This document shows positions 1 to 64,000 of a stretch of 64,000 nucleotides of DNA, one piece after another. The DNA lies in assembly GCF_900112845.1 (NCBI RefSeq), contig NZ_FONG01000001.1, positions 372,001 through 436,000 of the forward strand, in the 5' to 3' direction. Every line of letters begins with the position of its first letter. The first letter of the stretch is position 1. The notes beneath the pieces are model-generated. The model worked only from the letters and a program-made list of their open reading frames with translations. It ran no database searches and had not been told where the DNA came from. Source of the stretch: Actinacidiphila alni (GTDB lineage: Bacteria > Actinomycetota > Actinomycetes > Streptomycetales > Streptomycetaceae). The position numbers were made by a program, and so were the translations under genes.

Positions 1-95
1 CGCCGGACGCGGACGGGCAGCGGATACGGACGGCGGCGCGGGGCGGCGGCTCCGGCCGCCGGTCCGGCCTCGCCCAACCGGGCGGGAGCGGTCAT
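1..95 (-). CDS. Carbohydrate ABC transporter permease, MalG-like (N-terminus only)
   Basis: On the minus strand an ATG at 95 opens a frame that runs off the left edge of the window. Its first residues (MTAPARLGEAGPA, then a run of Arg and Pro) look like the cytoplasmic N-terminal tail of a CUT1 inner-membrane permease. The start lies 4 bases past the stop of the MalF-like permease at 100-1020, so the two are probably translationally coupled. In this transporter class a MalG-type partner normally follows MalF. The identity is inferred from position only, because no membrane segment or EAA motif is inside the window. Confidence 0.5.
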   Translation of the reverse strand, partial: MTAPARLGEAGPAAGAAAPRRRPYPLPVRVR

Positions 96-99
96 GCGC

Positions 100-1020
100 T
101 CACGCCCCCTTGCGCATGCCGCGCACCTGGACGGTGTAGGCGACGGCCATCGTGACGAGGCCCATGACGATCGCGACGGTGGCGGCGTAGTTGTGCTGCT
201 GGCCGGCGAAGGAGAGCGAGTAGGTGTAGAGGTTCGGGGTGAAGTAGGTCGAGATCGCGTTCGGCGCCAGCGCCTTGAGGATGCTGGGCTCGTTGAAGAG
301 CTGGAAGGTGCCGATGACGGAGAAGACCGTGGCGATGACCAGCGCCCCGCGGATGGCGGGGAGTTTGACCGCCGTGATCACCCGCCACTGTCCCGCGCCG
401 TCGATCTCGGCCGCTTCGTAGAGGGCCTCGGGGATCACCCGCAGAGCCGCGTAGAAGATCAGCATGTTGTAGCCCGTGAACTCCCAGGTGACGATGTTGC
501 CGATGGCGGCCGTCACCCAGCGCGGGCCGAGCGGGTCGGGGATCGAGGTGTGCAGGTGCTCGTTGAGGCTCGCCACCAGACCGAAGCGATTGCCGTACAT
601 GAAGCCCCACATCAGCGTCGCGACCACCGCGGGCACCGCGTACGGCAGGAAGATCGAGACGCGGAAGAAATTCCGTCCGTACAGGCGCCCGCTGTCCAGC
701 GCGAGAGCCGCCAGCAGCGCCAGGCCGAGCATGACCGGTACCTGGATCACCAGGAACAGCCCGACCCGGCCGAGCCCGGACCAGAACTCGTGGTCGGTGA
801 ACGCCTGCCGGTAGTTGTCGAGGCCGACGAAGTGGTTCCCGCCGATCAACTGGTCCCGGTACAGGCTCAGATACACCGAGTACGCGATCGGTGCCAGGAA
901 GACCAGCGCGAAGACGATCAGGAAGGGGCTGACGAATCCCAGCCCCGTCCAGCGCGGACGGTGCCCGGGACGTCTGCGCGCCGGCCGGCGCCCGGTGCCC
1001 GGGGGTGACAAGAGGGCCAT
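100..1020 (-). CDS. Carbohydrate ABC transporter permease, MalF-like
   Basis: A 306-residue inner-membrane protein of the binding-protein-dependent sugar transporter (CUT1) class. After an Arg/Pro-rich cytoplasmic start come a hydrophobic segment (about residues 28-55, FVSPFLIVFALVFLAPIAYS), further membrane segments, and the cytoplasmic EAA-type loop (EALYEAAEIDGAGQWRVITAVKLP) that docks on the ATPase. The length fits the family. The ATG at 1020 was chosen because the frame upstream has no permease-like sequence. No binding protein or ATPase is visible beside it, so the binding protein may lie left of the window. The palindrome at 1100-1129 is well placed to control it. The substrate is unknown; a galactan- or fucose-derived sugar is a guess from the neighbouring enzymes. 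Confidence 0.88.
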   Translation of the reverse strand: MALLSPPGTGRRPARRRPGHRPRWTGLGFVSPFLIVFALVFLAPIAYSVYLSLYRDQLIGGNHFVGLDNYRQAFTDHEFWSGLGRVGLFLVIQVPVMLGLALLAALALDSGRLYGRNFFRVSIFLPYAVPAVVATLMWGFMYGNRFGLVASLNEHLHTSIPDPLGPRWVTAAIGNIVTWEFTGYNMLIFYAALRVIPEALYEAAEIDGAGQWRVITAVKLPAIRGALVIATVFSVIGTFQLFNEPSILKALAPNAISTYFTPNLYTYSLSFAGQQHNYAATVAIVMGLVTMAVAYTVQVRGMRKGA

Positions 1021-1099
1021 GAGAGAGGTTTCTGGTCGTGACGGCACGCGCGAGCCCAGTCGGGTCGCGTGATGGTTGCGTAAACATTGCGCTGCGCAC

Positions 1100-1129
1100 G
1101 GCACCGACGTTTACGTAAACATCGGTGCC
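1100..1129. promoter_or_regulatory. LacI-family-like operator palindrome
   Basis: A 30-bp inverted repeat with a single mismatched pair, centred on GTTTACGTAAAC (1109-1120). The central CG and flanking TTTA/TAAA are typical of operators bound by LacI-family repressors. A related half site, GCGTAAACATT, lies at 1078-1088. Both sit 60-110 bp upstream of the MalF-like permease start and downstream of the GH43 stop, so they most likely control the transporter. The controlling protein is not in the window. Confidence 0.6.
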
Positions 1130-1185
1130 GGCGATCGTTGCAGCCGACGCAGCGCGGCGTCAAGGGACGTGCACGGATGCGAGGT

Positions 1186-2622
1186 TCAGCGCGCGGTTTC
1201 GCGGAACTGCTGGTTGGCGCCGCCGCCGCACGTCCACTGGATCAGGCGGGCGCCGTCGGCGGTGGAGGCACCGGTGACGTCCAGGCACTGGCCGCTGTGC
1301 CGGGCCTGGAAGCGGACGTAGCCGTTGCCCTGGTCCTGGGGCAGCCATTGCTGGTTGGTGCCGCCGTTGCAGTAGTACTGGTTGACGTAGGCACCCGCGG
1401 CCGTTGAGGCGTCGGAGACGTCCAGGCACTTGCCGCTGTGCTGCGCGACGATCGTGACGTAGCCGCCCCCGGCGTCGGTCGGCCGCCACAGTTGGTTGAG
1501 CCCGCCGTTGCAGGTCCACTGCGCCGCCGTGGCGCCGTCGGCCGCCGAATTGTCGGCGACGTCGAGGCACTTGCCGCTGTGCCGGGCGGTCAGCGTGTCG
1601 TACGGACCGCCGCCGGCACCCGTGACGGTGCCGGCCGCGGTGTCCACGGCGACCTGCGGGTACCAGGGCATGTCCATGGTGGTCGCCGTGGGGAAGGTCA
1701 GCGGCAGCCACACGTACTGCGAGTCCTCGACGGAACCGCCGATCGAATTGCCCCACCGGTCACCCATGTAGAGGTAGGAGGTGCCCGAACTGCCCTGGAC
1801 CGGAAGGACGTAGGCGGTCTGGGAGCCGTAGGCGGTGTGGTCGCCGACGTCGGTCATCGGCGTCCAGGGCCCGGCCGGGCTGGTCGCGGTGGCGTACCGC
1901 TGCTGGTTGGGGCTCCAGCCGCTGTTCGCCGAGGTCAGCATGAAGTACACGCCGCCGCGCTTGAAGAGGGCGGGGGCTTCGCGGTACGTGCCGGGCCAGG
2001 GATTGGCGACCAGGCTCGCGACGCCGGTGTAGTCGGCGGTGAGCTTGAAGATGTCCAGGTCGGCGTTCTCATTGGCCGACGAGACCAGGTAGGCGCTGCC
2101 GTCGGTGTCCTGATAGAGCGTCATGTCCCGCGAGGTGATGCCCAGCGGCCGGAAGCTGCCCAGGTAGGTGTAGTCGCCGTCGACGGTGTCCGACTCGGCG
2201 ACCGCGACCCAGGCCTGCGAGTAGTCGGCGGAGGTCTCCTTGTGCATCCACATCACGTACTTGTGCGTCGTGGCGTTGTAGATGACCTTCGGGCGCTCGA
2301 TGTTGGCAGTGGCCAGTTCGGACGCACTGGACTGGGCGAGGACGTTGTTGCGGAACTCCCAGGTCTTGAGGTCGGTGGACCGGTAGACCGACACGTAGCG
2401 GAAGGAGTTGTCGGCGTTGCGGTTCTCACCGAACCAGTAGTAGGAGGAGCCGACCTTGATCACCCCTCCGCCGTGGGCGTGCACCACCGCTCCCGACGTG
2501 TCGGTGAACTGGGTGGCGTTGGTGACGGTGACCGGCGCCGCCTGAGCGGGTACGGCGGCGAAGAGCAGGGCGAGCACGCACGCCAGGACGGCGAGGACGA
2601 GTGGTCGCGGGCGAGGAAGCAC
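1186..2622 (-). CDS. Secreted GH43 (exo-beta-1,3-galactanase-like) enzyme with ricin-type lectin tail
   Basis: About 478 residues. A GTG at 2622 follows GGAGG and starts a Sec signal peptide (LPRPRPLVLAVLACVLALLF, cleavage near AQAA). Residues about 30-345 form a GH43-like five-bladed propeller. Its opening (HAHGGGVIKVGSSYYWFGEN) resembles the GH43 subfamily of exo-beta-1,3-galactanases, which trim the backbone of arabinogalactan. Residues about 350-475 are a three-fold ricin B / CBM13 beta-trefoil with repeating HSGKCLDV and NQxW/F motifs. Streptomyces exo-galactanases are known with this GH43-CBM13 order. The substrate is inferred; arabinan- or xylan-type GH43 activity cannot be excluded. 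It is divergent from the GH29 fucosidase. Confidence 0.85.
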   Translation of the reverse strand: MLPRPRPLVLAVLACVLALLFAAVPAQAAPVTVTNATQFTDTSGAVVHAHGGGVIKVGSSYYWFGENRNADNSFRYVSVYRSTDLKTWEFRNNVLAQSSASELATANIERPKVIYNATTHKYVMWMHKETSADYSQAWVAVAESDTVDGDYTYLGSFRPLGITSRDMTLYQDTDGSAYLVSSANENADLDIFKLTADYTGVASLVANPWPGTYREAPALFKRGGVYFMLTSANSGWSPNQQRYATATSPAGPWTPMTDVGDHTAYGSQTAYVLPVQGSSGTSYLYMGDRWGNSIGGSVEDSQYVWLPLTFPTATTMDMPWYPQVAVDTAAGTVTGAGGGPYDTLTARHSGKCLDVADNSAADGATAAQWTCNGGLNQLWRPTDAGGGYVTIVAQHSGKCLDVSDASTAAGAYVNQYYCNGGTNQQWLPQDQGNGYVRFQARHSGQCLDVTGASTADGARLIQWTCGGGANQQFRETAR

Positions 2623-3053
2623 GGGAGGACCTCCGAGGTAGGGGGCTGAGGTTGCCGGATGTCCGGCACGGAAGACCGGCCAGAACACCGACGTGCGCCA
2701 TGTGCGATTCCGTTTGCTTTTGAGGGAGCACCGTAGGCGTGGGCCACCCCACGGTCAACGGATCGGACAGACAACGGCCATCGGATGATTCGGCCGGCAT
2801 GCGTGCCGCTCAACTCCTCTTGCCGCGACGGACCTTCGTTCAAATATTCTCTTGATCTCCGAGAATTTTTGCCCCGACTCTGGACATCGTCGGCCCAGCG
2901 GTCGTTAATTCATCCGATGACTCCTGCGTCTCTCGGCGTCATGTTCGCGTAACCATGCAGGAACGTTCCCAGTGTGCGTAACCGAGCCGCCCCCGCCCAC
3001 ACCCTCGGCAACCTTCCGGATGTGTGGCTCTCTGTTCGTTTGAGGAGATCGCC
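2623..3053. promoter_or_regulatory. Divergent promoter region between GH43 and GH29 genes
   Basis: This 430-bp gap between two exported glycosidases must hold both promoters. It contains an AT-rich stretch with the inverted repeat ATTCTC-N9-GAGAAT (2846-2866), unusual for this GC content, and two copies of GCGTAACC (near 2947 and 2976) close to the GH29 start. No protein-coding potential is evident. Assigning the repeats as operators is a guess. Confidence 0.4.
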
Positions 3054-5390
3054 GTGCCCCAACACCTCCCGACTCGCCGCAGTGTGCTCACCGGCATTGC
3101 CGCCGCCACGGTGGCTGCTGCCGTCGGCCGCCTCGCCCAAGCGCCTCCCGCCATGGCGGCGACCCCCACGGCGCAGGCGATTCCGCTGCTGCCACCGCGT
3201 ATCCCCGTGTCCGACATGGGCCTGGCCCAGCAGCCGGACAGCAAGATCGCCTGGTTCCAGGACGCCCGGCTCGGCATGTTCATCCACTGGGGTGTGTACT
3301 CCGGCCCCGCCAAGGGCGAGTGGTGGATGCACAACGCGCCGGTCACGCCGTCCGACTACCGCACGTACGTCACCGACGCGACCAGTGAGCAGTTCACCGC
3401 CGACGCCTACGACCCGACCGCCTGGGCACAGCTCGCCACCGACTTCGGCGCGAAGTACACCGTGCTGACCACCCGTCACCATGACGGATTCGCGCTGTGG
3501 CCGCTGAATCATCCCAACGCCTGGAGCGCGGGGCAGGCCCCGCTGAGCCGCGATTTCGTCAAGGACTACGTGGCCGCGGTCCGGGCCGCCGGCCTGCGCG
3601 TCGGCCTGTACTACTCGCCGATCGACTGGCGCTACCCGGGCTATTACGACGTCACCGGCACCAACTGCGCGCCCAACCCGTGGAATTACACCACCGACCC
3701 CGCGCACAAGGAGAACGCGCGGGTGATGAAGACCGAGGTGTACGAGTCGGTGAAGGAACTCGTCACCCAGTACGGCACCATCGACGACCTGTGGTGGGAC
3801 GGCGGCTGGATCGCCGAACAGGGTTCGGACGCCGACGGCGCCTTCTTCTGGGAGCCCGGCCAGTACCGCGACACCTCCAACCAATGGCCCGTCGACGCGG
3901 CCTACGGGGAGACCGACAGCGCGGGAAGGCCGCTCGGGCTGATGGGCATGGTCCGCAAGCACCAGCCGGACATCGTGTGCACCTCACGCTCCGGATGGGC
4001 CGGCGACTACGCCAGCGAGGAAGGCGGATCGGTGCCCACCGGCCCGATCCGCACCGGCGCGACAGAAAAGGCCTTCACCGTCGACGGCTCCTGGGGCTAC
4101 AACTCCTCGGCCACGGTCATGGCGTACGGCACCGCCATGAGCGTCCTTGTCAACTCCTGGATCCGCAACATGACGGTGATCGTCAACGTCGGACCCGACC
4201 GGCACGGAACCATATCCGACGGCCAGGCGAGCCTGCTGCGGAAGATCGGCACCTTCATGAAGGCCTGCGGCGACGCGGTCTACGGCACGCGCGGTGGCCC
4301 CTGGCAACCGGTCGACGGCCAGTACGGCTACACCTACAAGAACAGCACCGTCTTCGTCCACCTGCTGCCCGGCTACAGCGGCACCTCGTTCACCAGCCCG
4401 TCGATCGGAGACGCGCAGATCAGCAAGGTCTACGACGTCGCCACCGGCAGCGCGCTCCCCTACAGCCTCGGCAGCGACAAGCGGGTGACCGTCAGCGGCG
4501 TCAACCGCACCCGTTACGCGGACGACAGCGTGATCGCGATCCTCCTCGACCGTACCGTCCAGCCCGCCGACATCGCCGCCGGGCACACCGCGACCGCCAG
4601 CAGCCAGCAGTCCGGCAACCCCGCATCCAGCGCGGTCGACGGATCCACCGCCACCCGCTGGTGCGCGTCGAGCGGCAGCACGGGACAGTGGCTGAAGGTC
4701 GACCTCGGCTCGGCCCGCGCCGTCACCGGCGCCCGCATCGCCTGGGAAACCGCCGCCGACTACCGCTACCGCATCGAGAGTTCCACCGACAACACGTCCT
4801 GGACGACGCTCGCCGACTTCACCGCGACGCCGCTGTCCGGGCAGGTGCAGTCCGTCGGCTTCAGCGCGCAGACACGGTACGTCCGCGTCACGGTCACCGG
4901 GCTCCCCGCGGGCACGTGGGCCTCCATCAGGTCGCTCGAGATCTACGACCGGCCCTTCACCGCCGACCTGGGCACGTACCAACTCATCAACCGCAACAGC
5001 GGCAAGACGCTGGACGTCAACGGCGCATCACTCGACGACGGCGCGGTCGTCATCCAATGGCCCGCCACGGGCGGAACGAACCAGCACTGGCTCCTGCAGG
5101 CAAACAGCGACGGATCGTACCGACTGCTCAACTCCCGCAGCGGCAAAGTCCTCGACAGCCCCGGCAGCTCCACCCAGGGCGCCGCCCTCGACCAGTGGAC
5201 CGACACCGCCTCCACCAACCAGTCCTGGAAACTCGTCCCCTCCGCGACCAGCGGCTACTACCACCTGGTCAACGTCCGCACCGGCTGGTGCGCCGACGTC
5301 GCCAACGCCTCCACGGCCGACGGCGCCGCCGTCATCCAATGGGCAGTTACCGGCGGAGCCAACCAGGACTGGCGCCTCGTTCCCCTGTGA
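3054..5390 (+). CDS. Secreted GH29 alpha-L-fucosidase with CBM32 and ricin-type domains
   Basis: A 778-residue exported enzyme that should release alpha-L-fucose from glycans. The GTG at 3054 was chosen because it follows GAGGAG and starts directly before a twin-arginine signal (TRRSVLTGIAAATVAAAVG). GH29 signatures follow: ARLGMFIHWGVYSG, the substrate-pocket TTRHHDGFALW, and DDLWWDGGW, where the Asp nucleophile is expected. Residues about 505-635 are a discoidin-like F5/8C (CBM32) domain (ATASSQQSGNPASSAVDG...WLKVDLG). The C-terminal 130 residues are a ricin B beta-trefoil with NQxW repeats. It is one of four exported proteins in the window with a ricin tail. Confidence 0.92.
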   Translation: MPQHLPTRRSVLTGIAAATVAAAVGRLAQAPPAMAATPTAQAIPLLPPRIPVSDMGLAQQPDSKIAWFQDARLGMFIHWGVYSGPAKGEWWMHNAPVTPSDYRTYVTDATSEQFTADAYDPTAWAQLATDFGAKYTVLTTRHHDGFALWPLNHPNAWSAGQAPLSRDFVKDYVAAVRAAGLRVGLYYSPIDWRYPGYYDVTGTNCAPNPWNYTTDPAHKENARVMKTEVYESVKELVTQYGTIDDLWWDGGWIAEQGSDADGAFFWEPGQYRDTSNQWPVDAAYGETDSAGRPLGLMGMVRKHQPDIVCTSRSGWAGDYASEEGGSVPTGPIRTGATEKAFTVDGSWGYNSSATVMAYGTAMSVLVNSWIRNMTVIVNVGPDRHGTISDGQASLLRKIGTFMKACGDAVYGTRGGPWQPVDGQYGYTYKNSTVFVHLLPGYSGTSFTSPSIGDAQISKVYDVATGSALPYSLGSDKRVTVSGVNRTRYADDSVIAILLDRTVQPADIAAGHTATASSQQSGNPASSAVDGSTATRWCASSGSTGQWLKVDLGSARAVTGARIAWETAADYRYRIESSTDNTSWTTLADFTATPLSGQVQSVGFSAQTRYVRVTVTGLPAGTWASIRSLEIYDRPFTADLGTYQLINRNSGKTLDVNGASLDDGAVVIQWPATGGTNQHWLLQANSDGSYRLLNSRSGKVLDSPGSSTQGAALDQWTDTASTNQSWKLVPSATSGYYHLVNVRTGWCADVANASTADGAAVIQWAVTGGANQDWRLVPL

Positions 5391-5551
5391 CCCCACTACG
5401 CGGCAGCGCCGCGCCCGGAGGAATTCCGGCCGGTCGCTGTTGCGGTCAGTCCCCGTCGTGACAGTCGGCGGGACCGGCGAGAATCCGCATACCGACGGAT
5501 GGCCCGTCAGCGGAGCAGAACCGCCGCCGCAACGCCGCTTCGGAAAGGGGC

Positions 5552-5791
5552 TGCGTTGATCTGGCACACCAGGAACACGAGCCGGGCCGTGGTGAGCGAT
5601 TGCTCGGCGGTGAGGCGGCGCACCGCGGTTCTGCGCTGGTGGAGATCTACCAGGACTGTCCGGTCTTCAACGACGGCAGCTTCGACGTACTGCGCCGTCC
5701 GGACGAGCGCGAGGCGCGGCTGATCCCGGTCCGGCACGGCGAGCCGATCCGCTTCGGCACGCCGGACGCCGACGCTGGGCTCAGTACACTC
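5552..5791 (+). pseudogene. Fragment of 2-oxoacid:ferredoxin oxidoreductase beta subunit (korB-like)
   Basis: In one frame this stretch reads ERLLGGEAAHRGSALVEIYQ, then a Cys and PVFNDGSFDVL, later RLIPVRHGEPIRFG. This matches the C-terminal part of actinobacterial KorB, the thiamine-diphosphate subunit of 2-oxoglutarate:ferredoxin oxidoreductase (family pattern EIYQNCxIFNDGAF and HGxPIRFG). The thiamine-binding N-terminal two thirds are absent, as is any korA. There is no start with a ribosome site, and the frame runs on into unrelated sequence. It is read as a relic, probably left by rearrangement. Confidence 0.65.
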
Positions 5792-5858
5792 GGGACCACG
5801 GCCTTGACCAGCGCGGACCGGCGAACGACGTGGGCCTGGCAAGGGGAAGGAGGGACGG

Positions 5859-6776
5859 GTGATTCGCCTCGAACAGCTGCGGCATCTGCTGTATGTCGTC
5901 GAAGCCGGATCGTTCCGGAAGGCCGCGGACGTCCTGGGCCTCACCCAGCCGGCCCTGAGCAATTCGATCGCCAGGCTGGAGGAGGACCTGGGGATGCCGC
6001 TGCTGGTCCGCTCCCGGGCGGGCGTGGTGGTCACGGCGCTCGGCGCCCAGATCCTTCCGCACATCCACCAGGCCCTCGGTGCGGTGGACGCCATCTACGC
6101 CAAGCGCGATCTGGCCGCGCGCCGCGAGGGCGGCCGGATCGTCGTCGGCACGGTGCCCGTCGGGTCGCGGGCGCTGTTCCGCCCGGCGCTGATGCGGCTG
6201 CGCTCGGAGCTGCCGGACATCGAGGCGAGCGTGCGGGAGGGCGGATCGCACGCGGTGCTGCGGCTGCTCGTCTCGCACGAGATCGACTTCGGCATCGTCT
6301 CCTCGCGGGATCTCGCGCCGTCGCTCGACGCGGTGGTGGTCGCCGAACCGCTGCTGTCCGACAGCTTCGTCCTGTGCATGGCGCCGGACAACGAACTCGC
6401 CAGGCTTCCGGCGGTGCGGCTCGACCAGGCGCTCACCCAGCGCGTCATCGGCTATCACGAGGGGCTGCTCGTCCACGACTTCATGCAGTCCACGTTCGGC
6501 TCGCGGCTCGGCGCCGCCGGCGACACCACCGACCGGATCGAGTCGGCGAAGTGGATGACCGCCGCGGGGCTCGGAGTGACGGTCATGGCCGCGCTGGCGC
6601 TGCGCGACGACCCGTACGTCGCGGACGGGTCCATCGTCGGCCGCCCGTTCGCGGACATCGACGACGCGGTGCACTTCCTGCTCATCCGGCGGCGCAACGA
6701 GCAGTTGTCCCGGGCCGGACGCGCCTGCGTCGGGCATCTGCACGACCTCGCCTCGGAGCTTGGGCCGGGACGGTGA
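5859..6776 (+). CDS. LysR family transcriptional regulator
   Basis: 305 residues. The GTG start at 5859 follows AAGGAGGG. Residues 1-60 form the LysR winged helix-turn-helix (LRHLLYVVEAGSFRKAADVL and the recognition helix TQPALSNSIARLEEDLG). The remaining part is the periplasmic-binding-like effector domain. It converges on the peptide transporter operon and shares with it the hairpin at 6781-6820. LysR proteins usually regulate a divergent neighbour, so control of the transporter is not implied by the arrangement. Confidence 0.93.
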   Translation: MIRLEQLRHLLYVVEAGSFRKAADVLGLTQPALSNSIARLEEDLGMPLLVRSRAGVVVTALGAQILPHIHQALGAVDAIYAKRDLAARREGGRIVVGTVPVGSRALFRPALMRLRSELPDIEASVREGGSHAVLRLLVSHEIDFGIVSSRDLAPSLDAVVVAEPLLSDSFVLCMAPDNELARLPAVRLDQALTQRVIGYHEGLLVHDFMQSTFGSRLGAAGDTTDRIESAKWMTAAGLGVTVMAALALRDDPYVADGSIVGRPFADIDDAVHFLLIRRRNEQLSRAGRACVGHLHDLASELGPGR

Positions 6777-6780
6777 CGGT

Positions 6781-6820
6781 CGGCGGGGCCGTCGCCCGCG
6801 CGCCGGCCGAGGCCCCGCCG
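6781..6820. terminator. Bidirectional terminator-like hairpin
   Basis: CGGCGGGGCC at 6781-6790 pairs perfectly with GGCCCCGCCG at 6811-6820. It lies between the convergent LysR gene and the peptide ABC operon, 4 bp after one stop and 17 bp from the other. Confidence 0.65.
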
Positions 6821-6836
6821 TCCGGCGCGCGCCGCC

Positions 6837-8570
6837 CTATCCGGCCGGCGTCGCGCCGCCCCGCGGCAGCTTCGGCGCCGCGGCGATGAGCGCCTTGGTG
6901 TAGTCGTGCCGCGGACGGTCGAGCACCGTCGCGGTGGCGCCGCGTTCAACGACGCGCCCGTCGCTCATCACGATGATCTCGTCGACGACCGCCCGCACCG
7001 TTCCCAGGTCGTGCGTGATGAGGACGACGGCCGTGCCGTACTCGTCACGGGCGCGGGCCAGCAGCCGGAGCACGGACAGCCGGATGGACACGTCCAGGGC
7101 CGAGACCGGCTCGTCCGCGACGATCACGTCGGGCCTGGCCACCAAGGCGCGGGCCAGGGCCACCCGTTGCCGCTGACCGCCGCTGAGCCGGTCGGGCGTG
7201 CGCGTCAGGAACCGGCCGGGGTCCAGCTCGACGTGCTCGAGGGCCGCCGCCACCAGCTCCCGCCGCCGCGCGCCCGGCGGACCGGACGGGCCGAGCCCTT
7301 CTGCCACGCTCCGCTCGACGGTGAAGCGCGGATCGAGGGCCTCGAAGGGGTCCTGGTGGACGACCTGGACGCGCCGCCTCAGCACGGCGCGGTCGGCCCG
7401 CCCGAGCGCGCGCACCGGCCGTCCGTCCGAGCGTAGTTCGCCGCCGGTCGGCCGGTCGGTCATCGCCAGCAGACGGCCGACGGTGGACTTGCCCGCCCCG
7501 CTCGCCCCCACGATCGCGAGGATCGACCCGGCACGCACCTCGATGTCGACGTCCCGGACGGCGTCCGTACGGCGGCGGCGCCAGGGAGTTCCGCCCCGGG
7601 CGCGGAAACTCCTGGACGCGGCGCGCAGTTCGAGCACCGGCGGCGGCAGGACATCGGCGGCGGAGGCGCTCTTCACCGTCACCGCGCCGCTGTCCCTCCC
7701 GGTACGGGCGACGGCGGCGGAGGCGACCGAGTCGACCGAGGCGGCCCCGTCCGGGGCTCCCGTCCGCGGTGGGAGCGGCTGCGGCGGACGGTCGACGGAG
7801 GGGTAGGACTCGACCAGGCGGCGGGTGTAGGGGTGGACGGGCGAGCGCAGGACATCCGCGCCGCGCCCGGACTCGACGATCCGGCCGTCCAGCATCACCG
7901 CGACGTCGTCGCAGTATTCGGCGACGACCCCCAGGTCGTGCGAGACGAAGACCATCGCGAAGCGCAGCTCCCGCTGCAACTCGCGCAGCCGGTCCAGGAT
8001 CTCCGCCTGCACGATGACGTCGAGGGACGTGGTCGGCTCGTCGACGAGCAGCAGCCGGGGCCGGCCGAGCAGGCTCATCGCCAGCATGACGCGCTGCCGC
8101 ATACCGCCGCTCAGCTCGTGCGGGTAGGCGGTGAGCACGCGCGACGGGACGGACACCATGTCGAGCATGTCCGTGATCCGCCGGTCGGCCTCCTGGCGCG
8201 ACCGGACGTCCAGCCGGTGGCGCAGCACCTCGCGGAGCAGGGAGCCGACCCGTATCACCGGGTTCAGCGCGTGCATCGCGCCCTGGAAGACGATGGCGAT
8301 GTCACGCCAGCGCAGGTCGCGCAGCTCGGGGGCGGGCAGCGTGAGTAGATCGACGCCGTCCAGGCGCACGCTCCCCGACTCCACGGTGGCCGACGCCGGC
8401 AGCAGCCTGGCCATCCCGTAGAGCAGAGTGGTCTTGCCGGAACCGGACTCGCCGATGACGCCGAGGCTGGAGCCCGCGGCCACCCGGAATCCGACGTCCG
8501 ACACCGCGCGGGTCCCGGAGCCCGCATAGCCGACGGAGAGATCGCTGACGGTCAGAAGCGGTTCAGACAA
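6837..8570 (-). CDS. Dipeptide/oligopeptide ABC transporter, fused double ATPase (DppD-DppF type)
   Basis: A cytoplasmic protein of about 577 residues that energises the permeases encoded just upstream. It holds two complete nucleotide-binding domains. The first has Walker A GESGSGKTT, signature LSGGMRQRV and Walker B LLVDEPTTSLD. The second has GASGAGKST, LSGGQRQRV and VADEPVSALD. A Pro/Ala-rich linker joins them near residues 250-320. Two ATPases are usually separate proteins; the fused form is common in actinobacteria. I favour the TTG at 8570, overlapping the DppC stop and preceded by GAGG; an ATG at 8612 is the alternative. Confidence 0.92.
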   Translation of the reverse strand: MSEPLLTVSDLSVGYAGSGTRAVSDVGFRVAAGSSLGVIGESGSGKTTLLYGMARLLPASATVESGSVRLDGVDLLTLPAPELRDLRWRDIAIVFQGAMHALNPVIRVGSLLREVLRHRLDVRSRQEADRRITDMLDMVSVPSRVLTAYPHELSGGMRQRVMLAMSLLGRPRLLLVDEPTTSLDVIVQAEILDRLRELQRELRFAMVFVSHDLGVVAEYCDDVAVMLDGRIVESGRGADVLRSPVHPYTRRLVESYPSVDRPPQPLPPRTGAPDGAASVDSVASAAVARTGRDSGAVTVKSASAADVLPPPVLELRAASRSFRARGGTPWRRRRTDAVRDVDIEVRAGSILAIVGASGAGKSTVGRLLAMTDRPTGGELRSDGRPVRALGRADRAVLRRRVQVVHQDPFEALDPRFTVERSVAEGLGPSGPPGARRRELVAAALEHVELDPGRFLTRTPDRLSGGQRQRVALARALVARPDVIVADEPVSALDVSIRLSVLRLLARARDEYGTAVVLITHDLGTVRAVVDEIIVMSDGRVVERGATATVLDRPRHDYTKALIAAAPKLPRGGATPAG

Positions 8571-9432
8571 TGTCGGCCTCGTTTCCGCCGCCGAGGACTC
8601 GGACGGCGACATCGCCCAGGGTGTGCAGCGAGAGCAGCAGGACGGTCAGTGCGGCGCCGGGACAGACGATCGCCCAGGGCGCGGTCTGGAACGAACCCTG
8701 CGCCTCCTGGATCATGCCGCCCCAGGAGATCTGGGAGGGGTCGCCCAGACCTATGTAGCTCAGGCCCGCGGAGAGCAGTACGGCCTCGGCCATCTGCATG
8801 CTCGCGTTCGCGACGACCGGCCCGAGACCGTTGGGGGCGACATGGCGCACGATGACCCGCAGACCGCCCACGCCGGCGATCCTGGACGCCTCGACGAATT
8901 CCCGACCGCGCAGCCGCAGCGCTTCGGCGCGGGCCAGCCGTGCCGTGACCGGCCACATCGTGAGTCCGAGGACGACCACCACGACCCACCACTGGTTGCC
9001 GAGGAACGCGACGAGCAGGATCGCCAGGAACAGGTGCGGGATCGTCAGGAACATCTCGACGAGCCGGGAGACGGCGGTGTCGGTCCAGCCGACGAAATAC
9101 CCGGCCAGCAGGCCGAGTACGGTCCCGACGACGAGCGACACCGCGGTCGAGCCGACGGCCAGCACCATGGTGTAGCGCGTCCCCGCCATGATGCGGCTGA
9201 GGACGTCGCGGCCGAGCGAGTCGGTTCCGAAGGGGTGGGCGGCGCTCGGTGACGAGTTCGGCGCAGCCAGCGACTTCGTCGGATCGTCCGGGGTGATCGC
9301 CGAGTGCAGTGCGGCCAGCACCAGCGCGAGGAACATCACGGCGCAGGCCACCGCGACCACGGTGGTCCGCACCGAGGGGCGTCGGCCGGCGGCCCGGAGG
9401 ATCGGGCCACGGGCGGAGAGTGCCTGCTTCAT
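8563..9432 (-). CDS. Peptide ABC transporter permease, DppC-like
   Basis: A 289-residue membrane protein with a cytoplasmic start and an early transmembrane segment (VVAVACAVMFLALVLAAL). DppC-type motifs follow: HPFGTDSLGRDVLSRI after the first helix and an EAA loop (ALRLRGREFVEASRIAGVGG). Its start overlaps the stop of the DppB gene by 4 bp (ATGA), and its end overlaps the ATPase start, so the three form a tightly coupled unit. Confidence 0.93.
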   Translation of the reverse strand: MKQALSARGPILRAAGRRPSVRTTVVAVACAVMFLALVLAALHSAITPDDPTKSLAAPNSSPSAAHPFGTDSLGRDVLSRIMAGTRYTMVLAVGSTAVSLVVGTVLGLLAGYFVGWTDTAVSRLVEMFLTIPHLFLAILLVAFLGNQWWVVVVVLGLTMWPVTARLARAEALRLRGREFVEASRIAGVGGLRVIVRHVAPNGLGPVVANASMQMAEAVLLSAGLSYIGLGDPSQISWGGMIQEAQGSFQTAPWAIVCPGAALTVLLLSLHTLGDVAVRVLGGGNEADIV

Positions 9433-10388
9433 GTGAGCCTCACCCGTGGGTCGACCACCGCGTACAGCACGTCGGTGGCGATGGTCGCGAGGACGACGGC
9501 GACCGCGACCACCTCGAACACGCCCATGATCAGCGGGAGATCGCGCTGGCCGATGGCGCCCGCCATCAGCGTGCCGAGGCCGGGCCAGGAGAAGACCGCC
9601 TCCGTCAGCAGGGCCCCGCCGAGGGACTGGCCGAGGGTGAGGCCGGCCATGGTCAGCACCGGGAGCAGGGCGTTGCGCAGCCCGTGCCGGAAGAACACGC
9701 GCCGTTCGCCGAATCCGATCGCGCGCGCCGTGCGGATGTACTCCTCCGTCATCACCGCCGACATGCGCGCCCGCGTCAGCCGGTAGTAGACCGGGAAGGT
9801 GTAGAGCGCCAGGGCGACGGTGGGCAGTACCAGGTGCCGCAGGCCGTCGCCGACGGCCGCCGCGCCGGTGGGCCGGGGGAAGCTGTACTGGCCGCCGGCG
9901 GGCAGCCAGTGCGCCTGGATCGCCAGGAAGTAGACCAGCAGCAGACCGAGCCAGAAGATCGGGATCGAGTACAGCGTCAGGCCGACCACGTTGAGCACCG
10001 CCTCGCGGACCGTACCGGCCGCCCGCGAGGCGTAGGCCCCGAGCAGGGTGCCGCCGCCGATGCCGAGCAGCAGCCCGCAGGCCACCAGTTGCAGCGAGGC
10101 GCCGATCCGTCCGGAGATCACCGTGGTCACCGGCTCCTGGAAGCTGTACGACATGCCCAGGTCGCCGCTGAACAGCCGCCTGAAGTAGGCGCCCAACTGA
10201 CCGAGCAGCGGCTGGCCGAGACCGTACTGGTGACGGATCTGCTCGATGTACTGCGGTGAGGCGTTGTCCCCCGCCAGGGCGTAGGCGGGGTCGCCAGGCG
10301 CGAGACGGACGACCAGGAAGGTCATCAGCACGAGGAAGACCAGCGTGGGGACCGCTTGGCCCACCCGGATCAGTGAATAGCGCAGCAT
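9429..10388 (-). CDS. Peptide ABC transporter permease, DppB-like
   Basis: A 319-residue integral membrane protein. The ATG at 10388 follows AGGAG. The N-terminus MLRYSLIRVGQAVPTLVFLV is the first helix, and VRLAPGDPAYALAG is the usual DppB/OppB motif. The EAA-type loop reads EEYIRTARAIGFGERRVFFR. It pairs with the DppC-like protein to form the channel. The gene sits 29 bp downstream of the dipeptidase gene in the same operon. Confidence 0.93.
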   Translation of the reverse strand: MLRYSLIRVGQAVPTLVFLVLMTFLVVRLAPGDPAYALAGDNASPQYIEQIRHQYGLGQPLLGQLGAYFRRLFSGDLGMSYSFQEPVTTVISGRIGASLQLVACGLLLGIGGGTLLGAYASRAAGTVREAVLNVVGLTLYSIPIFWLGLLLVYFLAIQAHWLPAGGQYSFPRPTGAAAVGDGLRHLVLPTVALALYTFPVYYRLTRARMSAVMTEEYIRTARAIGFGERRVFFRHGLRNALLPVLTMAGLTLGQSLGGALLTEAVFSWPGLGTLMAGAIGQRDLPLIMGVFEVVAVAVVLATIATDVLYAVVDPRVRLT

Positions 10389-10417
10389 CGGTCGCTCCTG
10401 GGCCCGGACGCGGGCAC

Positions 10418-11452
10418 TCAGTCCCAGACCTCGCCGAAGACCCGCATCCAGTTGCCGCCGACGATCTTCGCGATGTCGGCGGAGGCGTAGCCGCGGGCCG
10501 CCAGTCCCGCCGCGACCTCGGGGAACCGGGCCAGCGACTCGAAGCCGTCGGCGTACACCGTGTCCCAGGTGTACTTGCGCACGAGGTCGGGGAAGCGCCG
10601 TCCCGAATTGCTCATCCACCGGACCGCCCAGTGCTCGGCGATGTCCGTGCCGATGGCGACATGGCCGGGGCCGACCAGCTGTACGGCGTGGTCCACGTGG
10701 TCGAGGAAGTCGTCGAGCGTGGGGCGCTCGCCGGACGCGGGCTCGACGAACGGCGCGTACGGCGATATGCCCACCAGCCCGCCGCGTTCGGCGATCAGGC
10801 GGATCTCCTCGTCCGACTTGTTGCGCGGCGACTCGGTGAGGGCGAGGCATCCGGTGTGCGAGAACACCGCGGGCCTGGCCGAGTACGCGATCGCGTCCAT
10901 GCCGGTGCGGTGCCCGACGTGGGAGAGGTCGATGAGGATGCCCGCCCGGTCCATCTCCTTGATGACCTGCTGCCCCATGGTGGTCAGGCCGCGGTTCTCC
11001 GGTTCGAAACAGCCGTCGCCGAGCCGGTTGCGCTCGTTGTAGGTGAGCTGGATGATGCGGACGCCGTTGCGGTAGAAGAACGGAACGAGATTGACCGGGT
11101 CGGCCTCGACCGGCATGCCGTTCTGGAAGGCCAGCACGATCGCGAGCTTGCCGTCCGCCTTGGCCTGCCGGATGTCCTCCGAGGTCGTCGCGATGACGCA
11201 GCGGTCCGGGTAGATCTCGGCGAGGTTGTAGTAGACGTTCATCTCCTGGACCGCGTCGAAGAATCCGCCGACCTGCTGGGCGCCGACCTGTGCGGACAGG
11301 GAGACGCAGACGGCCGTGACTCCGGCCGCGCGGATCTTCTCGAAGAAGCTGTCGGATCCGATCCTGGGCGTGCAGCCGTCGACGACGATCATTTCGTCGT
11401 AGCCGATGTCGCTCATGACGCCGTTGGTAACGGGTTCGGTGGTTGTCGTCAC
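10418..11452 (-). CDS. Membrane dipeptidase family (peptidase M19)
   Basis: 344 residues, started at a GTG after CGAGGAA. It belongs to the zinc-dependent renal dipeptidase (M19) family, TIM-barrel enzymes that split dipeptides, often with a D-residue or dehydro residue at the C-terminal position. Visible family features are MIVVDGCTPR at the N-terminus, the metal-pocket segments DLSHVGHRTG and VFSHTGC, and IGTDIAEHW. No signal peptide is seen, so it should act in the cytoplasm on imported dipeptides. Its place between the binding protein and the permeases supports that coupling. Confidence 0.88.
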   Translation of the reverse strand: MTTTTEPVTNGVMSDIGYDEMIVVDGCTPRIGSDSFFEKIRAAGVTAVCVSLSAQVGAQQVGGFFDAVQEMNVYYNLAEIYPDRCVIATTSEDIRQAKADGKLAIVLAFQNGMPVEADPVNLVPFFYRNGVRIIQLTYNERNRLGDGCFEPENRGLTTMGQQVIKEMDRAGILIDLSHVGHRTGMDAIAYSARPAVFSHTGCLALTESPRNKSDEEIRLIAERGGLVGISPYAPFVEPASGERPTLDDFLDHVDHAVQLVGPGHVAIGTDIAEHWAVRWMSNSGRRFPDLVRKYTWDTVYADGFESLARFPEVAAGLAARGYASADIAKIVGGNWMRVFGEVWD

Positions 11453-11563
11453 GGTGAATTCCTCGGGTTCGGGCCGGGCCGCGGCGAAGCGGCCCGGCCG
11501 GTGAAACGGGTGGAGTGGGTGTGCGGAGCGGCGCCCGTGCGTCGCGCGGGGGCGCGCGGCGGG

Positions 11564-13123
11564 TCAGCCGGAGGCCGTCACCTGCGCGTAGTCGTCAGCG
11601 GGCAGGTCACCCGTCGTGTTCTGCCACCAGAAGCCGGAGTACCGGGAGTCGTAGGCGAACTGGTAGTTCCACTGGAAGAGCGTGTACCGCGGCAGGTCCT
11701 TCGCGACGATCTGCTGGATCTTCCGGTAGTCCTGGCTGCGGACGCTCGCGTCGGAGCTCTTTGCCGCCTCGTCGAAGAGGCGGTCGACCTCCGGATCGGA
11801 ATACCGCATCGCATTGCGGTTGCCGCCGGTCTTCACGTAATTCGCGAAGGTCTGCGGGTCGGGTCCGTGCGGTCCGCCCGACCAGGTGATGTCGAAGTCG
11901 TGTTGCTGCATGATCTTGTCGGCGAAGATCGAGAAGTCGTAGTTCTCGACCTTGAGGCCGATCCCGACCTTTGCGAGCTGCTGTTTGAGCACCTCGCCGA
12001 TCTGCTGCGCGCCGGCCAGGGACGCGGTGAAACCGGTGTAGGTCAGCGAGAACCTGGTGCCCGACTTCTTCGGGTAACCCGCCTGGTCGAGCAGTGCGTT
12101 GGCCGCCGCGACATCGTGCGCGGGCTGTCGCGCCGACGCGTCGTAGTCGCGGGAGGAGGGGTCGTAGACGGTTCCGCTGACCTTCTTGGTTCCGCCGTAG
12201 ACGAGGTCGTTGATCTCCCCGGGATCCAGGGCCTGCGCTATCGCGGTCCGCACCTTGAGGTCGTTGAGCGGTTTGCGGGCCAGGTTGAAGCCGAGCCAGA
12301 CGTCGGTCGGCGGCGTGGCGGCGGCGGTCTCGACGGTGATTCCTGCGGCCTTCTTCAGCGTCGGGACGGAGGCGTAGTTGGGCGCGTTCGCGATGAACTG
12401 GATTTCGTGCGACTGGAGAGCCGTCACCGCGGCGTCCGGTGAGGAGAAGAAGCGGAACGAGAGCGCCTTTGTTTTCGGGGCCCCGCCGAAATAGCCGGGA
12501 TTGGCCTTCAGTTCGACGTGTGAGCCGGGAGTGAAGGAGGTGACGACGAAGGGGCCGCTGCCGACCGGTTTCTTGTTGGCGGGATTGCTGGTGACGTCGG
12601 TGCCGTCGAAGACGTGCTGCGGGAGGACGACCCAGCCGTAGCGCTGCGCGAGCTGGTCGAGGAAGGAACTGTTGGGCTGCGCCAGCTTCATGACGACCGT
12701 CTGCGCGTCCGGCGCGGTGACGGCGGACACTCCGGCGAGCGCAGCTGCCCCGTACCCCTTCTCCTTGATGATGGATTTCGCGGTCCACATCACGTCGGCG
12801 CTGGTGAGGGGCTTTCCGTCGGACCACTTCACGCCGGAGCGCAGGTGGAAGGTGTAGGTGAGGCCGTCGGCGCTCTTCTGCCAGTTTCTGGCCAGGTCGC
12901 CGTGGACCTCGTCGTCGTACCCGTAATTGACCAGCCGACTGTAGATGTTGTCCATGATGAAGTAGTTGGCCGGGTCGTACGCGTAGTCGGGGTTGAGTGT
13001 TTTGGGTGCGTAGGTGAGTCCCACGACCAGGGAGTCCGATCCTCCGGCATTCGTGGACCCGCTCGTCGAGCAAGCGGTGAGAACAATTGCCGATGCCGCT
13101 ACCACGAATGCCTTGAATTTCAT
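11564..13123 (-). CDS. Peptide ABC transporter substrate-binding lipoprotein (SBP family 5)
   Basis: 519 residues. The signal peptide MKFKAFVVAASAIVLTAC ends in a lipobox with Cys18, so the mature protein is membrane-anchored. The rest fits the large family 5 binding proteins for di- and oligopeptides (VVGLTYAPKTLNPDYAYD; TYTFHLRSGVKWSDGKPLTS; DFDITWSGGPHGPDP). It is the first gene of the transporter operon. The 208-bp gap in front of it contains a 36-bp inverted repeat at 13191-13226. Confidence 0.93.
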   Translation of the reverse strand: MKFKAFVVAASAIVLTACSTSGSTNAGGSDSLVVGLTYAPKTLNPDYAYDPANYFIMDNIYSRLVNYGYDDEVHGDLARNWQKSADGLTYTFHLRSGVKWSDGKPLTSADVMWTAKSIIKEKGYGAAALAGVSAVTAPDAQTVVMKLAQPNSSFLDQLAQRYGWVVLPQHVFDGTDVTSNPANKKPVGSGPFVVTSFTPGSHVELKANPGYFGGAPKTKALSFRFFSSPDAAVTALQSHEIQFIANAPNYASVPTLKKAAGITVETAAATPPTDVWLGFNLARKPLNDLKVRTAIAQALDPGEINDLVYGGTKKVSGTVYDPSSRDYDASARQPAHDVAAANALLDQAGYPKKSGTRFSLTYTGFTASLAGAQQIGEVLKQQLAKVGIGLKVENYDFSIFADKIMQQHDFDITWSGGPHGPDPQTFANYVKTGGNRNAMRYSDPEVDRLFDEAAKSSDASVRSQDYRKIQQIVAKDLPRYTLFQWNYQFAYDSRYSGFWWQNTTGDLPADDYAQVTASG

Positions 13124-13190
13124 TTCTGGCTTCTCCGTGACGTTCTCGAATGCGATGCCCCGACGGCTTCGCCTCGTGTGATGGAGAAGA

Positions 13191-13226
13191 ACCTACTGTC
13201 GCTCGGTGTAGCGAGCAACAGTAGGT
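13191..13226. repeat. 36-bp inverted repeat upstream of peptide operon
   Basis: 15-base arms (from ACCTACTGTCGCTCG) pair around a 6-base loop with one mismatch. Read leftward it is followed by TTCTTCT, so it could terminate the nitrilase-family gene. It also sits 68 bp before the binding-protein start and could be an operator or attenuator of the peptide operon. Confidence 0.6.
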
Positions 13227-13331
13227 CTCTATAAAATTGAGGAATGTGACGATAGGATTCGGAAATCATCACCGAACAATGTGATCGATGTGTTTCCGAC
13301 GATGACGCGTGCGTAAAAAATCTTCGGGTCG

Positions 13332-14222
13332 TCACACGTGCCGGGGGCCGGCGTCCGAGGGCCGGGGAGTGGCCAGGACGTCGAAGCGCCAGTGCCGCAG
13401 CACCGGAAGACTCGCCCGCGCGTGGTCGATCTGCCGGTGCGAGATCCGCGCCAGGATCAGCCCGGGATCGTGCCCGGTGGACGCGAGCACGGACCCGAGC
13501 GGATCCACGATCATCGAGCGGCCGACGCAGGTCGGGCCGCATTCGCCGCTGGCGACGACGGACACGGTGTTGTCCAACGCCCGTGCGCGTACAGCCAGTT
13601 CCCACTGGTCGGCCTTGCCCGGCCCGTCCGCCCAGGCCGCCGGGACCGCCAGGATGTCGGCGCCGCGCAGGGCCAGCAATCGGGACAGCTCGGGGAACCG
13701 CACGTCGTAGCAGGTCAGCATGGAGATGCCGAAGCCGCCCAGCCGGAGGACCGGCGGGATCTCGTCGGCGGCCAGCATCCGCGCGGACTCGCCCCCGTCG
13801 AACGCGTCGTAGAGATGGAGCTTGCGGTAGCGCGCGATCACCTGCCCGGCACGGACCACGACCAGCGTGTTGTACGGCAGGCCGCGCCCGGACTCCTCGT
13901 ATACACCCGCCACCACCACGACGTGCTTGCCCGCGGTGGCGGCGCGCAGCCCGCCGACGAACGCACCGTCCAGCGGCTGCGCCGCCGCGACGGCTCTGTG
14001 CTGCTCGTGCTTCGGGAAGCGGGCGAGCACCCCCTCCGGCAGGACCAGGAGGTCCGCGCCCGCCGCCTCGGCACGGTCGACCAGCGCGCGGGCCTGGCCG
14101 AGGTTGGCGCTCCACGACTCCCGGACCGCGAACTGCCCGGCCGCCAGCAGCAGCGAGGGCACGGCGGGCGACGTGCAGGAGGACGTGACGGCGTCGGTGG
14201 CGTTCGGGTGTTCCGAGGACAT
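13332..14222 (-). CDS. Carbon-nitrogen hydrolase (nitrilase superfamily amidase)
   Basis: 296 residues. All three catalytic residues of the superfamily are in place: Glu in LVLPEGVLARF, Lys in YRKLHLYDAF and Cys in MLTCYDVRFPE. These enzymes cleave amides, nitriles or carbamoyl groups; the sequence is closer to aliphatic amidase / omega-amidase types than to true nitrilases. It is cytoplasmic, with no signal peptide. It lies upstream of the peptide transporter on the same strand but is separated by a strong inverted repeat, so joint transcription is uncertain. The ATG at 14222 is chosen; a TTG 12 bases earlier is possible. Confidence 0.9.
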   Translation of the reverse strand: MSSEHPNATDAVTSSCTSPAVPSLLLAAGQFAVRESWSANLGQARALVDRAEAAGADLLVLPEGVLARFPKHEQHRAVAAAQPLDGAFVGGLRAATAGKHVVVVAGVYEESGRGLPYNTLVVVRAGQVIARYRKLHLYDAFDGGESARMLAADEIPPVLRLGGFGISMLTCYDVRFPELSRLLALRGADILAVPAAWADGPGKADQWELAVRARALDNTVSVVASGECGPTCVGRSMIVDPLGSVLASTGHDPGLILARISHRQIDHARASLPVLRHWRFDVLATPRPSDAGPRHV

Positions 14223-14584
14223 GGGTCGGCCCAATCTCTGGAAGAACGACGGTCGGGGGTGCGGTGCTCGCGGTTCGGGCCGGGGCCGGTGGGGTCCTTC
14301 GGGCTTTGCCGTGTCGGGCCGGCGTCAGGACGAAGGGGGCGGCGCGCGGGGGAGAGGCGCGCAAGTGCAGCCGCGACGCGTGAGACGGTCGCGGGTCCGG
14401 CCGGCTCACTCGTCCGCCGGGGTGGCTCGCACCCGGACAGCGGGTCGTGGCGGGCCGTCGGGTACGCCACAGTACCCGGCGCCGCGGCGCCCGAACAGTG
14501 GGCGGGGCGCTGCCGTCGACGGTGGCGCGGTGGCGCGGTGTCGCGGGAGGGAGCCGAGAGAAGAAGCCTTACGAAAAAGGAGCG
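14223..14584. other. Intergenic region, no gene seen
   Basis: 360 bp of very GC-rich sequence between the amidase start and the terminator of the M15 peptidase gene. It should carry the amidase promoter. I see no convincing coding frame or repeat here. Confidence 0.5.
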
Positions 14585-14624
14585 GGTCGCGTGTCCGGCA
14601 CCGAGAAGTGCCGGACACGCGACC
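14585..14624 (-). terminator. Strong rho-independent terminator of the M15 peptidase gene
   Basis: Perfect 17-bp arms (starting GGTCGCGTGTCCGGCAC) enclose a 6-base loop. Read on the minus strand the hairpin is followed within a few bases by CTCCTTTTTCG, a T run. It lies 45 bp past the peptidase stop. Confidence 0.85.
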
Positions 14625-14669
14625 GCGCGTCGGTGCGGAGCCATCGGCCCCGCGTGCTGCCTGTGGGTG

Positions 14670-15404
14670 TCAGATGCCGCAGGAGGAGGCGTGCCAGTAG
14701 CGGGAGCCCTGGTCGCCGAGGTGTGCGTGGGTGCTGTGTCCCGGGTAGCCGGGGCCGAGGATCTCGTTGAAGCCGTGGTAGCGCGCCTCTTGGACGATCC
14801 GGCAGAAGCTCGGGGAACCGGTCAGGTCCACGGCACGGCCGTAGAGGTGGTTGCTGCCCGACGCTCCGCCGACCGCGCTGTTGCACGAGTAGGAGCGGAA
14901 GCCGCTGCTGGTGGTGAGCGGGCTGTCGCCCAGCGCGTGCCGCAGCGCCTCCAGCTTCCACATCAGCCGCAGGGCGTTGTCGCGCGCGGTCGCGGCGCTG
15001 ACGGCGCCGCCGGTCCAGGTGGAGTTGCAGCGGTTCAGCTCACCGAAGGTGAAGTGCACGGGGGTGCAGTCGCTGTCCTGCAGCGCGCCGATCTTGCCGA
15101 AGGTCTGCGGCCCGGCGATGCCGTCCGCGGTCAGGCCGTACGCCTGCTGGAAGCGGACGACGGCGGCCTTGGTCGCGGGCCCGAACTGCCCGTCGACCGC
15201 CAGGACGGCTCCGTATCCGGGGTATCCCGCGATCCGGATCTGGAGCTGTCGCACGTCTTCGCCGCTGGCGCCCTGCGAGAGGGTGCGGCCCCAGGAATAG
15301 CATCCGGCGGCGTGCGCGGAGCCCGCGGTGGCGGCCGACCCGATGAACATTACTGACGCAAACATGACAACTGCGAGTAATGTGCGGGCGTAACGTCTCA
15401 GCAT
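14670..15404 (-). CDS. Secreted zinc D-Ala-D-Ala carboxypeptidase-like peptidase M15 with peptidoglycan-binding domain
   Basis: 244 residues from an ATG at 15404 preceded by GGAGG. A Sec signal (MLRRYARTLLAVVMFASVMF, cleavage at AHAA) leads into a PG_binding_1 domain (residues about 40-95, GEDVRQLQIRIAGYPG...AVDGQFGPATKAAV). The C-terminal M15 domain has the zinc motif HLYGRAVD and the second ligand region HAHLGD, with the SGFRSYSCNS loop. This matches the Streptomyces albus G type DD-carboxypeptidase layout. It should trim peptidoglycan stem peptides outside the cell. Confidence 0.92.
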   Translation of the reverse strand: MLRRYARTLLAVVMFASVMFIGSAATAGSAHAAGCYSWGRTLSQGASGEDVRQLQIRIAGYPGYGAVLAVDGQFGPATKAAVVRFQQAYGLTADGIAGPQTFGKIGALQDSDCTPVHFTFGELNRCNSTWTGGAVSAATARDNALRLMWKLEALRHALGDSPLTTSSGFRSYSCNSAVGGASGSNHLYGRAVDLTGSPSFCRIVQEARYHGFNEILGPGYPGHSTHAHLGDQGSRYWHASSCGI

Positions 15405-15578
15405 TGTTCCTCCACGTGGGGGACTACTGGATCTCCGAGCGTGCCCGACGCTGTCAACGCGCGTCAACCACACCTTGGCCTCGTCTTTCTCCTGAGCGCG
15501 TCTTCGCCGCCGCCGGTCGCCGCTGCGGATGCCGGGAGCGTGGGCGTGGGGGACCATCGGAGGGTGGACGGAGGTGGC

Positions 15579-17660
15579 GTGGGCGCGACAGGGCCAGTGT
15601 TCGGCATGGCGGACGTGACCGGTCCGGCGGTCGGAGTGGGCGTCGTCGCCGATACCGATCTCGTCCTGGTGGAGTGCGATCCGTACTTCCGTGAGGTCTT
15701 CGGCGGTTGGGCAGTCGGCGAGCCGGCGCGGGCGGCACTGCCCGGAAAAGTGCGACGGCCCCTGGTGGCCGTTCTGGCCGATGTCGCCCGGCACGGTGGT
15801 CCGCGGCAGTCCGTGGTTCCGCTCGACGGGCCGTCGCGTGAGGGCGGGGCCGGGCGGTACTGCGTCGTGAGCTGTACCAGGGCCGGGTCGGGGCACGGGT
15901 CGGCCACGACCGTACTGGTCAGCGTGTTCGACGGCCTGCCGGGCGCGTCCGCCACGGATCCCGGCGACGCGGGCGAGGGCGCCGGGCCTCCTGAGCGGGA
16001 CCGGGCGCTGGAACGCTACGAGGCCCTGCTCTCGGGAATCCCCCAGGTCGTGTGGTCGATGTCCGCCGAGGGCCGGGTGGACATCCTGGTGGGGCGCAGG
16101 GGCGATCTGGGTGACTTTCAGCAGCACGACGCCGCGGCCGGAGCGTGGATGGAAGCGGTGCACCCCAAGGACCGGGCGTGGTTCGCGCCGCAGTGGCAGG
16201 CCACGGCTGAGGGGCAGGCGATCCTCGACGCGGTGGTCAGAGTACGGCAGGGACGGCAGTCGAACGAGTACTCGCACGTCAACATCGTCGCCGTTCCGGT
16301 GATGCGTGACGGCCGGGTGACCGAGTGGATCGGGACCGCGGCGGACGCCGAAACGCAGTGGCGAGCGCGGATGCGCGAGCGCCTGCTGTCCCGCATGGTC
16401 GCCGTGCCGGCCGCACGGGATCTGCAGAGCGCCCTCGCGACGGCCGCGTCCGCGGTGGTGCCCGACGTGGTCGACGTCTTCGCCGTCTTCCAACTGTGGC
16501 AGGGCGGGCGGGTCGGCTTCGATCCCAGGCGCGGCGCGCCGATCTCGGTGGCACGGGCGGGTATGTCGGTCGCGGACGGCCTTCCGACCCCTCCCGCGCT
16601 CGACACGGGCTTCCACCTCGGACCGCTGGCCCTCAAGACGATCACGGACCAACAGGTCCAGCGTGTCGTGTTCGCCCCCGGCAACCCTCCCGAAAGCGGG
16701 CTGTCGGACGAGGCGCACGCATGGATGCGCCAGGCGAAGGCGTCCGGGGTGACCATGATGCCGGTCGTCATCGACGGGCGCACGGTCGCCCTGGCGGGCG
16801 CCGCGAACTGCGGGGACAACCCGCCCCCGAGCGACACGGAACTCGCCCTGCTCGGGGAAGTCCTCAACGAACTCGGCGGACCGCTGCGCCGCACCTTCGA
16901 ACTCGAAACGGCGCGTACGACCGCCCTCACGCTCCAGCGGTCGTTCCTGACCGGTCTTCCCACCGTCGACGCGGTGGAGATGGCGGCCCTCTACCAGCCG
17001 GCGGACGCCGCCGCGGAGGTCGGCGGGGACTGGTACGACGTGACGCCGCTGCCGGACGGGGCGATCGCCCTGACCATCGGCGACGTCGCCGGCCACGACC
17101 TGGCGGCGGCCACCATGATGGGCCGGGTCAACAGCATGCTCCGGGGGATCTCCTACGTCAGCACGACAGGACCGGCCCACGTGATGGGCCGCCTCGACGA
17201 GGCCCTGCACAGCCTCACGGCCCACACCATGATCACCGCCGTCCACGCCGTCGCCGCCCGGGACCACGACGGATGGTGCCTCACCGTGTCCAACGCCGGT
17301 CATCCTCCGCCCCTGATCATTCCCTCCGACGGCGCGCCGTCGCGCTACCTCCACCCGGACCACGCGCCGGACCCGCCCCTGGGCGCGGGCTTCGCCGGCC
17401 CGCGCCACGAGCACCGCCACCGCCTCGCGCCGGGCGACATGCTGGTCCTGTACACCGACGGACTGGTCGAGGAGCACACCGCGGACATCACCGACCGGCT
17501 GAGCAGCCTTCTGCGCCACGCCGACGCCGTACGCGACGACGCCCGCACCCCCGACGAACTCCTCCCGCTCCTGCTCCGGCACGCCGGCACCCCCACCGAC
17601 GACATCGCCATGCTCGCCTTCCGCGTCCAGGACCCGAGGCGAGCGCCCGCACCGCGCTGA
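15579..17660 (+). CDS. PAS-GAF-SpoIIE (PP2C-type) serine phosphatase
   Basis: About 693 residues. The N-terminal 130 residues look like a degenerate PAS domain, followed by a clear PAS domain (RYEALLSGIPQVVWSMSAEG to EWIGTAADAE), a GAF-like domain, and a C-terminal SpoIIE/PP2C phosphatase. The phosphatase has GGDWYDV, IGDVAGHDLAAATMMG, NAGHPPPL, YTDGLVEE and a final TDDIAMLAFR, which carry the metal-binding Asp/Gly residues. No HATPase_c kinase domain is appended, unlike many Streptomyces relatives. Such proteins dephosphorylate anti-sigma-factor antagonists in response to a sensed signal. Start uncertain: the GTG at 15579 follows GGAGG; a GTG at 15441 would add 46 residues of poor character. 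Confidence 0.87.
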   Translation: MGATGPVFGMADVTGPAVGVGVVADTDLVLVECDPYFREVFGGWAVGEPARAALPGKVRRPLVAVLADVARHGGPRQSVVPLDGPSREGGAGRYCVVSCTRAGSGHGSATTVLVSVFDGLPGASATDPGDAGEGAGPPERDRALERYEALLSGIPQVVWSMSAEGRVDILVGRRGDLGDFQQHDAAAGAWMEAVHPKDRAWFAPQWQATAEGQAILDAVVRVRQGRQSNEYSHVNIVAVPVMRDGRVTEWIGTAADAETQWRARMRERLLSRMVAVPAARDLQSALATAASAVVPDVVDVFAVFQLWQGGRVGFDPRRGAPISVARAGMSVADGLPTPPALDTGFHLGPLALKTITDQQVQRVVFAPGNPPESGLSDEAHAWMRQAKASGVTMMPVVIDGRTVALAGAANCGDNPPPSDTELALLGEVLNELGGPLRRTFELETARTTALTLQRSFLTGLPTVDAVEMAALYQPADAAAEVGGDWYDVTPLPDGAIALTIGDVAGHDLAAATMMGRVNSMLRGISYVSTTGPAHVMGRLDEALHSLTAHTMITAVHAVAARDHDGWCLTVSNAGHPPPLIIPSDGAPSRYLHPDHAPDPPLGAGFAGPRHEHRHRLAPGDMLVLYTDGLVEEHTADITDRLSSLLRHADAVRDDARTPDELLPLLLRHAGTPTDDIAMLAFRVQDPRRAPAPR

Positions 17661-17738
17661 TCGCCCTGAGCGGGTCTGCCGTGTTCCGCAAAGGAGGACC
17701 TGTGCGGGGCGACGAGCACGCCCGCCGGCTGGATCGAG

Positions 17739-18119
17739 GTGAAGTACTGGGACAGTTTCTCCTGCGGGGCCACCGGCGGTGGCATGTACAACACGAAGCG
17801 GATCGTGGACACCGGCGGTGTGGGGGCCGGCGGCGCGGTCGAGGCGTGTACCTACAGTCCTGTCCCGGCCGGGTTCTTCATCACCGCGTACTCGTCAGTC
17901 TCCGATTGCGACCGCACCAGCGCCACCAGCGACTACCACAACCGCGTCGCCCTGGTGAGACTCACCGGACTTCCGGCCGGTACCACGACGACGGTCTGCG
18001 GTCTGTCTCCGGTCCCGACGGGATGGAGCGTGGTCAGCCGGTCGAAGTCGGTTGCCTGTCAGCAGTACAAGTACGGCATCCCGGCCAACGACAACACGAT
18101 GACCATCCGCAAGTCCTGA
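17739..18119 (+). pseudogene. Small Cys-rich protein of unknown function, apparently missing its export signal
   Basis: I do not recognise this family. The body (from VKYWDSFSCGATGGGMYNTK to NDNTMTIRKS) holds spaced cysteines and aromatic residues, as in small secreted proteins. Protein-like sequence continues in frame upstream to 17670 (LCGATSTPAGWIE), where a stop cuts it off before any signal peptide or ATG. A good ribosome site AAAGGAGG at 17690-17697 leads only to a GTG in the wrong frame. Either the gene lost its 5' end or a frameshift separates it from its start. If translated from GTG 17739 it would be a 126-residue cytoplasmic protein. Confidence 0.5.
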
Positions 18120-18130
18120 CCCGGGCGGCG

Positions 18131-19264
18131 TCACTGCGGTTGGAGTGCCGTCCACTTCTGGGCGTTGGTTCCGTTGCAGTCCCACAGCTGCAGCTGGGTG
18201 TTGTCGACGGTGCTTGAGCCGGGGTCGTCCAGGCAGCGGCCGGACTGCGGGTTCTTGTAGCCGCCTTCGTACGGCTGCCAGACCTGGGCCCCGGTTCCGT
18301 CGCAGTCGGCGAGCTGCACTCGGGTGCCGTCAGCGGTGCCGCCGTTCGCGGCGTGCAGGCATTTGCCGTAGATCCGCAGGGTGTTGTCGGCGGTGCGGCT
18401 CCACCACTGCGCGTTGGTGTTGTTGCAGGCGCGTACGGTGACCGGGTTGCCGTTGGCGGTCTGGGCGTGGAAGTCGTTGAGACATTTCCCCGCGATGCCG
18501 GAGCGTACGACGCCGCTGGGGCCGGGCGTGCCGATCCAGCCGGCCGCATCGGCCTGCTGGAGAGCGGAATTGAAGGCATCGGCCATCTTTTGGTATCCGC
18601 CGTCGTTGGGGTGCTCCGAATCCGACAGATCGGCGGCGGTCAGCGCGCTCATGTCCACGAAGCGGACGTGTTTGCCCGCGGCCTGCTCAGCCTGCGCGAT
18701 GCCGGGCACCGCCGCGTTGTACGCGGGCCGGTACTGCTCCACCGCGGGGTTGGTCGACACGATCAGCGACGCGAGCAGGACCGTGACGCCGGGGTCGTCG
18801 GTGGTGATCCGGTCGACCAGCGCGTGCAGCCGGTCGGCGGCGGTGGACACCTGGTGATTCTGGTTGAAGTCGTTGGTGCCGATCATCAACGTGACCACAT
18901 TGGGCCGGTAGGTGCGCAGTGCCGAGTCGGCGATGCCGGCGATCTGGTCGATGCGCCACCCCGGGTGGCCCTCGTTGTCCGGGTCGGCCATGGTGCCGTG
19001 CTGCGTACCGCCGACGAGGTCAGGGAAATGGCCCTCGTCCGTCAGCGCGCCGGCCAGCGGCCCCCGGAAGCCGTTGCCTGTGCTGCTTGCCTGACCCCAT
19101 GTGATCGAGTCGCCGAGGGGCAGCAGTCGCACGGTGGCGGGCGTGGGCGCCGCGTCGGCGGCTCGGTACCGCGCCGCCGACGCGGGCGGGGCGCCCGCGC
19201 CGATCGCGCAGAGGGCCGCTGTCGCCGCGGCAGCGGCCGTGATCGCGGTCGGCAATCGCCTCAT
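18131..19264 (-). CDS. Secreted SGNH/GDSL hydrolase with ricin-type lectin tail
   Basis: 377 residues from an ATG at 19264, after AAGG. The signal peptide is MRRLPTAITAAAAATAALCA with cleavage near PASA. The SGNH domain (about 45-245) shows block I LLPLGDSITWG with the Ser nucleophile, GTNDFNQ, and the DxxH motif in SDSEHPND. It resembles CE3-type acetyl-xylan esterases, which deacetylate hemicellulose. Residues about 250-375 form a ricin B beta-trefoil (GKCLND, GKCLHA, GRCLDD). A CebR-like box and a LacI-like palindrome lie upstream. Confidence 0.9.
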   Translation of the reverse strand: MRRLPTAITAAAAATAALCAIGAGAPPASAARYRAADAAPTPATVRLLPLGDSITWGQASSTGNGFRGPLAGALTDEGHFPDLVGGTQHGTMADPDNEGHPGWRIDQIAGIADSALRTYRPNVVTLMIGTNDFNQNHQVSTAADRLHALVDRITTDDPGVTVLLASLIVSTNPAVEQYRPAYNAAVPGIAQAEQAAGKHVRFVDMSALTAADLSDSEHPNDGGYQKMADAFNSALQQADAAGWIGTPGPSGVVRSGIAGKCLNDFHAQTANGNPVTVRACNNTNAQWWSRTADNTLRIYGKCLHAANGGTADGTRVQLADCDGTGAQVWQPYEGGYKNPQSGRCLDDPGSSTVDNTQLQLWDCNGTNAQKWTALQPQ

Positions 19265-19283
19265 CGCTGACCCTTCTTTCGCA

Positions 19284-19295
19284 TGAATCGATTCA
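19284..19295. promoter_or_regulatory. LacI-like palindrome TGAATCGATTCA
   Basis: A perfect 12-bp palindrome with a central CG, 20 bp upstream of the SGNH esterase start codon. The shape fits a LacI-family operator, and the position overlaps the expected leader or promoter. The binding protein is unknown. Confidence 0.4.
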
Positions 19296-19340
19296 ATAAG
19301 CCGGTGGTGTTCGGCCACGGCCTGAAGTCCTTCGGGTGTA

Positions 19341-19354
19341 TGGGAGCGCTCTCA
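19341..19354. promoter_or_regulatory. CebR-like operator (TGGGAGCGCTCTCA)
   Basis: This 14-mer differs at one position from the Streptomyces CebR consensus TGGGAGCGCTCCCA, which represses cellulose and cello-oligosaccharide genes until cellobiose is present. It lies 77 bp upstream of the SGNH esterase start, in the right place to repress that gene. Confidence 0.6.
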
Positions 19355-19642
19355 CGCGCCGGGCATCAGTGTGGGGGGAGGGTGTGTCCGCGTCAACACC
19401 CCGAGTTCGGGCCGGTGTCGGTATGTGAACCGTGAATCCGGCCGCCGTCGTCCCCCCTGTGCCGTGTGCGCCGCGAGGGTTGACCGTGTGGCGGCCCGGG
19501 GCTACCTTCGCTCCGGATCATCGTTCAGATCACAGATTGATGTTCATATACGTGACCTACGCCGGGTCGCGCTCCCCCCGGTGTGCCCCGCGGCGGATCA
19601 TGTGGCCGCCTCCGGGCGTGCCCCCTGACGGGAAGGCATCGC
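19355..19642. promoter_or_regulatory. Upstream region of the GH2 gene
   Basis: This region separates the divergent SGNH and GH2 genes. A locally AT-rich stretch at about 19518-19560 (CATCGTTCAGATCACAGATT, then GTTCATATACG) contains two GTTCA copies 21 bp apart, and is the most promoter-like sequence. No gene is seen. Confidence 0.3.
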
Positions 19643-21754
19643 ATGAACGACTCCCTCAGCCGTCGACAACTGCTGGGCACCGCGGCGGGCGGTGTCCTCG
19701 CCACGTTCGCCGGGGGCGGCGCCGCGGCGGCGCAGTCGGCCGCCGCGCAGACGTACAGCCCACCGGTCCGGCGCACGTGGATCAGCCTCGACCCCGGCTG
19801 GCGGTTCACCAAGGGCGACGTCGCCGGCGCCCAGGCGCCCGGGTTCGACGACAGCGGCTGGCAATCGGTCAGCGTTCCGCACACCTGGAACGCGGCCGAC
19901 GGTGGGGACGGGGGCGGCGACTACTACCGGGGCGTCGGCTGGTACCGCCGCCATGTGACACTGCCCGCCTCCATGGCGGGGAAGATGCTCTTCCTCCAGT
20001 TCGCCGGTGCCAACCAGGTCGCCGACGTGTGGATCGACGGCGTTCACATCGGCCAGCACCAGGGCGGCTACGCGCGCTTCAGGTTCGGGGTCACCGGAAG
20101 TCTCACGCCGGGCAAGGACAGCGTGATCGCGGTCAAAGTGACCAACGCGAGCAACGCCGACATCGCGCCGCTGAGTGCCGACTACACCTTCCAGGGCGGC
20201 ATCTACCGCAACGTCAGCCTGTGGGCGGTCGACAAGCTCATGGTGCGGATGCTCGACTACGCGGGCCCCGGCCTCTACGTGCGACAGCGCAGCGTCACCG
20301 CGGCCTCGGCCACTGTCGACGTGACGGCGAGACTCTTCAACAACGACGTCACGAGCCGCTCGGTGACGGTACGCGCCGTCGTCACCGACGCCACCGGGAC
20401 GATCGTGGCCGAGCGCGGCAGCGCGGCGCGGTCGATCGGAGCGAACACGGCGCTGGACGTGGTGCAGACCCTCACGGTGGCCGGCCCCCGGCGGTGGAAC
20501 GGCGTCACGGATCCCTACCTGTACAGCGTCACCGTCGAGGTCAGGGACGCGGCCACCGGCTCGATCACCGACGTGGTCACCGAACCGCTCGGCCTGCGCA
20601 GCTTCGGGCTCGACGCCGCCACGGGGTTCTCGCTCAACGGCACCCGTCTGAGCCTGCACGGGGTGAACCTGCACCAGGACCGTGCCGGTGAGGGATGGGC
20701 GGTCAGCAACAACGACCACAGCCAGGACTACGCGCTGATCAAGGAACTCGGCGCCACCGCCGTACGGCTGGCCCACTACCAGCACGACCAGATGGAGTAC
20801 AACCTCGCCGATGCCGCGGGGCTGGTGGTCTGGGCCGAAATCCCCCTGGTCAACTCGGTGACCAACTCGGCGGCGTTCACCGCCAGTACGCAGAATCAAC
20901 TCCGGGAGCTGATCCGGCAGAACTACAACCATCCCTCGATCGTGTTCTGGGGCATCGGCAACGAGCAGAACACCGACGATGCCGCGACCAACGCGTTGCT
21001 GTCGAGCCTGGCGGCTCTCGCGGCGAGCGAGGACCCGGACCGCATCAGTACGTACGCCAACGACCTCGGCAACGATGCCGGGGTCGCCGGTCACGCCGAT
21101 ACCACGGGTTTCAACAAGTACTACGGCTGGTACACCGGCTCCGCGGCCGACCTGGGTACGTGGGCCGACAGCCTGCACACGGCAGAACCGGACCGGACCT
21201 TCGCGATCTCCGAGTACGGCGCGGGCGCGAACACCGCGCAGCACGCCCTCAATCCGGCGAGGCCGGTCCCGGGCGGCCCGTCCCACCCCGAGGAGTACCA
21301 GGCCATGCTCCACGAGGCGTCGTGGAAGCAGCTCGCCGCCAGGCCCTACATCTGGGGTTCGTTCGTGTGGACCATGTTCGACTTCGCCTCCGACGGCCGC
21401 AATGAGGGCGGTCAGCCCGGCATCAACGACAAGGGCCTCGTCACCCGGGACCGGGCCATCCGGAAGGACGCCTTCTACTGGTACAAGGCCAACTGGTCCA
21501 CCGCCCCGGTCCTCCACCTCACCAGCCGCCGCTGGACCACGCGCACCGACGCGTCGACCGAGGTGAAGGTGTACTCCAACAGTACGGCGGTGACCGCCGC
21601 ACTCAACGGTGTTCCCCTCGGCACGCTCACCGGAGCCGACCGGGTGTTCACCTGGACAGGTGTGACGCTGCGTCCCGGGGTGAACACCGTCACCGCGACC
21701 GCGGTCATCGACGGCGCGACGTACACGGACACGGTGACCTGGACCCTCACGTGA
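19643..21754 (+). CDS. Secreted GH2 beta-galactosidase
   Basis: 703 residues. The ATG at 19643 follows GGAAGG. The N-terminus MNDSLSRRQLLGTAAGGVLA is a twin-arginine signal. Domains follow the GH2 order: sugar-binding jelly roll (about 45-220), Ig-like (220-325), TIM barrel (330-620) with acid/base Glu in WGIGNEQN and nucleophile Glu in AISEYGAG, and a C-terminal Ig-like DUF4982-type domain. It should remove terminal beta-galactose (or a related beta-glycoside) outside the cell. With the GH43, GH29 and sugar permease genes it fits breakdown of galactose-rich plant glycans. It ends at the hairpin 21755-21784. Confidence 0.9.
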   Translation: MNDSLSRRQLLGTAAGGVLATFAGGGAAAAQSAAAQTYSPPVRRTWISLDPGWRFTKGDVAGAQAPGFDDSGWQSVSVPHTWNAADGGDGGGDYYRGVGWYRRHVTLPASMAGKMLFLQFAGANQVADVWIDGVHIGQHQGGYARFRFGVTGSLTPGKDSVIAVKVTNASNADIAPLSADYTFQGGIYRNVSLWAVDKLMVRMLDYAGPGLYVRQRSVTAASATVDVTARLFNNDVTSRSVTVRAVVTDATGTIVAERGSAARSIGANTALDVVQTLTVAGPRRWNGVTDPYLYSVTVEVRDAATGSITDVVTEPLGLRSFGLDAATGFSLNGTRLSLHGVNLHQDRAGEGWAVSNNDHSQDYALIKELGATAVRLAHYQHDQMEYNLADAAGLVVWAEIPLVNSVTNSAAFTASTQNQLRELIRQNYNHPSIVFWGIGNEQNTDDAATNALLSSLAALAASEDPDRISTYANDLGNDAGVAGHADTTGFNKYYGWYTGSAADLGTWADSLHTAEPDRTFAISEYGAGANTAQHALNPARPVPGGPSHPEEYQAMLHEASWKQLAARPYIWGSFVWTMFDFASDGRNEGGQPGINDKGLVTRDRAIRKDAFYWYKANWSTAPVLHLTSRRWTTRTDASTEVKVYSNSTAVTAALNGVPLGTLTGADRVFTWTGVTLRPGVNTVTATAVIDGATYTDTVTWTLT

Positions 21755-21784
21755 CCCCGGCCCTGGGCCCGTCGCAGGCCGGGG
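21755..21784 (+). terminator. Terminator-like hairpin after GH2 gene
   Basis: CCCCGGCC (21755-21762) pairs perfectly with GGCCGGGG (21777-21784), directly at the GH2 stop codon. There is no T run, as is common in Streptomyces. Confidence 0.55.
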
Positions 21785-21886
21785 CCGCCGTCTCGCGGCG
21801 CGGAGAACTCCGTGTGCGGCGCGGAGTCCTGGCACGTCCGCTACACCGGAGGCGGTCGCAGAGGTCGAGCCCCGGACGCGGCCGGG

Positions 21887-22017
21887 ATCGTGGACTGGTC
21901 GGTGGCCAGCGTGGACTCCACGATCGTGCGGGCACACCAGCACGCCGCCGGAGCCAAAAAGGGGGCTGCGCGTCGGCCGGTCAGGCGCTCGGCCGTTCCC
22001 GGGGCGGGCTGAGCACC
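21887..22017 (+). mobile_element. IS5-family transposase fragment
   Basis: The sequence reads VDWSVASVDSTIVRAHQHAA in one frame, then after a frameshift QALGRSRGGLST. These are adjacent blocks of IS5-type DDE transposases of streptomycetes (family pattern DSTxVRAHQHAAGA ... ALGRSRGGLxT). The first catalytic Asp block is present; everything after GLST is missing. The remainder abuts the ChW-repeat sequence in frame. The fragment is dead. Confidence 0.7.
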
Positions 22018-22407
22018 TACCTGGACGCCACCGGCTGGCAGCCGACGGTGTGCGACGGTGCCACGGCCGGTACGACCGGGAAGGGCCGGCCGATCAAAGC
22101 CCTCGACATAGCCTGGAGCGGTGGTGTCGGGGGTGGCGGCGGCACGCCGCGGATGGAAGTCGGCGGTTGGCAGACGGGCGTCTGGCCCTCGGTCAAGGAC
22201 AACGCCGATCTCTACATGGGGACCACGGCCGGCAGCGATGCCATGTCGGGTTTCACGATCGGCGTCAAGGCGGGCACGATCTGTCAGACCGTTCACGTCC
22301 ACAGCGTCGGCTGGATGAGCAAGCGCTGCACCACCCCGGGCAAATGGGTCTACGCGGGGACGAACGACCTCTCGCTCTGGACCGAGGCCGTCAGGTTCAC
22401 GGTCTGA
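22018..22407 (+). pseudogene. C-terminal fragment of a ChW-repeat protein
   Basis: About 129 codons. The first unit, ATGWQPTVCDGATAGTTGKG followed by RPIKALDIAW, matches the clostridial hydrophobic-with-W (ChW) repeat, whose core is GWQxWVxDGxxAGTTGxxxRxEAI. Two more degenerate units follow (RMEVGGWQ... and VHVHSVGWMSKRCTTPGKWV...EAVRFTV). ChW repeats occur in secreted bacterial proteins. No start codon or signal peptide remains; the 5' side is a transposase scrap, so the original gene was cut by insertion or deletion. Confidence 0.6.
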
Positions 22408-22467
22408 ACCGGTGTAGGCCCGTCGCAGTACGCACCCGCGCGGTCGGCGCACGTGCTCGCCGCCGGT

Positions 22468-22496
22468 CCGCCGGGCCCGCCCGGCGGGCCCGGCGG
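22468..22496. terminator. Bidirectional terminator-like hairpin
   Basis: Perfect 12-bp arms (CCGCCGGGCCCG / CGGGCCCGGCGG) around a 5-base loop, between the ChW fragment and the convergent collagen-like gene. Confidence 0.65.
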
Positions 22497-22511
22497 GGTT
22501 GGCCTACGCTG

Positions 22512-23378
22512 TCATGCCGCGTGGGTGGGTGCGCAGCACGTGGCTACGACGATGTCGATGGGGGACGAGCCGCTGGGGTTGGCCACGTATCCGATGTACT
22601 GGTTCTTGTCGTTGGACGGGCCGACGAGTTCACCGCCGGAGGCGTAGGCGGGAGAGGTGCCCTTGATCTTCACGTTCCCGCTGGTGGCGCGTGAATGGGC
22701 GGGGCAGATCTTTCCCGGGTAGGCCTTGTTCACGGTGCCGCCGGGGACGGTGTACTCCTGGTAGACGCCGAACACATACCCGACGCCTTGTGTGGCCGGG
22801 TCTCCCTTGGGTCCGGTGTCGCCCTTCGGTCCGGCGGGTCCGGTGGCTCCGGTGTCGCCCTTGGGTCCGGTGTCGCCCTTCTCGCCCTTGGGTCCGGCGG
22901 GTCCGGCGGGGCCTGTGTCGCCCTTCGGCCCCTGGGGGCCCTTGTCGCCCTTGTCGCCTTTCGGTCCCTTGGGGCCGGGCGGTCCGGGCAGCGGCTTGGG
23001 CGCGTTGCAGGGCTGCACGGGACCGCTGGTCGTGAGATAGCGCCCGCTCATCCAGCCCTTGCCGACCTTGAACCACTGGTCGTGACCCTGCACGACCTGC
23101 CCGGTGGCGCTGCACCGCACCGCAACGCGGGCGCCCGGCGGGTACACGCGCAGCGACGCGGAGGCACTGGTCGGCCGCTCGCGCAGATGCTGGCCGATCC
23201 GGGAGACGACACGCCCCGTGCCGGTGGCGGCGGCCTCGACCGTCCGGGCCGCGCGCGTGGATCCCGCGGCGGCTGGAGCGGCCACTGCCGCTGCCGCGAG
23301 GCTTCGTGTTGGGGACGGGGTGCCCTTCGAGGACGGTGCTGGTCCGTACGGATCGTGCGTGTGTCCTCTGCGGTGCAC
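22512..23378 (-). CDS. Secreted collagen-like protein with SH3-like domain
   Basis: About 288 residues if started at GTG 23378; no start has a clear ribosome site, so the 5' end is uncertain. A hydrophobic Ala-rich segment ([13 protein letters not shown]) near residue 30 may be the export signal. Next comes an SH3-like domain ([20 protein letters not shown]...[11 protein letters not shown]). Then follow 21 uninterrupted Gly-X-Y triplets rich in GPK, GDK and GDT (for example [20 protein letters not shown]), and a 90-residue C-terminal domain with cysteines. The triplets should form a collagen triple helix at the cell surface or outside the cell. Function unknown; matrix or adhesion roles are typical guesses. 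Confidence 0.8.
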
Positions 23379-23495
23379 AGGACACCGCTCGTAGCTCTTC
23401 CGGTTCGTCCCGGAATGCCGTGACCGACCGGCCGTGTGACAGTGACCCGTGTATCGGCCATCGGAAATCCGGATCGCTGGGAGAGGTGCGTGTCC

Positions 23496-24365
23496 ATGAC
23501 GGTGACGGCCGGCAGGAAGCCCTTGCTCGCGTCCTCGGCGGACGCCGGCCGGCAGCCGGGTCCGCTGCGGGCCGTACTGGTGGCAGCGGTGTGTCTGGCG
23601 GTGGGTCAGGCGCTGGGGTGGTGGGTGGTGCGGGAGACGGGCCTGCGGTCCGACTCCCACGGCGCGAACGCCGTCTTCAACGTCGTGGCGTTCGCGCCGA
23701 CCGCCCTCCTGCTGGTCCTGTGGGTGACGCGGTGGGAGCGCCGACCCTTCGCGAGCCTGGGCTTCCGCGGGCCGCGCGGGCTGCGCCGGGCCGTGGTCGG
23801 AGTGATCACGGCGATCGCCGGCCTGCTCGTACTGAACCTCGCTGTGTCCGCGGTCGGCGGTGGCGGTGACTCGGGGTCGGGTGCGACCGCGACCGCGGTT
23901 CAGGCCGCCTTCCTGCTCGCGTCCTTCGCCGTCCAGGCCCCCACCGAGGAGTTGCTGTTCCGCGGCTATCTGCTGCCCGCCTTGGGCCATCGGTGGGGAG
24001 CGACGGGCGGGGTGCTGTTCAGTTCGGCCCTCTTCGGCGCGGTACACCTGGTCAACGCCGGCGCGACCCCGCAGTACGCCCTGCTCACCTTCCTGCTCGG
24101 CCTGTGCCTGGCGTACTGGGCCCTGGCGGACGGCAGCCTGTGGCGGCCGGCCGCGTTCCACACCGTCTGGAACTGGGCTCCCAGCGCGCTCTCCTCGGGT
24201 GACACCACCGAGAACGGGAACGGGGCCAAGGGCCTGGACGGCCCCACCGTCACCGCGGCGGCGCTGGTCCTGCTGCTCATCGCGGCGACCGCCCTGTGGT
24301 CGTACCGCAGGGCGCGTCGGCGGCCGATGGCGGCCGGCGCCGACGCCGTCGCCCCCGGTCACTGA
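23496..24365 (+). CDS. CPBP family intramembrane glutamic endopeptidase
   Basis: 289 residues with about seven hydrophobic segments. The CPBP (CAAX protease and bacteriocin-processing) motifs are present: [13 protein letters not shown], the [10 protein letters not shown] block and HTVWNW. These enzymes cleave substrates inside the membrane, often in bacteriocin maturation or immunity, though most actinobacterial members have no known substrate. The ATG at 23496 follows GAGAGG. Nothing nearby looks like a peptide precursor. Confidence 0.9.
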
Positions 24366-24430
24366 CCGCCGGCTTGTCTTCAGGCCGCGGCGCCGTCGTA
24401 TTCCTGTGCATTCCGGCCCGGAGGATCCGC

Positions 24431-25435
24431 ATGAAGTCGGCTGTGGCGTTCATTCCCACCGTGCTGTTCGCGCTGGCGCTGGCGTACAGCGTCCGGCAGG
24501 ACCGCAGGATGTTCCGGAACGCGGTGCTCCTGGGACTGGTGGTCTTCAGCGTCGGCGTCGCGCTTCCCGTCGCGCTTCCCGCCCATCGCGCCGAACCGCT
24601 GGTCGTCGGATACTTCCTGCTGGTCGCTTCCGGCGGCGTGGCGCTGGCCGTTCTCCTGACGGCCAACGGCGTGACCATGATCCGCAAGGAGGGCCGCCGG
24701 GCCGCCAACCTGCTGTCGCTGCTGCTCGGCCTGGCCATCGCCGCCCTGTTCGTCCTTCTGGGCCATCTCGTGGAGAGGGGGGAATCCGCCGCGTCCGCGA
24801 CAGCGGGCGCCCTTGTGCTGGTGGGGGCGTACGTGTCGTTCCTCTTCACCTGTTTCCTGGGATACGCCTTCCTGTACGGGCGGATCCGGGTGCGCGCTCC
24901 CGTCGACTACGTACTGATGCTGGGATGCGGGCTGCTCGGCGGCGAACGCGTCTCCCCCCTGCTGGCTTCACGGCTGCGGAAGGGAATGGAGGTGTACGAG
25001 CGGCAGACCCGCGAGGGCTGGCCCGCCCCGGTCATGCTCACCTCCGGCGGTCAGGGACCGGACGAACTGCTCCCGGAGAGCGAGGCCATGGCGCGCTGGC
25101 TGGTGGACCACGGCATCCCCGCCACGCACGTGCGCCAGGAGAACCGTTCGCGCACCACGGAGCAGAATCTGCGCTACAGCCGGGAGATCATGATCGCGGA
25201 CGATCCCGACTACACCTGCGTCGTCGTCACCAACAACTTCCACGCCTTCCGTGCCGCCGTCACCGCGCGCCGGGCCGGTGTACGGGGACAGGTGACCGGT
25301 TCCGCAACGGCCCGCTACTACTGGCCCAGCGCCACCATCCGCGAGTTCATCGCCATCGTGTGGGAACACCGCGTCGCCAACGCCGCCATGGCCGCACTGC
25401 TCACCGCCGCCGCCGTATACCTCGCCGTACCGTAA
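24431..25435 (+). CDS. YdcF/SanA-like (DUF218) membrane protein
   Basis: 334 residues from ATG 24431 after GGAGG. Five or so N-terminal membrane segments ([20 protein letters not shown] onward) are followed by a cytoplasmic or envelope DUF218 domain starting [13 protein letters not shown] and including [20 protein letters not shown] and [14 protein letters not shown]218 proteins of the SanA/YdcF group influence cell-envelope barrier function; a biochemical role is not settled. It lies 65 bp after the CPBP gene on the same strand and may share its transcript. Confidence 0.88.
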
Positions 25436-25715
25436 CCCCCCCCGCCGCGAGCGCGGACCGCGCGCCGAGCCGTACCCCACTCAGGGGAATCCGTAGGACA
25501 GGTGTTTCGCGGCCGAGGGGAGGCGCCGCAGGCTTCGACGGGACGGAAGGAGAGAGGAAGTCCGTCCTTCGTCCCCTGCTCCGCCGGTCACGGACCGGCT
25601 GCCACGTCACCTCCCGGCGGCCAGGGGGAGTGCGCGTGGGTGTCGATCAGAGGGGTCTCCGCGCTCTGGGCGCGTCCGCTCCGCCCGAGCGCGCCGCTGT
25701 GCGGCTCGCGCGCGC
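25436..25715. other. Intergenic region, no gene seen
   Basis: 280 bp between the YdcF-like gene and the broken hydrolase. Short open frames exist on both strands but none shows a ribosome site plus recognisable protein. Confidence 0.45.
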
Positions 25716-26480
25716 TCATGCGAGGAATCCCTTGAGGGCGGTGGCGAGGGCATCGGGGCGGTGCTGCGGGATGATGTGGCCCGAGTCCCCGATCACCAGG
25801 CCCGCACGTCGTCCGCGATGGGCTGGATCTGCCGGTGGGTGGCCTCACCTACCGTCGCGCCGCCGATCGTCAGCGTCGGGGTCACCCACCGCGCCCGCCC
25901 GGCCGCCTTGGCGATCTGTCGGGCGCTGTCAGGGAAGGCGCGGTAGTACGCGAAGGCCGCCGACAGGGCTTCGCGCCCGCGGTAGGCCTCGTGGACGGCG
26001 GCGCGGAACGGTCCGGTCACGCCGTCGCCGAGTGTGCCGCCGCGCAGGAAGAAGTCGAGGTACTCGGGCTCGTGCCCGTGCAGGACGCGCTCGCCCAGCC
26101 CGGGCACCGCGTGAAAGCCGAACCACCACGGCGGTCCGCCGCGCAGGAACTCCTCCACACCGGGCAGGTCACCGACCAGGCCCTCCATCAGCACCAGCCG
26201 CCGAATCCGGTCAGGTCGGGCGATGCCGGCCATGAACGCCACCGGCGTACCGAGGTCGATGCCGACCATGTCGGCCCGCTCGATCTCCAGTGCGTCGAGC
26301 ACGCCGAGCACATCGGCCGCGACTGCGCCCGCTGTATATCCCGCGCTCGGAGCGGCCGACGCGCCCAGGCCCGGAAGGTCCGGCGCGATCACCGTCATGT
26401 TCTCGGCGAGAGCGGGAAAGACCGGCTCCCAGATCCGCCACGCGCCCGGACGCCGTGGTATCCCGGCTCCGGCGCGGTGA
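25716..26480 (-). pseudogene. Alpha/beta hydrolase (haloalkane dehalogenase/epoxide hydrolase-like), frameshifted and truncated
   Basis: The main frame reads RPGAWRIWEPVFPALAENMT then VIAPDLPGLG, DMVGIDLGTPVA (nucleophile elbow with Asp in place of Ser, as in dehalogenases and epoxide hydrolases), RIRRLVLMEG and ends early at DDVRAW. A different frame then supplies the missing C-terminus: VIGDSGHIIPQHRPDALATA, LKGFLA and a stop at 25716. The catalytic His sits in this second piece. One base is apparently missing near 25800. The first 25 or so residues, including the HG oxyanion block, are also lost upstream of about 26480. Both defects argue for a dead gene, unless the base loss is a sequencing error. 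Confidence 0.75.
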
Positions 26481-26874
26481 GGTTGGCTGATGGCGCTGAC
26501 CGGTCCCCTCCCGCGGTGGACCGGCGCCGCGGGACGGCCCTTCCCGGTCCCGGAAGCCGTCGGGTGTGTGAGGAGCCGCTCGTGCCCATCGGCGAGGGCG
26601 CGCGATCCCTCTCGTCAGTGGGCCGTGGCGTCCTGACGTTGCAGCAGTACGGCGACCCGGACGTCGCGGACCCGGGTGAGGTGGTCCCGCATGAGTTCGC
26701 GGCGCCGCCGGCGCCGCGACCGCTGAAACCCGGGTCTCGGCCGTCGCTCTTCCTCCACTTTCCGGCCACCTGAAAGCCTCCTGGAATCCTCCCAGTATTC
26801 TCATGCGGCCCTCATGTTCCCTTGGTTCCGTGTGCGAATCCGGTTCGGTCCGCAGCACATGAGCAGGGAGTCGC
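26481..26874. other. Intergenic region upstream of the VTC-type gene
   Basis: This 390-bp stretch holds the promoter of the VTC-DUF4956-CotH cluster. A short minus-strand frame (GTG near 26754 to stop near 26617; VEEERRPRPGF...LMRDHLTRVRDVRVAVLL) could encode about 46 residues or be a relic. I do not recognise it. Confidence 0.3.
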
Positions 26875-27888
26875 ATGGTGTTCCGTTCCAAGTCAGCCAC
26901 CGCGCGGGCAGGTCGGAGTGGTGCGAGCCGGGGCCTGGCGGTCCCGGCGGACGGCAGCGGAGAGCTGCCGGATCGCCAGGCAGCGGATGAGGAGCAGCCG
27001 GTTGTGGGACCGCCGGGAGAAGCGCGGCCGGACGAGCCGCTGCATGTGGCCAGCCGGCTTCACGCGTTCAACCGGTTCGAGCTGAAGTACCTGGTTCCGG
27101 TCGAGCAGGCGGCTGAGATCCGTGACGAGTTGGCCGAGCGGATGGACCGCGATCTGCACAGCCCGGTGGGTGGCTACGGCGTGTGGAGTCTGTACTACGA
27201 CACGCCCCAGCTTCGCTTCTACTGGGAGAAGATCGACGGTCTGAAGTTCCGTCGCAAGCTGCGCATCCGCTACTACGGCGACCTCGACGGGATCACCGAC
27301 GACTCGCCGACCTGCGTGGAGATCAAGCAGCGCGTCAACAGGGTCACGCAGAAGCGCCGCATCACCCTTCCCTACGGTGCGGCCCGCCGGCTTTGCGACG
27401 ACCGGGAGATGGTCGACCATTCGGCGGGAGAGAGTGCTTTCATCCAGGAGGTTCTGGAACTGAGCGTGCGGCTGAACCTGCGGCCCACCGTGATCACCGG
27501 GTACCAGCGCGAGGCCCTGGTCGGACGGCATGCCGACACCGGTCTGCGGGTCACCTTCGACCGGCGGATCCGTGGCCGGGACCGGGACCTCCACTTCGGG
27601 ATCAACGGCCCGGAGAACCGGTTCACGATGCCGCCGCACCTGTCGGTCATGGAGATCAAGGTCAACGAGCGCACTCCGCACTGGATCACCGACCTGACCG
27701 CCCGGCGCAACCTCAACCTCATCCGGGTCTCTAAATACGTCCAGGCCGTCGAGGCGTTCGGCCTGGCCCCGCGCTCGATCTTCCACGTCAACGACGAGGA
27801 CCATCCGGCGCCCACCCCCACAGACGAGCAGCCGCGCCAGCGGCGGCCGACGCAGAGCGATGCGTCATTGAAGGTAGGAGCACAGTGA
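26875..27888 (+). CDS. VTC-domain polyphosphate polymerase-like protein
   Basis: 337 residues, ATG 26875 after GGGAG. After a variable 60-residue N-terminal tail, the VTC tunnel fold begins at FNRFELKYLV. It continues with YYDTPQLRFYWEKIDGLKF, FRRKLRIRYYG, CVEIKQRVNRVTQKRR and MEIKVNERTPHW. The conserved Lys, Arg and Glu residues on alternating strands bind triphosphate and metal in yeast Vtc4, which makes polyphosphate from ATP. Bacterial members are soluble and are usually found next to DUF4956 and CotH genes, as here. Stop and next start overlap (GTGA). Confidence 0.9.
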   Translation: MVFRSKSATARAGRSGASRGLAVPADGSGELPDRQAADEEQPVVGPPGEARPDEPLHVASRLHAFNRFELKYLVPVEQAAEIRDELAERMDRDLHSPVGGYGVWSLYYDTPQLRFYWEKIDGLKFRRKLRIRYYGDLDGITDDSPTCVEIKQRVNRVTQKRRITLPYGAARRLCDDREMVDHSAGESAFIQEVLELSVRLNLRPTVITGYQREALVGRHADTGLRVTFDRRIRGRDRDLHFGINGPENRFTMPPHLSVMEIKVNERTPHWITDLTARRNLNLIRVSKYVQAVEAFGLAPRSIFHVNDEDHPAPTPTDEQPRQRRPTQSDASLKVGAQ

Positions 27889-28562
27889 ACTTCGATCTCC
27901 AGGAACTCAGCGGCACGTTCAGCGTGGCCGACGTCGCGGCGGCGATGGTGTTGTCGTTCGTCCTGTCGACGCTGATCGGCTACGTGTACCGCTATACGCA
28001 TCGCAACGTCTCGTACAGTCAGTCCTACGTGCAGACCCTGGTCATCGTGGGCATGATCGTTGCCCTGATCATGCTGGTGGTCGGTTCCAACCTGGCCAGG
28101 GCGTTCTCACTGGTCGGCGCGCTCTCGGTGGTCCGCTTCCGTAACGCGGTCAAGGAGACCAGGGACGTCGGCTTCATCTTCCTGGCCATGTCGATCGGTA
28201 TGGCGTGCGGCGCCCGCTTCTACACGCTGGCAGCGGTCGGCGCCGTGGTGATCTGCGTCGTGATCGTCGTGATGTTCCAGTTCAACTGGTTCGCACTCAA
28301 CGTGCAGCGGCAGGTCGTCAAGGTCCAGGTCCCGGCCGGGGACGACTACACCCCGCAGATCCGGGACGTGCTGATCAAGTACACCAGCGAGTTCGAGCTG
28401 GTGAGCACCGAGTCCATTCGGGGCGGAGCCCTCAGCGAGGTGTTCTACATGGTGCGCCTCAAAGCGGGTGCGGAGCCCGGCGACCTGGTCAGCGCGCTGC
28501 AGGAACGGACGTCCGGCCAGCGCGTCACGGTACTGACCGGTTATGACACCACGGACCTGTGA
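27885..28562 (+). CDS. DUF4956 membrane protein
   Basis: 225 residues with a GTG start overlapping the VTC stop. About four membrane segments fill the first 145 residues (VAAAMVLSFVLSTLIGYVYR, LVIVGMIVALIMLVVGS, AVVICVVIVVMFQFNWF). A conserved cytoplasmic motif FSLVGALSVVRFRNAVKETR lies between segments. A soluble C-terminal domain of about 75 residues follows (VKVQVPAGDDYTPQIRDVLI). The family is uncharacterised but strongly linked to VTC-domain and CotH genes. Confidence 0.9.
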   Translation: MNFDLQELSGTFSVADVAAAMVLSFVLSTLIGYVYRYTHRNVSYSQSYVQTLVIVGMIVALIMLVVGSNLARAFSLVGALSVVRFRNAVKETRDVGFIFLAMSIGMACGARFYTLAAVGAVVICVVIVVMFQFNWFALNVQRQVVKVQVPAGDDYTPQIRDVLIKYTSEFELVSTESIRGGALSEVFYMVRLKAGAEPGDLVSALQERTSGQRVTVLTGYDTTDL

Positions 28563-30292
28563 TGAGCGGCCCTGTGACGAACGGTGAGGCCGCCGCGAGG
28601 CGCGATCGGCGGCTGCGGGACCGGCTCCCCGTCCGGCTGCGCCACCACTGGAAGCCGGCGGCCGCGCTGAGCGTCGGGCTCGCCGCGATGGTCGCCCTCC
28701 TGGGCAACACACGGGTGACTCCGTATGTCACGTCGACCTCGCGGGTCGAGGGCGACCCCATCACGGACAATGTCCGCGGAGACAAGGGCCTGTTCGACGC
28801 CTCCGTCGCTCACTCGATCCAGCTCACCTACAAGCAGACCGACTTCGACAAGATGATGAAGGACTTCAAGAAGGACGGGACAAAGGACTACATCGAGGCC
28901 GATCTCGTCATCGACGGGGTCTATCTCAACGACGTCGGTATCCGGCTGAAGGGCAACTCCACGCTGTCGTCGCTGAGCGGCGGGGGCGTGCCCGGAGGGT
29001 TCGGGAAGCGCCCCGGTGGGGCAGGAGGGGCTCTGCCCGGTGCGCCCGGCGGAGGAGACGGGACCGGCGGCCAGGGCGCGGCGGCGGGCGGCGGCCCCGG
29101 TGCCCGGACCGCCGCGGGCCAGCCGGGTGGCGGAACGGGCGTCGGCGGGGGAGCCCCGGGCGGCATGGTCCAGTACAACCTGTCCGCGAAGAAGCCCGAG
29201 GAGCTGCCCTGGCTGGTCAAGATCGACGAGTTCGTCACAGGCCGCGCCTACCAGGGCCAGCGGGAGCTTTCGCTGCGCCCCGGCAGCAACGGCCAGGTCC
29301 CGTTGAACGAGGCGCTGTCCCTGTCGCTCACCCGAGCCGGCGGACAGGAGGCGGAGAAGTACGGCTTCACCACGTTGAAGATCAACAACCGGCCCGTGAC
29401 CACTCGCCTCATGGTCCAGGCACCCGACACCGACTACGCCGACTCCGTCTCCGACGGCAACGGCGTGTTGTACAAGGCGAAGGCAAGCGGCACCTTCGCC
29501 TACCGCGGTGACGACCCCAGTAAGTACGACAGCTCGTTCGAGCAGCTCAACAAGTTGGGCAGCCAGGACCTCGAACCGCTGATCAAGCTCATCAAGTGGG
29601 CGAACAAGGCGTCGGACAAGGAGTTCGCCAAGGACCTCCACAAGTACGTCGACGTCGATTCGCTGGCGGCGTACATCGCCTCTCAGAACCTGCTGCTGAA
29701 CTCGGACGACATGAGCGGCCCCGGCAAGAATTACCTGCTGTGGTACGACCTGGACACGAAGAAGTTCTCCGTCCTGGGCTGGGACTACAACCTCACCTTC
29801 GGCGGGGACGCGACGGCCGGGCCGAAGGACTCGGTGGGCATGGGCGGCGGGATGCCGGGCGGCATGCCGGGTGGCATGCCCCAGGAGATGCCGCAGGGCG
29901 CGCCCTCAGGAATGCCGGAAGGCGCGCCCGGCGGTGCGGCGGCCGGCGGACAGGGCGGTGGTAACGGCCAGACGGTGCCCGGCGGAGCGATGCCCGGCCG
30001 GGCAGGCGGCGCCGGCGGCAAGGGCGGCCCGGGAGGGATGGCGCAGCAGGTGCTCAAGACCAAGTTCCTGGCGTCGGAAACCTTCGACGGCGTCTACATG
30101 AAGGCGTATCGGGAGCTGTACCAGAAGTTCTACGGGTCGGGCTCGGCGAAGGAGGAGTTGAACGCCATCGCGCAGCAGGCGCGTGCGGCGGGCGCCGATC
30201 CGAAGACGCTGGGCACCGCGGTGTCGCAGTTGGAGAAGACCATCACCGAGCGCGCCGACGCCCTGGCCAAGAACAAGCAGGTGACCGGTTGA
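28562..30292 (+). CDS. CotH-family exported protein with Gly-rich insertions
   Basis: 576 residues; the ATG overlaps the DUF4956 stop (TGATG). A single N-terminal membrane segment (AAALSVGLAAMVALLG) should anchor it outside. CotH features include DVGIRLKGNSTL, an NYLLWYDLDTKKFSVLGWDY block and NLTFGG, the kinase-like region in which spore-coat CotH binds ATP. Two low-complexity Gly/Pro/Met/Gln-rich insertions interrupt the fold at residues about 138-202 and 425-495; one repeats GGMPGGMPGGMP. In Bacillus CotH phosphorylates coat proteins; the target here is unknown. Confidence 0.88.
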   Translation: MSGPVTNGEAAARRDRRLRDRLPVRLRHHWKPAAALSVGLAAMVALLGNTRVTPYVTSTSRVEGDPITDNVRGDKGLFDASVAHSIQLTYKQTDFDKMMKDFKKDGTKDYIEADLVIDGVYLNDVGIRLKGNSTLSSLSGGGVPGGFGKRPGGAGGALPGAPGGGDGTGGQGAAAGGGPGARTAAGQPGGGTGVGGGAPGGMVQYNLSAKKPEELPWLVKIDEFVTGRAYQGQRELSLRPGSNGQVPLNEALSLSLTRAGGQEAEKYGFTTLKINNRPVTTRLMVQAPDTDYADSVSDGNGVLYKAKASGTFAYRGDDPSKYDSSFEQLNKLGSQDLEPLIKLIKWANKASDKEFAKDLHKYVDVDSLAAYIASQNLLLNSDDMSGPGKNYLLWYDLDTKKFSVLGWDYNLTFGGDATAGPKDSVGMGGGMPGGMPGGMPQEMPQGAPSGMPEGAPGGAAAGGQGGGNGQTVPGGAMPGRAGGAGGKGGPGGMAQQVLKTKFLASETFDGVYMKAYRELYQKFYGSGSAKEELNAIAQQARAAGADPKTLGTAVSQLEKTITERADALAKNKQVTG

Positions 30293-30295
30293 CGA

Positions 30296-30347
30296 CTCCG
30301 GCATCCTGGGCCGCCCCGCGTCCGGGGGCACGCCCGGAATGCCGGAG
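30296..30347 (+). terminator. Terminator-like hairpin after CotH gene
   Basis: CTCCGGCAT (30296-30304) pairs with ATGCCGGAG (30339-30347), with a second inner hairpin (CCGGG...CCCGG). It lies directly after the CotH stop and before the two-component genes, so it may end the first transcript or reduce read-through. Confidence 0.45.
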
Positions 30348-30449
30348 CAACCGTACCCGCTTCCGTCAGCGGCGTCTGAGCCTGCCATCGCACCGCCACC
30401 GGGAACCGCTCGTGCGGTTCTGCCCATCCGTAGCTTGAGGTGCCAGAAA

Positions 30450-31202
30450 GTGATCGGCCCGAACGCACGCTCACGCCCGCCCGCGGGCGGGCACACCGTC
30501 CTGGTGGTGGAGGACGACGCCAGCATCCGCACATTGCTCACGTCTGCGCTCAGCGCGGCGGGTTACGCCGTGGCGAGCGCGGGCGGCGGGCAGGAGGGCA
30601 TGTTCGAGGCGGGCAGTCGCAGACCCGATCTGATCGTGCTCGACGTCATGCTGCCCGACACCGACGGCTTCCGCTTCACCCGTGAGCTGCGCGCGCAGGG
30701 CGTCTACACACCGGTGCTGTTCCTCACCGCCCGTACCGGGGTCGAGGACCGCATCATCGGCCTCAGCTCCGGCGGCGACGACTACGTCACCAAGCCCTTC
30801 CACGTCCAGGAGGTGCTGCTGCGTGTCAGGGCCATCCTGCGCCGCAGCGGAGCGGCCGCCTCGCCCGTCGGCGCGCGCCCGCTCCTGCAGTACGCCGACC
30901 TCGTCCTGGACGAGAGCACTCGTGAAGTCCGGCGCGGCGACTGCCTGTTGAAGCTGTCACCGACCGAGTTCCGGTTGCTTGCCTGCCTGCTGGCCCGCCC
31001 CGAGCGGGTGCTGGAGAAGGCGGAGATCCTCCAACAGGTCTGGCAGTACGACTTCTCCGGCGACACCCGCATCGTCGACAGCTACATCAAGAACCTGCGC
31101 CGGAAGGTCGACCGATCCGCGCCGCCGCTGATCCACACGGTCCGCGGGGTGGGGTACTGCCTGCGGGTGCCGCGTGACGAGACCGGCGCGGCGCCGCGAT
31201 GA
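30450..31202 (+). CDS. OmpR-family response regulator
   Basis: About 250 residues from GTG 30450, which follows GAGG at moderate distance; upstream codons in frame look non-coding. Receiver domain: acidic pair VVEDD, phospho-acceptor Asp in LIVLDVMLPD, switch Thr in FLTARTG and Lys in DDYVTKPF. The C-terminal winged helix includes LSPTEFRLLACLL and RIVDSYIKNLRRKV. It overlaps the kinase gene by 4 bp (ATGA). Its position downstream of the VTC-DUF4956-CotH genes suggests, without proof, that it controls them. Confidence 0.93.
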   Translation: MIGPNARSRPPAGGHTVLVVEDDASIRTLLTSALSAAGYAVASAGGGQEGMFEAGSRRPDLIVLDVMLPDTDGFRFTRELRAQGVYTPVLFLTARTGVEDRIIGLSSGGDDYVTKPFHVQEVLLRVRAILRRSGAAASPVGARPLLQYADLVLDESTREVRRGDCLLKLSPTEFRLLACLLARPERVLEKAEILQQVWQYDFSGDTRIVDSYIKNLRRKVDRSAPPLIHTVRGVGYCLRVPRDETGAAPR

Positions 31203-32860
31203 GGTGCCCACGCCCAAGGCTGCCGGGCCGTCTCCGGCTTTCCGCCACGCGGCTTCGACGCCCGCGCTTCCTCCCGGAGCGTCTTCCGCGTCCGCGTTCG
31301 CTGCGCAGCCGCCTGGTCCTGATCGCCGGCCTGCTGGCCACCAGCGCGGTCCTGCTCTGCCAGCTCGCCGGCCTGGCGGTGCTGCGCGGCTGGCTCACCG
31401 ACCAGGTGGACAACCGGCTCTCCCAGTTCCGCCCACCGGCCGGGGTCTACACCGACCTTGCCGAGCACGGAACGCTGCGGCCGCCGAGCGTGGACAACGC
31501 ACTGCCGTCGGACTACCGCGTCTTCTTCTACGACGGCACCGGCCGTCTTCTGCCCACCACCTTGGGCAGCGGTGACGGCGCCGGGCCGAAACTGCCCCGG
31601 CGGGCAGCCGAACTGCACCTGACCGCCGGGCGTCCCAGCACCGTTCCGGCGAAAGACGGCGCCGGCGGCGCTGGATGGAGGGTGATCTCCTACACCGGAC
31701 CTGACCGTATGCGCACCGTGGTCGCGCTGCCGCTGAGCACCGTCGACGGCGCGACGACCAAACTCCTGTGGCTCAGCCTCGGGCTAGGCGTGGCCGTCGC
31801 CGTCGGGGTGATCGCTCTCGGAAACGGTGCGGTCCGCTTGGGACTGCGTCCGCTCACCCGCGTCGAGCGCACCGCCCAGCAGATCACCGAGGGCGCTCTG
31901 GAGCTCAACGTCCCCGTGACCGACCCGGACACCGAGGTCGGCCGGCTCGGTCTCGCCCTCAACACCATGCTCGACCGTCTGCGCACCTCCCTGCACCGCA
32001 CGGCGAGCTCCGAACAGCAGTTGCGCCGCTTTCTCGCGGACGCCGGCCACGAACTGCGCACCCCGCTCACCGCGATCCAGGGCTTCGCCGAACTCCTCCT
32101 CGACGAGGCCGACATGCCGCCACGGCGGCGCTGGGAGGCGCACGCCCTGATCGCCCACAACGCCGAACGCATGAGCCGCCTCGTCGACGACCTGTTCCTC
32201 CTCGCCAAGCTCGGCGACACCCCTGCAACGTACCGCGAACCCGTCGACCTGCTCTCCGCGGCGGCCGACGCCATCGCCACCACCGCGATCCGCCACCCTC
32301 AGCACGCCATCACCCTGGAACCACTCACGGACCGTCCCGCCGACGCCGAACGCGATCTCGACATCATCGAGACCCCGGGCGACCCGCACCAGTTGGCCCA
32401 GGTACTGGGCAACCTGCTGTCCAACGCCTGCGTGCACACGCCCGCCGGCACTCGTGTCTCCGTCCGGGTCGGCGCCTCCCGCACCCGCACCGCAGCCACA
32501 TGCGGGAGCGGACCGCCGCTGCCGCCGGGCACCCCCGTATGCGTGGTCGAGGTCACCGACGACGGCCCCGGCATCAGCGCGGACGAAGCCCCTAACGTCT
32601 TCGACCGCTTCTACCGCGCGACCCCGCTCGGTGGGTCCGCCACACCGGACTTCGGCGCCGTCCCGGGGGCCGGACCCGGAACGGATCCCGGCTCAGGACT
32701 CGGGCTCGCCATCGCCTCCGCGATCGCGGCAGCACACGGCGGCCGTCTCGAACTGGACAACCGCCCCGGCGAAGGCTGCACCTTCCGCCTGCTCCTGCCC
32801 GACACGGCCACCGCCTCGCCGGACACCCACGGGCCGTGGGACCGTCCCAGCCGCCTGTGA
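31199..32860 (+). CDS. Sensor histidine kinase
   Basis: 553 residues. A basic cytoplasmic start leads to TM1 (LVLIAGLLATSAVLLCQLAGLAVL), an extracytoplasmic sensor region of about 130 residues, TM2 (LWLSLGLGVAVAVGVIAL), a HAMP linker, the HisKA box with the phospho-His in DAGHELRTPLT, and an HATPase_c domain with N box LGNLLSNACVHTP, G1 DDGPGIS and G2 GSGLGLAIA. It is the partner of the upstream OmpR-type regulator. Confidence 0.94.
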   Translation: MRCPRPRLPGRLRLSATRLRRPRFLPERLPRPRSLRSRLVLIAGLLATSAVLLCQLAGLAVLRGWLTDQVDNRLSQFRPPAGVYTDLAEHGTLRPPSVDNALPSDYRVFFYDGTGRLLPTTLGSGDGAGPKLPRRAAELHLTAGRPSTVPAKDGAGGAGWRVISYTGPDRMRTVVALPLSTVDGATTKLLWLSLGLGVAVAVGVIALGNGAVRLGLRPLTRVERTAQQITEGALELNVPVTDPDTEVGRLGLALNTMLDRLRTSLHRTASSEQQLRRFLADAGHELRTPLTAIQGFAELLLDEADMPPRRRWEAHALIAHNAERMSRLVDDLFLLAKLGDTPATYREPVDLLSAAADAIATTAIRHPQHAITLEPLTDRPADAERDLDIIETPGDPHQLAQVLGNLLSNACVHTPAGTRVSVRVGASRTRTAATCGSGPPLPPGTPVCVVEVTDDGPGISADEAPNVFDRFYRATPLGGSATPDFGAVPGAGPGTDPGSGLGLAIASAIAAAHGGRLELDNRPGEGCTFRLLLPDTATASPDTHGPWDRPSRL

Positions 32861-33129
32861 GCCCAACTCCGGGAGGCCGTAGGCCCTCACGCCCGTGGCA
32901 GGGGGCTTTCGGCCCGCGGTGACACGGCGGAGAGCACGGCGGGTGGGCAGCGGACGCCCGGCAGGACGAGGACGCCCGCCATTCCGCGGACTGGCATGAG
33001 CCCGTCCCCCTCCCGCCGGCCTTGGGGGAGACGCCCCGCCGCGTCGGGTTGGCCCGAGAGGGCGTGACAGGAGAACCGCCCTCTCGTGACCGGCGCCGAG
33101 CCCGCTGGGCCCGGCCCGGCTCTCGGACC
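32861..33129. other. Intergenic region, no gene seen
   Basis: GC-rich sequence after the histidine kinase with no frame supported by a ribosome site and a recognisable product. It leads into a zone of gene fragments. Confidence 0.4.
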
Positions 33130-33216
33130 GGAACGCCGCACTTCCAGCCGCGAGTACGAGGCGCGGATCGTGGCCGAGTACGGCGTCGCGCCGAAGAACG
33201 AGAGGGGTGCGACCGT
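33130..33216 (+). mobile_element. IS3-family transposase OrfA fragment
   Basis: A 29-codon stretch reads SREYEARIVAEYGVAPKNER. This closely follows the N-terminal block of actinobacterial IS3-type OrfA proteins (pattern YxxRIVAEYxAAPKNEKGAxLRREGLYxSH). The match stops after GAT and the helix-turn-helix is gone, so it is only a scar. Confidence 0.6.
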
Positions 33217-33582
33217 GTGCCGGCCGACCGGGCGCTTCCGGGCGGCCCACTTCCGTCGGCCGCGGCCGACGCCATGGCCGGGCCCCGCTCGCCGCAGGTT
33301 CAGCCCTCGGCTCTGACGGCCGACGGGCGGGCTGCGATAGCGGAGTTGATGAACCACGAAGTACATGGCCGGCTGTGGCGGACGGTTCGACAGCCCCGCC
33401 GAGCAGGGGAACCCGCGCCATGAACCCCATGGCGTCACGACCATCTCATCGCATGTGAAATCCTCCGGTCCCCGTACCTGCCGTCCAACTCCGTATGACC
33501 CCGTTCGATCAGTGGCATGTGCCGCTCGTCGCGGAGTCGGCGGGCCGCGCGGTGTGGCTCTGGCCGCGCGGCCGCCATTGCG

Positions 33583-33815
33583 TCAGGACCAGACTCGGAC
33601 GTAGTCCACGTACATGTCGGCCTCGTTCTCCTGCTGGCTCAGGTCGATCGGCCACCCCGATCCCATGGCCAGGTCGAGCATGAAGAAGAGCGGCTTCTTG
33701 GCGGAAGCGTCGGCCGGGGTAGTAGCTGTGGACCGCGGCCCCGTCGATGTGATGGTGTTGCCGTGACCCGGACACCGTAGGTGTGCCAGGTGCGGCCGGC
33801 GTCGGTGGTGTGGTC
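33583..33815 (-). pseudogene. C-terminal fragment of a GH16-type (concanavalin-fold) glycosidase
   Basis: The last 43 codons read AKKPLFFMLDLAMGSGWPID, then LSQQENEADMYVDYVRVWS and a stop, the typical ending of GH16 beta-glucanase or agarase-like catalytic domains. Upstream, in other frames, lie TTDAGRTWHTYGVRVT and HIDGAAVHSY, which are the preceding strands of the same fold. At least two frameshifts separate them, and the catalytic ExDxxE block is missing. Confidence 0.65.
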
Positions 33816-33989
33816 TTCCGGCCGCCGCGCCGCGCGGCCACGACCCGGACACGAAGACGGCGAGACGGAGGGTGCCGCGCGCGTACGGGCCGGGGGAGGT
33901 GCGACGCGCCCATGACGTGTGCGGTCCGGTGGCCGGGGAGGCGACGAAGAACGCGGTCTCGCTTCTCGCCCTGTCCCGGTTGCCGTCTT

Positions 33990-34192
33990 CGCGCGGAGTG
34001 AAAGTGGGGGACGAGTCCAGGATCAGCCGCACCAGCGACGGCTCGTACCGGGCCGCGGACCTCCACGTACGGAACGTGCTCGTGCGCGTCCACTACAGCC
34101 GGTGGGGCAGTCCTTCCCCGGCGGCTCTGGAGGAGTCCGCCGTGGACGCTTCCCGCGCTGTCCTGACCGATCTGGGCGATCGCTCGCCTTGA
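33990..34192 (+). pseudogene. C-terminal fragment of a secreted lipoprotein-like protein
   Basis: The frame reads GVKVGDESRISRTSDGSYRA, then ADLHVRNVLVRVHYSR and, near the end, EESAVDASRAVLTDL. This pattern of two amphipathic strands followed by a final helix resembles the C-terminal part of small streptomycete lipoproteins that sit near Ser/Thr kinase genes. No N-terminus or lipobox is present. The identification is by general resemblance only. Confidence 0.35.
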
Positions 34193-34392
34193 GCGGGCGG
34201 CATACGGTCCGGCGCGGACTGCCGCGCAGGGACTCGGAGCTGATGCGGAGTTCCCGGGCGACGGCGGTGGCCGTCTTCCCCGAGGCATCGGTCCAACGGG
34301 AGTGCGGGACAGTCCTCGGGCGATCTCTCGTGCGCGCGCCGCTTCTGGCGGCGGACGGGGAAATGCCCTGCCGTACGGGCGCGGAACACGGA

Positions 34393-34427
34393 CGGGGCCG
34401 TGGCGCGCGGTGCGCGGCACGGCCCCG
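34393..34427 (-). terminator. Terminator-like hairpin of the GH25 lysozyme gene
   Basis: CGGGGCCGTG (34393-34402) pairs with CACGGCCCCG (34418-34427) with a GC-rich loop, 26 bp past the lysozyme stop on the minus strand. Confidence 0.65.
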
Positions 34428-34453
34428 GTGGGGGGATGCTCCGGGGGTCCGGG

Positions 34454-35752
34454 TCAGGAGCCGACGAGGGCCTTCCAGGTGTTGGGGCCGACGATGCCGT
34501 CCACGGTGAGGCTGTGGGCGGACTGGAAGGAACGGACCGCCGAGTCGGTGGCCGGGCCGAAGGCGCCGTCGACCGTCAACGAGGAGCCGTGCGCGTTGAG
34601 TTCGCGCTGGACGGCCGAGACGGCCGAGCCGGAACTGCCGTTGCGGACGGTGATGATCAGCGAGCTCCAGGTGTTGGGGCCGACGATGCCGTCCACGGTG
34701 AGGCTGTGGGCGGACTGGTACGTGCGGACCGCTGAGTTGGTGGCCGGGCCGAAGGCGCCGTCGACCGTCAACGAGGAGCCGTGCGCGTTCAGCAGGTACT
34801 GGACGGCCCGGACGGCCTCACCGGACTGGCCCTGCTTGACGGTCGGCCAGTCGGCGGAGGGCGGCGGAGGCGGGGGAGTGCCACCGGTGCCTTTGGCGAA
34901 GGCGGTGAGGTCGGCGGCCGAACCGTTGAAGGTGTTCTGGTCGCCGGGGAAGGTGCCGGAGTCGGCGTACTGCCAGATCGACTGGGCGGACCAGCCTGCC
35001 GGGAGGGTGCCGACACCGCTGGCGTAGCGGGCGACCCACAGCGGATTGGTCGCGCCGAAGCCGCTGGTGTTGCCGGTGCAGGTGGTCCACCAGTCCGTGG
35101 TGGTGTAAATGGCCGGGTAGCGGCCGGTCTTGGCGTGCACCTCGTCGCTGAAGCTCTTGATCCAGGCCACCATGGCGCTCTGGCTCAGGCCGTAGCAGGT
35201 GGCGCCGTAGGGGTTGTACTCGATGTCCAGCGCGGGCGGCAGGGTCTTGCCGTCGGCGGACCAGCCGCCGCCGTGGGCGACGAAGTAGTCGGCCTGGGCG
35301 GCGCCCGTGGAGTTGTTCGGGATCGCGAAGTGGTAGGCGCCACGGACCAGTCCGGCGTTGTAGGCGCCGTCGTACTGCCCGCTGAACGATGAACTCGTGT
35401 ACGTGGTGCCCTCGGTGGCCTTCACGTAGGCGAAGGTCGCGCCCGCGCTGCGGACCGACGCCCAGTCGACCGTGCCCTGCCAGCCGCTGACGTCGAGGCC
35501 GGGCAGACCGGAGACCGCGGCGGTGGTGACGGACGACGAACTCTCGGGCGTCAGGCCCGCGGCGGCGGCCTTCCTCTGGATTCCGGCGCCGGCGAAGTCG
35601 GCGTTCGGGTGGGTGATGGCGGTGGGGGCGGGGCCGGAACTCCGCGGCGCGGCGGCGCCGGCGGGGCCCGCTGCCAGGAGCATCAGGGCGCCTGCGGTGA
35701 GGGGAACAGCGATGCCGAGCAGGCGGCGGCCGAATCTGCTGGTCGAGGGCAT
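34454..35752 (-). CDS. Secreted GH25 lysozyme with two peptidoglycan-binding domains
   Basis: 432 residues from the ATG at 35752 after AAGGGATG (a second ATG lies 6 bases upstream). Signal peptide STSRFGRRLLGIAVPLTAGA with cleavage at AGAAA. The GH25 barrel (about 82-290) shows GLDVSGWQGTVDW and the catalytic LPPALDIEYN. A Pro-rich linker follows. Two PG_binding_1 domains end the protein; each contains NAHGSSLTVDGAFGPAT and SAHSLTVDGIVGPNTW, so they are near-identical copies. It should cleave the glycan backbone of peptidoglycan. Confidence 0.94.
   Translation of the reverse strand: MPSTSRFGRRLLGIAVPLTAGALMLLAAGPAGAAAPRSSGPAPTAITHPNADFAGAGIQRKAAAAGLTPESSSSVTTAAVSGLPGLDVSGWQGTVDWASVRSAGATFAYVKATEGTTYTSSSFSGQYDGAYNAGLVRGAYHFAIPNNSTGAAQADYFVAHGGGWSADGKTLPPALDIEYNPYGATCYGLSQSAMVAWIKSFSDEVHAKTGRYPAIYTTTDWWTTCTGNTSGFGATNPLWVARYASGVGTLPAGWSAQSIWQYADSGTFPGDQNTFNGSAADLTAFAKGTGGTPPPPPPSADWPTVKQGQSGEAVRAVQYLLNAHGSSLTVDGAFGPATNSAVRTYQSAHSLTVDGIVGPNTWSSLIITVRNGSSGSAVSAVQRELNAHGSSLTVDGAFGPATDSAVRSFQSAHSLTVDGIVGPNTWKALVGS
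34475..34786. repeat. Tandem 192-bp duplication within the lysozyme gene
   Basis: The unit starting CCAGGTGTTGGGGCCGACGA at 34475 recurs at 34667, an offset of 192 bp or exactly 64 codons. Long blocks are identical at the DNA level, so the domain duplication is recent or kept uniform by gene conversion. Confidence 0.85.
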
Positions 35753-35912
35753 GGGCATCCCTTGGAAGTATATTGACGCGGACATGTCATGGACAATGTT
35801 ACGCGCGTAGCGTGTTCCAGGGAAAGGCTTCCCCGGGCGAACGTCCGGTGAACGTCCAGACCGGGAAAGCCGTTTCGGTACCTCTGGGATCCCCCGTCCG
35901 AGGCGGGAGCCG

Positions 35913-35956
35913 CGCGCCGTGCCGGACCCGCCGTCCGACAGGTCCGGCACGGCGCG
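35913..35956 (-). terminator. Strong terminator hairpin of the GH92 gene
   Basis: Perfect 16-bp arms (starting CGCGCCGTGCCGGACC) around a 12-base loop, beginning 6 bp after the GH92 stop on the minus strand. Confidence 0.75.
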
Positions 35957-35961
35957 GGTGA

Positions 35962-38900
35962 TCAGCCCAGCCCGATGGCGAAGACGTGCAGGCTCGTGTT
36001 GTCTGGCAGCGTCACGCTCTTGAGGTGCTTGCCCGTCGGCACGGTGAACGGTGTCGTCGCGAACACGTACGCCGCCACCCCGGTCTTGTCCCGCTCGTTG
36101 CGGTGATCGGTCTTGGCCACAAGCGAGTTGCCGAGCACCGGATCGGTTCCCTTGCCCGGCAGGGTCCAGTCGCCGAACGACAGGTCGGCCGTCGCGGTCG
36201 TCCCGTCGGTGAACGTCACCTGGGCGGTGCCCTGCTGGTCGCCGTTGGTGGCCGAGCCGACGAACAGCAGTCGCGAGGCGTCCGCCGCGCCGTCACCGAG
36301 GTCGATCCTCTGGCCGTGGGCGGCGACGTTGTCAGGCCGGCCGGACGGGGCGTCCGGCCAGGTGAAGGAGGTGCCCGACGCCTTCATGGTGGCACCGCTG
36401 TCCAGTCCGGCCGCCGCCAGTGCCTCACGGGAGTAGCTGCTGCCGCCGCCGTCGAAGTCCGCCGACGCGCGGTCGCTGTCGGGCGAGACGCCTACGTTGT
36501 CGTACCCCGCCTGGAGGCTGTTCTCCGCGGCCACCAGCACGGTGGCCGTCGTGGTCACGGTCGATCCGCCGCCGACGCCCGCCTTCACCGTCAGCGGGAT
36601 GTCGTAGTACCCGCCGGGAGTACTGCTCGCGGCCCGGACGGTCAGCGCCACCGTGCCCGCCCCGGTGGCCCGGTCGAGCCGCACCCGGCCGCCGGACGGG
36701 GTGACGGTGAGACCGGCGGGAGCCTTGGCGGTGACGCTGGCACTGTGCGCCCCGGCCAGGCGCTGGACGTGAACGGTGAGCTGCGCGCCGTCGCCGCCCG
36801 GTGCGACCGTGGACTGGTTCGGGGTCGCGGTGGCCAGGATGTTCTTCTCGCCGGTCCGATACGAGGGCGCGGCGTCCTTCGAGGACGCCGCCCAATGGGT
36901 GTCCGGCGTGTCGGACAGGGAGAAGTCCAGGACACCGCCTGTGGCCGTCACCGAAGCGGGCAGGTAACTATGCTTCCAACTCGACCCGTTGAGGGCCAGC
37001 CGGTGGACATATGGCGTGCCGGCCGACGCCTTCGGCGCGCGGATGTCCAAGTCCTGTCCGTTGCCCGGCAGATCGATCACCGCGCGGGTGAACAGCGGGC
37101 TGTGGACGGCAAGATCGGCCGTACCCGGAGTCGCCGGGTACACGCCGAGCGCCGCCCACACGTACCACGAGGACTGCGCGCCCAGGTCGTCGTTACCGGG
37201 TTCGCCGTCCGGGGTCGGGCTGAACAGGGACGTGGCGATCGACCGCACCGTGCGCTGCGTCTTCCACGGCTGGCCCACGTGGTTGTAGACCCATGGCACA
37301 CCGAAGTTGATCTCGTTGCCCGCCCACATGTACGGCACGTTGGGGCCGGCGTTGAGTTCGCCGAAGAAGGCGTCGAGCCGGTCGGCCGCCGCGGACTCGC
37401 CGCCCATCGAGGTGATCAGGCCCGCCACGTTCTGCGGGACGAGCCAGTTGTACTGCGCGGCGTTGCCCTCGTCGTACCCGTCCTGGCCGAACGAGCCGTC
37501 CGCGGGCGCCTGGAAGCCGGTCTTGTCGGGGAACCGGCCGTCCTCGCCGCGCGGTTCGAGGTAGCCGCTCGCGGGGTCGAGGATGTTCTGCCAGTTCTGG
37601 CCGCGCCGCGCGAACTCGGCGGCGATGGATTTCTGTCCGGCCGCCCGTGCCAGTTGCGAGATGGCGAAGTCGTCGATGGCCCACTCCAGCGTCTCCGACG
37701 CGCCGGTGTGACCGTGGTCGGCGAGGGAGGCGTCGTTGTTGGGGGCGTAGCCCCGCTCGACGTAGTCGGCGACTCCCGGCCTCTCCTGGTACGCGCCTGG
37801 AGTGGTGTCCACCGAAGTGGCGCCTTTGACCAGGTACTTCAGCGCCGTCTTCAGGTCGAAGTCGCGGGCGCCGTACGCGTAGAGGTTGGCGATCAGCGGC
37901 ACCGAGTTGTCGCCGGTCATCTGCCCCGTGGTGGAGTTGGCCAGTGGCCAGCGCGGCCACCATCCGCCCTGCACCGCGTCGTTCACGAGTGACTGGGCCA
38001 TGTCGCTCGCCTGCCGGGGGAACAGCATCGCCTGGAGCGGGGCCAGTGAGCGGTAGGTGTCCCAGTCGGAGAAGTTGGTGTACTGGGCGTGTCCCTTGGG
38101 CAGTGTGCGCACCTTGCCGTCGAAGCCGATGTAGCGGCCGTCCGCGTCGTTGAAGGTGTTCGGGTGCATCAACGAGTGGTAGAGCGCCGTGTAGAACGTC
38201 TTGAGTTCGTCGGTGTCCTTGCCCGCGACCCGAACCTTGCGCAGCGCGGCCGTCCACTCGGCGCGGGTCTGTTCGCGCAATGCTTCCAGGTCCCAACCGG
38301 GCACCTCGGCAGCCATGTTGGCGAGGGCGCCGGCCACCGAGACGTACGACATCGAGACTTTCGCGCGGACGGTGCGGGCCCCGCCGTCACCGAAGGTGAG
38401 GTAGGCGCCCGCGTGCGCGCCGTCCGCCGACGACGAGTCCTCGTTCACCGTCGAGCCGTCCCAGGTGCCGTGCGCGGTGAACGGCTGGTCGAACTCGATC
38501 GCGTAGTGGACGGTGTACTCGTTGCCCTTGTCGCAGAAATTGCCCGTGGTCACCGATCCGGTGACCTCGCGGTCGCCGACGATCCGCACGTCGGCGTCCT
38601 TGTCGCCGTTGAGGCTGCCGCCGCTCTTGACCAGCAACTGGGCCGAGGCCGCGTTCGCGGGGAAGGTGAAGGAAGCCAGGCCGGTACGGGTGGCGGCCGT
38701 CAGTTCCGCCTGTACACCGGACGCGTCCAGGGTCACGGCGTAATAGCCGGGATCGGCCGTCTCACCGGTGTGGGTGAAGTGCTCGGTCAGATCCCAGGGG
38801 TGGTCGCCCACGGCGCCGGTGATCGGCAGGATCGGTACGTCCCCGAAGGCCCGGCAGCCGACCGAGGCGTGATCGACGCTGAAGCCGCGGATCTGGTCGT

Positions 38901-39189
38901 CGTGGTACTGGTACCCGGCGTAGGAGTTCGAGGTGTCCGGCGAGAACTGCATCATGCCGAACGGGGTGGCGGGACCGGGGAAGTTGTTGATCTCGCCCAC
39001 GGTCGAGCCGCCACGGCCGGTGCCGATGAGGGGATCGACGTACGCGGCCGGGTCGGCGACCAGGCCGGTGCTGGAGGAGGTTGCGGTGGACAACGTTGTC
39101 AGAGCCGATGACGGCCCAGCCGCCACCATGGCGAGCACGGCGCCGAGCCCTGCTGCCACGGTGGCGCGTGCCACTCTTCGTCGGTTCAT
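35962..39189 (-). CDS. Secreted GH92 alpha-mannosidase
   Basis: 1075 residues from ATG 39189 after AGGAG. Signal peptide NRRRVARATVAAGLGAVLAM. The GH92 body runs to about residue 760: DPLIGTGRGGSTVGEINNFP, FGMMQFSPDTSNSYAGYQYH, the (alpha/alpha)6 barrel, and the motif GNDDLGAQSSWYVWAALGVY near the active site. GH92 enzymes are calcium-dependent exo-alpha-mannosidases. After it come a NEW3-like Ig domain (about 800-895) and a C-terminal beta-sandwich that may bind sugar. It lies just downstream of the GH76 gene, its likely partner. Confidence 0.93.
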   Translation of the reverse strand: MNRRRVARATVAAGLGAVLAMVAAGPSSALTTLSTATSSSTGLVADPAAYVDPLIGTGRGGSTVGEINNFPGPATPFGMMQFSPDTSNSYAGYQYHDDQIRGFSVDHASVGCRAFGDVPILPITGAVGDHPWDLTEHFTHTGETADPGYYAVTLDASGVQAELTAATRTGLASFTFPANAASAQLLVKSGGSLNGDKDADVRIVGDREVTGSVTTGNFCDKGNEYTVHYAIEFDQPFTAHGTWDGSTVNEDSSSADGAHAGAYLTFGDGGARTVRAKVSMSYVSVAGALANMAAEVPGWDLEALREQTRAEWTAALRKVRVAGKDTDELKTFYTALYHSLMHPNTFNDADGRYIGFDGKVRTLPKGHAQYTNFSDWDTYRSLAPLQAMLFPRQASDMAQSLVNDAVQGGWWPRWPLANSTTGQMTGDNSVPLIANLYAYGARDFDLKTALKYLVKGATSVDTTPGAYQERPGVADYVERGYAPNNDASLADHGHTGASETLEWAIDDFAISQLARAAGQKSIAAEFARRGQNWQNILDPASGYLEPRGEDGRFPDKTGFQAPADGSFGQDGYDEGNAAQYNWLVPQNVAGLITSMGGESAAADRLDAFFGELNAGPNVPYMWAGNEINFGVPWVYNHVGQPWKTQRTVRSIATSLFSPTPDGEPGNDDLGAQSSWYVWAALGVYPATPGTADLAVHSPLFTRAVIDLPGNGQDLDIRAPKASAGTPYVHRLALNGSSWKHSYLPASVTATGGVLDFSLSDTPDTHWAASSKDAAPSYRTGEKNILATATPNQSTVAPGGDGAQLTVHVQRLAGAHSASVTAKAPAGLTVTPSGGRVRLDRATGAGTVALTVRAASSTPGGYYDIPLTVKAGVGGGSTVTTTATVLVAAENSLQAGYDNVGVSPDSDRASADFDGGGSSYSREALAAAGLDSGATMKASGTSFTWPDAPSGRPDNVAAHGQRIDLGDGAADASRLLFVGSATNGDQQGTAQVTFTDGTTATADLSFGDWTLPGKGTDPVLGNSLVAKTDHRNERDKTGVAAYVFATTPFTVPTGKHLKSVTLPDNTSLHVFAIGLG

Positions 39190-39292
39190 GCGGGTGCTCC
39201 TGAAACTGTCGAGGGTTGAGGGGCGGGAGTTGAGGGCCGGGGCGGTCGCAGCGGTCGGCTGTCGGTGGGGGCCGGGGCAGGGGAGCCTTCCG

Positions 39293-39329
39293 AAGGGTCC
39301 TTGAAAGGGTCCTTGAGGAGGGTTCTTGA
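39293..39329. repeat. 12-bp tandem direct repeats between GH76 and GH92 genes
   Basis: AAGGGTCCTTGA occurs twice head to tail (39293-39304, 39305-39316), followed by a degenerate third copy (GGAGGGTTCTTGA). The unit core AAGGGTCCTT is nearly palindromic. It lies 104 bp upstream of the GH92 start and 34 bp past the GH76 stop. Confidence 0.6.
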
Positions 39330-39362
39330 CCGGTGGCGAAATGCCGTGCCCGGCCCGGCGGT

Positions 39363-40847
39363 TCAGCTCTCGGCGGCGTTCAGCAGGTCGACCGCGCTGT
39401 GCTGGCAGCCGTTTCCGGTGCCGGTGTAGTCGCCCGCCCAGTGCGGGCCGTACTGCGCCAGCGTGTTGCGGTCCTTGGCCTTGAGGGTGGCGGCCTGTCC
39501 GTCGAGGTAGTCGCTGTACGGGTGATCGCTCAACTCCTTGTTGAGGATGCCCAGTCCGCGGATGTACTCGCCCTTGAACGAGTCCCCGTTGGACACGCAC
39601 CCGGTGCCGTCCGGCTCGTAGGGCTCGTGCAGTGTGCCGCCCGGGTTGAGGTAGGAGGAGGATGTGGACGCGTCGGCCAGGGTACGGGCCGCGGTCAGCA
39701 ACGAGTCGTCACCGGTGGCCCGGTGCAGTTCGGCGAGTCCGCCGAGGATGACGCCCTGGTTGTACGTCCAGGTGACCTGGTTGTTGTTGACGCAGCCGCT
39801 GGCGAGGCCGTCGTTGATCGTGTTCCCGGAGTTGATCATCCCGCTGTCCTTGAACCACGACCACTCGTCCTCGGCCCGCTGGAGATACGTGGTGTCGCCG
39901 CTGATCCGGTTGTGCAGCGCCGCGGTGAGCTGGAGGTACAGCTCGTTGCTGATCGCGTTCTTGTAGTCGGAGTTGGTGCTCCAGACCACTCCGCCGCCGC
40001 AGGTGGAACTGTCCCACATGGTGGCGATGTGGTCGGCGTCCGCCTTCGCGGTGTCCAGGTAACGGGTGTCCCCGGTGACGTCGTACGCGTCGACCCAGGC
40101 CAGTCCCCACCAGCCGGTGTCGTCCGCGTACTCGTTGCGGAAGTCGCCCCCCTGGGCGGACTTGAGTTTGTCGTATGTCGTGGAGATCGCGTACTTGTAG
40201 CTCGTCATGCCACTGGTACGCACGTTGTCGATGATCGAGGTGAGCGCGGTCGCCGAGGTCCACCAGCCGTTGAACTCGCCGGTGCCCTTGTCGTAGTCCA
40301 TCATCAGCGCGGTCGCGGCGGCGGTGCTGTCGCTCCAGGCGTTGCGGTTGACCCGGGCCCATCCCGTGCAGACGGTGATGGACGCGCCGTTGGTACGGGC
40401 ACAGGCGCGGAGGGCCCCGACGCCGGCGTTGTTCCAGTCGTCGACGTTGTACATCTGGCTGCGCCAACCGGCGCTGCCCGTCGGCGTCCAGGTGTCACCC
40501 AGCTTGCTGCCGTCGTCCCAGCTCCTGCCGCCGTCGTAGGACCGGTCGAGCCAGAGTTCGTCGCCCGTCGAGCTGCTGTCTATGGAGGCCCAGCCCATGA
40601 CATCGTTGTCGGACAAATGCAGGGTGATAGTGCGGCCGTTGCTGGTGGCGGTGACCGCCGACCGGTCGCTGGTGGCGTGGCTCGGGTCGCGCGCATCGCA
40701 ATAGATGTCGCACACCGATGAGTTGGCCGCGCGCGCGGCGGGGGCCAGGCCGACGACGGAGCCGATCAGCGCCAGGACGCCGAGCGCGGCCGGGACCACT
40801 CGGCGACGCGGTCGCGCCGTGGCGGCGGGCTGCGGTGTTGGGGGCAT
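39363..40847 (-). CDS. Secreted GH76 endo-alpha-1,6-mannanase
   Basis: 494 residues from ATG 40847. A basic start and hydrophobic core (RRRVVPAALGVLALIGSVVG) with cleavage at ARAA form the signal. An N-terminal lectin-like region of about 120 residues (VCDIYCDARDPSHATSDRSA) precedes the GH76 barrel. The paired catalytic Asp motif is EYADDTGWWGLAWVDAY; TWTYNQGVILGGLAELHRAT is also conserved. GH76 cuts alpha-1,6-mannan backbones such as the yeast cell wall. The adjacent GH92 would trim the side chains, so the pair fits yeast-mannan use. Confidence 0.92.
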   Translation of the reverse strand: MPPTPQPAATARPRRRVVPAALGVLALIGSVVGLAPAARAANSSVCDIYCDARDPSHATSDRSAVTATSNGRTITLHLSDNDVMGWASIDSSSTGDELWLDRSYDGGRSWDDGSKLGDTWTPTGSAGWRSQMYNVDDWNNAGVGALRACARTNGASITVCTGWARVNRNAWSDSTAAATALMMDYDKGTGEFNGWWTSATALTSIIDNVRTSGMTSYKYAISTTYDKLKSAQGGDFRNEYADDTGWWGLAWVDAYDVTGDTRYLDTAKADADHIATMWDSSTCGGGVVWSTNSDYKNAISNELYLQLTAALHNRISGDTTYLQRAEDEWSWFKDSGMINSGNTINDGLASGCVNNNQVTWTYNQGVILGGLAELHRATGDDSLLTAARTLADASTSSSYLNPGGTLHEPYEPDGTGCVSNGDSFKGEYIRGLGILNKELSDHPYSDYLDGQAATLKAKDRNTLAQYGPHWAGDYTGTGNGCQHSAVDLLNAAES

Positions 40848-41251
40848 GCTCCTTCTTCCTTCGGGATGAGGCGGGCTGTGCCGGGGTGTGCTTCGCGTGC
40901 GAGGTGTGCGATGCAACGGTGCGAAGCGGAACACTGGTGTCAGGAAAGCCCATTGGGCTGGGGACATGTCAATGGTTTCGGCGGAACAGAATGATCGAAG
41001 CCGATCCGAGGGCGGCTCGTACGGATCGTCGAGCGGTCCGTGGGAGCGACTTGGGAATGTGGACCATGTGGGGCAGGCGCCGACGGACCCCGGGGGGGCG
41101 ACCGACAAGAAATGCCAGGTCACGGTCACGATCCAGAGTCTCCACCGGACTCGGAACGGTTCAGTCCGAGTTCGTGGCTGTCTAGGACAGGATCAGACCT
41201 GTCTCGTACCTATCGTTGTTGTCCGCAACCGACTTCAGCGAAAGGACCGCG
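40848..41251. promoter_or_regulatory. Divergent promoter region between GH76 and VOC genes
   Basis: A 400-bp gap holding both promoters. The clear element is the inverted repeat GACAGG-N6-CCTGTC at 41186-41203, 49 bp before the VOC start, sized like a TetR- or MarR-type operator. No gene is seen. Confidence 0.45.
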
Positions 41252-41785
41252 ATGCCCGAGCAGACCAGCGCCGCGCCGGAGGGCTATACCGCCGTTGCGC
41301 CCTGGGTCGTCACCGACGACACGGGGGCCTTCCTCGACTTCGTCACCCAGGCGTTTGGTGGTGAGGAACTCGGGCGGGTGTCGACCGAGGACGGCTTGAT
41401 CGGTCACGCTGAGATCCGAGTCGGCGACACCGTGGTGTTGGCCTTCGACCGACACGCGGACTGGCCGACCATGCCGAGTCTGCTGCGTGTTTTCGTCGCC
41501 GATGCGGACGAGGCGTTCTCGCAAGCCGTCACAGCCGGAGGCCATGTCGTCACTCCTTTGGCGGACAACGCTTTCGGACAGCGCGGAGGGCGTATCAGGG
41601 ACCCCTTCGGCAACATCTGGTGGGTGGTCAGCCGCATTGAGGACGTTCCTGAGGACGAGATGTGGAAGCGGCTGCAGGAGCCGGTGTATGCCGAGGCCAT
41701 GCGTGTGGCTCAGGCGACACTCGACGCCGAGCTCAGCGGTCGACGTCACGGACGCAGCAGCGCGCCTGTCGAAACAACCAGCTGA
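41252..41785 (+). CDS. VOC (glyoxalase/PhnB-like) family protein
   Basis: 177 residues from ATG 41252 after AAAGGA. One vicinal-oxygen-chelate fold is visible: VAPWVVTDDTGAFLDFVTQA, GHAEIRVGDTVVLAF, VFVADADEAFSQAVTAGG and RIRDPFGNIWWVVSRIED. Members are metal-dependent lyases or dioxygenases, or bind antibiotics. PhnB-like proteins of this type often have no known substrate. Confidence 0.88.
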   Translation: MPEQTSAAPEGYTAVAPWVVTDDTGAFLDFVTQAFGGEELGRVSTEDGLIGHAEIRVGDTVVLAFDRHADWPTMPSLLRVFVADADEAFSQAVTAGGHVVTPLADNAFGQRGGRIRDPFGNIWWVVSRIEDVPEDEMWKRLQEPVYAEAMRVAQATLDAELSGRRHGRSSAPVETTS

Positions 41786-41796
41786 CGGGTTCACGG

Positions 41797-42213
41797 TCAA
41801 GATCGCCGCCCTGCTCGCGGCGGTCCGGTAAGAGCCGTCGCGGTGCGTTGTTCCCCGAGCGCACGGGAAAGTCGGTCACGGAGTTGTCGGTTCTCCTCGG
41901 AGAGCTGCCGGACGCGGGCGTTCGCTGCTTCGAGGCGTCGAATCAGGGAAGCGTCGGAGGTGCGCTGCCGTGCGGGAACCGAGGAGTCTGGGCCGCGACG
42001 GTGTGCTGTCCGTAGGCGCTCGATCTCCGCGCGCAGGTCCGGCTGGGTATAGAGCCACGAACGGGACACATCGGCCTGTTTCGCGATGCTCTCGAAGGTG
42101 ACCGGCTCGCCCGCTGCGTCGAGGGTGCGGAGGGCCTGGACGGCCTTGGCGCGGGTGTACTCGCCGCGGCGGCGGGCGGCGTCGATGATGTGCTGGTTGT
42201 TGTCAGCTCGCAT
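41797..42213 (-). CDS. DUF6262 / TnpC-like transposition accessory protein
   Basis: 138 residues. The start MRADNNQHIIDAARRRGEYT, a helix-turn-helix region (VTFESIAKQADVSRSWLYTQ) and a C-terminal coiled coil (ANARVRQLSEENRQLRDRLS) match the small third protein of Tn554-type elements that use two tyrosine-recombinase transposases. It appears intact. Its start overlaps the end of the recombinase fragment by 11 bp, as in complete elements. Confidence 0.75.
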   Translation of the reverse strand: MRADNNQHIIDAARRRGEYTRAKAVQALRTLDAAGEPVTFESIAKQADVSRSWLYTQPDLRAEIERLRTAHRRGPDSSVPARQRTSDASLIRRLEAANARVRQLSEENRQLRDRLSRALGEQRTATALTGPPRAGRRS

Positions 42214-42560
42214 CGGCGGTTGCCTCCGCCTGTCCCGGGTCAGATTCCAGACCGGTGATGATCTTCTCCAGGTTTCCGAGGACCTGGCGGTTCGTCTCGA
42301 CTGCGCGCGCCTGGCCGCGGGCCTCGGCGGCGGAGACGATCTGCAGCAGTTGCTGTCGTTGTTCTCGGTGCTGCGGCAGGAACTCGGGGGCGGTGACGAA
42401 CATCGGGCATGTCAGGCAGGCGTTGGCATGCCGACAGACTATGCCTTCGCCGCCTCCCAACTTCATTCTCCAATGATCAGCAAGGGGTGCTCGCCAGCTG
42501 GGTAGCAGTGCCGTCGCCTCGGTCAGGGCCTCAGCGAGGTCGAACGTCAATGCCGGGCCA
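42203..42560 (-). pseudogene. C-terminal fragment of a Tn554-type tyrosine recombinase (TnpB-like)
   Basis: About 115 codons remain, with HANACLTCPMFVTAPEFLPQ then HREQRQQLL and NRQVLGNLEKIITGLE. This Cys-rich tail and closing helix are typical of the second transposase in Tn554-like elements. The catalytic integrase domain, some 500 residues, is missing; sequence upstream of about 42560 is unrelated. The element cannot move by itself. Confidence 0.7.
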
Positions 42561-42637
42561 GTCCGTGGGTCTTCGCTCCGCTTGTGGCCGGCGTGACCCT
42601 GCTCGCTGCCTTCGTTGGGGGAGGAACCACGCGGCTA

Positions 42638-42670
42638 GTGCTGTGACCGCGAAGGTTCGCCGGGTTGCTG
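42638..42670. repeat. IS terminus-like sequence, copy A
   Basis: GTGCTGTGACCGCGAAGGTT followed by CGCCGGGTTGCTG closely resembles 43345-43378 in the same orientation. It looks like the end of a streptomycete IS element left without its transposase. Confidence 0.45.
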
Positions 42671-42796
42671 GGGCTGTCCTTGATCGCTGTCCAACCGGCG
42701 GCACGTGGTACGTCTCCAGCGAAGTGTTGTCGTGTTTCCGGTGTAGCGTCCGGGCCGAAGTCGGGTTGATGTTCTGCGGTTGACGGAGGCGGGCGG

Positions 42797-43345
42797 ATGA
42801 CGAGTACGGCAGGCGTCGGAGGACAAGCGCGGCTGGTGAACGCCGAACTCGACGCGCTCAAGGGTGCCCTGGACCACCAGCGCGCGCACGTTCTCGGGAT
42901 CCTCGAAGGGCTCTCGGAGGATGATCTGCGGCGGCCGGTGTTGCCCAGCGGTTGGAGCTGCCTGGCCTTGCTGCGCCACCTCACCCTGGATGTCGAACGT
43001 TTCTGGTTCCCCGGGGTGATCGCGGGCGAGCCGGATGTGGCTGGGCAACTCGCGGCAGGGGCGGAGGCGCACTGGTACGTACCCGAGGGGATGACCAGCG
43101 GCGAGGTCTTCTCCGACTATCGGGCGGCCATCGCCCGCGCGGACGCGGTACTCGCCGCTGCCGGCCTGGAGCAGGAGCCCGCCGCGTGGCCCGTGGAGAT
43201 CTGGCCGACCTGGCGGCTGCCTGACGTGCGGCACATCGTGATCCATGTGCTCACCGAAGTCGCCTGCCATTGTGGCCACTTGGACGCGGCACGCGAACTC
43301 ATTGACGGCACCACCTGGCTCGGCGGCAACCCTTACGCCGGATAG
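42797..43345 (+). CDS. DinB family protein (DUF664-like)
   Basis: 182 residues, ATG after GGAGG. The DinB four-helix fold is visible: ALDHQRAHVLGILEGLSEDD, the first metal-type His in LALLRHLTLDVERFW, and the later HIVIHVLTEVACHCGHLDAA with the His pair. In actinobacteria DinB proteins are often metal-dependent, mycothiol-linked transferases, but the role of this one is unknown. It is flanked on both sides by IS-end-like repeats in direct orientation. Confidence 0.87.
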   Translation: MTSTAGVGGQARLVNAELDALKGALDHQRAHVLGILEGLSEDDLRRPVLPSGWSCLALLRHLTLDVERFWFPGVIAGEPDVAGQLAAGAEAHWYVPEGMTSGEVFSDYRAAIARADAVLAAAGLEQEPAAWPVEIWPTWRLPDVRHIVIHVLTEVACHCGHLDAARELIDGTTWLGGNPYAG

Positions 43346-43378
43346 TCCTGTGACCGAGTGAGGTTCGTCGGGTCGTCG
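43345..43378. repeat. IS terminus-like sequence, copy B
   Basis: GTCCTGTGACCGAGTGAGGT followed by TCGTCGGGTCGTCG matches copy A at 42638 with a few differences. It precedes the transposase fragment at 43501 by about 120 bp, so it is probably that element's left end. Confidence 0.45.
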
Positions 43379-43500
43379 GGCCGCAACAGCGAGCGGGCGT
43401 CCGCCCCATCGGATGCCCCTTTGGCTTCGGACGCGGGCGCGTTCTTTGCGTTCGGCGGCCAGGACATCGTGGTGGCGGGCATTGGCGTTGCGCCGGCGCA

Positions 43501-43740
43501 GGTAGGCGTGACCACCTGCGCCGATGGCTCGCCCAGCGCGGCGTCTGCCACCGCATCGCCCGCAGAGGCATCGAGTCCTCCCAGCGCCTGGGACGCCACC
43601 GCTGGGTGGTGGAACGCACCGTGTCCTGGCCGGCCGGTTGCCGCCGGCTCCACCGCCGCTACGAACGCAAAGCCGAACACTTCCTCGCCTTCGCCGGGAT
43701 CGCCGCAGCCCTCATCTGCATACGTCGGCTGAACAGGTGA
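43501..43740 (+). mobile_element. IS5-type transposase C-terminal fragment
   Basis: The frame reads DHLRRWLAQRGVCHRIARRG, IESSQRLGRHRWVVERTVSW and RRLHRRYERKAEHFLAFAGI before a stop at 43738. This is the C-terminal third of an IS5-family DDE transposase, including the catalytic Glu region (VVERTVSW). The first two thirds are missing and replaced by short unrelated sequence after copy B of the IS end, so the element is internally deleted. Confidence 0.78.
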
Positions 43741-44579
43741 GGGGGGCCAACAAGGGACTCAGTCGGCGAGCAGCGCGCAACCGACGATCGCTTCCAAGCG
43801 AGAGAGGAGAACTGGCGTGAGATCTTCCAGACCTCTGTCCTGGTCACGTACCTCGATCGTCACCCCAGGCCACACTGACCACGCAGCTGCGCGCAGGCAG
43901 AACCTCCAGCAGCCAGAATTTGATCTTCAATACCTGCTCTTCATTGAGCTCAAGGCTGTCGTCCTGCGCGATGAGTCGGATCACTCAGACACAGTAAAAC
44001 GCCAAAGGAAACGGCGTCTTAGCAGTATGGGTTGCTGCTGAAGACCCGGGTGTCTTCCAGACTGACTCAGCGGCTGGCGACACCGGCGCCCACGCGGATC
44101 CGCCGCCCGACAAGTCGACCAGTTTTGCGGAAAGGGTGCCGGCCGCCGCCGATAATACGGACACTCCCTGGACATATGTCGTGAGATCGTGCCCTTGACG
44201 GCGTGATCAATGTATCCGAATGCCCCTGCTCCGCTCGAATGAAGGGCAGTTGCGGCCGTACGGAAGGTGCCGGAAGTCCGCACGGCCACGCAGTGCCGTT
44301 GGTCCGCTCACAGCAGACACGGCGGAATGGGTCTGAGGTCATGAGGTCGCGGCAACCCTCAGCCACCACCTGGCCGGCGTTCCTGGACTTCCCTCGCCGT
44401 CCTCCGGCATGTCCGCGACCCTGCGCAGACCGTAGGAGCCGGACAACTCCGCACTCGGCTGAAGGAATCGTGGTCCCCGGCGGAATCGCGCTGACCTGCG
44501 GTTTTTCCGTAGTCGTGGTCCCCAGGTGGTCCCAAGGGTCGTGACGCCCCATCACATGGAAACGGTTGCCGACAAGGCG
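43741..44579. other. 840-bp region without a recognisable gene
   Basis: Base composition is lower in GC than the neighbours, especially around 43900-44020. Short frames occur on both strands, none with a convincing product. A hairpin ACGCC-N8-GGCGT lies near 43997-44014. The region separates the IS remnants from tRNA-Pro and may be decayed foreign DNA. Confidence 0.4.
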
Positions 44580-44622
44580 AAGGGCCCGCTGACCTGGCCA
44601 AATGCCAGTCCAGCGGGCCCTT
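44580..44622 (-). terminator. Terminator of tRNA-Pro
   Basis: AAGGGCCCGCTG pairs with CAGCGGGCCCTT around an inner imperfect hairpin. It begins about 10 bp past the tRNA 3' end on the minus strand. Confidence 0.7.
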
Positions 44623-44631
44623 CGTGCACCG

Positions 44632-44705
<74 letters not shown>

Positions 44706-44840
44706 GTGCTCGGTCGGTCGGGGCGGGCCCCGGTGACCTTGCACGAGAACGATACCGCACCTCCGGGGGTGTTTGTGCGCACAGGTGGGTGGGCGGGTAT
44801 TCGGTTGCGGGCGGGCGGGGCGGGTGGATAGGAAGCTCGC

Positions 44841-45395
44841 ATGCTTCGAGGCGGCAAGGTCGGGCTGCGGGCCCGGCACGAGGAAGACATCCCGGTCCTG
44901 CGGGCCGAGCTGTACAACGACGTGGTCAACTCCTCGCGGGCGGAGAGCGGGCCGTGGCGGCCGGTGGCGCCCGGGGCGAAGGATCCGCGGCTCGTGGTGG
45001 ACGACAACAAGGAGCAGGGGAGCGTTCCCTTCTCCGTGGTGGAGCTGGCGGGCGGCACTCTTGTGGGGACGGCGACGCTGTGGGGGATCGACACCCACAA
45101 CCGGTCGGCGCACCTCGGTCTGGGGCTGCGGCCGGCCGCCCGCGGCAAGGGCTACGGCACGGATGTGGTGGCGGTGCTGTGCCACTACGGCTTCGTGGTG
45201 CGCGGCCTGCACCGGCTGCAGATCGAGACCCTCGCGGACAATGCCGCGATGCTGCGCTCGGCCGAGCGCAACGGCTTCGTCCGCGAGGGTGTGCTGCGCG
45301 GCGCGGGCTGGGTGATGGGGGAATTCCTCGACGAGGTCGTGCTCGGACTGCTCGCCGAGGAGTGGAAGCCCGCCCCGGGGGACGCCGCGGGCTGA
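44841..45395 (+). CDS. GNAT family N-acetyltransferase
   Basis: 184 residues, ATG after AGGAAG. The RimJ/RimL-type GNAT fold is recognisable: GLRARHEEDIPVLRAELYND at the start, acetyl-CoA-binding motif A LGLRPAARGKGYGTDVVAVL, and ETLADNAAMLRSAERNGFVR near the C-terminus. Substrate unknown; relatives modify protein N-termini, amino acids or antibiotics. Its end is 4 bp from the convergent SDR gene. Confidence 0.92.
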   Translation: MLRGGKVGLRARHEEDIPVLRAELYNDVVNSSRAESGPWRPVAPGAKDPRLVVDDNKEQGSVPFSVVELAGGTLVGTATLWGIDTHNRSAHLGLGLRPAARGKGYGTDVVAVLCHYGFVVRGLHRLQIETLADNAAMLRSAERNGFVREGVLRGAGWVMGEFLDEVVLGLLAEEWKPAPGDAAG

Positions 45396-45399
45396 GGCG

Positions 45400-46167
45400 T
45401 CAGAGCAGGTGGCGGCCGCCGTCGACGTTGAGGGTCTGGCCGGTGACGAAGGCGGCGTCGTCCGAGGCGAGGAAGAAGACCGGGCCCGCGATGTCCTCGG
45501 CGACCGCGTGCCGTTTGAGGGCGCGGATGAGGCGCTGTGACTCGCGTACGGGCTCGGGGACGGACGCGATGGCCGCCGGGGTGAGGGTGAGGCCCGGGGT
45601 GATCAGATTGACGGTGATGCCGTAGTCGCCGAGATCGCGGGCCAGGGTGCGGGTCAGCCCGCTGATACCGGCCTTGGAGGCCACGTACGCGGACTGCATG
45701 GGGGTGCCGCCGAGCGCCGAGCCGGAGCCGATGTTGACGATACGGCCGCGGCTGCTGCCCTTCAGCAGCGGTACGAATGCCCTGGTGACCAGATAGGTGC
45801 CGGTGAGATTGACGTCCAGGACCTCGCGCCACAGCTCGACGGTCATCTGCTCGAAATGGACGGTCGGGAAGATCCCGGCGCAGTTGATCAGCACGTCGAC
45901 GGGGTCGGTGTGCTGCCGCGCGGCCCCGGCGAGCGCGGCGACGCTCTCCTCGTCGGAGATGTCCGCGGCGACGGTGTGCAGCGACGGATGCCGGCCGCCG
46001 GACGCGGCGGAGTCCCAGCGGACCCGCCAGGCGTCGAGCGCGTCCTGCGCCAGGTCGGTGGCCACCACGGTGTCCCCGTTGGCCAGGAAGCGGTCGACGA
46101 TCTCGGAACCTATGCCGCCCGCGGCACCGGTGACGACAACGGCGCGTGCCGTGCTGATGACGCTCAT
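45400..46167 (-). CDS. Short-chain dehydrogenase/reductase (SDR)
   Basis: 255 residues from ATG 46167. The classical SDR pattern is complete: cofactor motif VVTGAAGGIGSEIVDRF (TGxxxGIG), NNAG-equivalent LINCAGIFP, catalytic Ser in NIGSGSALG and the YxxxK in AYVASKAGIS. It ends VTGQTLNVDGGRHLL. The Asp after beta-2 (VVATDLAQ) suggests NAD rather than NADP. It lies 78 bp downstream of the HxlR gene on the same strand and may be in its operon. Confidence 0.93.
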   Translation of the reverse strand: MSVISTARAVVVTGAAGGIGSEIVDRFLANGDTVVATDLAQDALDAWRVRWDSAASGGRHPSLHTVAADISDEESVAALAGAARQHTDPVDVLINCAGIFPTVHFEQMTVELWREVLDVNLTGTYLVTRAFVPLLKGSSRGRIVNIGSGSALGGTPMQSAYVASKAGISGLTRTLARDLGDYGITVNLITPGLTLTPAAIASVPEPVRESQRLIRALKRHAVAEDIAGPVFFLASDDAAFVTGQTLNVDGGRHLL

Positions 46168-46245
46168 GACGTGCCCCCCAAGCCCGATCGTCAAGCCTGA
46201 TCATCAAGCCCGATCGTATGGAAACCAAAGTTTCCCGGCACCCTA

Positions 46246-46632
46246 CTACCGCGCGTCGTAGGCCGCCCGCGCCTCGTCGATCCGGGCGAGATGCGCGACG
46301 CTCCACTCCAGCAGCGGAGCGGTGGCCTCGCGCAGTGTGCGGCCCATCTCGGTCAGCTCGTAGCTGACGTGCGGCGGCATCACGCCGTGCACGGTGCGGG
46401 TCAGGATGCCGTCCCGCTCCAGGCTGCGCAGCGTCACGGTGAGCATGCGCTGGCTGATCCCGTCGACGGCCTTCTTCAGTTCGGTGAAGCGGCGCGGCCC
46501 GTTCCGCAGATTGCGGACCACGAGCAGCGACCACTTGTCCCCGACGATGTCGAGCACCACCCGGGTCCGGCACGCGTCCCCCGGCGCCACCGCCGGTACC
46601 GGCCGTGCGGCGCCGCCCGCCCTGTCGTCCAT
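46246..46632 (-). CDS. HxlR family transcriptional regulator
   Basis: 128 residues, ATG after GGAGGT. The winged helix (VVLDIVGDKWSLLVVRNLRN, GPRRFTELKKAVDGISQRML, TRTVHGVMPPHVSYELTEMG) is a clean HxlR domain, including the conserved Cys near the N-terminus (GDACRTR) that in some members senses electrophiles or thiols. It is divergent from the alpha/beta hydrolase at 46814, and probably regulates it. Confidence 0.93.
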   Translation of the reverse strand: MDDRAGGAARPVPAVAPGDACRTRVVLDIVGDKWSLLVVRNLRNGPRRFTELKKAVDGISQRMLTVTLRSLERDGILTRTVHGVMPPHVSYELTEMGRTLREATAPLLEWSVAHLARIDEARAAYDAR

Positions 46633-46707
46633 GGTTACCTCCGGAGAACCGAGGCACCGAAAAGTGCCTTATTGCCCACGGTGAGTCATGTGCACCAGCA
46701 TGCATGA

Positions 46708-46724
46708 AGTACCAGAACAGTACC
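46708..46724. promoter_or_regulatory. Possible HxlR operator, AGTACC direct repeat
   Basis: Two AGTACC copies with 11-bp spacing, so on the same DNA face, lie in the 181-bp divergent region between the HxlR gene and the alpha/beta hydrolase. HxlR regulators commonly bind short GTAC-containing sites upstream of divergent genes. Confidence 0.4.
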
Positions 46725-46813
46725 GAGGCACAAAAGGGAACCGCCAGCACCGCAGGTCAGCGGGGCGCGGCCCACCGTGCTCTCCTGCCGCTACGACGAA
46801 GGACCGCATTCTC

Positions 46814-47539
46814 ATGTCCACATTCCTGCTGGTGCACGGCGCATGGCACGACAACCGCTGCTGGGAGCGGGTGGTCCCGCTGCTGGAGGCGGCCGGGCAC
46901 TTGGTGGTGGCGCCGTCCCTGACCGGCTACGGCGACAAGGCGCACCTGCTCGGCCCCGACGTCGGGCTCGACACCCACACCGACGACGTGGTCGGGGTGA
47001 TCACCGAACGCGATCTGCGCGACGTCGTCCTCGTCGGCCACAGCTACGCGGGCCTGGTGATCTCCGCCGTCGCCCATCGGATACCGGAACGCCTCGCGCA
47101 CCTGGTCTACCTCGACGCGATGGTGCCGCGCGACGGGGAGTCCGCGGCCGATGTCATCCCCATCACCCGGCAGTTGATCGAAGCGGCCGAGCGCTCGGAG
47201 AGCGGCTGGCGCGTACCGCCGATGCCCGAACAGCCCGCGCCGTACGGCCTGTTCGGCGTCACGGACCCGGCGGACGTGGCCTGGCTGCGCGGCATGCTCT
47301 CCGACCACACGGTGCGCTGCCTCCAGCAGCCGGTGCGGCTGGACAATCCGGCGGCCGACGCGATCGCGCGCACGCACATCCACAACGAGGGCGCCAGGCC
47401 GCCGGGCATCACCCGCCGCCCCGTTCCCCCGATCCAGCCCAACGGCACACCCGCGCAGGTCCACACGCTGCCGACCGGCCACGACTGCATGATCACCATG
47501 CCGGCCGAACTCTCCGCCCTGCTGCTCGCGCTCGTCTGA
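46814..47539 (+). CDS. Alpha/beta hydrolase (methylesterase-like)
   Basis: 241 residues from ATG 46814 after GAAGGA. The fold begins STFLLVHGAWHDNRCWERVV (oxyanion HG), with nucleophile elbow VLVGHSYAGLVIS (Ser) and a final catalytic His in PTGHDCMITMPAELS. It resembles the plant-type salicylate/methyl-ester esterase and EstC group. No signal peptide is present, so it is cytoplasmic. Divergent HxlR control suggests that it handles a toxic or aromatic ester. Confidence 0.9.
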   Translation: MSTFLLVHGAWHDNRCWERVVPLLEAAGHLVVAPSLTGYGDKAHLLGPDVGLDTHTDDVVGVITERDLRDVVLVGHSYAGLVISAVAHRIPERLAHLVYLDAMVPRDGESAADVIPITRQLIEAAERSESGWRVPPMPEQPAPYGLFGVTDPADVAWLRGMLSDHTVRCLQQPVRLDNPAADAIARTHIHNEGARPPGITRRPVPPIQPNGTPAQVHTLPTGHDCMITMPAELSALLLALV

Positions 47540-47541
47540 GC

Positions 47542-47589
47542 CCGGCCCCGTCCTCCAAGGTGGCCGGAGAGCATCTGTTTCGGGGCCGG
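47542..47589 (+). terminator. Terminator-like inverted repeat after alpha/beta hydrolase
   Basis: CCGGCCCCG (47542-47550) pairs with CGGGGCCGG (47581-47589) across a 30-base loop just after the stop codon. Confidence 0.4.
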
Positions 47590-47687
47590 AAGGCCCCTCC
47601 GTAGCGGCGCCGTAAGCGGGAAGATGGAGGAGTGGAGACAACGGCGCCCCTGGCGCTGTCGGGCCACCCGCGAAGGAGGGACCGATC

Positions 47688-48242
47688 ATGAGGCGCAGGT
47701 CATGGTTGTGGCGCGTCCGGCCGAATCCGCTGCGGCGGCGTTCGTACGCCGTCGAGGCATGGGTCTTCCTCGCGGTCGGCCTGCTCGCGCTGGCCGGTGC
47801 GGTCCTGGCCGGCACCTTCGTCGCCCAGGGACTCGACCACCGGTACGGGCAGGAGCGCGCCGCCCGGCACAGCGTCGGCGCGGTGCTGACGAAGGACGCC
47901 CCGGCCCACTTCGGCGCCACCAAGGTGGAGGTGCCGGCGAGCTGGAAGGCCCCGGACGGCACGGCGCGCACCGGCACCGTCAAGGCCGGACCCGGCTCGT
48001 CCCGCGGCGCCGTCGTCCAGGTCTGGACCGACGACCGGGGCCGACTGGCCGCGCCGCCGCTGGCGCGCTCCGTGGCGCAGTTCCAGGCGGGTGTCTTCGG
48101 CGGCCTGTCGGCGCTCGGCGTGTGCGTCGTGGCCGGGCTCGGCTGCGTGATCACGGACAAGGTGGTCGGCCGCCGCCGGTCGGACCGCTGGGCGGCCGAC
48201 TGGGCGGCGGCCGACGCCCGTTGGGGTCACCGCAACGTCTGA
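47688..48242 (+). CDS. Rv1733c-like membrane protein
   Basis: 184 residues, ATG after GAAGGAGGG. The layout is that of the Rv1733c family: a basic start with a WRVRPNPLRRR motif, TM1 (AWVFLAVGLLALAGAVLAGT), an external domain of about 90 residues with a conserved VEVPASWKAPDGTARTG strand and VWTDDRGR, and TM2 (FGGLSALGVCVVAGLGCVIT). In mycobacteria Rv1733c is a dormancy-regulon antigen; the function in streptomycetes is unknown. Confidence 0.85.
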   Translation: MRRRSWLWRVRPNPLRRRSYAVEAWVFLAVGLLALAGAVLAGTFVAQGLDHRYGQERAARHSVGAVLTKDAPAHFGATKVEVPASWKAPDGTARTGTVKAGPGSSRGAVVQVWTDDRGRLAAPPLARSVAQFQAGVFGGLSALGVCVVAGLGCVITDKVVGRRRSDRWAADWAAADARWGHRNV

Positions 48243-48323
48243 CGGTGGCCCCGTACGGGCGACGGTGGGCGCGTACCGGGCCCAACTCGCAGCGTCGGGG
48301 CACTCGTTCGCCCCGGCGACGGC

Positions 48324-49673
48324 TCAGCTCACGAACGTCCACTGCTGTGCCGCGGTGCTGTTGCAGTCGAAGATCTGGAGCTGCGTCCGGTCCGCCGTGG
48401 AGCTGTTGGGGTCGTCGAGGCAGCGGCCCGACTGGGGGTTGACCAGTGAGGAGCCCGGACCGGGCACCCAGCGCTGCGCGCCGGAGCCGTTGCAGCTCCA
48501 CAACTGCACCTTCGTGTAGTCGGCGGTGCCGCCGCCGCTGACGTCCAGGCACTTGCCGAGCGCGCGCAGCGCGCCGCCGGCCGTGGGGGTGTACGTCCAC
48601 TTCTGCGCGGCGGTGCCGTTGCAGCCGTAGAGCTGGACGGCGGTGCCGTCGGCGGTCCCGCTGTTGTTGATGTCCACGCACTTGCCCGCGATGCCCGAGT
48701 GGACGGCGGCGGTGCGCAGTTGGCCCGCGGAGACGAGCGCGGACTCCACCAGGTTCGCCGCGTTGCGCATGCCCGCCTCGTTCGGGTGGTACTGCGACCG
48801 CCCGGCCGGCGGCCGGCCCGTCTCCACCCACGGGTCGGCGGAACAGGCGTCGTGACCGTGGCTGGCGGCGGCGAGGTCGACCAGTGTCGCGCCGGCCACG
48901 CTCGCCGCGGTGGCGGTCGCGTCCGCCAGCCGCGAGGCGATGCTGCGCTCGTACGCCAACTGGTCGGCGGTGAGCGGCACATCGGTGCACGCGCCGGAGT
49001 CCGGAAGGATCGTGAAGTAGTTGACCAGATAGACATGCGCCTGCGGCGACGCGCTGTGGACGGCGTTCACCACATTCTCCAGCCGCCCGGCGAGCACACC
49101 GAAGGTCTGGTCGATGGCGCCGCGGTCCACACCCGCGCAGTTGGTGCCGCCACCGCTCTGGCAGGTGTAGGCGTCCAGACTGCCCAGATAGTTCACGTCG
49201 TTGCCGCCGATGGTGATCGTGACGGTGCGCGTGGCGCTGGTGACGGCGTTGACCTGCGGCGGCTGGCCGGCCTGACTGACGGTCAGCAGATTCGCGGTCG
49301 TCGCGCCGCTGCACGACGCGTCCGTGAGATTGGCCCCGGTCTCGCGGGCCACGATGCTGGAGTAGTTGTTGGCCGACCGGGCGCAGGCCGAGGCGCCGCT
49401 GCCGGACTGCGTCGGCGGGATTCCGGGCCCCGCGGCGAAGGAACTGCCCATCGCCACATAGTCGAGCCCGGAAGGGGTGGCGGCAGCGGCGGCCGTGGCC
49501 TGCGCCGCGGTGACCGGGACGGCGGCCACCGCCAGCGTCGCGGCGGCGGCGCACAGCGCGAGCCTGCCGCGCCGCGGAGCGGTACGGGCCCGGGCCCGTA
49601 CTCGGATCCGGGCGGCGGCGGCCCGGGCGAGGGAGCGTGATCGGGTTCCGGCGGAAGGGTGGGGACCTGGCAT
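48324..49673 (-). CDS. Secreted SGNH/GDSL hydrolase with ricin-type lectin tail (second copy)
   Basis: 449 residues, ATG 49673 after GGAGGT. A long basic N-region precedes the signal core ([20 protein letters not shown]). The SGNH domain shows [14 protein letters not shown] (Ser in block I), [13 protein letters not shown] (Gly and Asn oxyanion blocks) and [10 protein letters not shown] (His). This resembles the streptomycete lipase SCO1725/Rv0518-type SGNH group rather than the CE3 type at 18131. A ricin B beta-trefoil occupies the last 125 residues (GKCVDI, GKCLDV, GRCLDD). Confidence 0.9.
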
Positions 49674-49795
49674 CGGATACCTCCACTACGGCGGGACGGT
49701 TCCTGATGGCGTGCGTGACGACGTGCCTGATGGTGTGCCTAATGGCGTGGGCATGGCAACGTTGTCGGCCCCTGAATGTAGCCGCCCGGGCGGAA

Positions 49796-49829
49796 GCCGC
49801 CAAGAGGGCGATCGCGCCCTCTTGGCGGC
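49796..49829 (-). terminator. Terminator of metE
   Basis: Perfect 15-bp arms (GCCGCCAAGAGGGCG / CGCCCTCTTGGCGGC) around a 4-base loop, 16 bp past the metE stop on the minus strand. Confidence 0.8.
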
Positions 49830-49844
49830 CCCGTCCACCGCCGG

Positions 49845-52163
49845 TCAGGACCCGGAGAGCTCCGCCCTGACCGTACGGGCGGCGCCGACCAGGTTCTCCA
49901 GCGAGGCCGCGGTCTCGGGCCAGCCGCGGGTCTTCAGGCCGCAGTCGGGATTGACCCACAGGCGTTCCGCGGGGATCGCCTTCAGGCCCTCGCGCAGCAG
50001 CGCGGCGGCCTCGTCGGCGCCGGGGACGCGCGGGGAGTGGATGTCGTAGACGCCGGGTCCCGCCTCGCGCGGGTAGCCGTGCGCGGCCAGTTCGCGGGCC
50101 ACCTGCATATGGGAGCGGGCGGCCTCCAGGCTGATGACGTCGGCGTCGAGGTCGTCGATGGCCTGCACGATGTCGCCGAATTCCGCGTAGCACATGTGGG
50201 TGTGGATCTGGGTGTCGGGACGCACCCCGCCGGTGGTCAGGCGGAAGGCGTCGGTCGCCCACGCCAGATACGCGGGCCTGCCGGCGGCGCGCAGCGGCAG
50301 CGTCTCGCGCAGCGCCGGCTCGTCCACCTGGATCACCGAAGTGCCCGCCGCCTGGAGGTCGTGGACCTCGTCGCGCAGGGCGAGGGCGACCTGCCGCGCG
50401 GTGTCGGCGAGCGGCTGGTCGTCACGGACGAAGGACCAGGCCAGCATCGTGACGGGTCCGGTGAGCATCCCCTTGACGGGGCGGGCGGTGAGCGACTGGG
50501 CGTAGGACGTCCAGCGCACCGTCATCGGCGCGGGCCGCGAGATGTCGCCGGCCAGGACCGGCGGGCGGACGTAACGGGTGCCGTAGGACTGCACCCAGCC
50601 GTGCCGGGTGGCGAGGTAGCCGGTGAGCTGCTCGGCGAAGTACTGCACCATGTCGTTGCGTTCGGGCTCGCCGTGCACGAGGACGTCGAGTCCGGCCTTC
50701 TCCTGGAAGGCGATGACCTCCGCGATCTCGGCCCTGATCCGCGTCTCGTAGCCGGCCGTGTCGATCCGGCCGGCGCGCAAGTCGGCTCGTGCGGTGCGCA
50801 GTTCACCGGTCTGCGGGAAGGAGCCGATCGTGGTGGTCGGCAGCAGCGGCAGTCCCAGCCGGGCGCGCTGGGCGGCGGCCCGCTCCTCGTACGGCTGCGA
50901 GCGCCGCGTGTCGGCGTCGGTGACGGCTTCGGCGCGGGCCCGTACCGCCGTGTCGCGGGTGATGGGGGAGGAAGCGCGGGAGGCCAGGTCGGCGCGATTG
51001 GCGGCAACTTCGCCCGCGATCGCGCCCGGGCCCCGGGCAAGTCCCCTGGCGAGCGTGACCACTTCGGCGGTCTTCTGCCGGGCGAAGGCCAGCCAGCGCA
51101 GGATCTGCGGATCGATGTCCCGCTCCGGCGCGGTGTCCAGCGGCACGTGCAGCAGCGAGCAGGAGGCGGCGACATCGACGCGGTCGGCGAGCCCGAGCAG
51201 GGTGCCGAGGACGGTCAGCGACTTCTGGAGGTCGTTGATCCAGATGTTGCGGCCGTTGACGACGCCGGCGACCAGCCGCTTTCCGGGCAGGCCGCCGACG
51301 GCGGCCAGATCCTCCAGATTGGCCGCCGCGGCCTCGGTGAAGTCCAGCGCCAGGCCCTCGACCGGCGCCTTGGCGAGCACCGTCAGCGCCTCGCCGAGCC
51401 GGTCGAAGTAGGAGGCGACCAGCAGCTTGGGGCGGTCGGTCAGGCCGCCGAGGTCGCGGTAGGCGCGGGCGGCGGCGTTCAGTTCGGCCGGTGTGCGGTC
51501 CTGGACCAGGGCGGGTTCGTCCAGTTGGGCCCAGCCCGCCCCGGCCGCCCGCAGATCGGCGAGCACCTCGGCGTAGACGGGCAGCAGCCGGTCCAGCAGG
51601 GTCAGCGGCTCGAAGTCGGCGGCCACGCCCGGCGCGGGCTTGGCGAGCAGCAGATACGTCACCGGGCCGACCAGCACCGGGCGCGCGTCCAGGCCGAGCG
51701 CGAGCGCCTCCTTCACCTCCGCGACCTGCTTGGCCGAATCGGCGGCGAAGACGGTGTCGGGGCCCAACTCCGGGACGAGATAGTGGTAGTTGGTGTCGAA
51801 CCACTTCGTCATCTCCAGCGGCGCCACGTCCTGCGTGCCGCGCGCCATCGCGAAGTAGCCGTCCAGCGCGTCGGTTTCGACGGCGGCGCGGTGCCGCTCG
51901 GGGATCGCGCCGACCATGACGGAGGTGTCCAGGACATGGTCGTAGTACGAGAAGTCACCGGTGGGCACCTCGTGGATGCCGGCGTCGGCGAGCTGCCGCC
52001 AGGCGGTGCGGCGCAGGTCGGTGGCGGTCGCCCGGAGGGCGTCCGCGGTGACGCGGCCCTTCCAGTACCCCTCGACCGCCTTCTTCAGCTCCCGGTGCGC
52101 GCCCTGGCGCGGGTAGCCGTACACGGTGGCCCGTGCTGCCGCGGCTGCGGACTTCGGTGTCAC
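49845..52163 (-). CDS. metE: Cobalamin-independent methionine synthase
   Basis: 772 residues, the usual MetE length. The GTG at 52163 follows AAGGAG. The protein transfers the methyl group of 5-methyltetrahydrofolate-triglutamate to homocysteine. Two homologous barrels are present. The N-terminal one begins [20 protein letters not shown]. The C-terminal one begins [20 protein letters not shown] and carries the zinc ligands in [10 protein letters not shown] (His, Cys), [10 protein letters not shown] (Glu) and [13 protein letters not shown] (Cys). It follows a cobalamin riboswitch, so it should be made only when vitamin B12 is scarce. Confidence 0.96.
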
Positions 52164-52332
52164 GGAAATCTCCTTCGCGAGACAACTCCCTGAATCCCGG
52201 CGACGGGACGCGGAGGCGAAGGGGTGACGAGCGGACGGCCCGGCGGCGCCCGCGAGAGGGGCCGCTGCTGTCCGAAGTGCACGCCGACCCGCCCACGAGG
52301 TCACCGGGAAGCCGTACGCGATCGGTCGCGTA

Positions 52333-52530
52333 CGGGCAACGGGCAGGTCTTCGGACTCGCGGGCCCGCCCTCCTGACCGGAGGACACCTACTGGCCGTCG
52401 CTTCCCAGGCCCGGCACGGGCCCAGTGCGTATGACGGCGGTCGTTCCCGCTCACCGCTGCGGGGCAGTCCCGGATTCCCACCGGGTTCCCTCTTGCGACA
52501 CCCTGCCTGGCGGGCAGGGCGAACCAGCTG
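52333..52530 (-). promoter_or_regulatory. Cobalamin (B12) riboswitch upstream of metE
   Basis: On the minus strand the leader contains GGGAACCCGGTGGGAATCCG then GGACTGCCCCGCAGCGG, the conserved core of cobalamin riboswitches (compare GGxAxxCGGTGxGAATCCGxxACxG). Near the 3' side lies CCGAAGACCTGCCCG, matching the B12 box (GGAGACCTGCC type). The element ends about 170 bp before the metE start. B12 binding should switch metE off while the B12-dependent MetH serves. Confidence 0.88.
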
Positions 52531-52615
52531 CGCGCCCCACGATACGGCAGTCCCGGCCCGCGCCTTTCCGTACGGGACGGCTGCCTTCCCGCACGGGACG
52601 GCGGCCGGGGAGGAC

Positions 52616-53785
52616 TCAGCCTGCGGGCGGCGCGAGCGGGGCCGGGAGCGAGGTGGTGAACAGCCGGGCGTCGACCTCGTCCAGCGCCAGCCGCAGCGCG
52701 CCCAGCGCCACACCCTCGTCGGCCAGCGTGGAGGCCCGGATCTCGGGGACGCGCAGGCACAGCCGCTGGAGTTCGCGCTCCAGCGGTTCGAGGATGATGT
52801 CGGCCGAGCGCGAGTAGCCGCCGCCGACCACGACCACATGCGGGTCGAGGGTCAGGACGAGGGCGGCGGCGCCGACGGCCAGGTCCCGGACGTAACGGCG
52901 GACGGCGGCCTTCGCGGCCTTGTCGCCGTCCCTGGCGGCGGAGAAGACCCAGGCGGCGGCGTCGTCCGGCGCGACCGACTCCGGCAGCCCCGGGCAGTTC
53001 TGCAGATGGGCGGGGGCGCCGAGCCAGCGCACCTGGCGCAGTGCCCCGATCTCGCCCGCGGCGCCGCCGTAGCCGCGCCGCAGCGTGCCGTCGATGATCA
53101 GGCCCGCGCCGGTGCGGATGCCGGCCAGCAGATAGACGATGTCGTCGGCGTCCTGGGCGACGCCGTGCCAGCGTTCGGCGACGGCGGCGAGCTTGCAGTC
53201 GTTCTCGACGCGGATCGGCGCGTCGAAGCGCGCGGCCAGGTGCTCGGCCGGATTGACGCTCGTCCAGCCGGGCAGCGGGGTGAACAAGGTGGTGCGGCCG
53301 GTCTCGTCGACCGGCCCGGTGACACCGACGGTGATGGCCCACAGATCGTCGCCGGAGAAGCCCGTCTCGGCCAGGCAGTTCGCGATGACGGTGTCCATCG
53401 CGGCCAGCCGGGACGCCGGATCGGCGTCGGGGGTGACGGCGACCCGCGTGCTGTGCACGACCGTGCCGTCGAGGTCGGCGAGCATGGCCAGGATCTTGTG
53501 GCCGCCGACGTCGATGCCCAGGACGTGGCCGGCGTCCGCGCGGAACTGGTAGCGCCGCGCGGGCCTGCCGACCACGCTGTTCGCGGCCGGTTCGACGACG
53601 GTGGCCCAGCCGTCGGCGACGAGGGCCTTGACCATCACGTCGGCCGACGGGCGGGACAGCCCGGTACGGGCGGACAGCTCGGTGACCGTGGACGGCGGGT
53701 TGCCGCGCAGCGCCCGGACGATGCTCAGCGAATTCAGCTCGCGGAGCCTGTTCAGGTCGGTACCGGTGCCTGCCATGTCGGTCAA
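52616..53785 (-). CDS. ROK family transcriptional regulator
   Basis: 389 residues. Start TTG 53785 lies 8 bases after GAGAGGGG; an ATG 9 bases inside is possible. The N-terminal winged helix (ELNSLSIVRALRGNPPSTVT, LSARTGLSRPSADVMVKALV) is followed by a sugar-kinase-like ROK domain with DIGVGG-type phosphate motif GIDVGGHKILAML, GVTGPVDETG and LAGIRTGAGLIIDG. The ROK zinc motif is degenerate: GALRQVRWLGAPAHLQNCPG keeps one Cys where CxCGxxGC is usual. It is the last gene of the GH36-transporter unit, 78 bp downstream of the GH36 gene, and should sense its sugar. Confidence 0.92.
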   Translation of the reverse strand: MTDMAGTGTDLNRLRELNSLSIVRALRGNPPSTVTELSARTGLSRPSADVMVKALVADGWATVVEPAANSVVGRPARRYQFRADAGHVLGIDVGGHKILAMLADLDGTVVHSTRVAVTPDADPASRLAAMDTVIANCLAETGFSGDDLWAITVGVTGPVDETGRTTLFTPLPGWTSVNPAEHLAARFDAPIRVENDCKLAAVAERWHGVAQDADDIVYLLAGIRTGAGLIIDGTLRRGYGGAAGEIGALRQVRWLGAPAHLQNCPGLPESVAPDDAAAWVFSAARDGDKAAKAAVRRYVRDLAVGAAALVLTLDPHVVVVGGGYSRSADIILEPLERELQRLCLRVPEIRASTLADEGVALGALRLALDEVDARLFTTSLPAPLAPPAG

Positions 53786-53863
53786 CGCGCAACCCCTCTC
53801 CGGGCTGTCCCCATGACCCCGCCGCCGAATATTGCTGGGGTCTTTACGAATTGTATCCGCTCC

Positions 53864-55366
53864 TCAGGAGATCGGATACAACTGCCCGGCGCCGTCGGGG
53901 CTCACCGCGGCGGTGAAATCGACTTCCCGGCCGTCCAGCGCGTAGCGGTACCTGCCCAGCTGACGCACCTCCGGGCGGCGCGCCAGGTACTTGATCATGG
54001 CGGCGCGCTCCTCCGGGCTGAGCCAGCTCGGCGGATCCGACACCCCGCGGAAGCCGCAGATGTCGGCCAGGTCGCGCAGCCACTCCAGCTGCTGGTCGGT
54101 GAGGAGATTGAGCCGCCGCCGGAAGTACACGACATCCGGGTCGACCTCGGCCAGCGGCGCCTGCCAGAGCCGGTGCACCGAGTTGGCCACCGCATTGCGC
54201 GCCATGGCGTCCGACGGGTCGTCGCTGGCGTAGTGCTGCCAGATCGGCGCCACATCGGGGCCGCTGCGCAGCCCGTCCAACAGGCCGAGCGACGGCAGCA
54301 GCACCGCGCCGCTGCCGAGCAGATAGACGTCCTCGCCCGCGATGGAGCGGATCAGCGTCAGCGCGTCCCGGTAGACCTGCTCCCGGTCGACCCCGTCGCC
54401 CCGCGGCGCCGGCGCGAGCGCGCCGTTGATGAAGTCCAGCTTGAGGTAGCGGAAGCCCCACTCGTGCACGATGCGGTGGATCATGACGGCGATGTGGTCG
54501 CGGGCCGCCGGCTTGGCCAGATCCAGCGCCCAGTAGCCGGTGCCCCAGTTGTAACCGGCCGTCACCGGCTGCCCGTTGGCGTCGCGGAGCAGCAACTCCG
54601 GCCGCTGCCGGGCGATGTCGGAGTCGGGCAGCGCGATGAAGGGCGCGAGCCACAGGCCCGGCACCATGCCCGCGTCGCTGATCCGGCCCGCGAGCGCGGC
54701 CATCCCCGAGGGGAATTTAGCGTTGGGGTGCCAGTCGCCGACCATGGTCTCCCAGCCGTCGTCCACCTGCACGACGTCGAACGGCAGCCCCCGCAAGTCC
54801 CCGAAGTCCTCGGCGAGTTGCTCCTCGGTGATGCCCTCGTAGTACGCGTACCAGGTGCACCACACATTGCCCGCCCGGCGGTCGCGGGCGCCGAGCCGAT
54901 CCGCGAGGTGCCGGGCGTAGGCGGCGAACACCTCCTGCTCGGGGCCGTAGGCCAGGAACCATGGGGCGGCCCCGGTCTCGTACCAGCCGGCCAGGGTGTC
55001 GGTGTCGGCGGACAGCCGCGGCACGCCGAGGCCGAGCGAGCCGAGCAGCAGGACGTCGCCGTCCGGGCCCTGGAGCGCGGCGACCGCGGAGGAGTGGTGG
55101 CGGTGCGGGTCGTCCCACCGCGGGTCGTCGGCGGTGACACGTCTGCGGGGGTCGGCGATCCGCAGCGGCGCCTCGGACAGCCGCCGCCAGCCGCACGGGC
55201 TCCACGAATTGTGGCCGTGCCGGTAGAACAGCGTGTCGCCGAGGGCGTGCAGCACGGCCACCCGACCGGGCGGCAGCAGCACGCCGCCCTCGACCGGTTC
55301 CGGCGCGCCGGAACCGCCCGACTCCACGGCGAACGTCCGTCCGGCCAGTTCCACGAGCAACGCCAT
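53864..55366 (-). CDS. GH36-like alpha-galactosidase (cytoplasmic)
   Basis: 500 residues, ATG 55366 after AAGGAG. No signal peptide, so it acts on imported sugar. A short N-terminal beta region leads into the GH-D clan barrel: WCTWYAYYEGITEEQLAEDF, the substrate loop VVQVDDGWETMVGDWHPNAK, nucleophile Asp in YLKLDFINGALAP, and an acid/base candidate Asp in LRSGPDVAPIW. It is shorter than classical GH36 (about 700), lacking most of the N-terminal super-sandwich. Alpha-galactosidase is the best guess; alpha-N-acetylgalactosaminidase or another alpha-glycosidase is possible. Confidence 0.85.
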   Translation of the reverse strand: MALLVELAGRTFAVESGGSGAPEPVEGGVLLPPGRVAVLHALGDTLFYRHGHNSWSPCGWRRLSEAPLRIADPRRRVTADDPRWDDPHRHHSSAVAALQGPDGDVLLLGSLGLGVPRLSADTDTLAGWYETGAAPWFLAYGPEQEVFAAYARHLADRLGARDRRAGNVWCTWYAYYEGITEEQLAEDFGDLRGLPFDVVQVDDGWETMVGDWHPNAKFPSGMAALAGRISDAGMVPGLWLAPFIALPDSDIARQRPELLLRDANGQPVTAGYNWGTGYWALDLAKPAARDHIAVMIHRIVHEWGFRYLKLDFINGALAPAPRGDGVDREQVYRDALTLIRSIAGEDVYLLGSGAVLLPSLGLLDGLRSGPDVAPIWQHYASDDPSDAMARNAVANSVHRLWQAPLAEVDPDVVYFRRRLNLLTDQQLEWLRDLADICGFRGVSDPPSWLSPEERAAMIKYLARRPEVRQLGRYRYALDGREVDFTAAVSPDGAGQLYPIS

Positions 55367-55468
55367 GACTCTCCTTAGGAGTGTGGTGAGTGAGTGCGGG
55401 GGACGGTCGCGGTGATCGGCAGGCGGCGCGGAGCGTCCCCCGGACCGCTCCGCAGCCGACCGGCGCCG

Positions 55469-56845
55469 CTACTTGAACATCCCGTTGACCGTGTCGTTCG
55501 CCTTCTTCAGCGCGCTCGCCGCGTCGCTCTTGCCGAGGATGACCGACTGGACGGCGTCCTGGACGGTCTGGCTGATCTCATTGCCGTGATCGGTGACCGG
55601 CAGGAAGTAGGTGCCGTTCGGCGCCGCGGCCTCGTCGGTGAACACATGCGCGTCCTGGCCCTTGGCCTTGTGCGCGGCCAGCGCCTTGGCGCTCGCCTCC
55701 TTGATCGCCGGGAACACCACGGCGTTCTTGGCGACGAGGTCCTGGCAGGAGCTGGAGCCGAGGAATTTCACCCACTGCCACGCCTGGTCCTTGTGCTTGG
55801 TGCCGGCGTAGATGGCGTTGGACAGGCCGTTGATCGGGGTCTTGCGGCCGGCCGGGCCGACCGGCAGCGGCGCGAAGGCGTACTTCTGCTTGGCGGTCGC
55901 GGACAGGTAGGAGTTGATGGTCCACGACCCCGCGACGGTGATCGCGCCCTGTCCGGCGTCCATCACCGCGTCCCGGCCGAGGGTCGACTGGGCGTCGAAC
56001 TTCGGCGAATAGCCCTTGTCGATCAGGTGCTTGAACCACTCGATGGTCTCGGCGAGCTTCGGGTCGTCGTAGTTGTAGTGGGTGCCCCACGGATTCTTGT
56101 CGACGAAGGTGAAGCCGTTGCTGGCCGCGAGGTCGCCCCAGCCGTTTTGGCCCTGCGAGCCGTCGGCCCATTCCGGCAGGAAGCCGTAGACCTTGACGTT
56201 GTTCTTGTCGAAGGCCGGGTCCAGGCCGTTGTGGCCGTTCTTGTCGACCGTGGCCTTGGCGATGGTCTGCTCAAGGGTGCCGCCGTCGGACGGGTTCCAG
56301 GTCAGGTCGGTGAGATTCGACGCCTGGATGCCCTGCTTGCCCAGCAGCGTGGTGTTGTAGACCAGCGCCATGGTGTCCCAGTCCTGCGGCAGCCCGTAGC
56401 GCTTGCCGTCCTTGACCCACAGGTCGGCGAGCCCCGCCTGATACTGCGTCAGGTCGACCTTGTCCTTGTCGACGTACGGCTGGATGTCCAGGATCTGGTT
56501 GCTGGTGGCGAACTGCGGATAGTACGACGCCTGGTCGGTCCAGACGTCCGGGGCGCTGCCGGAGGCGAGCTGGGTGGTGAGGTTCTGCCAGTACTCGTTC
56601 CACGCGGTCTGGGTGATCTTCACCGTGATGTCCGGGTTCGCGGCGTGGAAGGCGTCGGCGCACGCCTGGTACGAGGCGGTCTGGTTGTCGTCCCACAGCC
56701 AGTAGTTGATGGTCGTCTTGCCGCCGGAGGCGTCGTCGGAGCCGCTGCCGCCGCAGGCGGCCGTGGTGCCGACGAGGGCGAGGGTCAGCACCGCTCCCGC
56801 GGCCTTCGCGGAGTTTCTCGCGGAGAGTCTGATGGCGTGTCTCAT
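55469..56845 (-). CDS. Sugar ABC transporter substrate-binding lipoprotein
   Basis: 458 residues. Signal peptide with lipobox (AGAVLTLALVGTTAACGGSG) gives a membrane-anchored protein. The mature part is a family 1 extracellular binding protein (TINYWLWDDNQTASYQACAD, AANPDITVKITQTAWNEYWQ, GVPQDWD-like LPQDWDTMALVYNTTLLG). These bind oligosaccharides for CUT1 transporters. It is the third gene of the unit MalF-MalG-binding protein-GH36-ROK. Confidence 0.93.
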   Translation of the reverse strand: MRHAIRLSARNSAKAAGAVLTLALVGTTAACGGSGSDDASGGKTTINYWLWDDNQTASYQACADAFHAANPDITVKITQTAWNEYWQNLTTQLASGSAPDVWTDQASYYPQFATSNQILDIQPYVDKDKVDLTQYQAGLADLWVKDGKRYGLPQDWDTMALVYNTTLLGKQGIQASNLTDLTWNPSDGGTLEQTIAKATVDKNGHNGLDPAFDKNNVKVYGFLPEWADGSQGQNGWGDLAASNGFTFVDKNPWGTHYNYDDPKLAETIEWFKHLIDKGYSPKFDAQSTLGRDAVMDAGQGAITVAGSWTINSYLSATAKQKYAFAPLPVGPAGRKTPINGLSNAIYAGTKHKDQAWQWVKFLGSSSCQDLVAKNAVVFPAIKEASAKALAAHKAKGQDAHVFTDEAAAPNGTYFLPVTDHGNEISQTVQDAVQSVILGKSDAASALKKANDTVNGMFK

Positions 56846-56904
56846 TGGGGGAGTCCTCTGTGTGCGCGGGTGGGTACGTCGGTGGTCGGGCGGGCCGCCG
56901 TCGT

Positions 56905-57801
56905 CTACTTGATGCCGCTGAAGTTGAGCGACTGGACCAGCCGCTTGCCCAGGAAGATCAGCAGGACGAGTACCGGCAGGACCGAGAGCGTGGAGCCGGC
57001 CATCAGGCCGGTCCAGTCCGGCTGGGTGTTGGGGGACTGCTGCAGAAAGACGCCGAGGGCGACGGTCAGCACCCGGGTGTGTTCACCGCGTCCGACCAGC
57101 AGCGGCCACAGATAGTCCTTCCAGGCCCACACGGTGGTGGTCAGCCCGATGGTGATCAGCGGGCCGCGGCTCATCGGCACGATGATCCGCCAGAAGGCAC
57201 CCCAGCGGCCGACACCGTCGAGCACGGCGGCCTCCTCCACCTCCTTGGGGATGGAGAGGAAGAACTGGCGCAGGAAGAACACCGCGAAGGGCGTCATCAG
57301 CACGCTCGGCGCCACGAGTCCGAAGAAGGTGTTCATCAGGCCGAGGTTCTTGACCATCGTGAAGTTCGGCAGCAGCGTGAAGATCGGCGGGACCATCAGG
57401 GCCGCGACCAGGATGCCGAACAGGGCGTCCCGGAAGGGGAAGCGCAGCCGGGCGAAGGCGTAGCCGGCCATCGCGCAGAAGAAGGTCTGCGCGATCGCGA
57501 TCACCGCGCTGTAGATGATCGAATTCAGCGTGTACCAGAGGAAGTTGATCTGCGCCCCGGAGCCGCCGGCGGCGCGCGCCCGCTCCGCGCTCGTCATGCC
57601 CAGTACGCGTTTGAAGTTGATCAGCGTCGGGTGGTGCGGCCACAGCGCGTGCGAGTCGGCGAACAGGTCGCCGGCCGGGGTGAGCGCGGTGCGCACCATC
57701 CAGTAGAACGGGAACACCGTCACCAGCACCGCGGCGATCAGGATCGCCCAGGCCATGCCGCGGCCGATCCGCGAGCCCCGTCTTGCTGACATCGAAGACA
57801 T
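56905..57801 (-). CDS. Carbohydrate ABC transporter permease, MalG-like
   Basis: 298 residues, ATG 57801 after GGAGA. Six membrane segments start with GMAWAILIAAVLVTVFPFYW. The EAA loop with its conserved Gly reads KEVEEAAVLDGVGRWGAFWR. It forms the channel with the MalF-like partner encoded 14 bp upstream. As in most Streptomyces CUT1 systems no ATPase gene is in the unit; a shared MsiK-type ATPase elsewhere would supply energy. Confidence 0.94.
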   Translation of the reverse strand: MSSMSARRGSRIGRGMAWAILIAAVLVTVFPFYWMVRTALTPAGDLFADSHALWPHHPTLINFKRVLGMTSAERARAAGGSGAQINFLWYTLNSIIYSAVIAIAQTFFCAMAGYAFARLRFPFRDALFGILVAALMVPPIFTLLPNFTMVKNLGLMNTFFGLVAPSVLMTPFAVFFLRQFFLSIPKEVEEAAVLDGVGRWGAFWRIIVPMSRGPLITIGLTTTVWAWKDYLWPLLVGRGEHTRVLTVALGVFLQQSPNTQPDWTGLMAGSTLSVLPVLVLLIFLGKRLVQSLNFSGIK

Positions 57802-57814
57802 CGAATCTCCTGGC

Positions 57815-58765
57815 CTAACCGAGGTCCGAGCGCGAGGCGCGCAGCAGCCGCAGTTGTACGAAGGTGAGCAGGCCGAGGATGACCACGAGCACCATGGCGA
57901 CGGCGGAGGCGTAGCCCATGTGGAAGAACGTGAACGCCTGCTGGTAGATGTAGAAGTAGATGACCCGGGTCTCCGGGATCGGCGAGCCGCGGTAGACGAC
58001 GGCGACCGTGTCGAAGATCTGGAACGACCCGATCAGCGAGACCACCAGGACCAGTGCGAGGATCGGCCGCAGCAGCGGCAGCGTGATCCGGCGGAACATC
58101 CGGAACTCCCCGGCGCCGTCGACCACGGCGCTCTCGTACAGCTCCTGCGGGATCTGCAGCATCCCGGCGTAGAGCAGCAGCGCGGTGTAGCCGGTGTACG
58201 CCCAGGTGTTGACCAGGGCCACCGACGGCATCGCCCAGGTCGGCGAGTAGAAGGAGACCGTGCCGACGCCCATGCTGTGCAGCAGGTGGTTGGCGAAGCC
58301 GAGGTTGGCGTCCAGCAGCCACGCCCACAGCAGGCCGACGGTGACATTGGGCACCAGCCAGGGCAGCAGCAGCGTCGCGCGCAGCACCGCCGAGCGGGTC
58401 AGCCGGTGCATCAGGGCCGCGAGGCCGAGTGCCAGCACCGTCTGGGACACGATGTTGATGCCGACGTAATAGGCGGTGACCTTCAGCGAGTTCCAGAACT
58501 GGTCGTCGTGCAGCAGCTCGGAGTAGTTGTCCGAGCCCACGTACGACGGTGAGTTGAGAAGGCTGTAGTCGGTCACCGAGAACCACACGCCGCGGACGGT
58601 CGGATACACGTAGAAGACGGCGAATCCGATGAGGACCGGGGCGATGAACAGCGGCGCGACCCTTCGGTCGTCGCGCGGGCGCCTGGGTCTTCGGGCGGGG
58701 GCGCCGTGCCCGTCGCGGCTCGGGGCCGCCGCTTCGCCGGACGTCCAGCCGGTCAGCACGGTCAT
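57815..58765 (-). CDS. Carbohydrate ABC transporter permease, MalF-like
   Basis: 316 residues, ATG 58765 after GGAAGAGGAGG. The Arg-rich cytoplasmic start leads into TM1 (APLFIAPVLIGFAVFYVYPT). The EAA loop is QELYESAVVDGAGEFRMFRR. It is the first gene of the minus-strand operon, and its upstream region is shared with the first DUF4832 gene. Confidence 0.94.
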   Translation of the reverse strand: MTVLTGWTSGEAAAPSRDGHGAPARRPRRPRDDRRVAPLFIAPVLIGFAVFYVYPTVRGVWFSVTDYSLLNSPSYVGSDNYSELLHDDQFWNSLKVTAYYVGINIVSQTVLALGLAALMHRLTRSAVLRATLLLPWLVPNVTVGLLWAWLLDANLGFANHLLHSMGVGTVSFYSPTWAMPSVALVNTWAYTGYTALLLYAGMLQIPQELYESAVVDGAGEFRMFRRITLPLLRPILALVLVVSLIGSFQIFDTVAVVYRGSPIPETRVIYFYIYQQAFTFFHMGYASAVAMVLVVILGLLTFVQLRLLRASRSDLG

Positions 58766-58913
58766 CGGGCCTCCTCTTCCGGTCCATTGCTCTCGATCAT
58801 GGTTGTGACCCTTGCCACAGGCCGATCTGCACCTCAATAATGATGAAGCTCTTCGAAATTTTGTCAACACCTCCTCGTATCTACGAGGAAACAGACGAAG
58901 GGATTCCTGACCT
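58766..58913. promoter_or_regulatory. Divergent control region with operator-like palindrome
   Basis: The gap between the transporter operon and the DUF4832 genes contains the perfect palindrome CCTCGTA-TC-TACGAGG (58873-58888) and, 17 bp away, an AT-rich TTCGAAATTTTGTCAACA. The latter resembles NagC/Mlc-type ROK operator sequences. Placement between divergent genes suggests that one regulator, possibly the ROK protein at 52616, controls both sides. Confidence 0.5.
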
Positions 58914-60395
58914 GTGGTCACTCCCAGCCGCACACACCACACGGGTCGCACACGAAGACGGGGACTGTCGGTACTGGTCGCGCTGAGCACGCTGGTCGGC
59001 GGCGGCCTGCTGCTGCCGGGCGCCGCCTCGGCGCACGCCGCGCACCCGGGACGCCCGGGACATCCGGGATACCCGGGGCACCCGGCCCCCGCGTCCGCGC
59101 ACGGCTGGCGGCAGCTCGCGCCGGGCGCCACGCCGGAGGCCAACCCGCTGGAGGGCTTCATCCCCTACGCGGGCGACTACAGCACCTTCCCGTACGCGAT
59201 GGAGTGGTTCTACCTGCCGCTGAACGCGGTCATGACCGGCCCCGACACCTTCGACTGGGGCGCCCTCGACACACAGCTCGACACGATCGCCGCGCGCGGC
59301 CACCAGGCGGCCTTCCGCTTCTACCTGGACTACCCGGGCAAGCCCAGCGGCGTCCCGCGCTATCTGCTCGACGGCGGTCTAACCACGCACCCCTACCAGG
59401 ACTTCGGCAACAACGGCGTCAGCGTCTCACCCGACTACGACGACCCCGCCCTGGACTCCGCGCTCGACCGGTTCATCGCCGCGCTCGGCGCCCGCTACGA
59501 CGGCGACCCGCGGATCGGCTTCCTCCAGCTCGGGCTGCTCGGCTTCTGGGGCGAGTGGCACACCTACCCGCACGACGGGACGACACTGCCGGAGGACTGG
59601 TTCGCCTCACCGGCCGAACAGCGGCGCGTGCTGCGCGACTTCGACGCGGCCTTCGACACCACCAGGCTCCAGGCCCGCTACCCGAGCACGGACAACGCGG
59701 CGCTCGGCATGGGCTACCACGACGACTCCTTCGCGGTGGAGACCCTGCCCGGCACCGGCTGGCACTTCATGGACAAGGCGATCGCGGCGGGCACCACCGA
59801 CAAGTGGCGCACCCAACCGGTCGGCGGCGAACTGCGCCCCGAGATCCAGGGCTGCATCTTCGACGCGACCCCCGACTGCCCGGTCGTCGAGGACGGCGCG
59901 GACAACGACTTCGCCGCCAGCGTCGCCGCCACCCACGCCTCCTGGCTGCTCGACCAGTACGCCTTCGCCCCCGGCCACACCGGCGCCGACCGCGACCGGG
60001 CACTGGCCGGCGCGCAGTCGCTCGGCTACCGGCTGCGGGTCACCGCCGCCCGGACACAAGCCGGCGGCCGCTCCCTCACCGTCGGCGTCCGGATGGAGAA
60101 CACCGGCGTCGCACCGTTCTCCTACGACTGGCCGGTGCAGATCGCCGCGGTCGACAGCCGCGGCCGTATCGCCAGGACGTGGACCACGCCCTGGAAGCTG
60201 ACCGCGATCGAGCCGGGCGAACCCCGGCAGCTCACCGCGTCGCTCGGCGCGTCCGGGCTGCGGCCCGGTACGTACACGCTGGTCATGCGCGCCGCGAATC
60301 CGCTGCCGAACGGTGTGCCGCTGCGCTTCGCCAACGCCGACCAGGACCGCACCGTGAACGGCTGGCTGACCCTCGGTACGAACCGGGTCCGCTGA
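58914..60395 (+). CDS. Exported DUF4832-type protein, putative glycosidase (copy 1)
   Basis: 493 residues. Signal peptide RRRGLSVLVALSTLVGGGLL with cleavage at ASAHA, followed by a GHPGxP-repeat linker (HPGRPGHPGYPGHP). The main domain has NPLEGFIPY, RFYLDYPGKPSGVP, then RYDGDPRIGFLQLGLLGFWG continuing EWHTYP, and GGELRPEIQG. These read like barrel strands ending in acidic residues, as in TIM-barrel glycosidases. The C-terminal 120 residues form an Ig-like DUF4832 sandwich (VRMENTGVAPFSYDWPVQIA). The family has no assigned activity that I know of. The GTG at 58914 has only a distant ribosome site. Confidence 0.82.
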   Translation: MVTPSRTHHTGRTRRRGLSVLVALSTLVGGGLLLPGAASAHAAHPGRPGHPGYPGHPAPASAHGWRQLAPGATPEANPLEGFIPYAGDYSTFPYAMEWFYLPLNAVMTGPDTFDWGALDTQLDTIAARGHQAAFRFYLDYPGKPSGVPRYLLDGGLTTHPYQDFGNNGVSVSPDYDDPALDSALDRFIAALGARYDGDPRIGFLQLGLLGFWGEWHTYPHDGTTLPEDWFASPAEQRRVLRDFDAAFDTTRLQARYPSTDNAALGMGYHDDSFAVETLPGTGWHFMDKAIAAGTTDKWRTQPVGGELRPEIQGCIFDATPDCPVVEDGADNDFAASVAATHASWLLDQYAFAPGHTGADRDRALAGAQSLGYRLRVTAARTQAGGRSLTVGVRMENTGVAPFSYDWPVQIAAVDSRGRIARTWTTPWKLTAIEPGEPRQLTASLGASGLRPGTYTLVMRAANPLPNGVPLRFANADQDRTVNGWLTLGTNRVR

Positions 60396-60542
60396 CGCCC
60401 GACCGCCCACCCGCCCCCCCCCGATCCGTACGACCCTCGCGTATCAGCTCCACGTCCCACCCCACCCCCCCCGAGCCGGGGCTCCGGCGAGCCGCACAGC
60501 CGGAGCCCGGGTCCGCCACGCCTTCACCAGGAGGTCGGTTCC

Positions 60543-62570
60543 ATGCGTACCCTTGTGCCCCCACGTGTCCTGACGGCGGTGATCGCCCTGTGCACGGCCG
60601 TGGTCGCCATCGCCTTCACCGTGCTCCCGGCGAGCCCGGCCACCGCCACCACCGGCGCCGGCACGGCGGCGGCGAAAGCGAAAGCCGCCGCCGCGTTCAC
60701 CGCCGTGCCGCACGGTGTCCCGGCCCGGCCCGCGCCGCCGGCCACCCCCGATCCGTCGCTCCAGGACCACGCGCTGGCGTCGGCCCCCGGCCCGGTGGAC
60801 AACCCGCTGAAGGGCTTCGCGACCTTCTACTCGCCCGGCAGCGACGAGAACACCGGCTACCCGCACGCGCTGCAGTGGAGCTACTTCGGCCTGTCCGAGG
60901 TGATGACCGACCCGAACAACTGCGGCAGTTACAACTGGAGCATCGTCGACAACGCGCTCGACGAGATCGCCTCCTACGGCAACCAGGCCGCGATCCGCTT
61001 CTACATGGAGTATCCGGGCGGCACCGGCACCCACCCCGCCAACGCCATCCCGCACTGCTTCGACGGGCACGTCACGTACCGCACCAACACCCAGTGGGGC
61101 ACTACCAGCCCCGACTACGACAGCCCGTACCTGCTCGACGCACTGGACGCCTTCATCGCCGCCTACGGCGCCCGCTACGACGGCGACCCCCGCATCGGCT
61201 TCATCAACCTCGGCCTGATCGGGCTGTGGGGCGAATGGCACACCTGGCCGTACGACACCGACACCTCCTCGGACAGCTTCCCGAACTACATGCCCACCGA
61301 CGCGCACGCCGCCCGGGTCATCCAGGACTACGACAACGCCTTCCAGCACACCAAGCTGGAGGTGCGCTACCCGTCCTCCGGCGGCGGCGCCGCGAACGAC
61401 CTGGACATCGGCTACCACGACGACTCCTTCTGCTACCGCGAAGGCAGCCCGCTGGCGGGCGTCACCCTGCCGCAGTCGCTCGGCGGCGCCGACTACTCGC
61501 AACTGCAGGCCGACCTGAACGAAGGCACCGAGAACAAGTGGATCACCGACTCCATGGGCGGTGAGGTGCGTCCGGAGATCCAGCCGTCCGCCTTCTCCTC
61601 CTGGCCCGGCGGCTCGGGCCAGGTCGACAACATGAAGGCGTGCATCGAACTGGAGCACACCACCTGGAAGATCGACCAGGGCAGCCTCAGCTACTCGCCC
61701 ACCGACCCCAACGTCGGCGCCGCGGTCAGGCTGATGGGCTACGACCTCGGCGTCACCGACGCGTACTACAAGAACAGCGCGAGCGGGACGACGAACATCG
61801 GCGTCCGGATGACCAATGACGGTGTCGCGCCCTTCTACTACCCCTGGCAGGTCACCCTCGGCCTGAAGAACAGCAGCGGCAGCGTCGTCAAGACCTGGGA
61901 CACCCCCTGGGACCTGCGGACCGTCATGCCGCAGAAGATCCGCGCCTTCCCCGACTGGGGCGTCGGCTCCGACCCCACCTACCTCGACTACGGCTACCCG
62001 CAGTATTTCCAGACCGCCGTCGACCTGTCGTCCGTGGCCACCGGCTCCTACCAACTCGTGCTGCGGGTGAAGAACCCGCTGGAGTCGGTCAGCGCCAACG
62101 CCAAGAAACTGCGCTTCGCCAACGCCACCCAGAACGCCGACGGCTGGCTGGGCCTGGGCGCGATGACCGTCGGCTCCGGCGGCAGCACCGCCTCCGGCAG
62201 CTACGAGGCCGAGGCGTCCGGCAACACCCTCACCGGCGGCGCGGTGACCGCGACCTGCGCGGGCTGCTCCGGCGGCGCCAAGGTCGGCTACGTCGGCAAC
62301 GGCGCGACGCTCACCTTCACCGGAGTCGACGGCGGCAGCGGCGGCCCTGCCACGATCACCGTCCACTACGCGACCGCCGAGGACCGCACCGCCACCGTCG
62401 CCGTCAACGGCGGGACCGGGACGGCCGTCTCCTTCCCGTCCACCGGGGACTGGAACACCGTCGGTACGAAGACGGTCACGGTCGATCTGGCGGCGGGCGG
62501 CGGCAACACGATCACGATCGGCAATCCGTCCGGCTGGGCGCCCGACATCGACCGGATCACCCTGTCCTGA
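60543..62570 (+). CDS. Exported DUF4832-type protein with CBM35-like tail (copy 2)
   Basis: 675 residues, ATG after AGGAGG. Signal peptide PRVLTAVIALCTAVVAIAFT. The central region is homologous to copy 1: NPLKGFATFY, RFYMEYPGGTG, RYDGDPRIGFINLGLIGLWG followed by EWHTWP, and GGEVRPEIQP. Its Ig-like part is VRMTNDGVAPFYYPWQVTLG. It adds a C-terminal CBM35-like beta-sandwich of about 130 residues (SYEAEASGNTLTGGAVTATC ... NPSGWAPDIDRITLS). The two paralogues probably act on related linkages, copy 2 bound to its polymer through the tail. Confidence 0.85.
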   Translation: MRTLVPPRVLTAVIALCTAVVAIAFTVLPASPATATTGAGTAAAKAKAAAAFTAVPHGVPARPAPPATPDPSLQDHALASAPGPVDNPLKGFATFYSPGSDENTGYPHALQWSYFGLSEVMTDPNNCGSYNWSIVDNALDEIASYGNQAAIRFYMEYPGGTGTHPANAIPHCFDGHVTYRTNTQWGTTSPDYDSPYLLDALDAFIAAYGARYDGDPRIGFINLGLIGLWGEWHTWPYDTDTSSDSFPNYMPTDAHAARVIQDYDNAFQHTKLEVRYPSSGGGAANDLDIGYHDDSFCYREGSPLAGVTLPQSLGGADYSQLQADLNEGTENKWITDSMGGEVRPEIQPSAFSSWPGGSGQVDNMKACIELEHTTWKIDQGSLSYSPTDPNVGAAVRLMGYDLGVTDAYYKNSASGTTNIGVRMTNDGVAPFYYPWQVTLGLKNSSGSVVKTWDTPWDLRTVMPQKIRAFPDWGVGSDPTYLDYGYPQYFQTAVDLSSVATGSYQLVLRVKNPLESVSANAKKLRFANATQNADGWLGLGAMTVGSGGSTASGSYEAEASGNTLTGGAVTATCAGCSGGAKVGYVGNGATLTFTGVDGGSGGPATITVHYATAEDRTATVAVNGGTGTAVSFPSTGDWNTVGTKTVTVDLAAGGGNTITIGNPSGWAPDIDRITLS

Positions 62571-62655
62571 GCCAGGCCCCCGTTCCGCGCCCGGCGGCGG
62601 GACGCGGCGGCCCGCCCGCCCGTCCCGCCCCGGGCGCCCACCCACCGGAGCAGCC

Positions 62656-63522
62656 ATGCTGGCCCGCGAACGGCACCGCACCATCCTCGCCCTGCTGGGC
62701 AGCCGCGGCGGTGCGAGCAATCACGAACTCACCCGCATCCTCGGGGTGTCGGAGAGCACGGTCCGCCGCGACCTGACCGACCTCGACCGGCGCGGCGCGC
62801 TGCGCCGGGTGTCCGGCGGTGCGCTCCCGCTCGACACCACCCGGGCCGACCTGCCACCGCCGCCGCCCAGGACGTACGGCATCGCCCGCGCCGCCGCCGC
62901 GGTCGCGGAACCGGGCTCGACCGTCGCCGTCTCCGGCGGCGCCCACACCGCCGCCCTGGCCAAGGCGCTCGCCAGGGTGGCGGACCTGACCGTCGTCACC
63001 ACCTCGACGGCCGTCGCCGACACCCTTTTCGCGGCGGTGCCGGTCGGCGGGCCGCACCGCGAGCACATCGTCGTCGGCGGGATCAGCACCGGCGACGGGC
63101 AGGTGGGGGAGCTGGCACTGGCCGCGATCCGGTCGCTGCACGTCGACACGCTGTTTCTGGCGGTGCACGGTGTGCACGGCATCCTCGGGGTGCACGGCAG
63201 GCCGGGCGGCGGCGAGTTCACCGCCGCCTCGCAGCCGGCCGCCGAGACCGGCCGGGCGCTGGTCGCCGCCGCCCGGCAGGTCGTCGTGCTCGCCGACCAC
63301 ACCACGTGGGGGCGGGCCGGGACCGCCGCCGTCGCCCGCCTGGACCGCGCGGACATCGTCGTCAGCGACAGCGCGCTGCCCGCCGACGCCCGGGCCGTAC
63401 TGACCGCCCACACTGGGCAGTTGATCCTCGCCGACCCGCGCGCGCCCCGGCAGACGCGGCGCCCCCGCACCCACCCCTCGTCCGCGCACCCGCACGGACC
63501 CACCCCGTGGAGAACACGATGA
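62656..63522 (+). CDS. DeoR family transcriptional regulator
   Basis: 288 residues, ATG after CCGGAGC. The DeoR helix-turn-helix is clear (ARERHRTILALLGSRGGASN, ILGVSESTVRRDLTDLDRRG, LRRVSGGALP). The C-terminal sugar-phosphate-sensing domain follows (TVAVSGGAHTAALAKALA, VVTTSTAVADTL, VVVLADHTTWGR). DeoR proteins usually respond to a phosphorylated sugar of the pathway. The stop overlaps the start of the oxidoreductase gene (ATGA), so the two are coupled. Confidence 0.93.
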   Translation: MLARERHRTILALLGSRGGASNHELTRILGVSESTVRRDLTDLDRRGALRRVSGGALPLDTTRADLPPPPPRTYGIARAAAAVAEPGSTVAVSGGAHTAALAKALARVADLTVVTTSTAVADTLFAAVPVGGPHREHIVVGGISTGDGQVGELALAAIRSLHVDTLFLAVHGVHGILGVHGRPGGGEFTAASQPAAETGRALVAAARQVVVLADHTTWGRAGTAAVARLDRADIVVSDSALPADARAVLTAHTGQLILADPRAPRQTRRPRTHPSSAHPHGPTPWRTR

Positions 63523-64000
63523 GCACCACCGGCACGACCGACCTCCGCCTGGCCGTCATCGGCCTCGGCGCCCGCGGCTATCTCGCCGACCTCGCGCACC
63601 GGCCGGGCCGCGGGGCCCGGGTGGTCGCGTGCGTCGACCCGCGGCCCGCGGCGCACGACGAGGCGCGGCGCAGGTTCGGCCCCGGTGTCGGGGCCCTCAC
63701 CGACCACCGGGCGCTGGACCCGGCACGGATCGACGCCGCGCTCGTCCTGGCCCCCGACGACCTGCACGAACCGATCGCGCTCGACCTGCTCACCGCGGGC
63801 ATCGCGACCTTCGTCGAGAAGCCGCTCGCCATCACCACCGAGGGCTGCGACCGGATCCTCGACACCGCCCGCACACACGGGTCACGGCTCTACGTGGGCC
63901 ACAATCTGCGCCACGCGCCGTTCGTGACGGCCATGCGCGACCTGATCGCCGACGGCCGGATCGGCACGGTCACCTCGATCTGGTGCCGGCACTTCGTCGG
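63519..64000 (+). CDS. Gfo/Idh/MocA family oxidoreductase (N-terminal part)
   Basis: About 160 residues before the window ends. The Rossmann motif LRLAVIGLGARGYLADLAHR and the Asp in ARVVACVDPRP point to NAD(P) binding. The conserved catalytic region is ATFVEKPLAITTEGCDRIL (EKP). The following GHNLRHAPFVTAMRDLI is also typical. Family members oxidise or reduce sugars, inositols or sugar acids. Coupling to the DeoR gene places it in catabolism of the sugar released by the locus. Confidence 0.92.
   Translation, partial: MSTTGTTDLRLAVIGLGARGYLADLAHRPGRGARVVACVDPRPAAHDEARRRFGPGVGALTDHRALDPARIDAALVLAPDDLHEPIALDLLTAGIATFVEKPLAITTEGCDRILDTARTHGSRLYVGHNLRHAPFVTAMRDLIADGRIGTVTSIWCRHFV

Follow-up and report, generated by a model that had tools for sequence, protein, structure and literature searches.

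The five-gene operon described here is best read as encoding a membrane-coupled polyphosphate synthase, formed by a cytosolic VTC-domain protein and a DUF4956 channel and serving the cell envelope, although this reading is held tentatively, at a probability of about 0.45. The broader proposal that VTC, DUF4956 and CotH form one machine, which was already part of the original prediction, is well supported by the near-obligate pairing of the first two genes, a recurrent exported partner, a natural VTC-CotH fusion and the unrelated genes on either side. The window, i.e. the whole 64,000-nucleotide stretch of DNA that was analysed, is high-GC DNA whose closest relatives among the search results are Streptomyces. 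Within it, the gene order is VTC, DUF4956, CotH, OmpR-type regulator and histidine kinase, with a repeat array upstream:

26752..26817, + strand: six direct repeats of 11 bp in an array, a candidate operator for regulators of the OmpR family (conservation, lag-11 self-similarity)
26875..27888, + strand: VTC-domain protein, polyphosphate polymerase-like with a triphosphate tunnel fold, predicted to be cytosolic (PF09359, structure model, tunnel residues, no transmembrane segment)
27885..28562, + strand: DUF4956 membrane protein with five hydrophobic helices, followed by a ferredoxin/ACT-like domain at the C-terminus (PF16316, structure model)
28559..30292, + strand: kinase-like protein of the CotH family, anchored in the membrane by one N-terminal segment and carrying two Gly/Met/Pro-rich insertions (PF08757, 5jd9)
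30451..31202, + strand: OmpR/PhoB-type response regulator, probable GTG start (Pfam Response_reg and Trans_reg_C)
31199..32860, + strand: membrane histidine kinase with two transmembrane segments (Pfam HAMP, HisKA and HATPase_c)

The gene content and coordinates first proposed were borne out for all five genes, as were the stop/start overlaps claimed for the first three. These overlaps are of 4 nt and read GTGA at both the VTC/DUF4956 and the DUF4956/CotH junctions, with a further one (ATGA) between the response regulator and the histidine kinase. An alternative CotH start, ATG 28562, would give a 1-nt overlap with DUF4956. The regulator and kinase do follow CotH, as predicted, with no overlap between CotH and the regulator and a gap of about 158 nt if the latter starts at GTG 30451. 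The longest ORF for the regulator begins at 30339, but because the receiver domain begins only near residue 53 of that ORF, the sequence makes GTG 30451 more likely to be the true start. The VTC start, ATG 26875, is backed by a ribosome-binding site (AAGGAGGCGCATGGTG) that is kept across Streptomyces loci. VTC, DUF4956 and CotH are each present in one copy in the window genome.

The VTC protein matches PF09359 at 155 bits (cut-off 23), covering positions 1-233 of the 235 in the profile. The chain matches the VTC domain only, with no SPX sensor domain and no fused transmembrane domain, and hydrophobicity prediction gives no transmembrane segment and no secretion signal. A phmmer search of the PDB with the single sequence returned no match, and the match to Vtc4 came once an alignment was used. 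Ten residues (K71, R130, R132, K151, K160, R212, R225, E260, K262 and K287) match the Vtc4 tunnel residues K200, R264, R266, K281, K294, R361, R373, E426, K428 and K458, in a numbering derived by hand from HMMER alignments to solved Vtc4 chains, where the equivalence of K160 and K294 is less certain than the other nine. A triple change at three of the Vtc4 positions, R264A/R266A/E426N, has served to inactivate the yeast protein (PMC9911596). Loss of the key basic residues had been named in advance as an observation that would speak against the proposed function; instead, all ten tunnel residues are identical in 110 of 110 locus sequences, very divergent type-2 loci included (the window's copy accounts for two of these sequences, and 63 are of the Streptomyces type), and a degenerate VTC protein was rejected on this basis.

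The predicted structure is closest to VTC chains, with Z scores of 18.3-21.8 (21.8 for Vtc4) and of no more than 13.6 for the next group of tunnel enzymes. Because the tunnel residues are invariant and the fold is closest to that of Vtc4, the protein is probably an active polymerase, as judged from sequence and model. It is very unlikely to be another kind of CYTH/tunnel enzyme, a triphosphatase or nucleotide cyclase with no polymerase activity: the fold is indeed common to other tunnel enzymes (Z 10-13.6), but VTC proteins alone make up the nearest structures, well ahead of the rest. The CYTH family signature is ExExK, in place of which this protein reads RxExK (R67, E69, K71), with R67 and K71 matching Vtc4 R196 and K200, and all of the Vtc4 tunnel residues are retained.

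The DUF4956 protein matches PF16316 at 82 bits (cut-off 30.6), and its score against MgtC (PF02308), 26.6 bits, is below the cut-off of 31.4. The prediction, of modest confidence (pLDDT 75 and pTM 0.56 for the single-chain model), is of five transmembrane helices and a ferredoxin/ACT-like domain at the C-terminus. Among the matches listed in a comparison of this model with the PDB, there were only ACT/S6-like ones to the C-terminal domain (best Z 9.8) and none to the membrane part, a result of little weight. The invariant residues R72, R84, R86, K90 and R93 lie within or beside membrane segments, and the positive-inside rule would place the basic loop at 83-93 on the cytosolic side. The protein may be a channel, as the yeast VTC complex would suggest by analogy; its sequence showed no similarity to the membrane domain of that complex, and it may instead serve in docking or regulation. 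The retained tunnel residues and the five-helix protein with its invariant basic loop lend indirect support to the proposal that polyphosphate is made at the membrane.

A search seeded with the VTC protein yielded 80 loci in Streptomyces, other actinobacteria and Chloroflexi, nearly all with the order VTC-DUF4956-CotH. Since such a seed biases the result towards VTC loci and close relatives, 296 actinobacterial genomes were surveyed independently with Pfam models. VTC was detected in 32 genomes, DUF4956 in 33 and both in 32 (hypergeometric p about 4e-42, phylogeny ignored), and DUF4956 lies less than 400 bp from VTC, in either order, at 34 of 35 loci. Chance adjacency is rejected by this survey.

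The third gene of the operon matches PF08757 at 97 bits and the structure of Bacillus subtilis CotH (5jd9) with an expectation value of 7e-7. D383 and D409, invariant in 16 sequences, align with Asp228 and Asp251 of the B. subtilis protein, the catalytic residues as named in PMC7821199. A hydrophobic segment at 33-51 forms a single N-terminal anchor, and the protein is presumably held in the membrane facing outward. Two Gly/Met/Pro-rich insertions are found inside the CotH domain and recur from Streptomyces to Chloroflexi; a 50-residue stretch of which 60% or more is G, M, P or Q occurs in 82% of the locus CotH ORFs, as against 4% of ORFs longer than 300 residues.

CotH is found within 6 kb of VTC at 21 of the 35 actinobacterial loci. 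Another 11 loci lack CotH and have a beta-helix protein of the Cthe_2159 family (PF14262) within about 2.3 kb, and one further locus carries both, for a Cthe_2159 total of 12 of 35. An exported partner of one family or the other is present at 32 of the 35 loci; of the other three, G147 and G224 are close to a contig end on the side where the partner would lie, which leaves G108 as the one genuine exception. Two loci from the VTC-seeded search (L066 and L069) also have no recognised exported partner adjacent. Cthe_2159 is absent from the window genome; elsewhere, 36% of the Cthe_2159 partners have a G/M/P/Q-rich stretch of the type seen in CotH. In one genome, VTC and CotH are fused in one open frame of 848 residues, where a hydrophobic stretch separates the two domains and DUF4956 is adjacent; this is a single case and may also stem from loss of a stop codon or from misassembly.

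These data bear on the suggestion that the module modifies surface proteins. The part of it that concerns CotH itself holds up, as the catalytic residues and the anchor are kept, but the replacement of CotH by the non-kinase Cthe_2159 at about a third of the actinobacterial loci argues that surface phosphorylation is not the general function of the module. It is rather unlikely that the VTC-DUF4956 pair is a shuttle that brings polyphosphate or a nucleotide across the membrane as phosphate donor for CotH, allowing it to phosphorylate surface proteins in an ATP-poor setting. The conserved aspartates of an anchored CotH, its presence at 21 of 35 loci and the VTC-CotH fusion are all consistent with such a shuttle; against it, Cthe_2159 lies beside the pair at 12 loci, 11 of them without CotH, known CotH takes ATP in vitro (PMC7821199), and a Ser/Lys/Arg-rich substrate resembling CotB or CotG was not noticed on casual inspection near the window operon. 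No report of polyphosphate as a donor for extracellular kinases was found in the openly accessible literature.

The gene set itself is already known. In streptococci and clostridia, cotH, polyphosphate polymerase, DUF4956 and DUF4832 genes are contiguous with pelDEADAFG, with a variant in bifidobacteria (PMC7112168), and the NELoc-2 locus of Clostridium perfringens contains VTC and CotH along with polysaccharide genes (PMC2879425, PMC11677781). Together with the binding of cellulose and polygalacturonate by Cthe_2159 domains (PMC6712302), this would fit an accessory role in an exopolysaccharide matrix, in which a surface polysaccharide is what the genes modify or regulate, with CotH phosphorylating the matrix polymer or its synthase and Cthe_2159 binding acidic polysaccharide. 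This alternative is plausible but on balance unlikely, as it leaves the invariance of the VTC tunnel residues unexplained and the gene neighbourhoods do not favour it. The eight flanking window ORFs that were scanned (GH92, GH25, DUF218, CAAX protease, alpha/beta hydrolase, ChW, collagen-like or no match) include no glycosyltransferase or pel family, and in Streptomyces relatives none of them adjoins the module. Among 67 neighbour proteins from non-Streptomyces actinobacterial and Chloroflexi loci, no family recurs save extra, divergent CotH proteins and generic ABC/ATPase domains; a polysaccharide synthase as a constant neighbour outside pel clusters was rejected on these grounds. P-type ATPases adjoining L066, L069 and L072 were taken as coincidental neighbours. 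Within the genus of the window, represented by 35 genomes, a strong VTC match is found in the window genome only, with weaker matches in three others. This patchy distribution of a self-contained unit suggests transfer as a block.

The original prediction also counted the two-component pair as part of the module. The kinase has transmembrane segments at 39-57 and 189-207 that flank an extracytoplasmic domain of approximately 130 residues. Of the 62 Streptomyces-type loci, 53 have a regulator/kinase pair within 5 kb of DUF4956, and contig ends cut about five of the nine that do not; at other loci the figure is 15 of 47. The strong linkage in Streptomyces thus stands, but the pair appears to be a recruited regulator; its status as core machinery was rejected in view of four Streptomyces-type loci that lack it with no contig break (L040, L053, L061 and L068) and of a Chloroflexi module regulator that is not an ortholog. 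Searched against the window genome, the latter matches a different regulator best and that of the module only in sixth place, so module-linked pairs were recruited more than once. For the regulator of an actinobacterial type-2 locus, the window module regulator ranked third, nearly tied.

The 66-bp block upstream of the VTC start (26752..26817, + strand) consists of six in-phase 11-bp units, CCTCCACTTTC CGGCCACCTGA AAGCCTCCTGG AATCCTCCCAG TATTCTCATGC GGCCCTCATGT, and is conserved in 50 de-replicated Streptomyces-type regions. Its self-similarity at lag 11 is above that of all 2000 column permutations, with nothing at lags 10 and 12. The first unit (unit 0) starts with GTTCA in 37 of the 50 regions, and CA-N9-CA is found in 25; in the window, this unit is degraded, reading CTCCACT as against GTTCACC. 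The PHO box of Streptomyces is composed of at least two 11-nt direct repeats of the GTTCACC type (PMC4415409, PMC7244524), which the upstream end of the array resembles in sequence in Streptomyces relatives. Two near-perfect PHO units are present at L068, one of the loci with no adjacent kinase pair.

Such similarity would also fit a cytosolic enzyme of polyphosphate or pyrophosphate homeostasis, anchored by DUF4956 and merely co-regulated with its exported neighbour. A VTC protein with neither secretion signal nor transmembrane segment would suit that role, as would the ACT-like domain of DUF4956, of a kind frequent in small-ligand regulation. It is nevertheless distinctly unlikely: the genome already has an ordinary polyphosphate kinase, PPK1, encoded elsewhere, and neither the retention of an exported partner from two families nor the VTC-CotH fusion is explained.

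In the preferred reading, a membrane-coupled synthase, the VTC-DUF4956 core would act like the eukaryotic VTC complex, which in yeast couples polyphosphate synthesis to translocation (PMC9911596). As the conserved residues and fold suggest, the cytosolic VTC protein would polymerise the terminal phosphate of ATP to polyphosphate through its tunnel, and DUF4956 would dock it at the membrane and pass the chain outward along the invariant arginines and lysine. The exported, membrane-anchored partner, CotH here and Cthe_2159 elsewhere, may then use or fix the product in the envelope. In Streptomyces, the operon's own OmpR-type system probably regulates it via the 11-bp array, with PhoP perhaps acting there as well, so that the operon may respond to envelope or phosphate state. 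Given PPK1, a dedicated surface supply of polyphosphate is more likely than a storage route. Against this reading are the separate VTC and DUF4956 chains, the missing SPX domain and the partnerless loci L066, L069 and G108. A bolder version, in which a synthase-translocase secretes polyphosphate as the extracellular phosphate donor of CotH or as a matrix polymer with Cthe_2159, making the module a general bacterial counterpart of the VTC complex for ATP-independent surface modification, is speculative and rather improbable.

The strict VTC-DUF4956 pairing, the exchange of CotH for Cthe_2159 and the repeat array appear to be new. In the literature covered, which was openly accessible and included few subscription journals and preprints, no functional study of the module was found, nor any reference to the alternation between CotH and Cthe_2159, the VTC-CotH fusion, the conserved tunnel residues or the array. 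Bacterial polyphosphate research focuses on PPK1 and PPK2; if the preferred reading is true, the module would be a third, membrane-coupled route akin to eukaryotic VTC, which would explain how polyphosphate arrives at bacterial surfaces and give extracellular kinases a source of phosphate. It would also give a testable function to DUF4956, to bacterial VTC proteins and to the adjoining CotH and Cthe_2159 proteins.

Compared with known systems, the module shares with the eukaryotic VTC complex (Vtc4/Vtc3/Vtc1) the fold of the tunnel domain, its ten tunnel residues, a membrane component and, putatively, the synthesis of polyphosphate at the membrane. In yeast, tunnel and transmembrane domains form one chain, whereas the catalytic chain of the module has neither SPX nor transmembrane domain; the membrane partner, DUF4956, is encoded separately and showed no similarity to the yeast membrane domain, and an exported partner is encoded alongside. 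Three of the four families in the Gram-positive pel accessory set cotH-PPP-DUF4956-DUF4832 (PMC7112168) are present and contiguous here, but the eight flanking ORFs scanned include no pel genes or DUF4832, the window has a two-component pair and a candidate operator of 11-bp repeats, and the module is free-standing in Streptomyces and Chloroflexi. The window CotH belongs to the same Pfam family as the spore-coat kinase of B. subtilis and has equivalents of its catalytic Asp228 and Asp251; unlike that protein, it has an N-terminal anchor and two Gly/Met/Pro-rich insertions in the domain, and its host forms no endospores. The carbohydrate-binding beta-helix protein Cthe_2159, missing from the window genome, adjoins VTC-DUF4956 in the loci that lack CotH.

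Two minus-strand ORFs lie upstream of the module in the window:

22512-24362, minus strand: collagen-like ORF, with Gly-X-Y repeats and an SH3-like stretch
25793-26398, minus strand: alpha/beta hydrolase ORF, with a Pfam match that begins at profile position 29

The hydrolase ORF, which is located just upstream of the module, is apparently truncated at its 5' end. The collagen-like ORF may represent an exported bacterial collagen-like protein. It is overlapped by a CAAX-protease gene on the opposite strand, and the true gene within it is probably much shorter than the ORF itself.

In three genomes of the actinobacterial survey (G174, G186 and G260), the VTC match falls into two separate stretches. 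Because the match is broken within one open frame, an insertion in the tunnel domain or a divergent middle portion is suggested.

A second module type, seen at loci L099 and L107, has the gene order DUF4956-VTC and a divergent CotH protein, and an OmpR-type regulator and kinase adjoin these modules as well. At a further locus, L102, a single 848-residue open frame (5513-8056, minus strand) carries both the VTC and CotH domains, with a hydrophobic segment between them, and is adjoined by DUF4956.

In the CotH protein of the window (28559-30292), the CotH domain is interrupted by Gly/Met/Pro-rich low-complexity insertions at approximately residues 140-210 and 425-495 of the protein. Insertions of a similar kind are present in some of the Cthe_2159 partners (loci L084-L094), and they recur across loci from Streptomyces to Chloroflexi.
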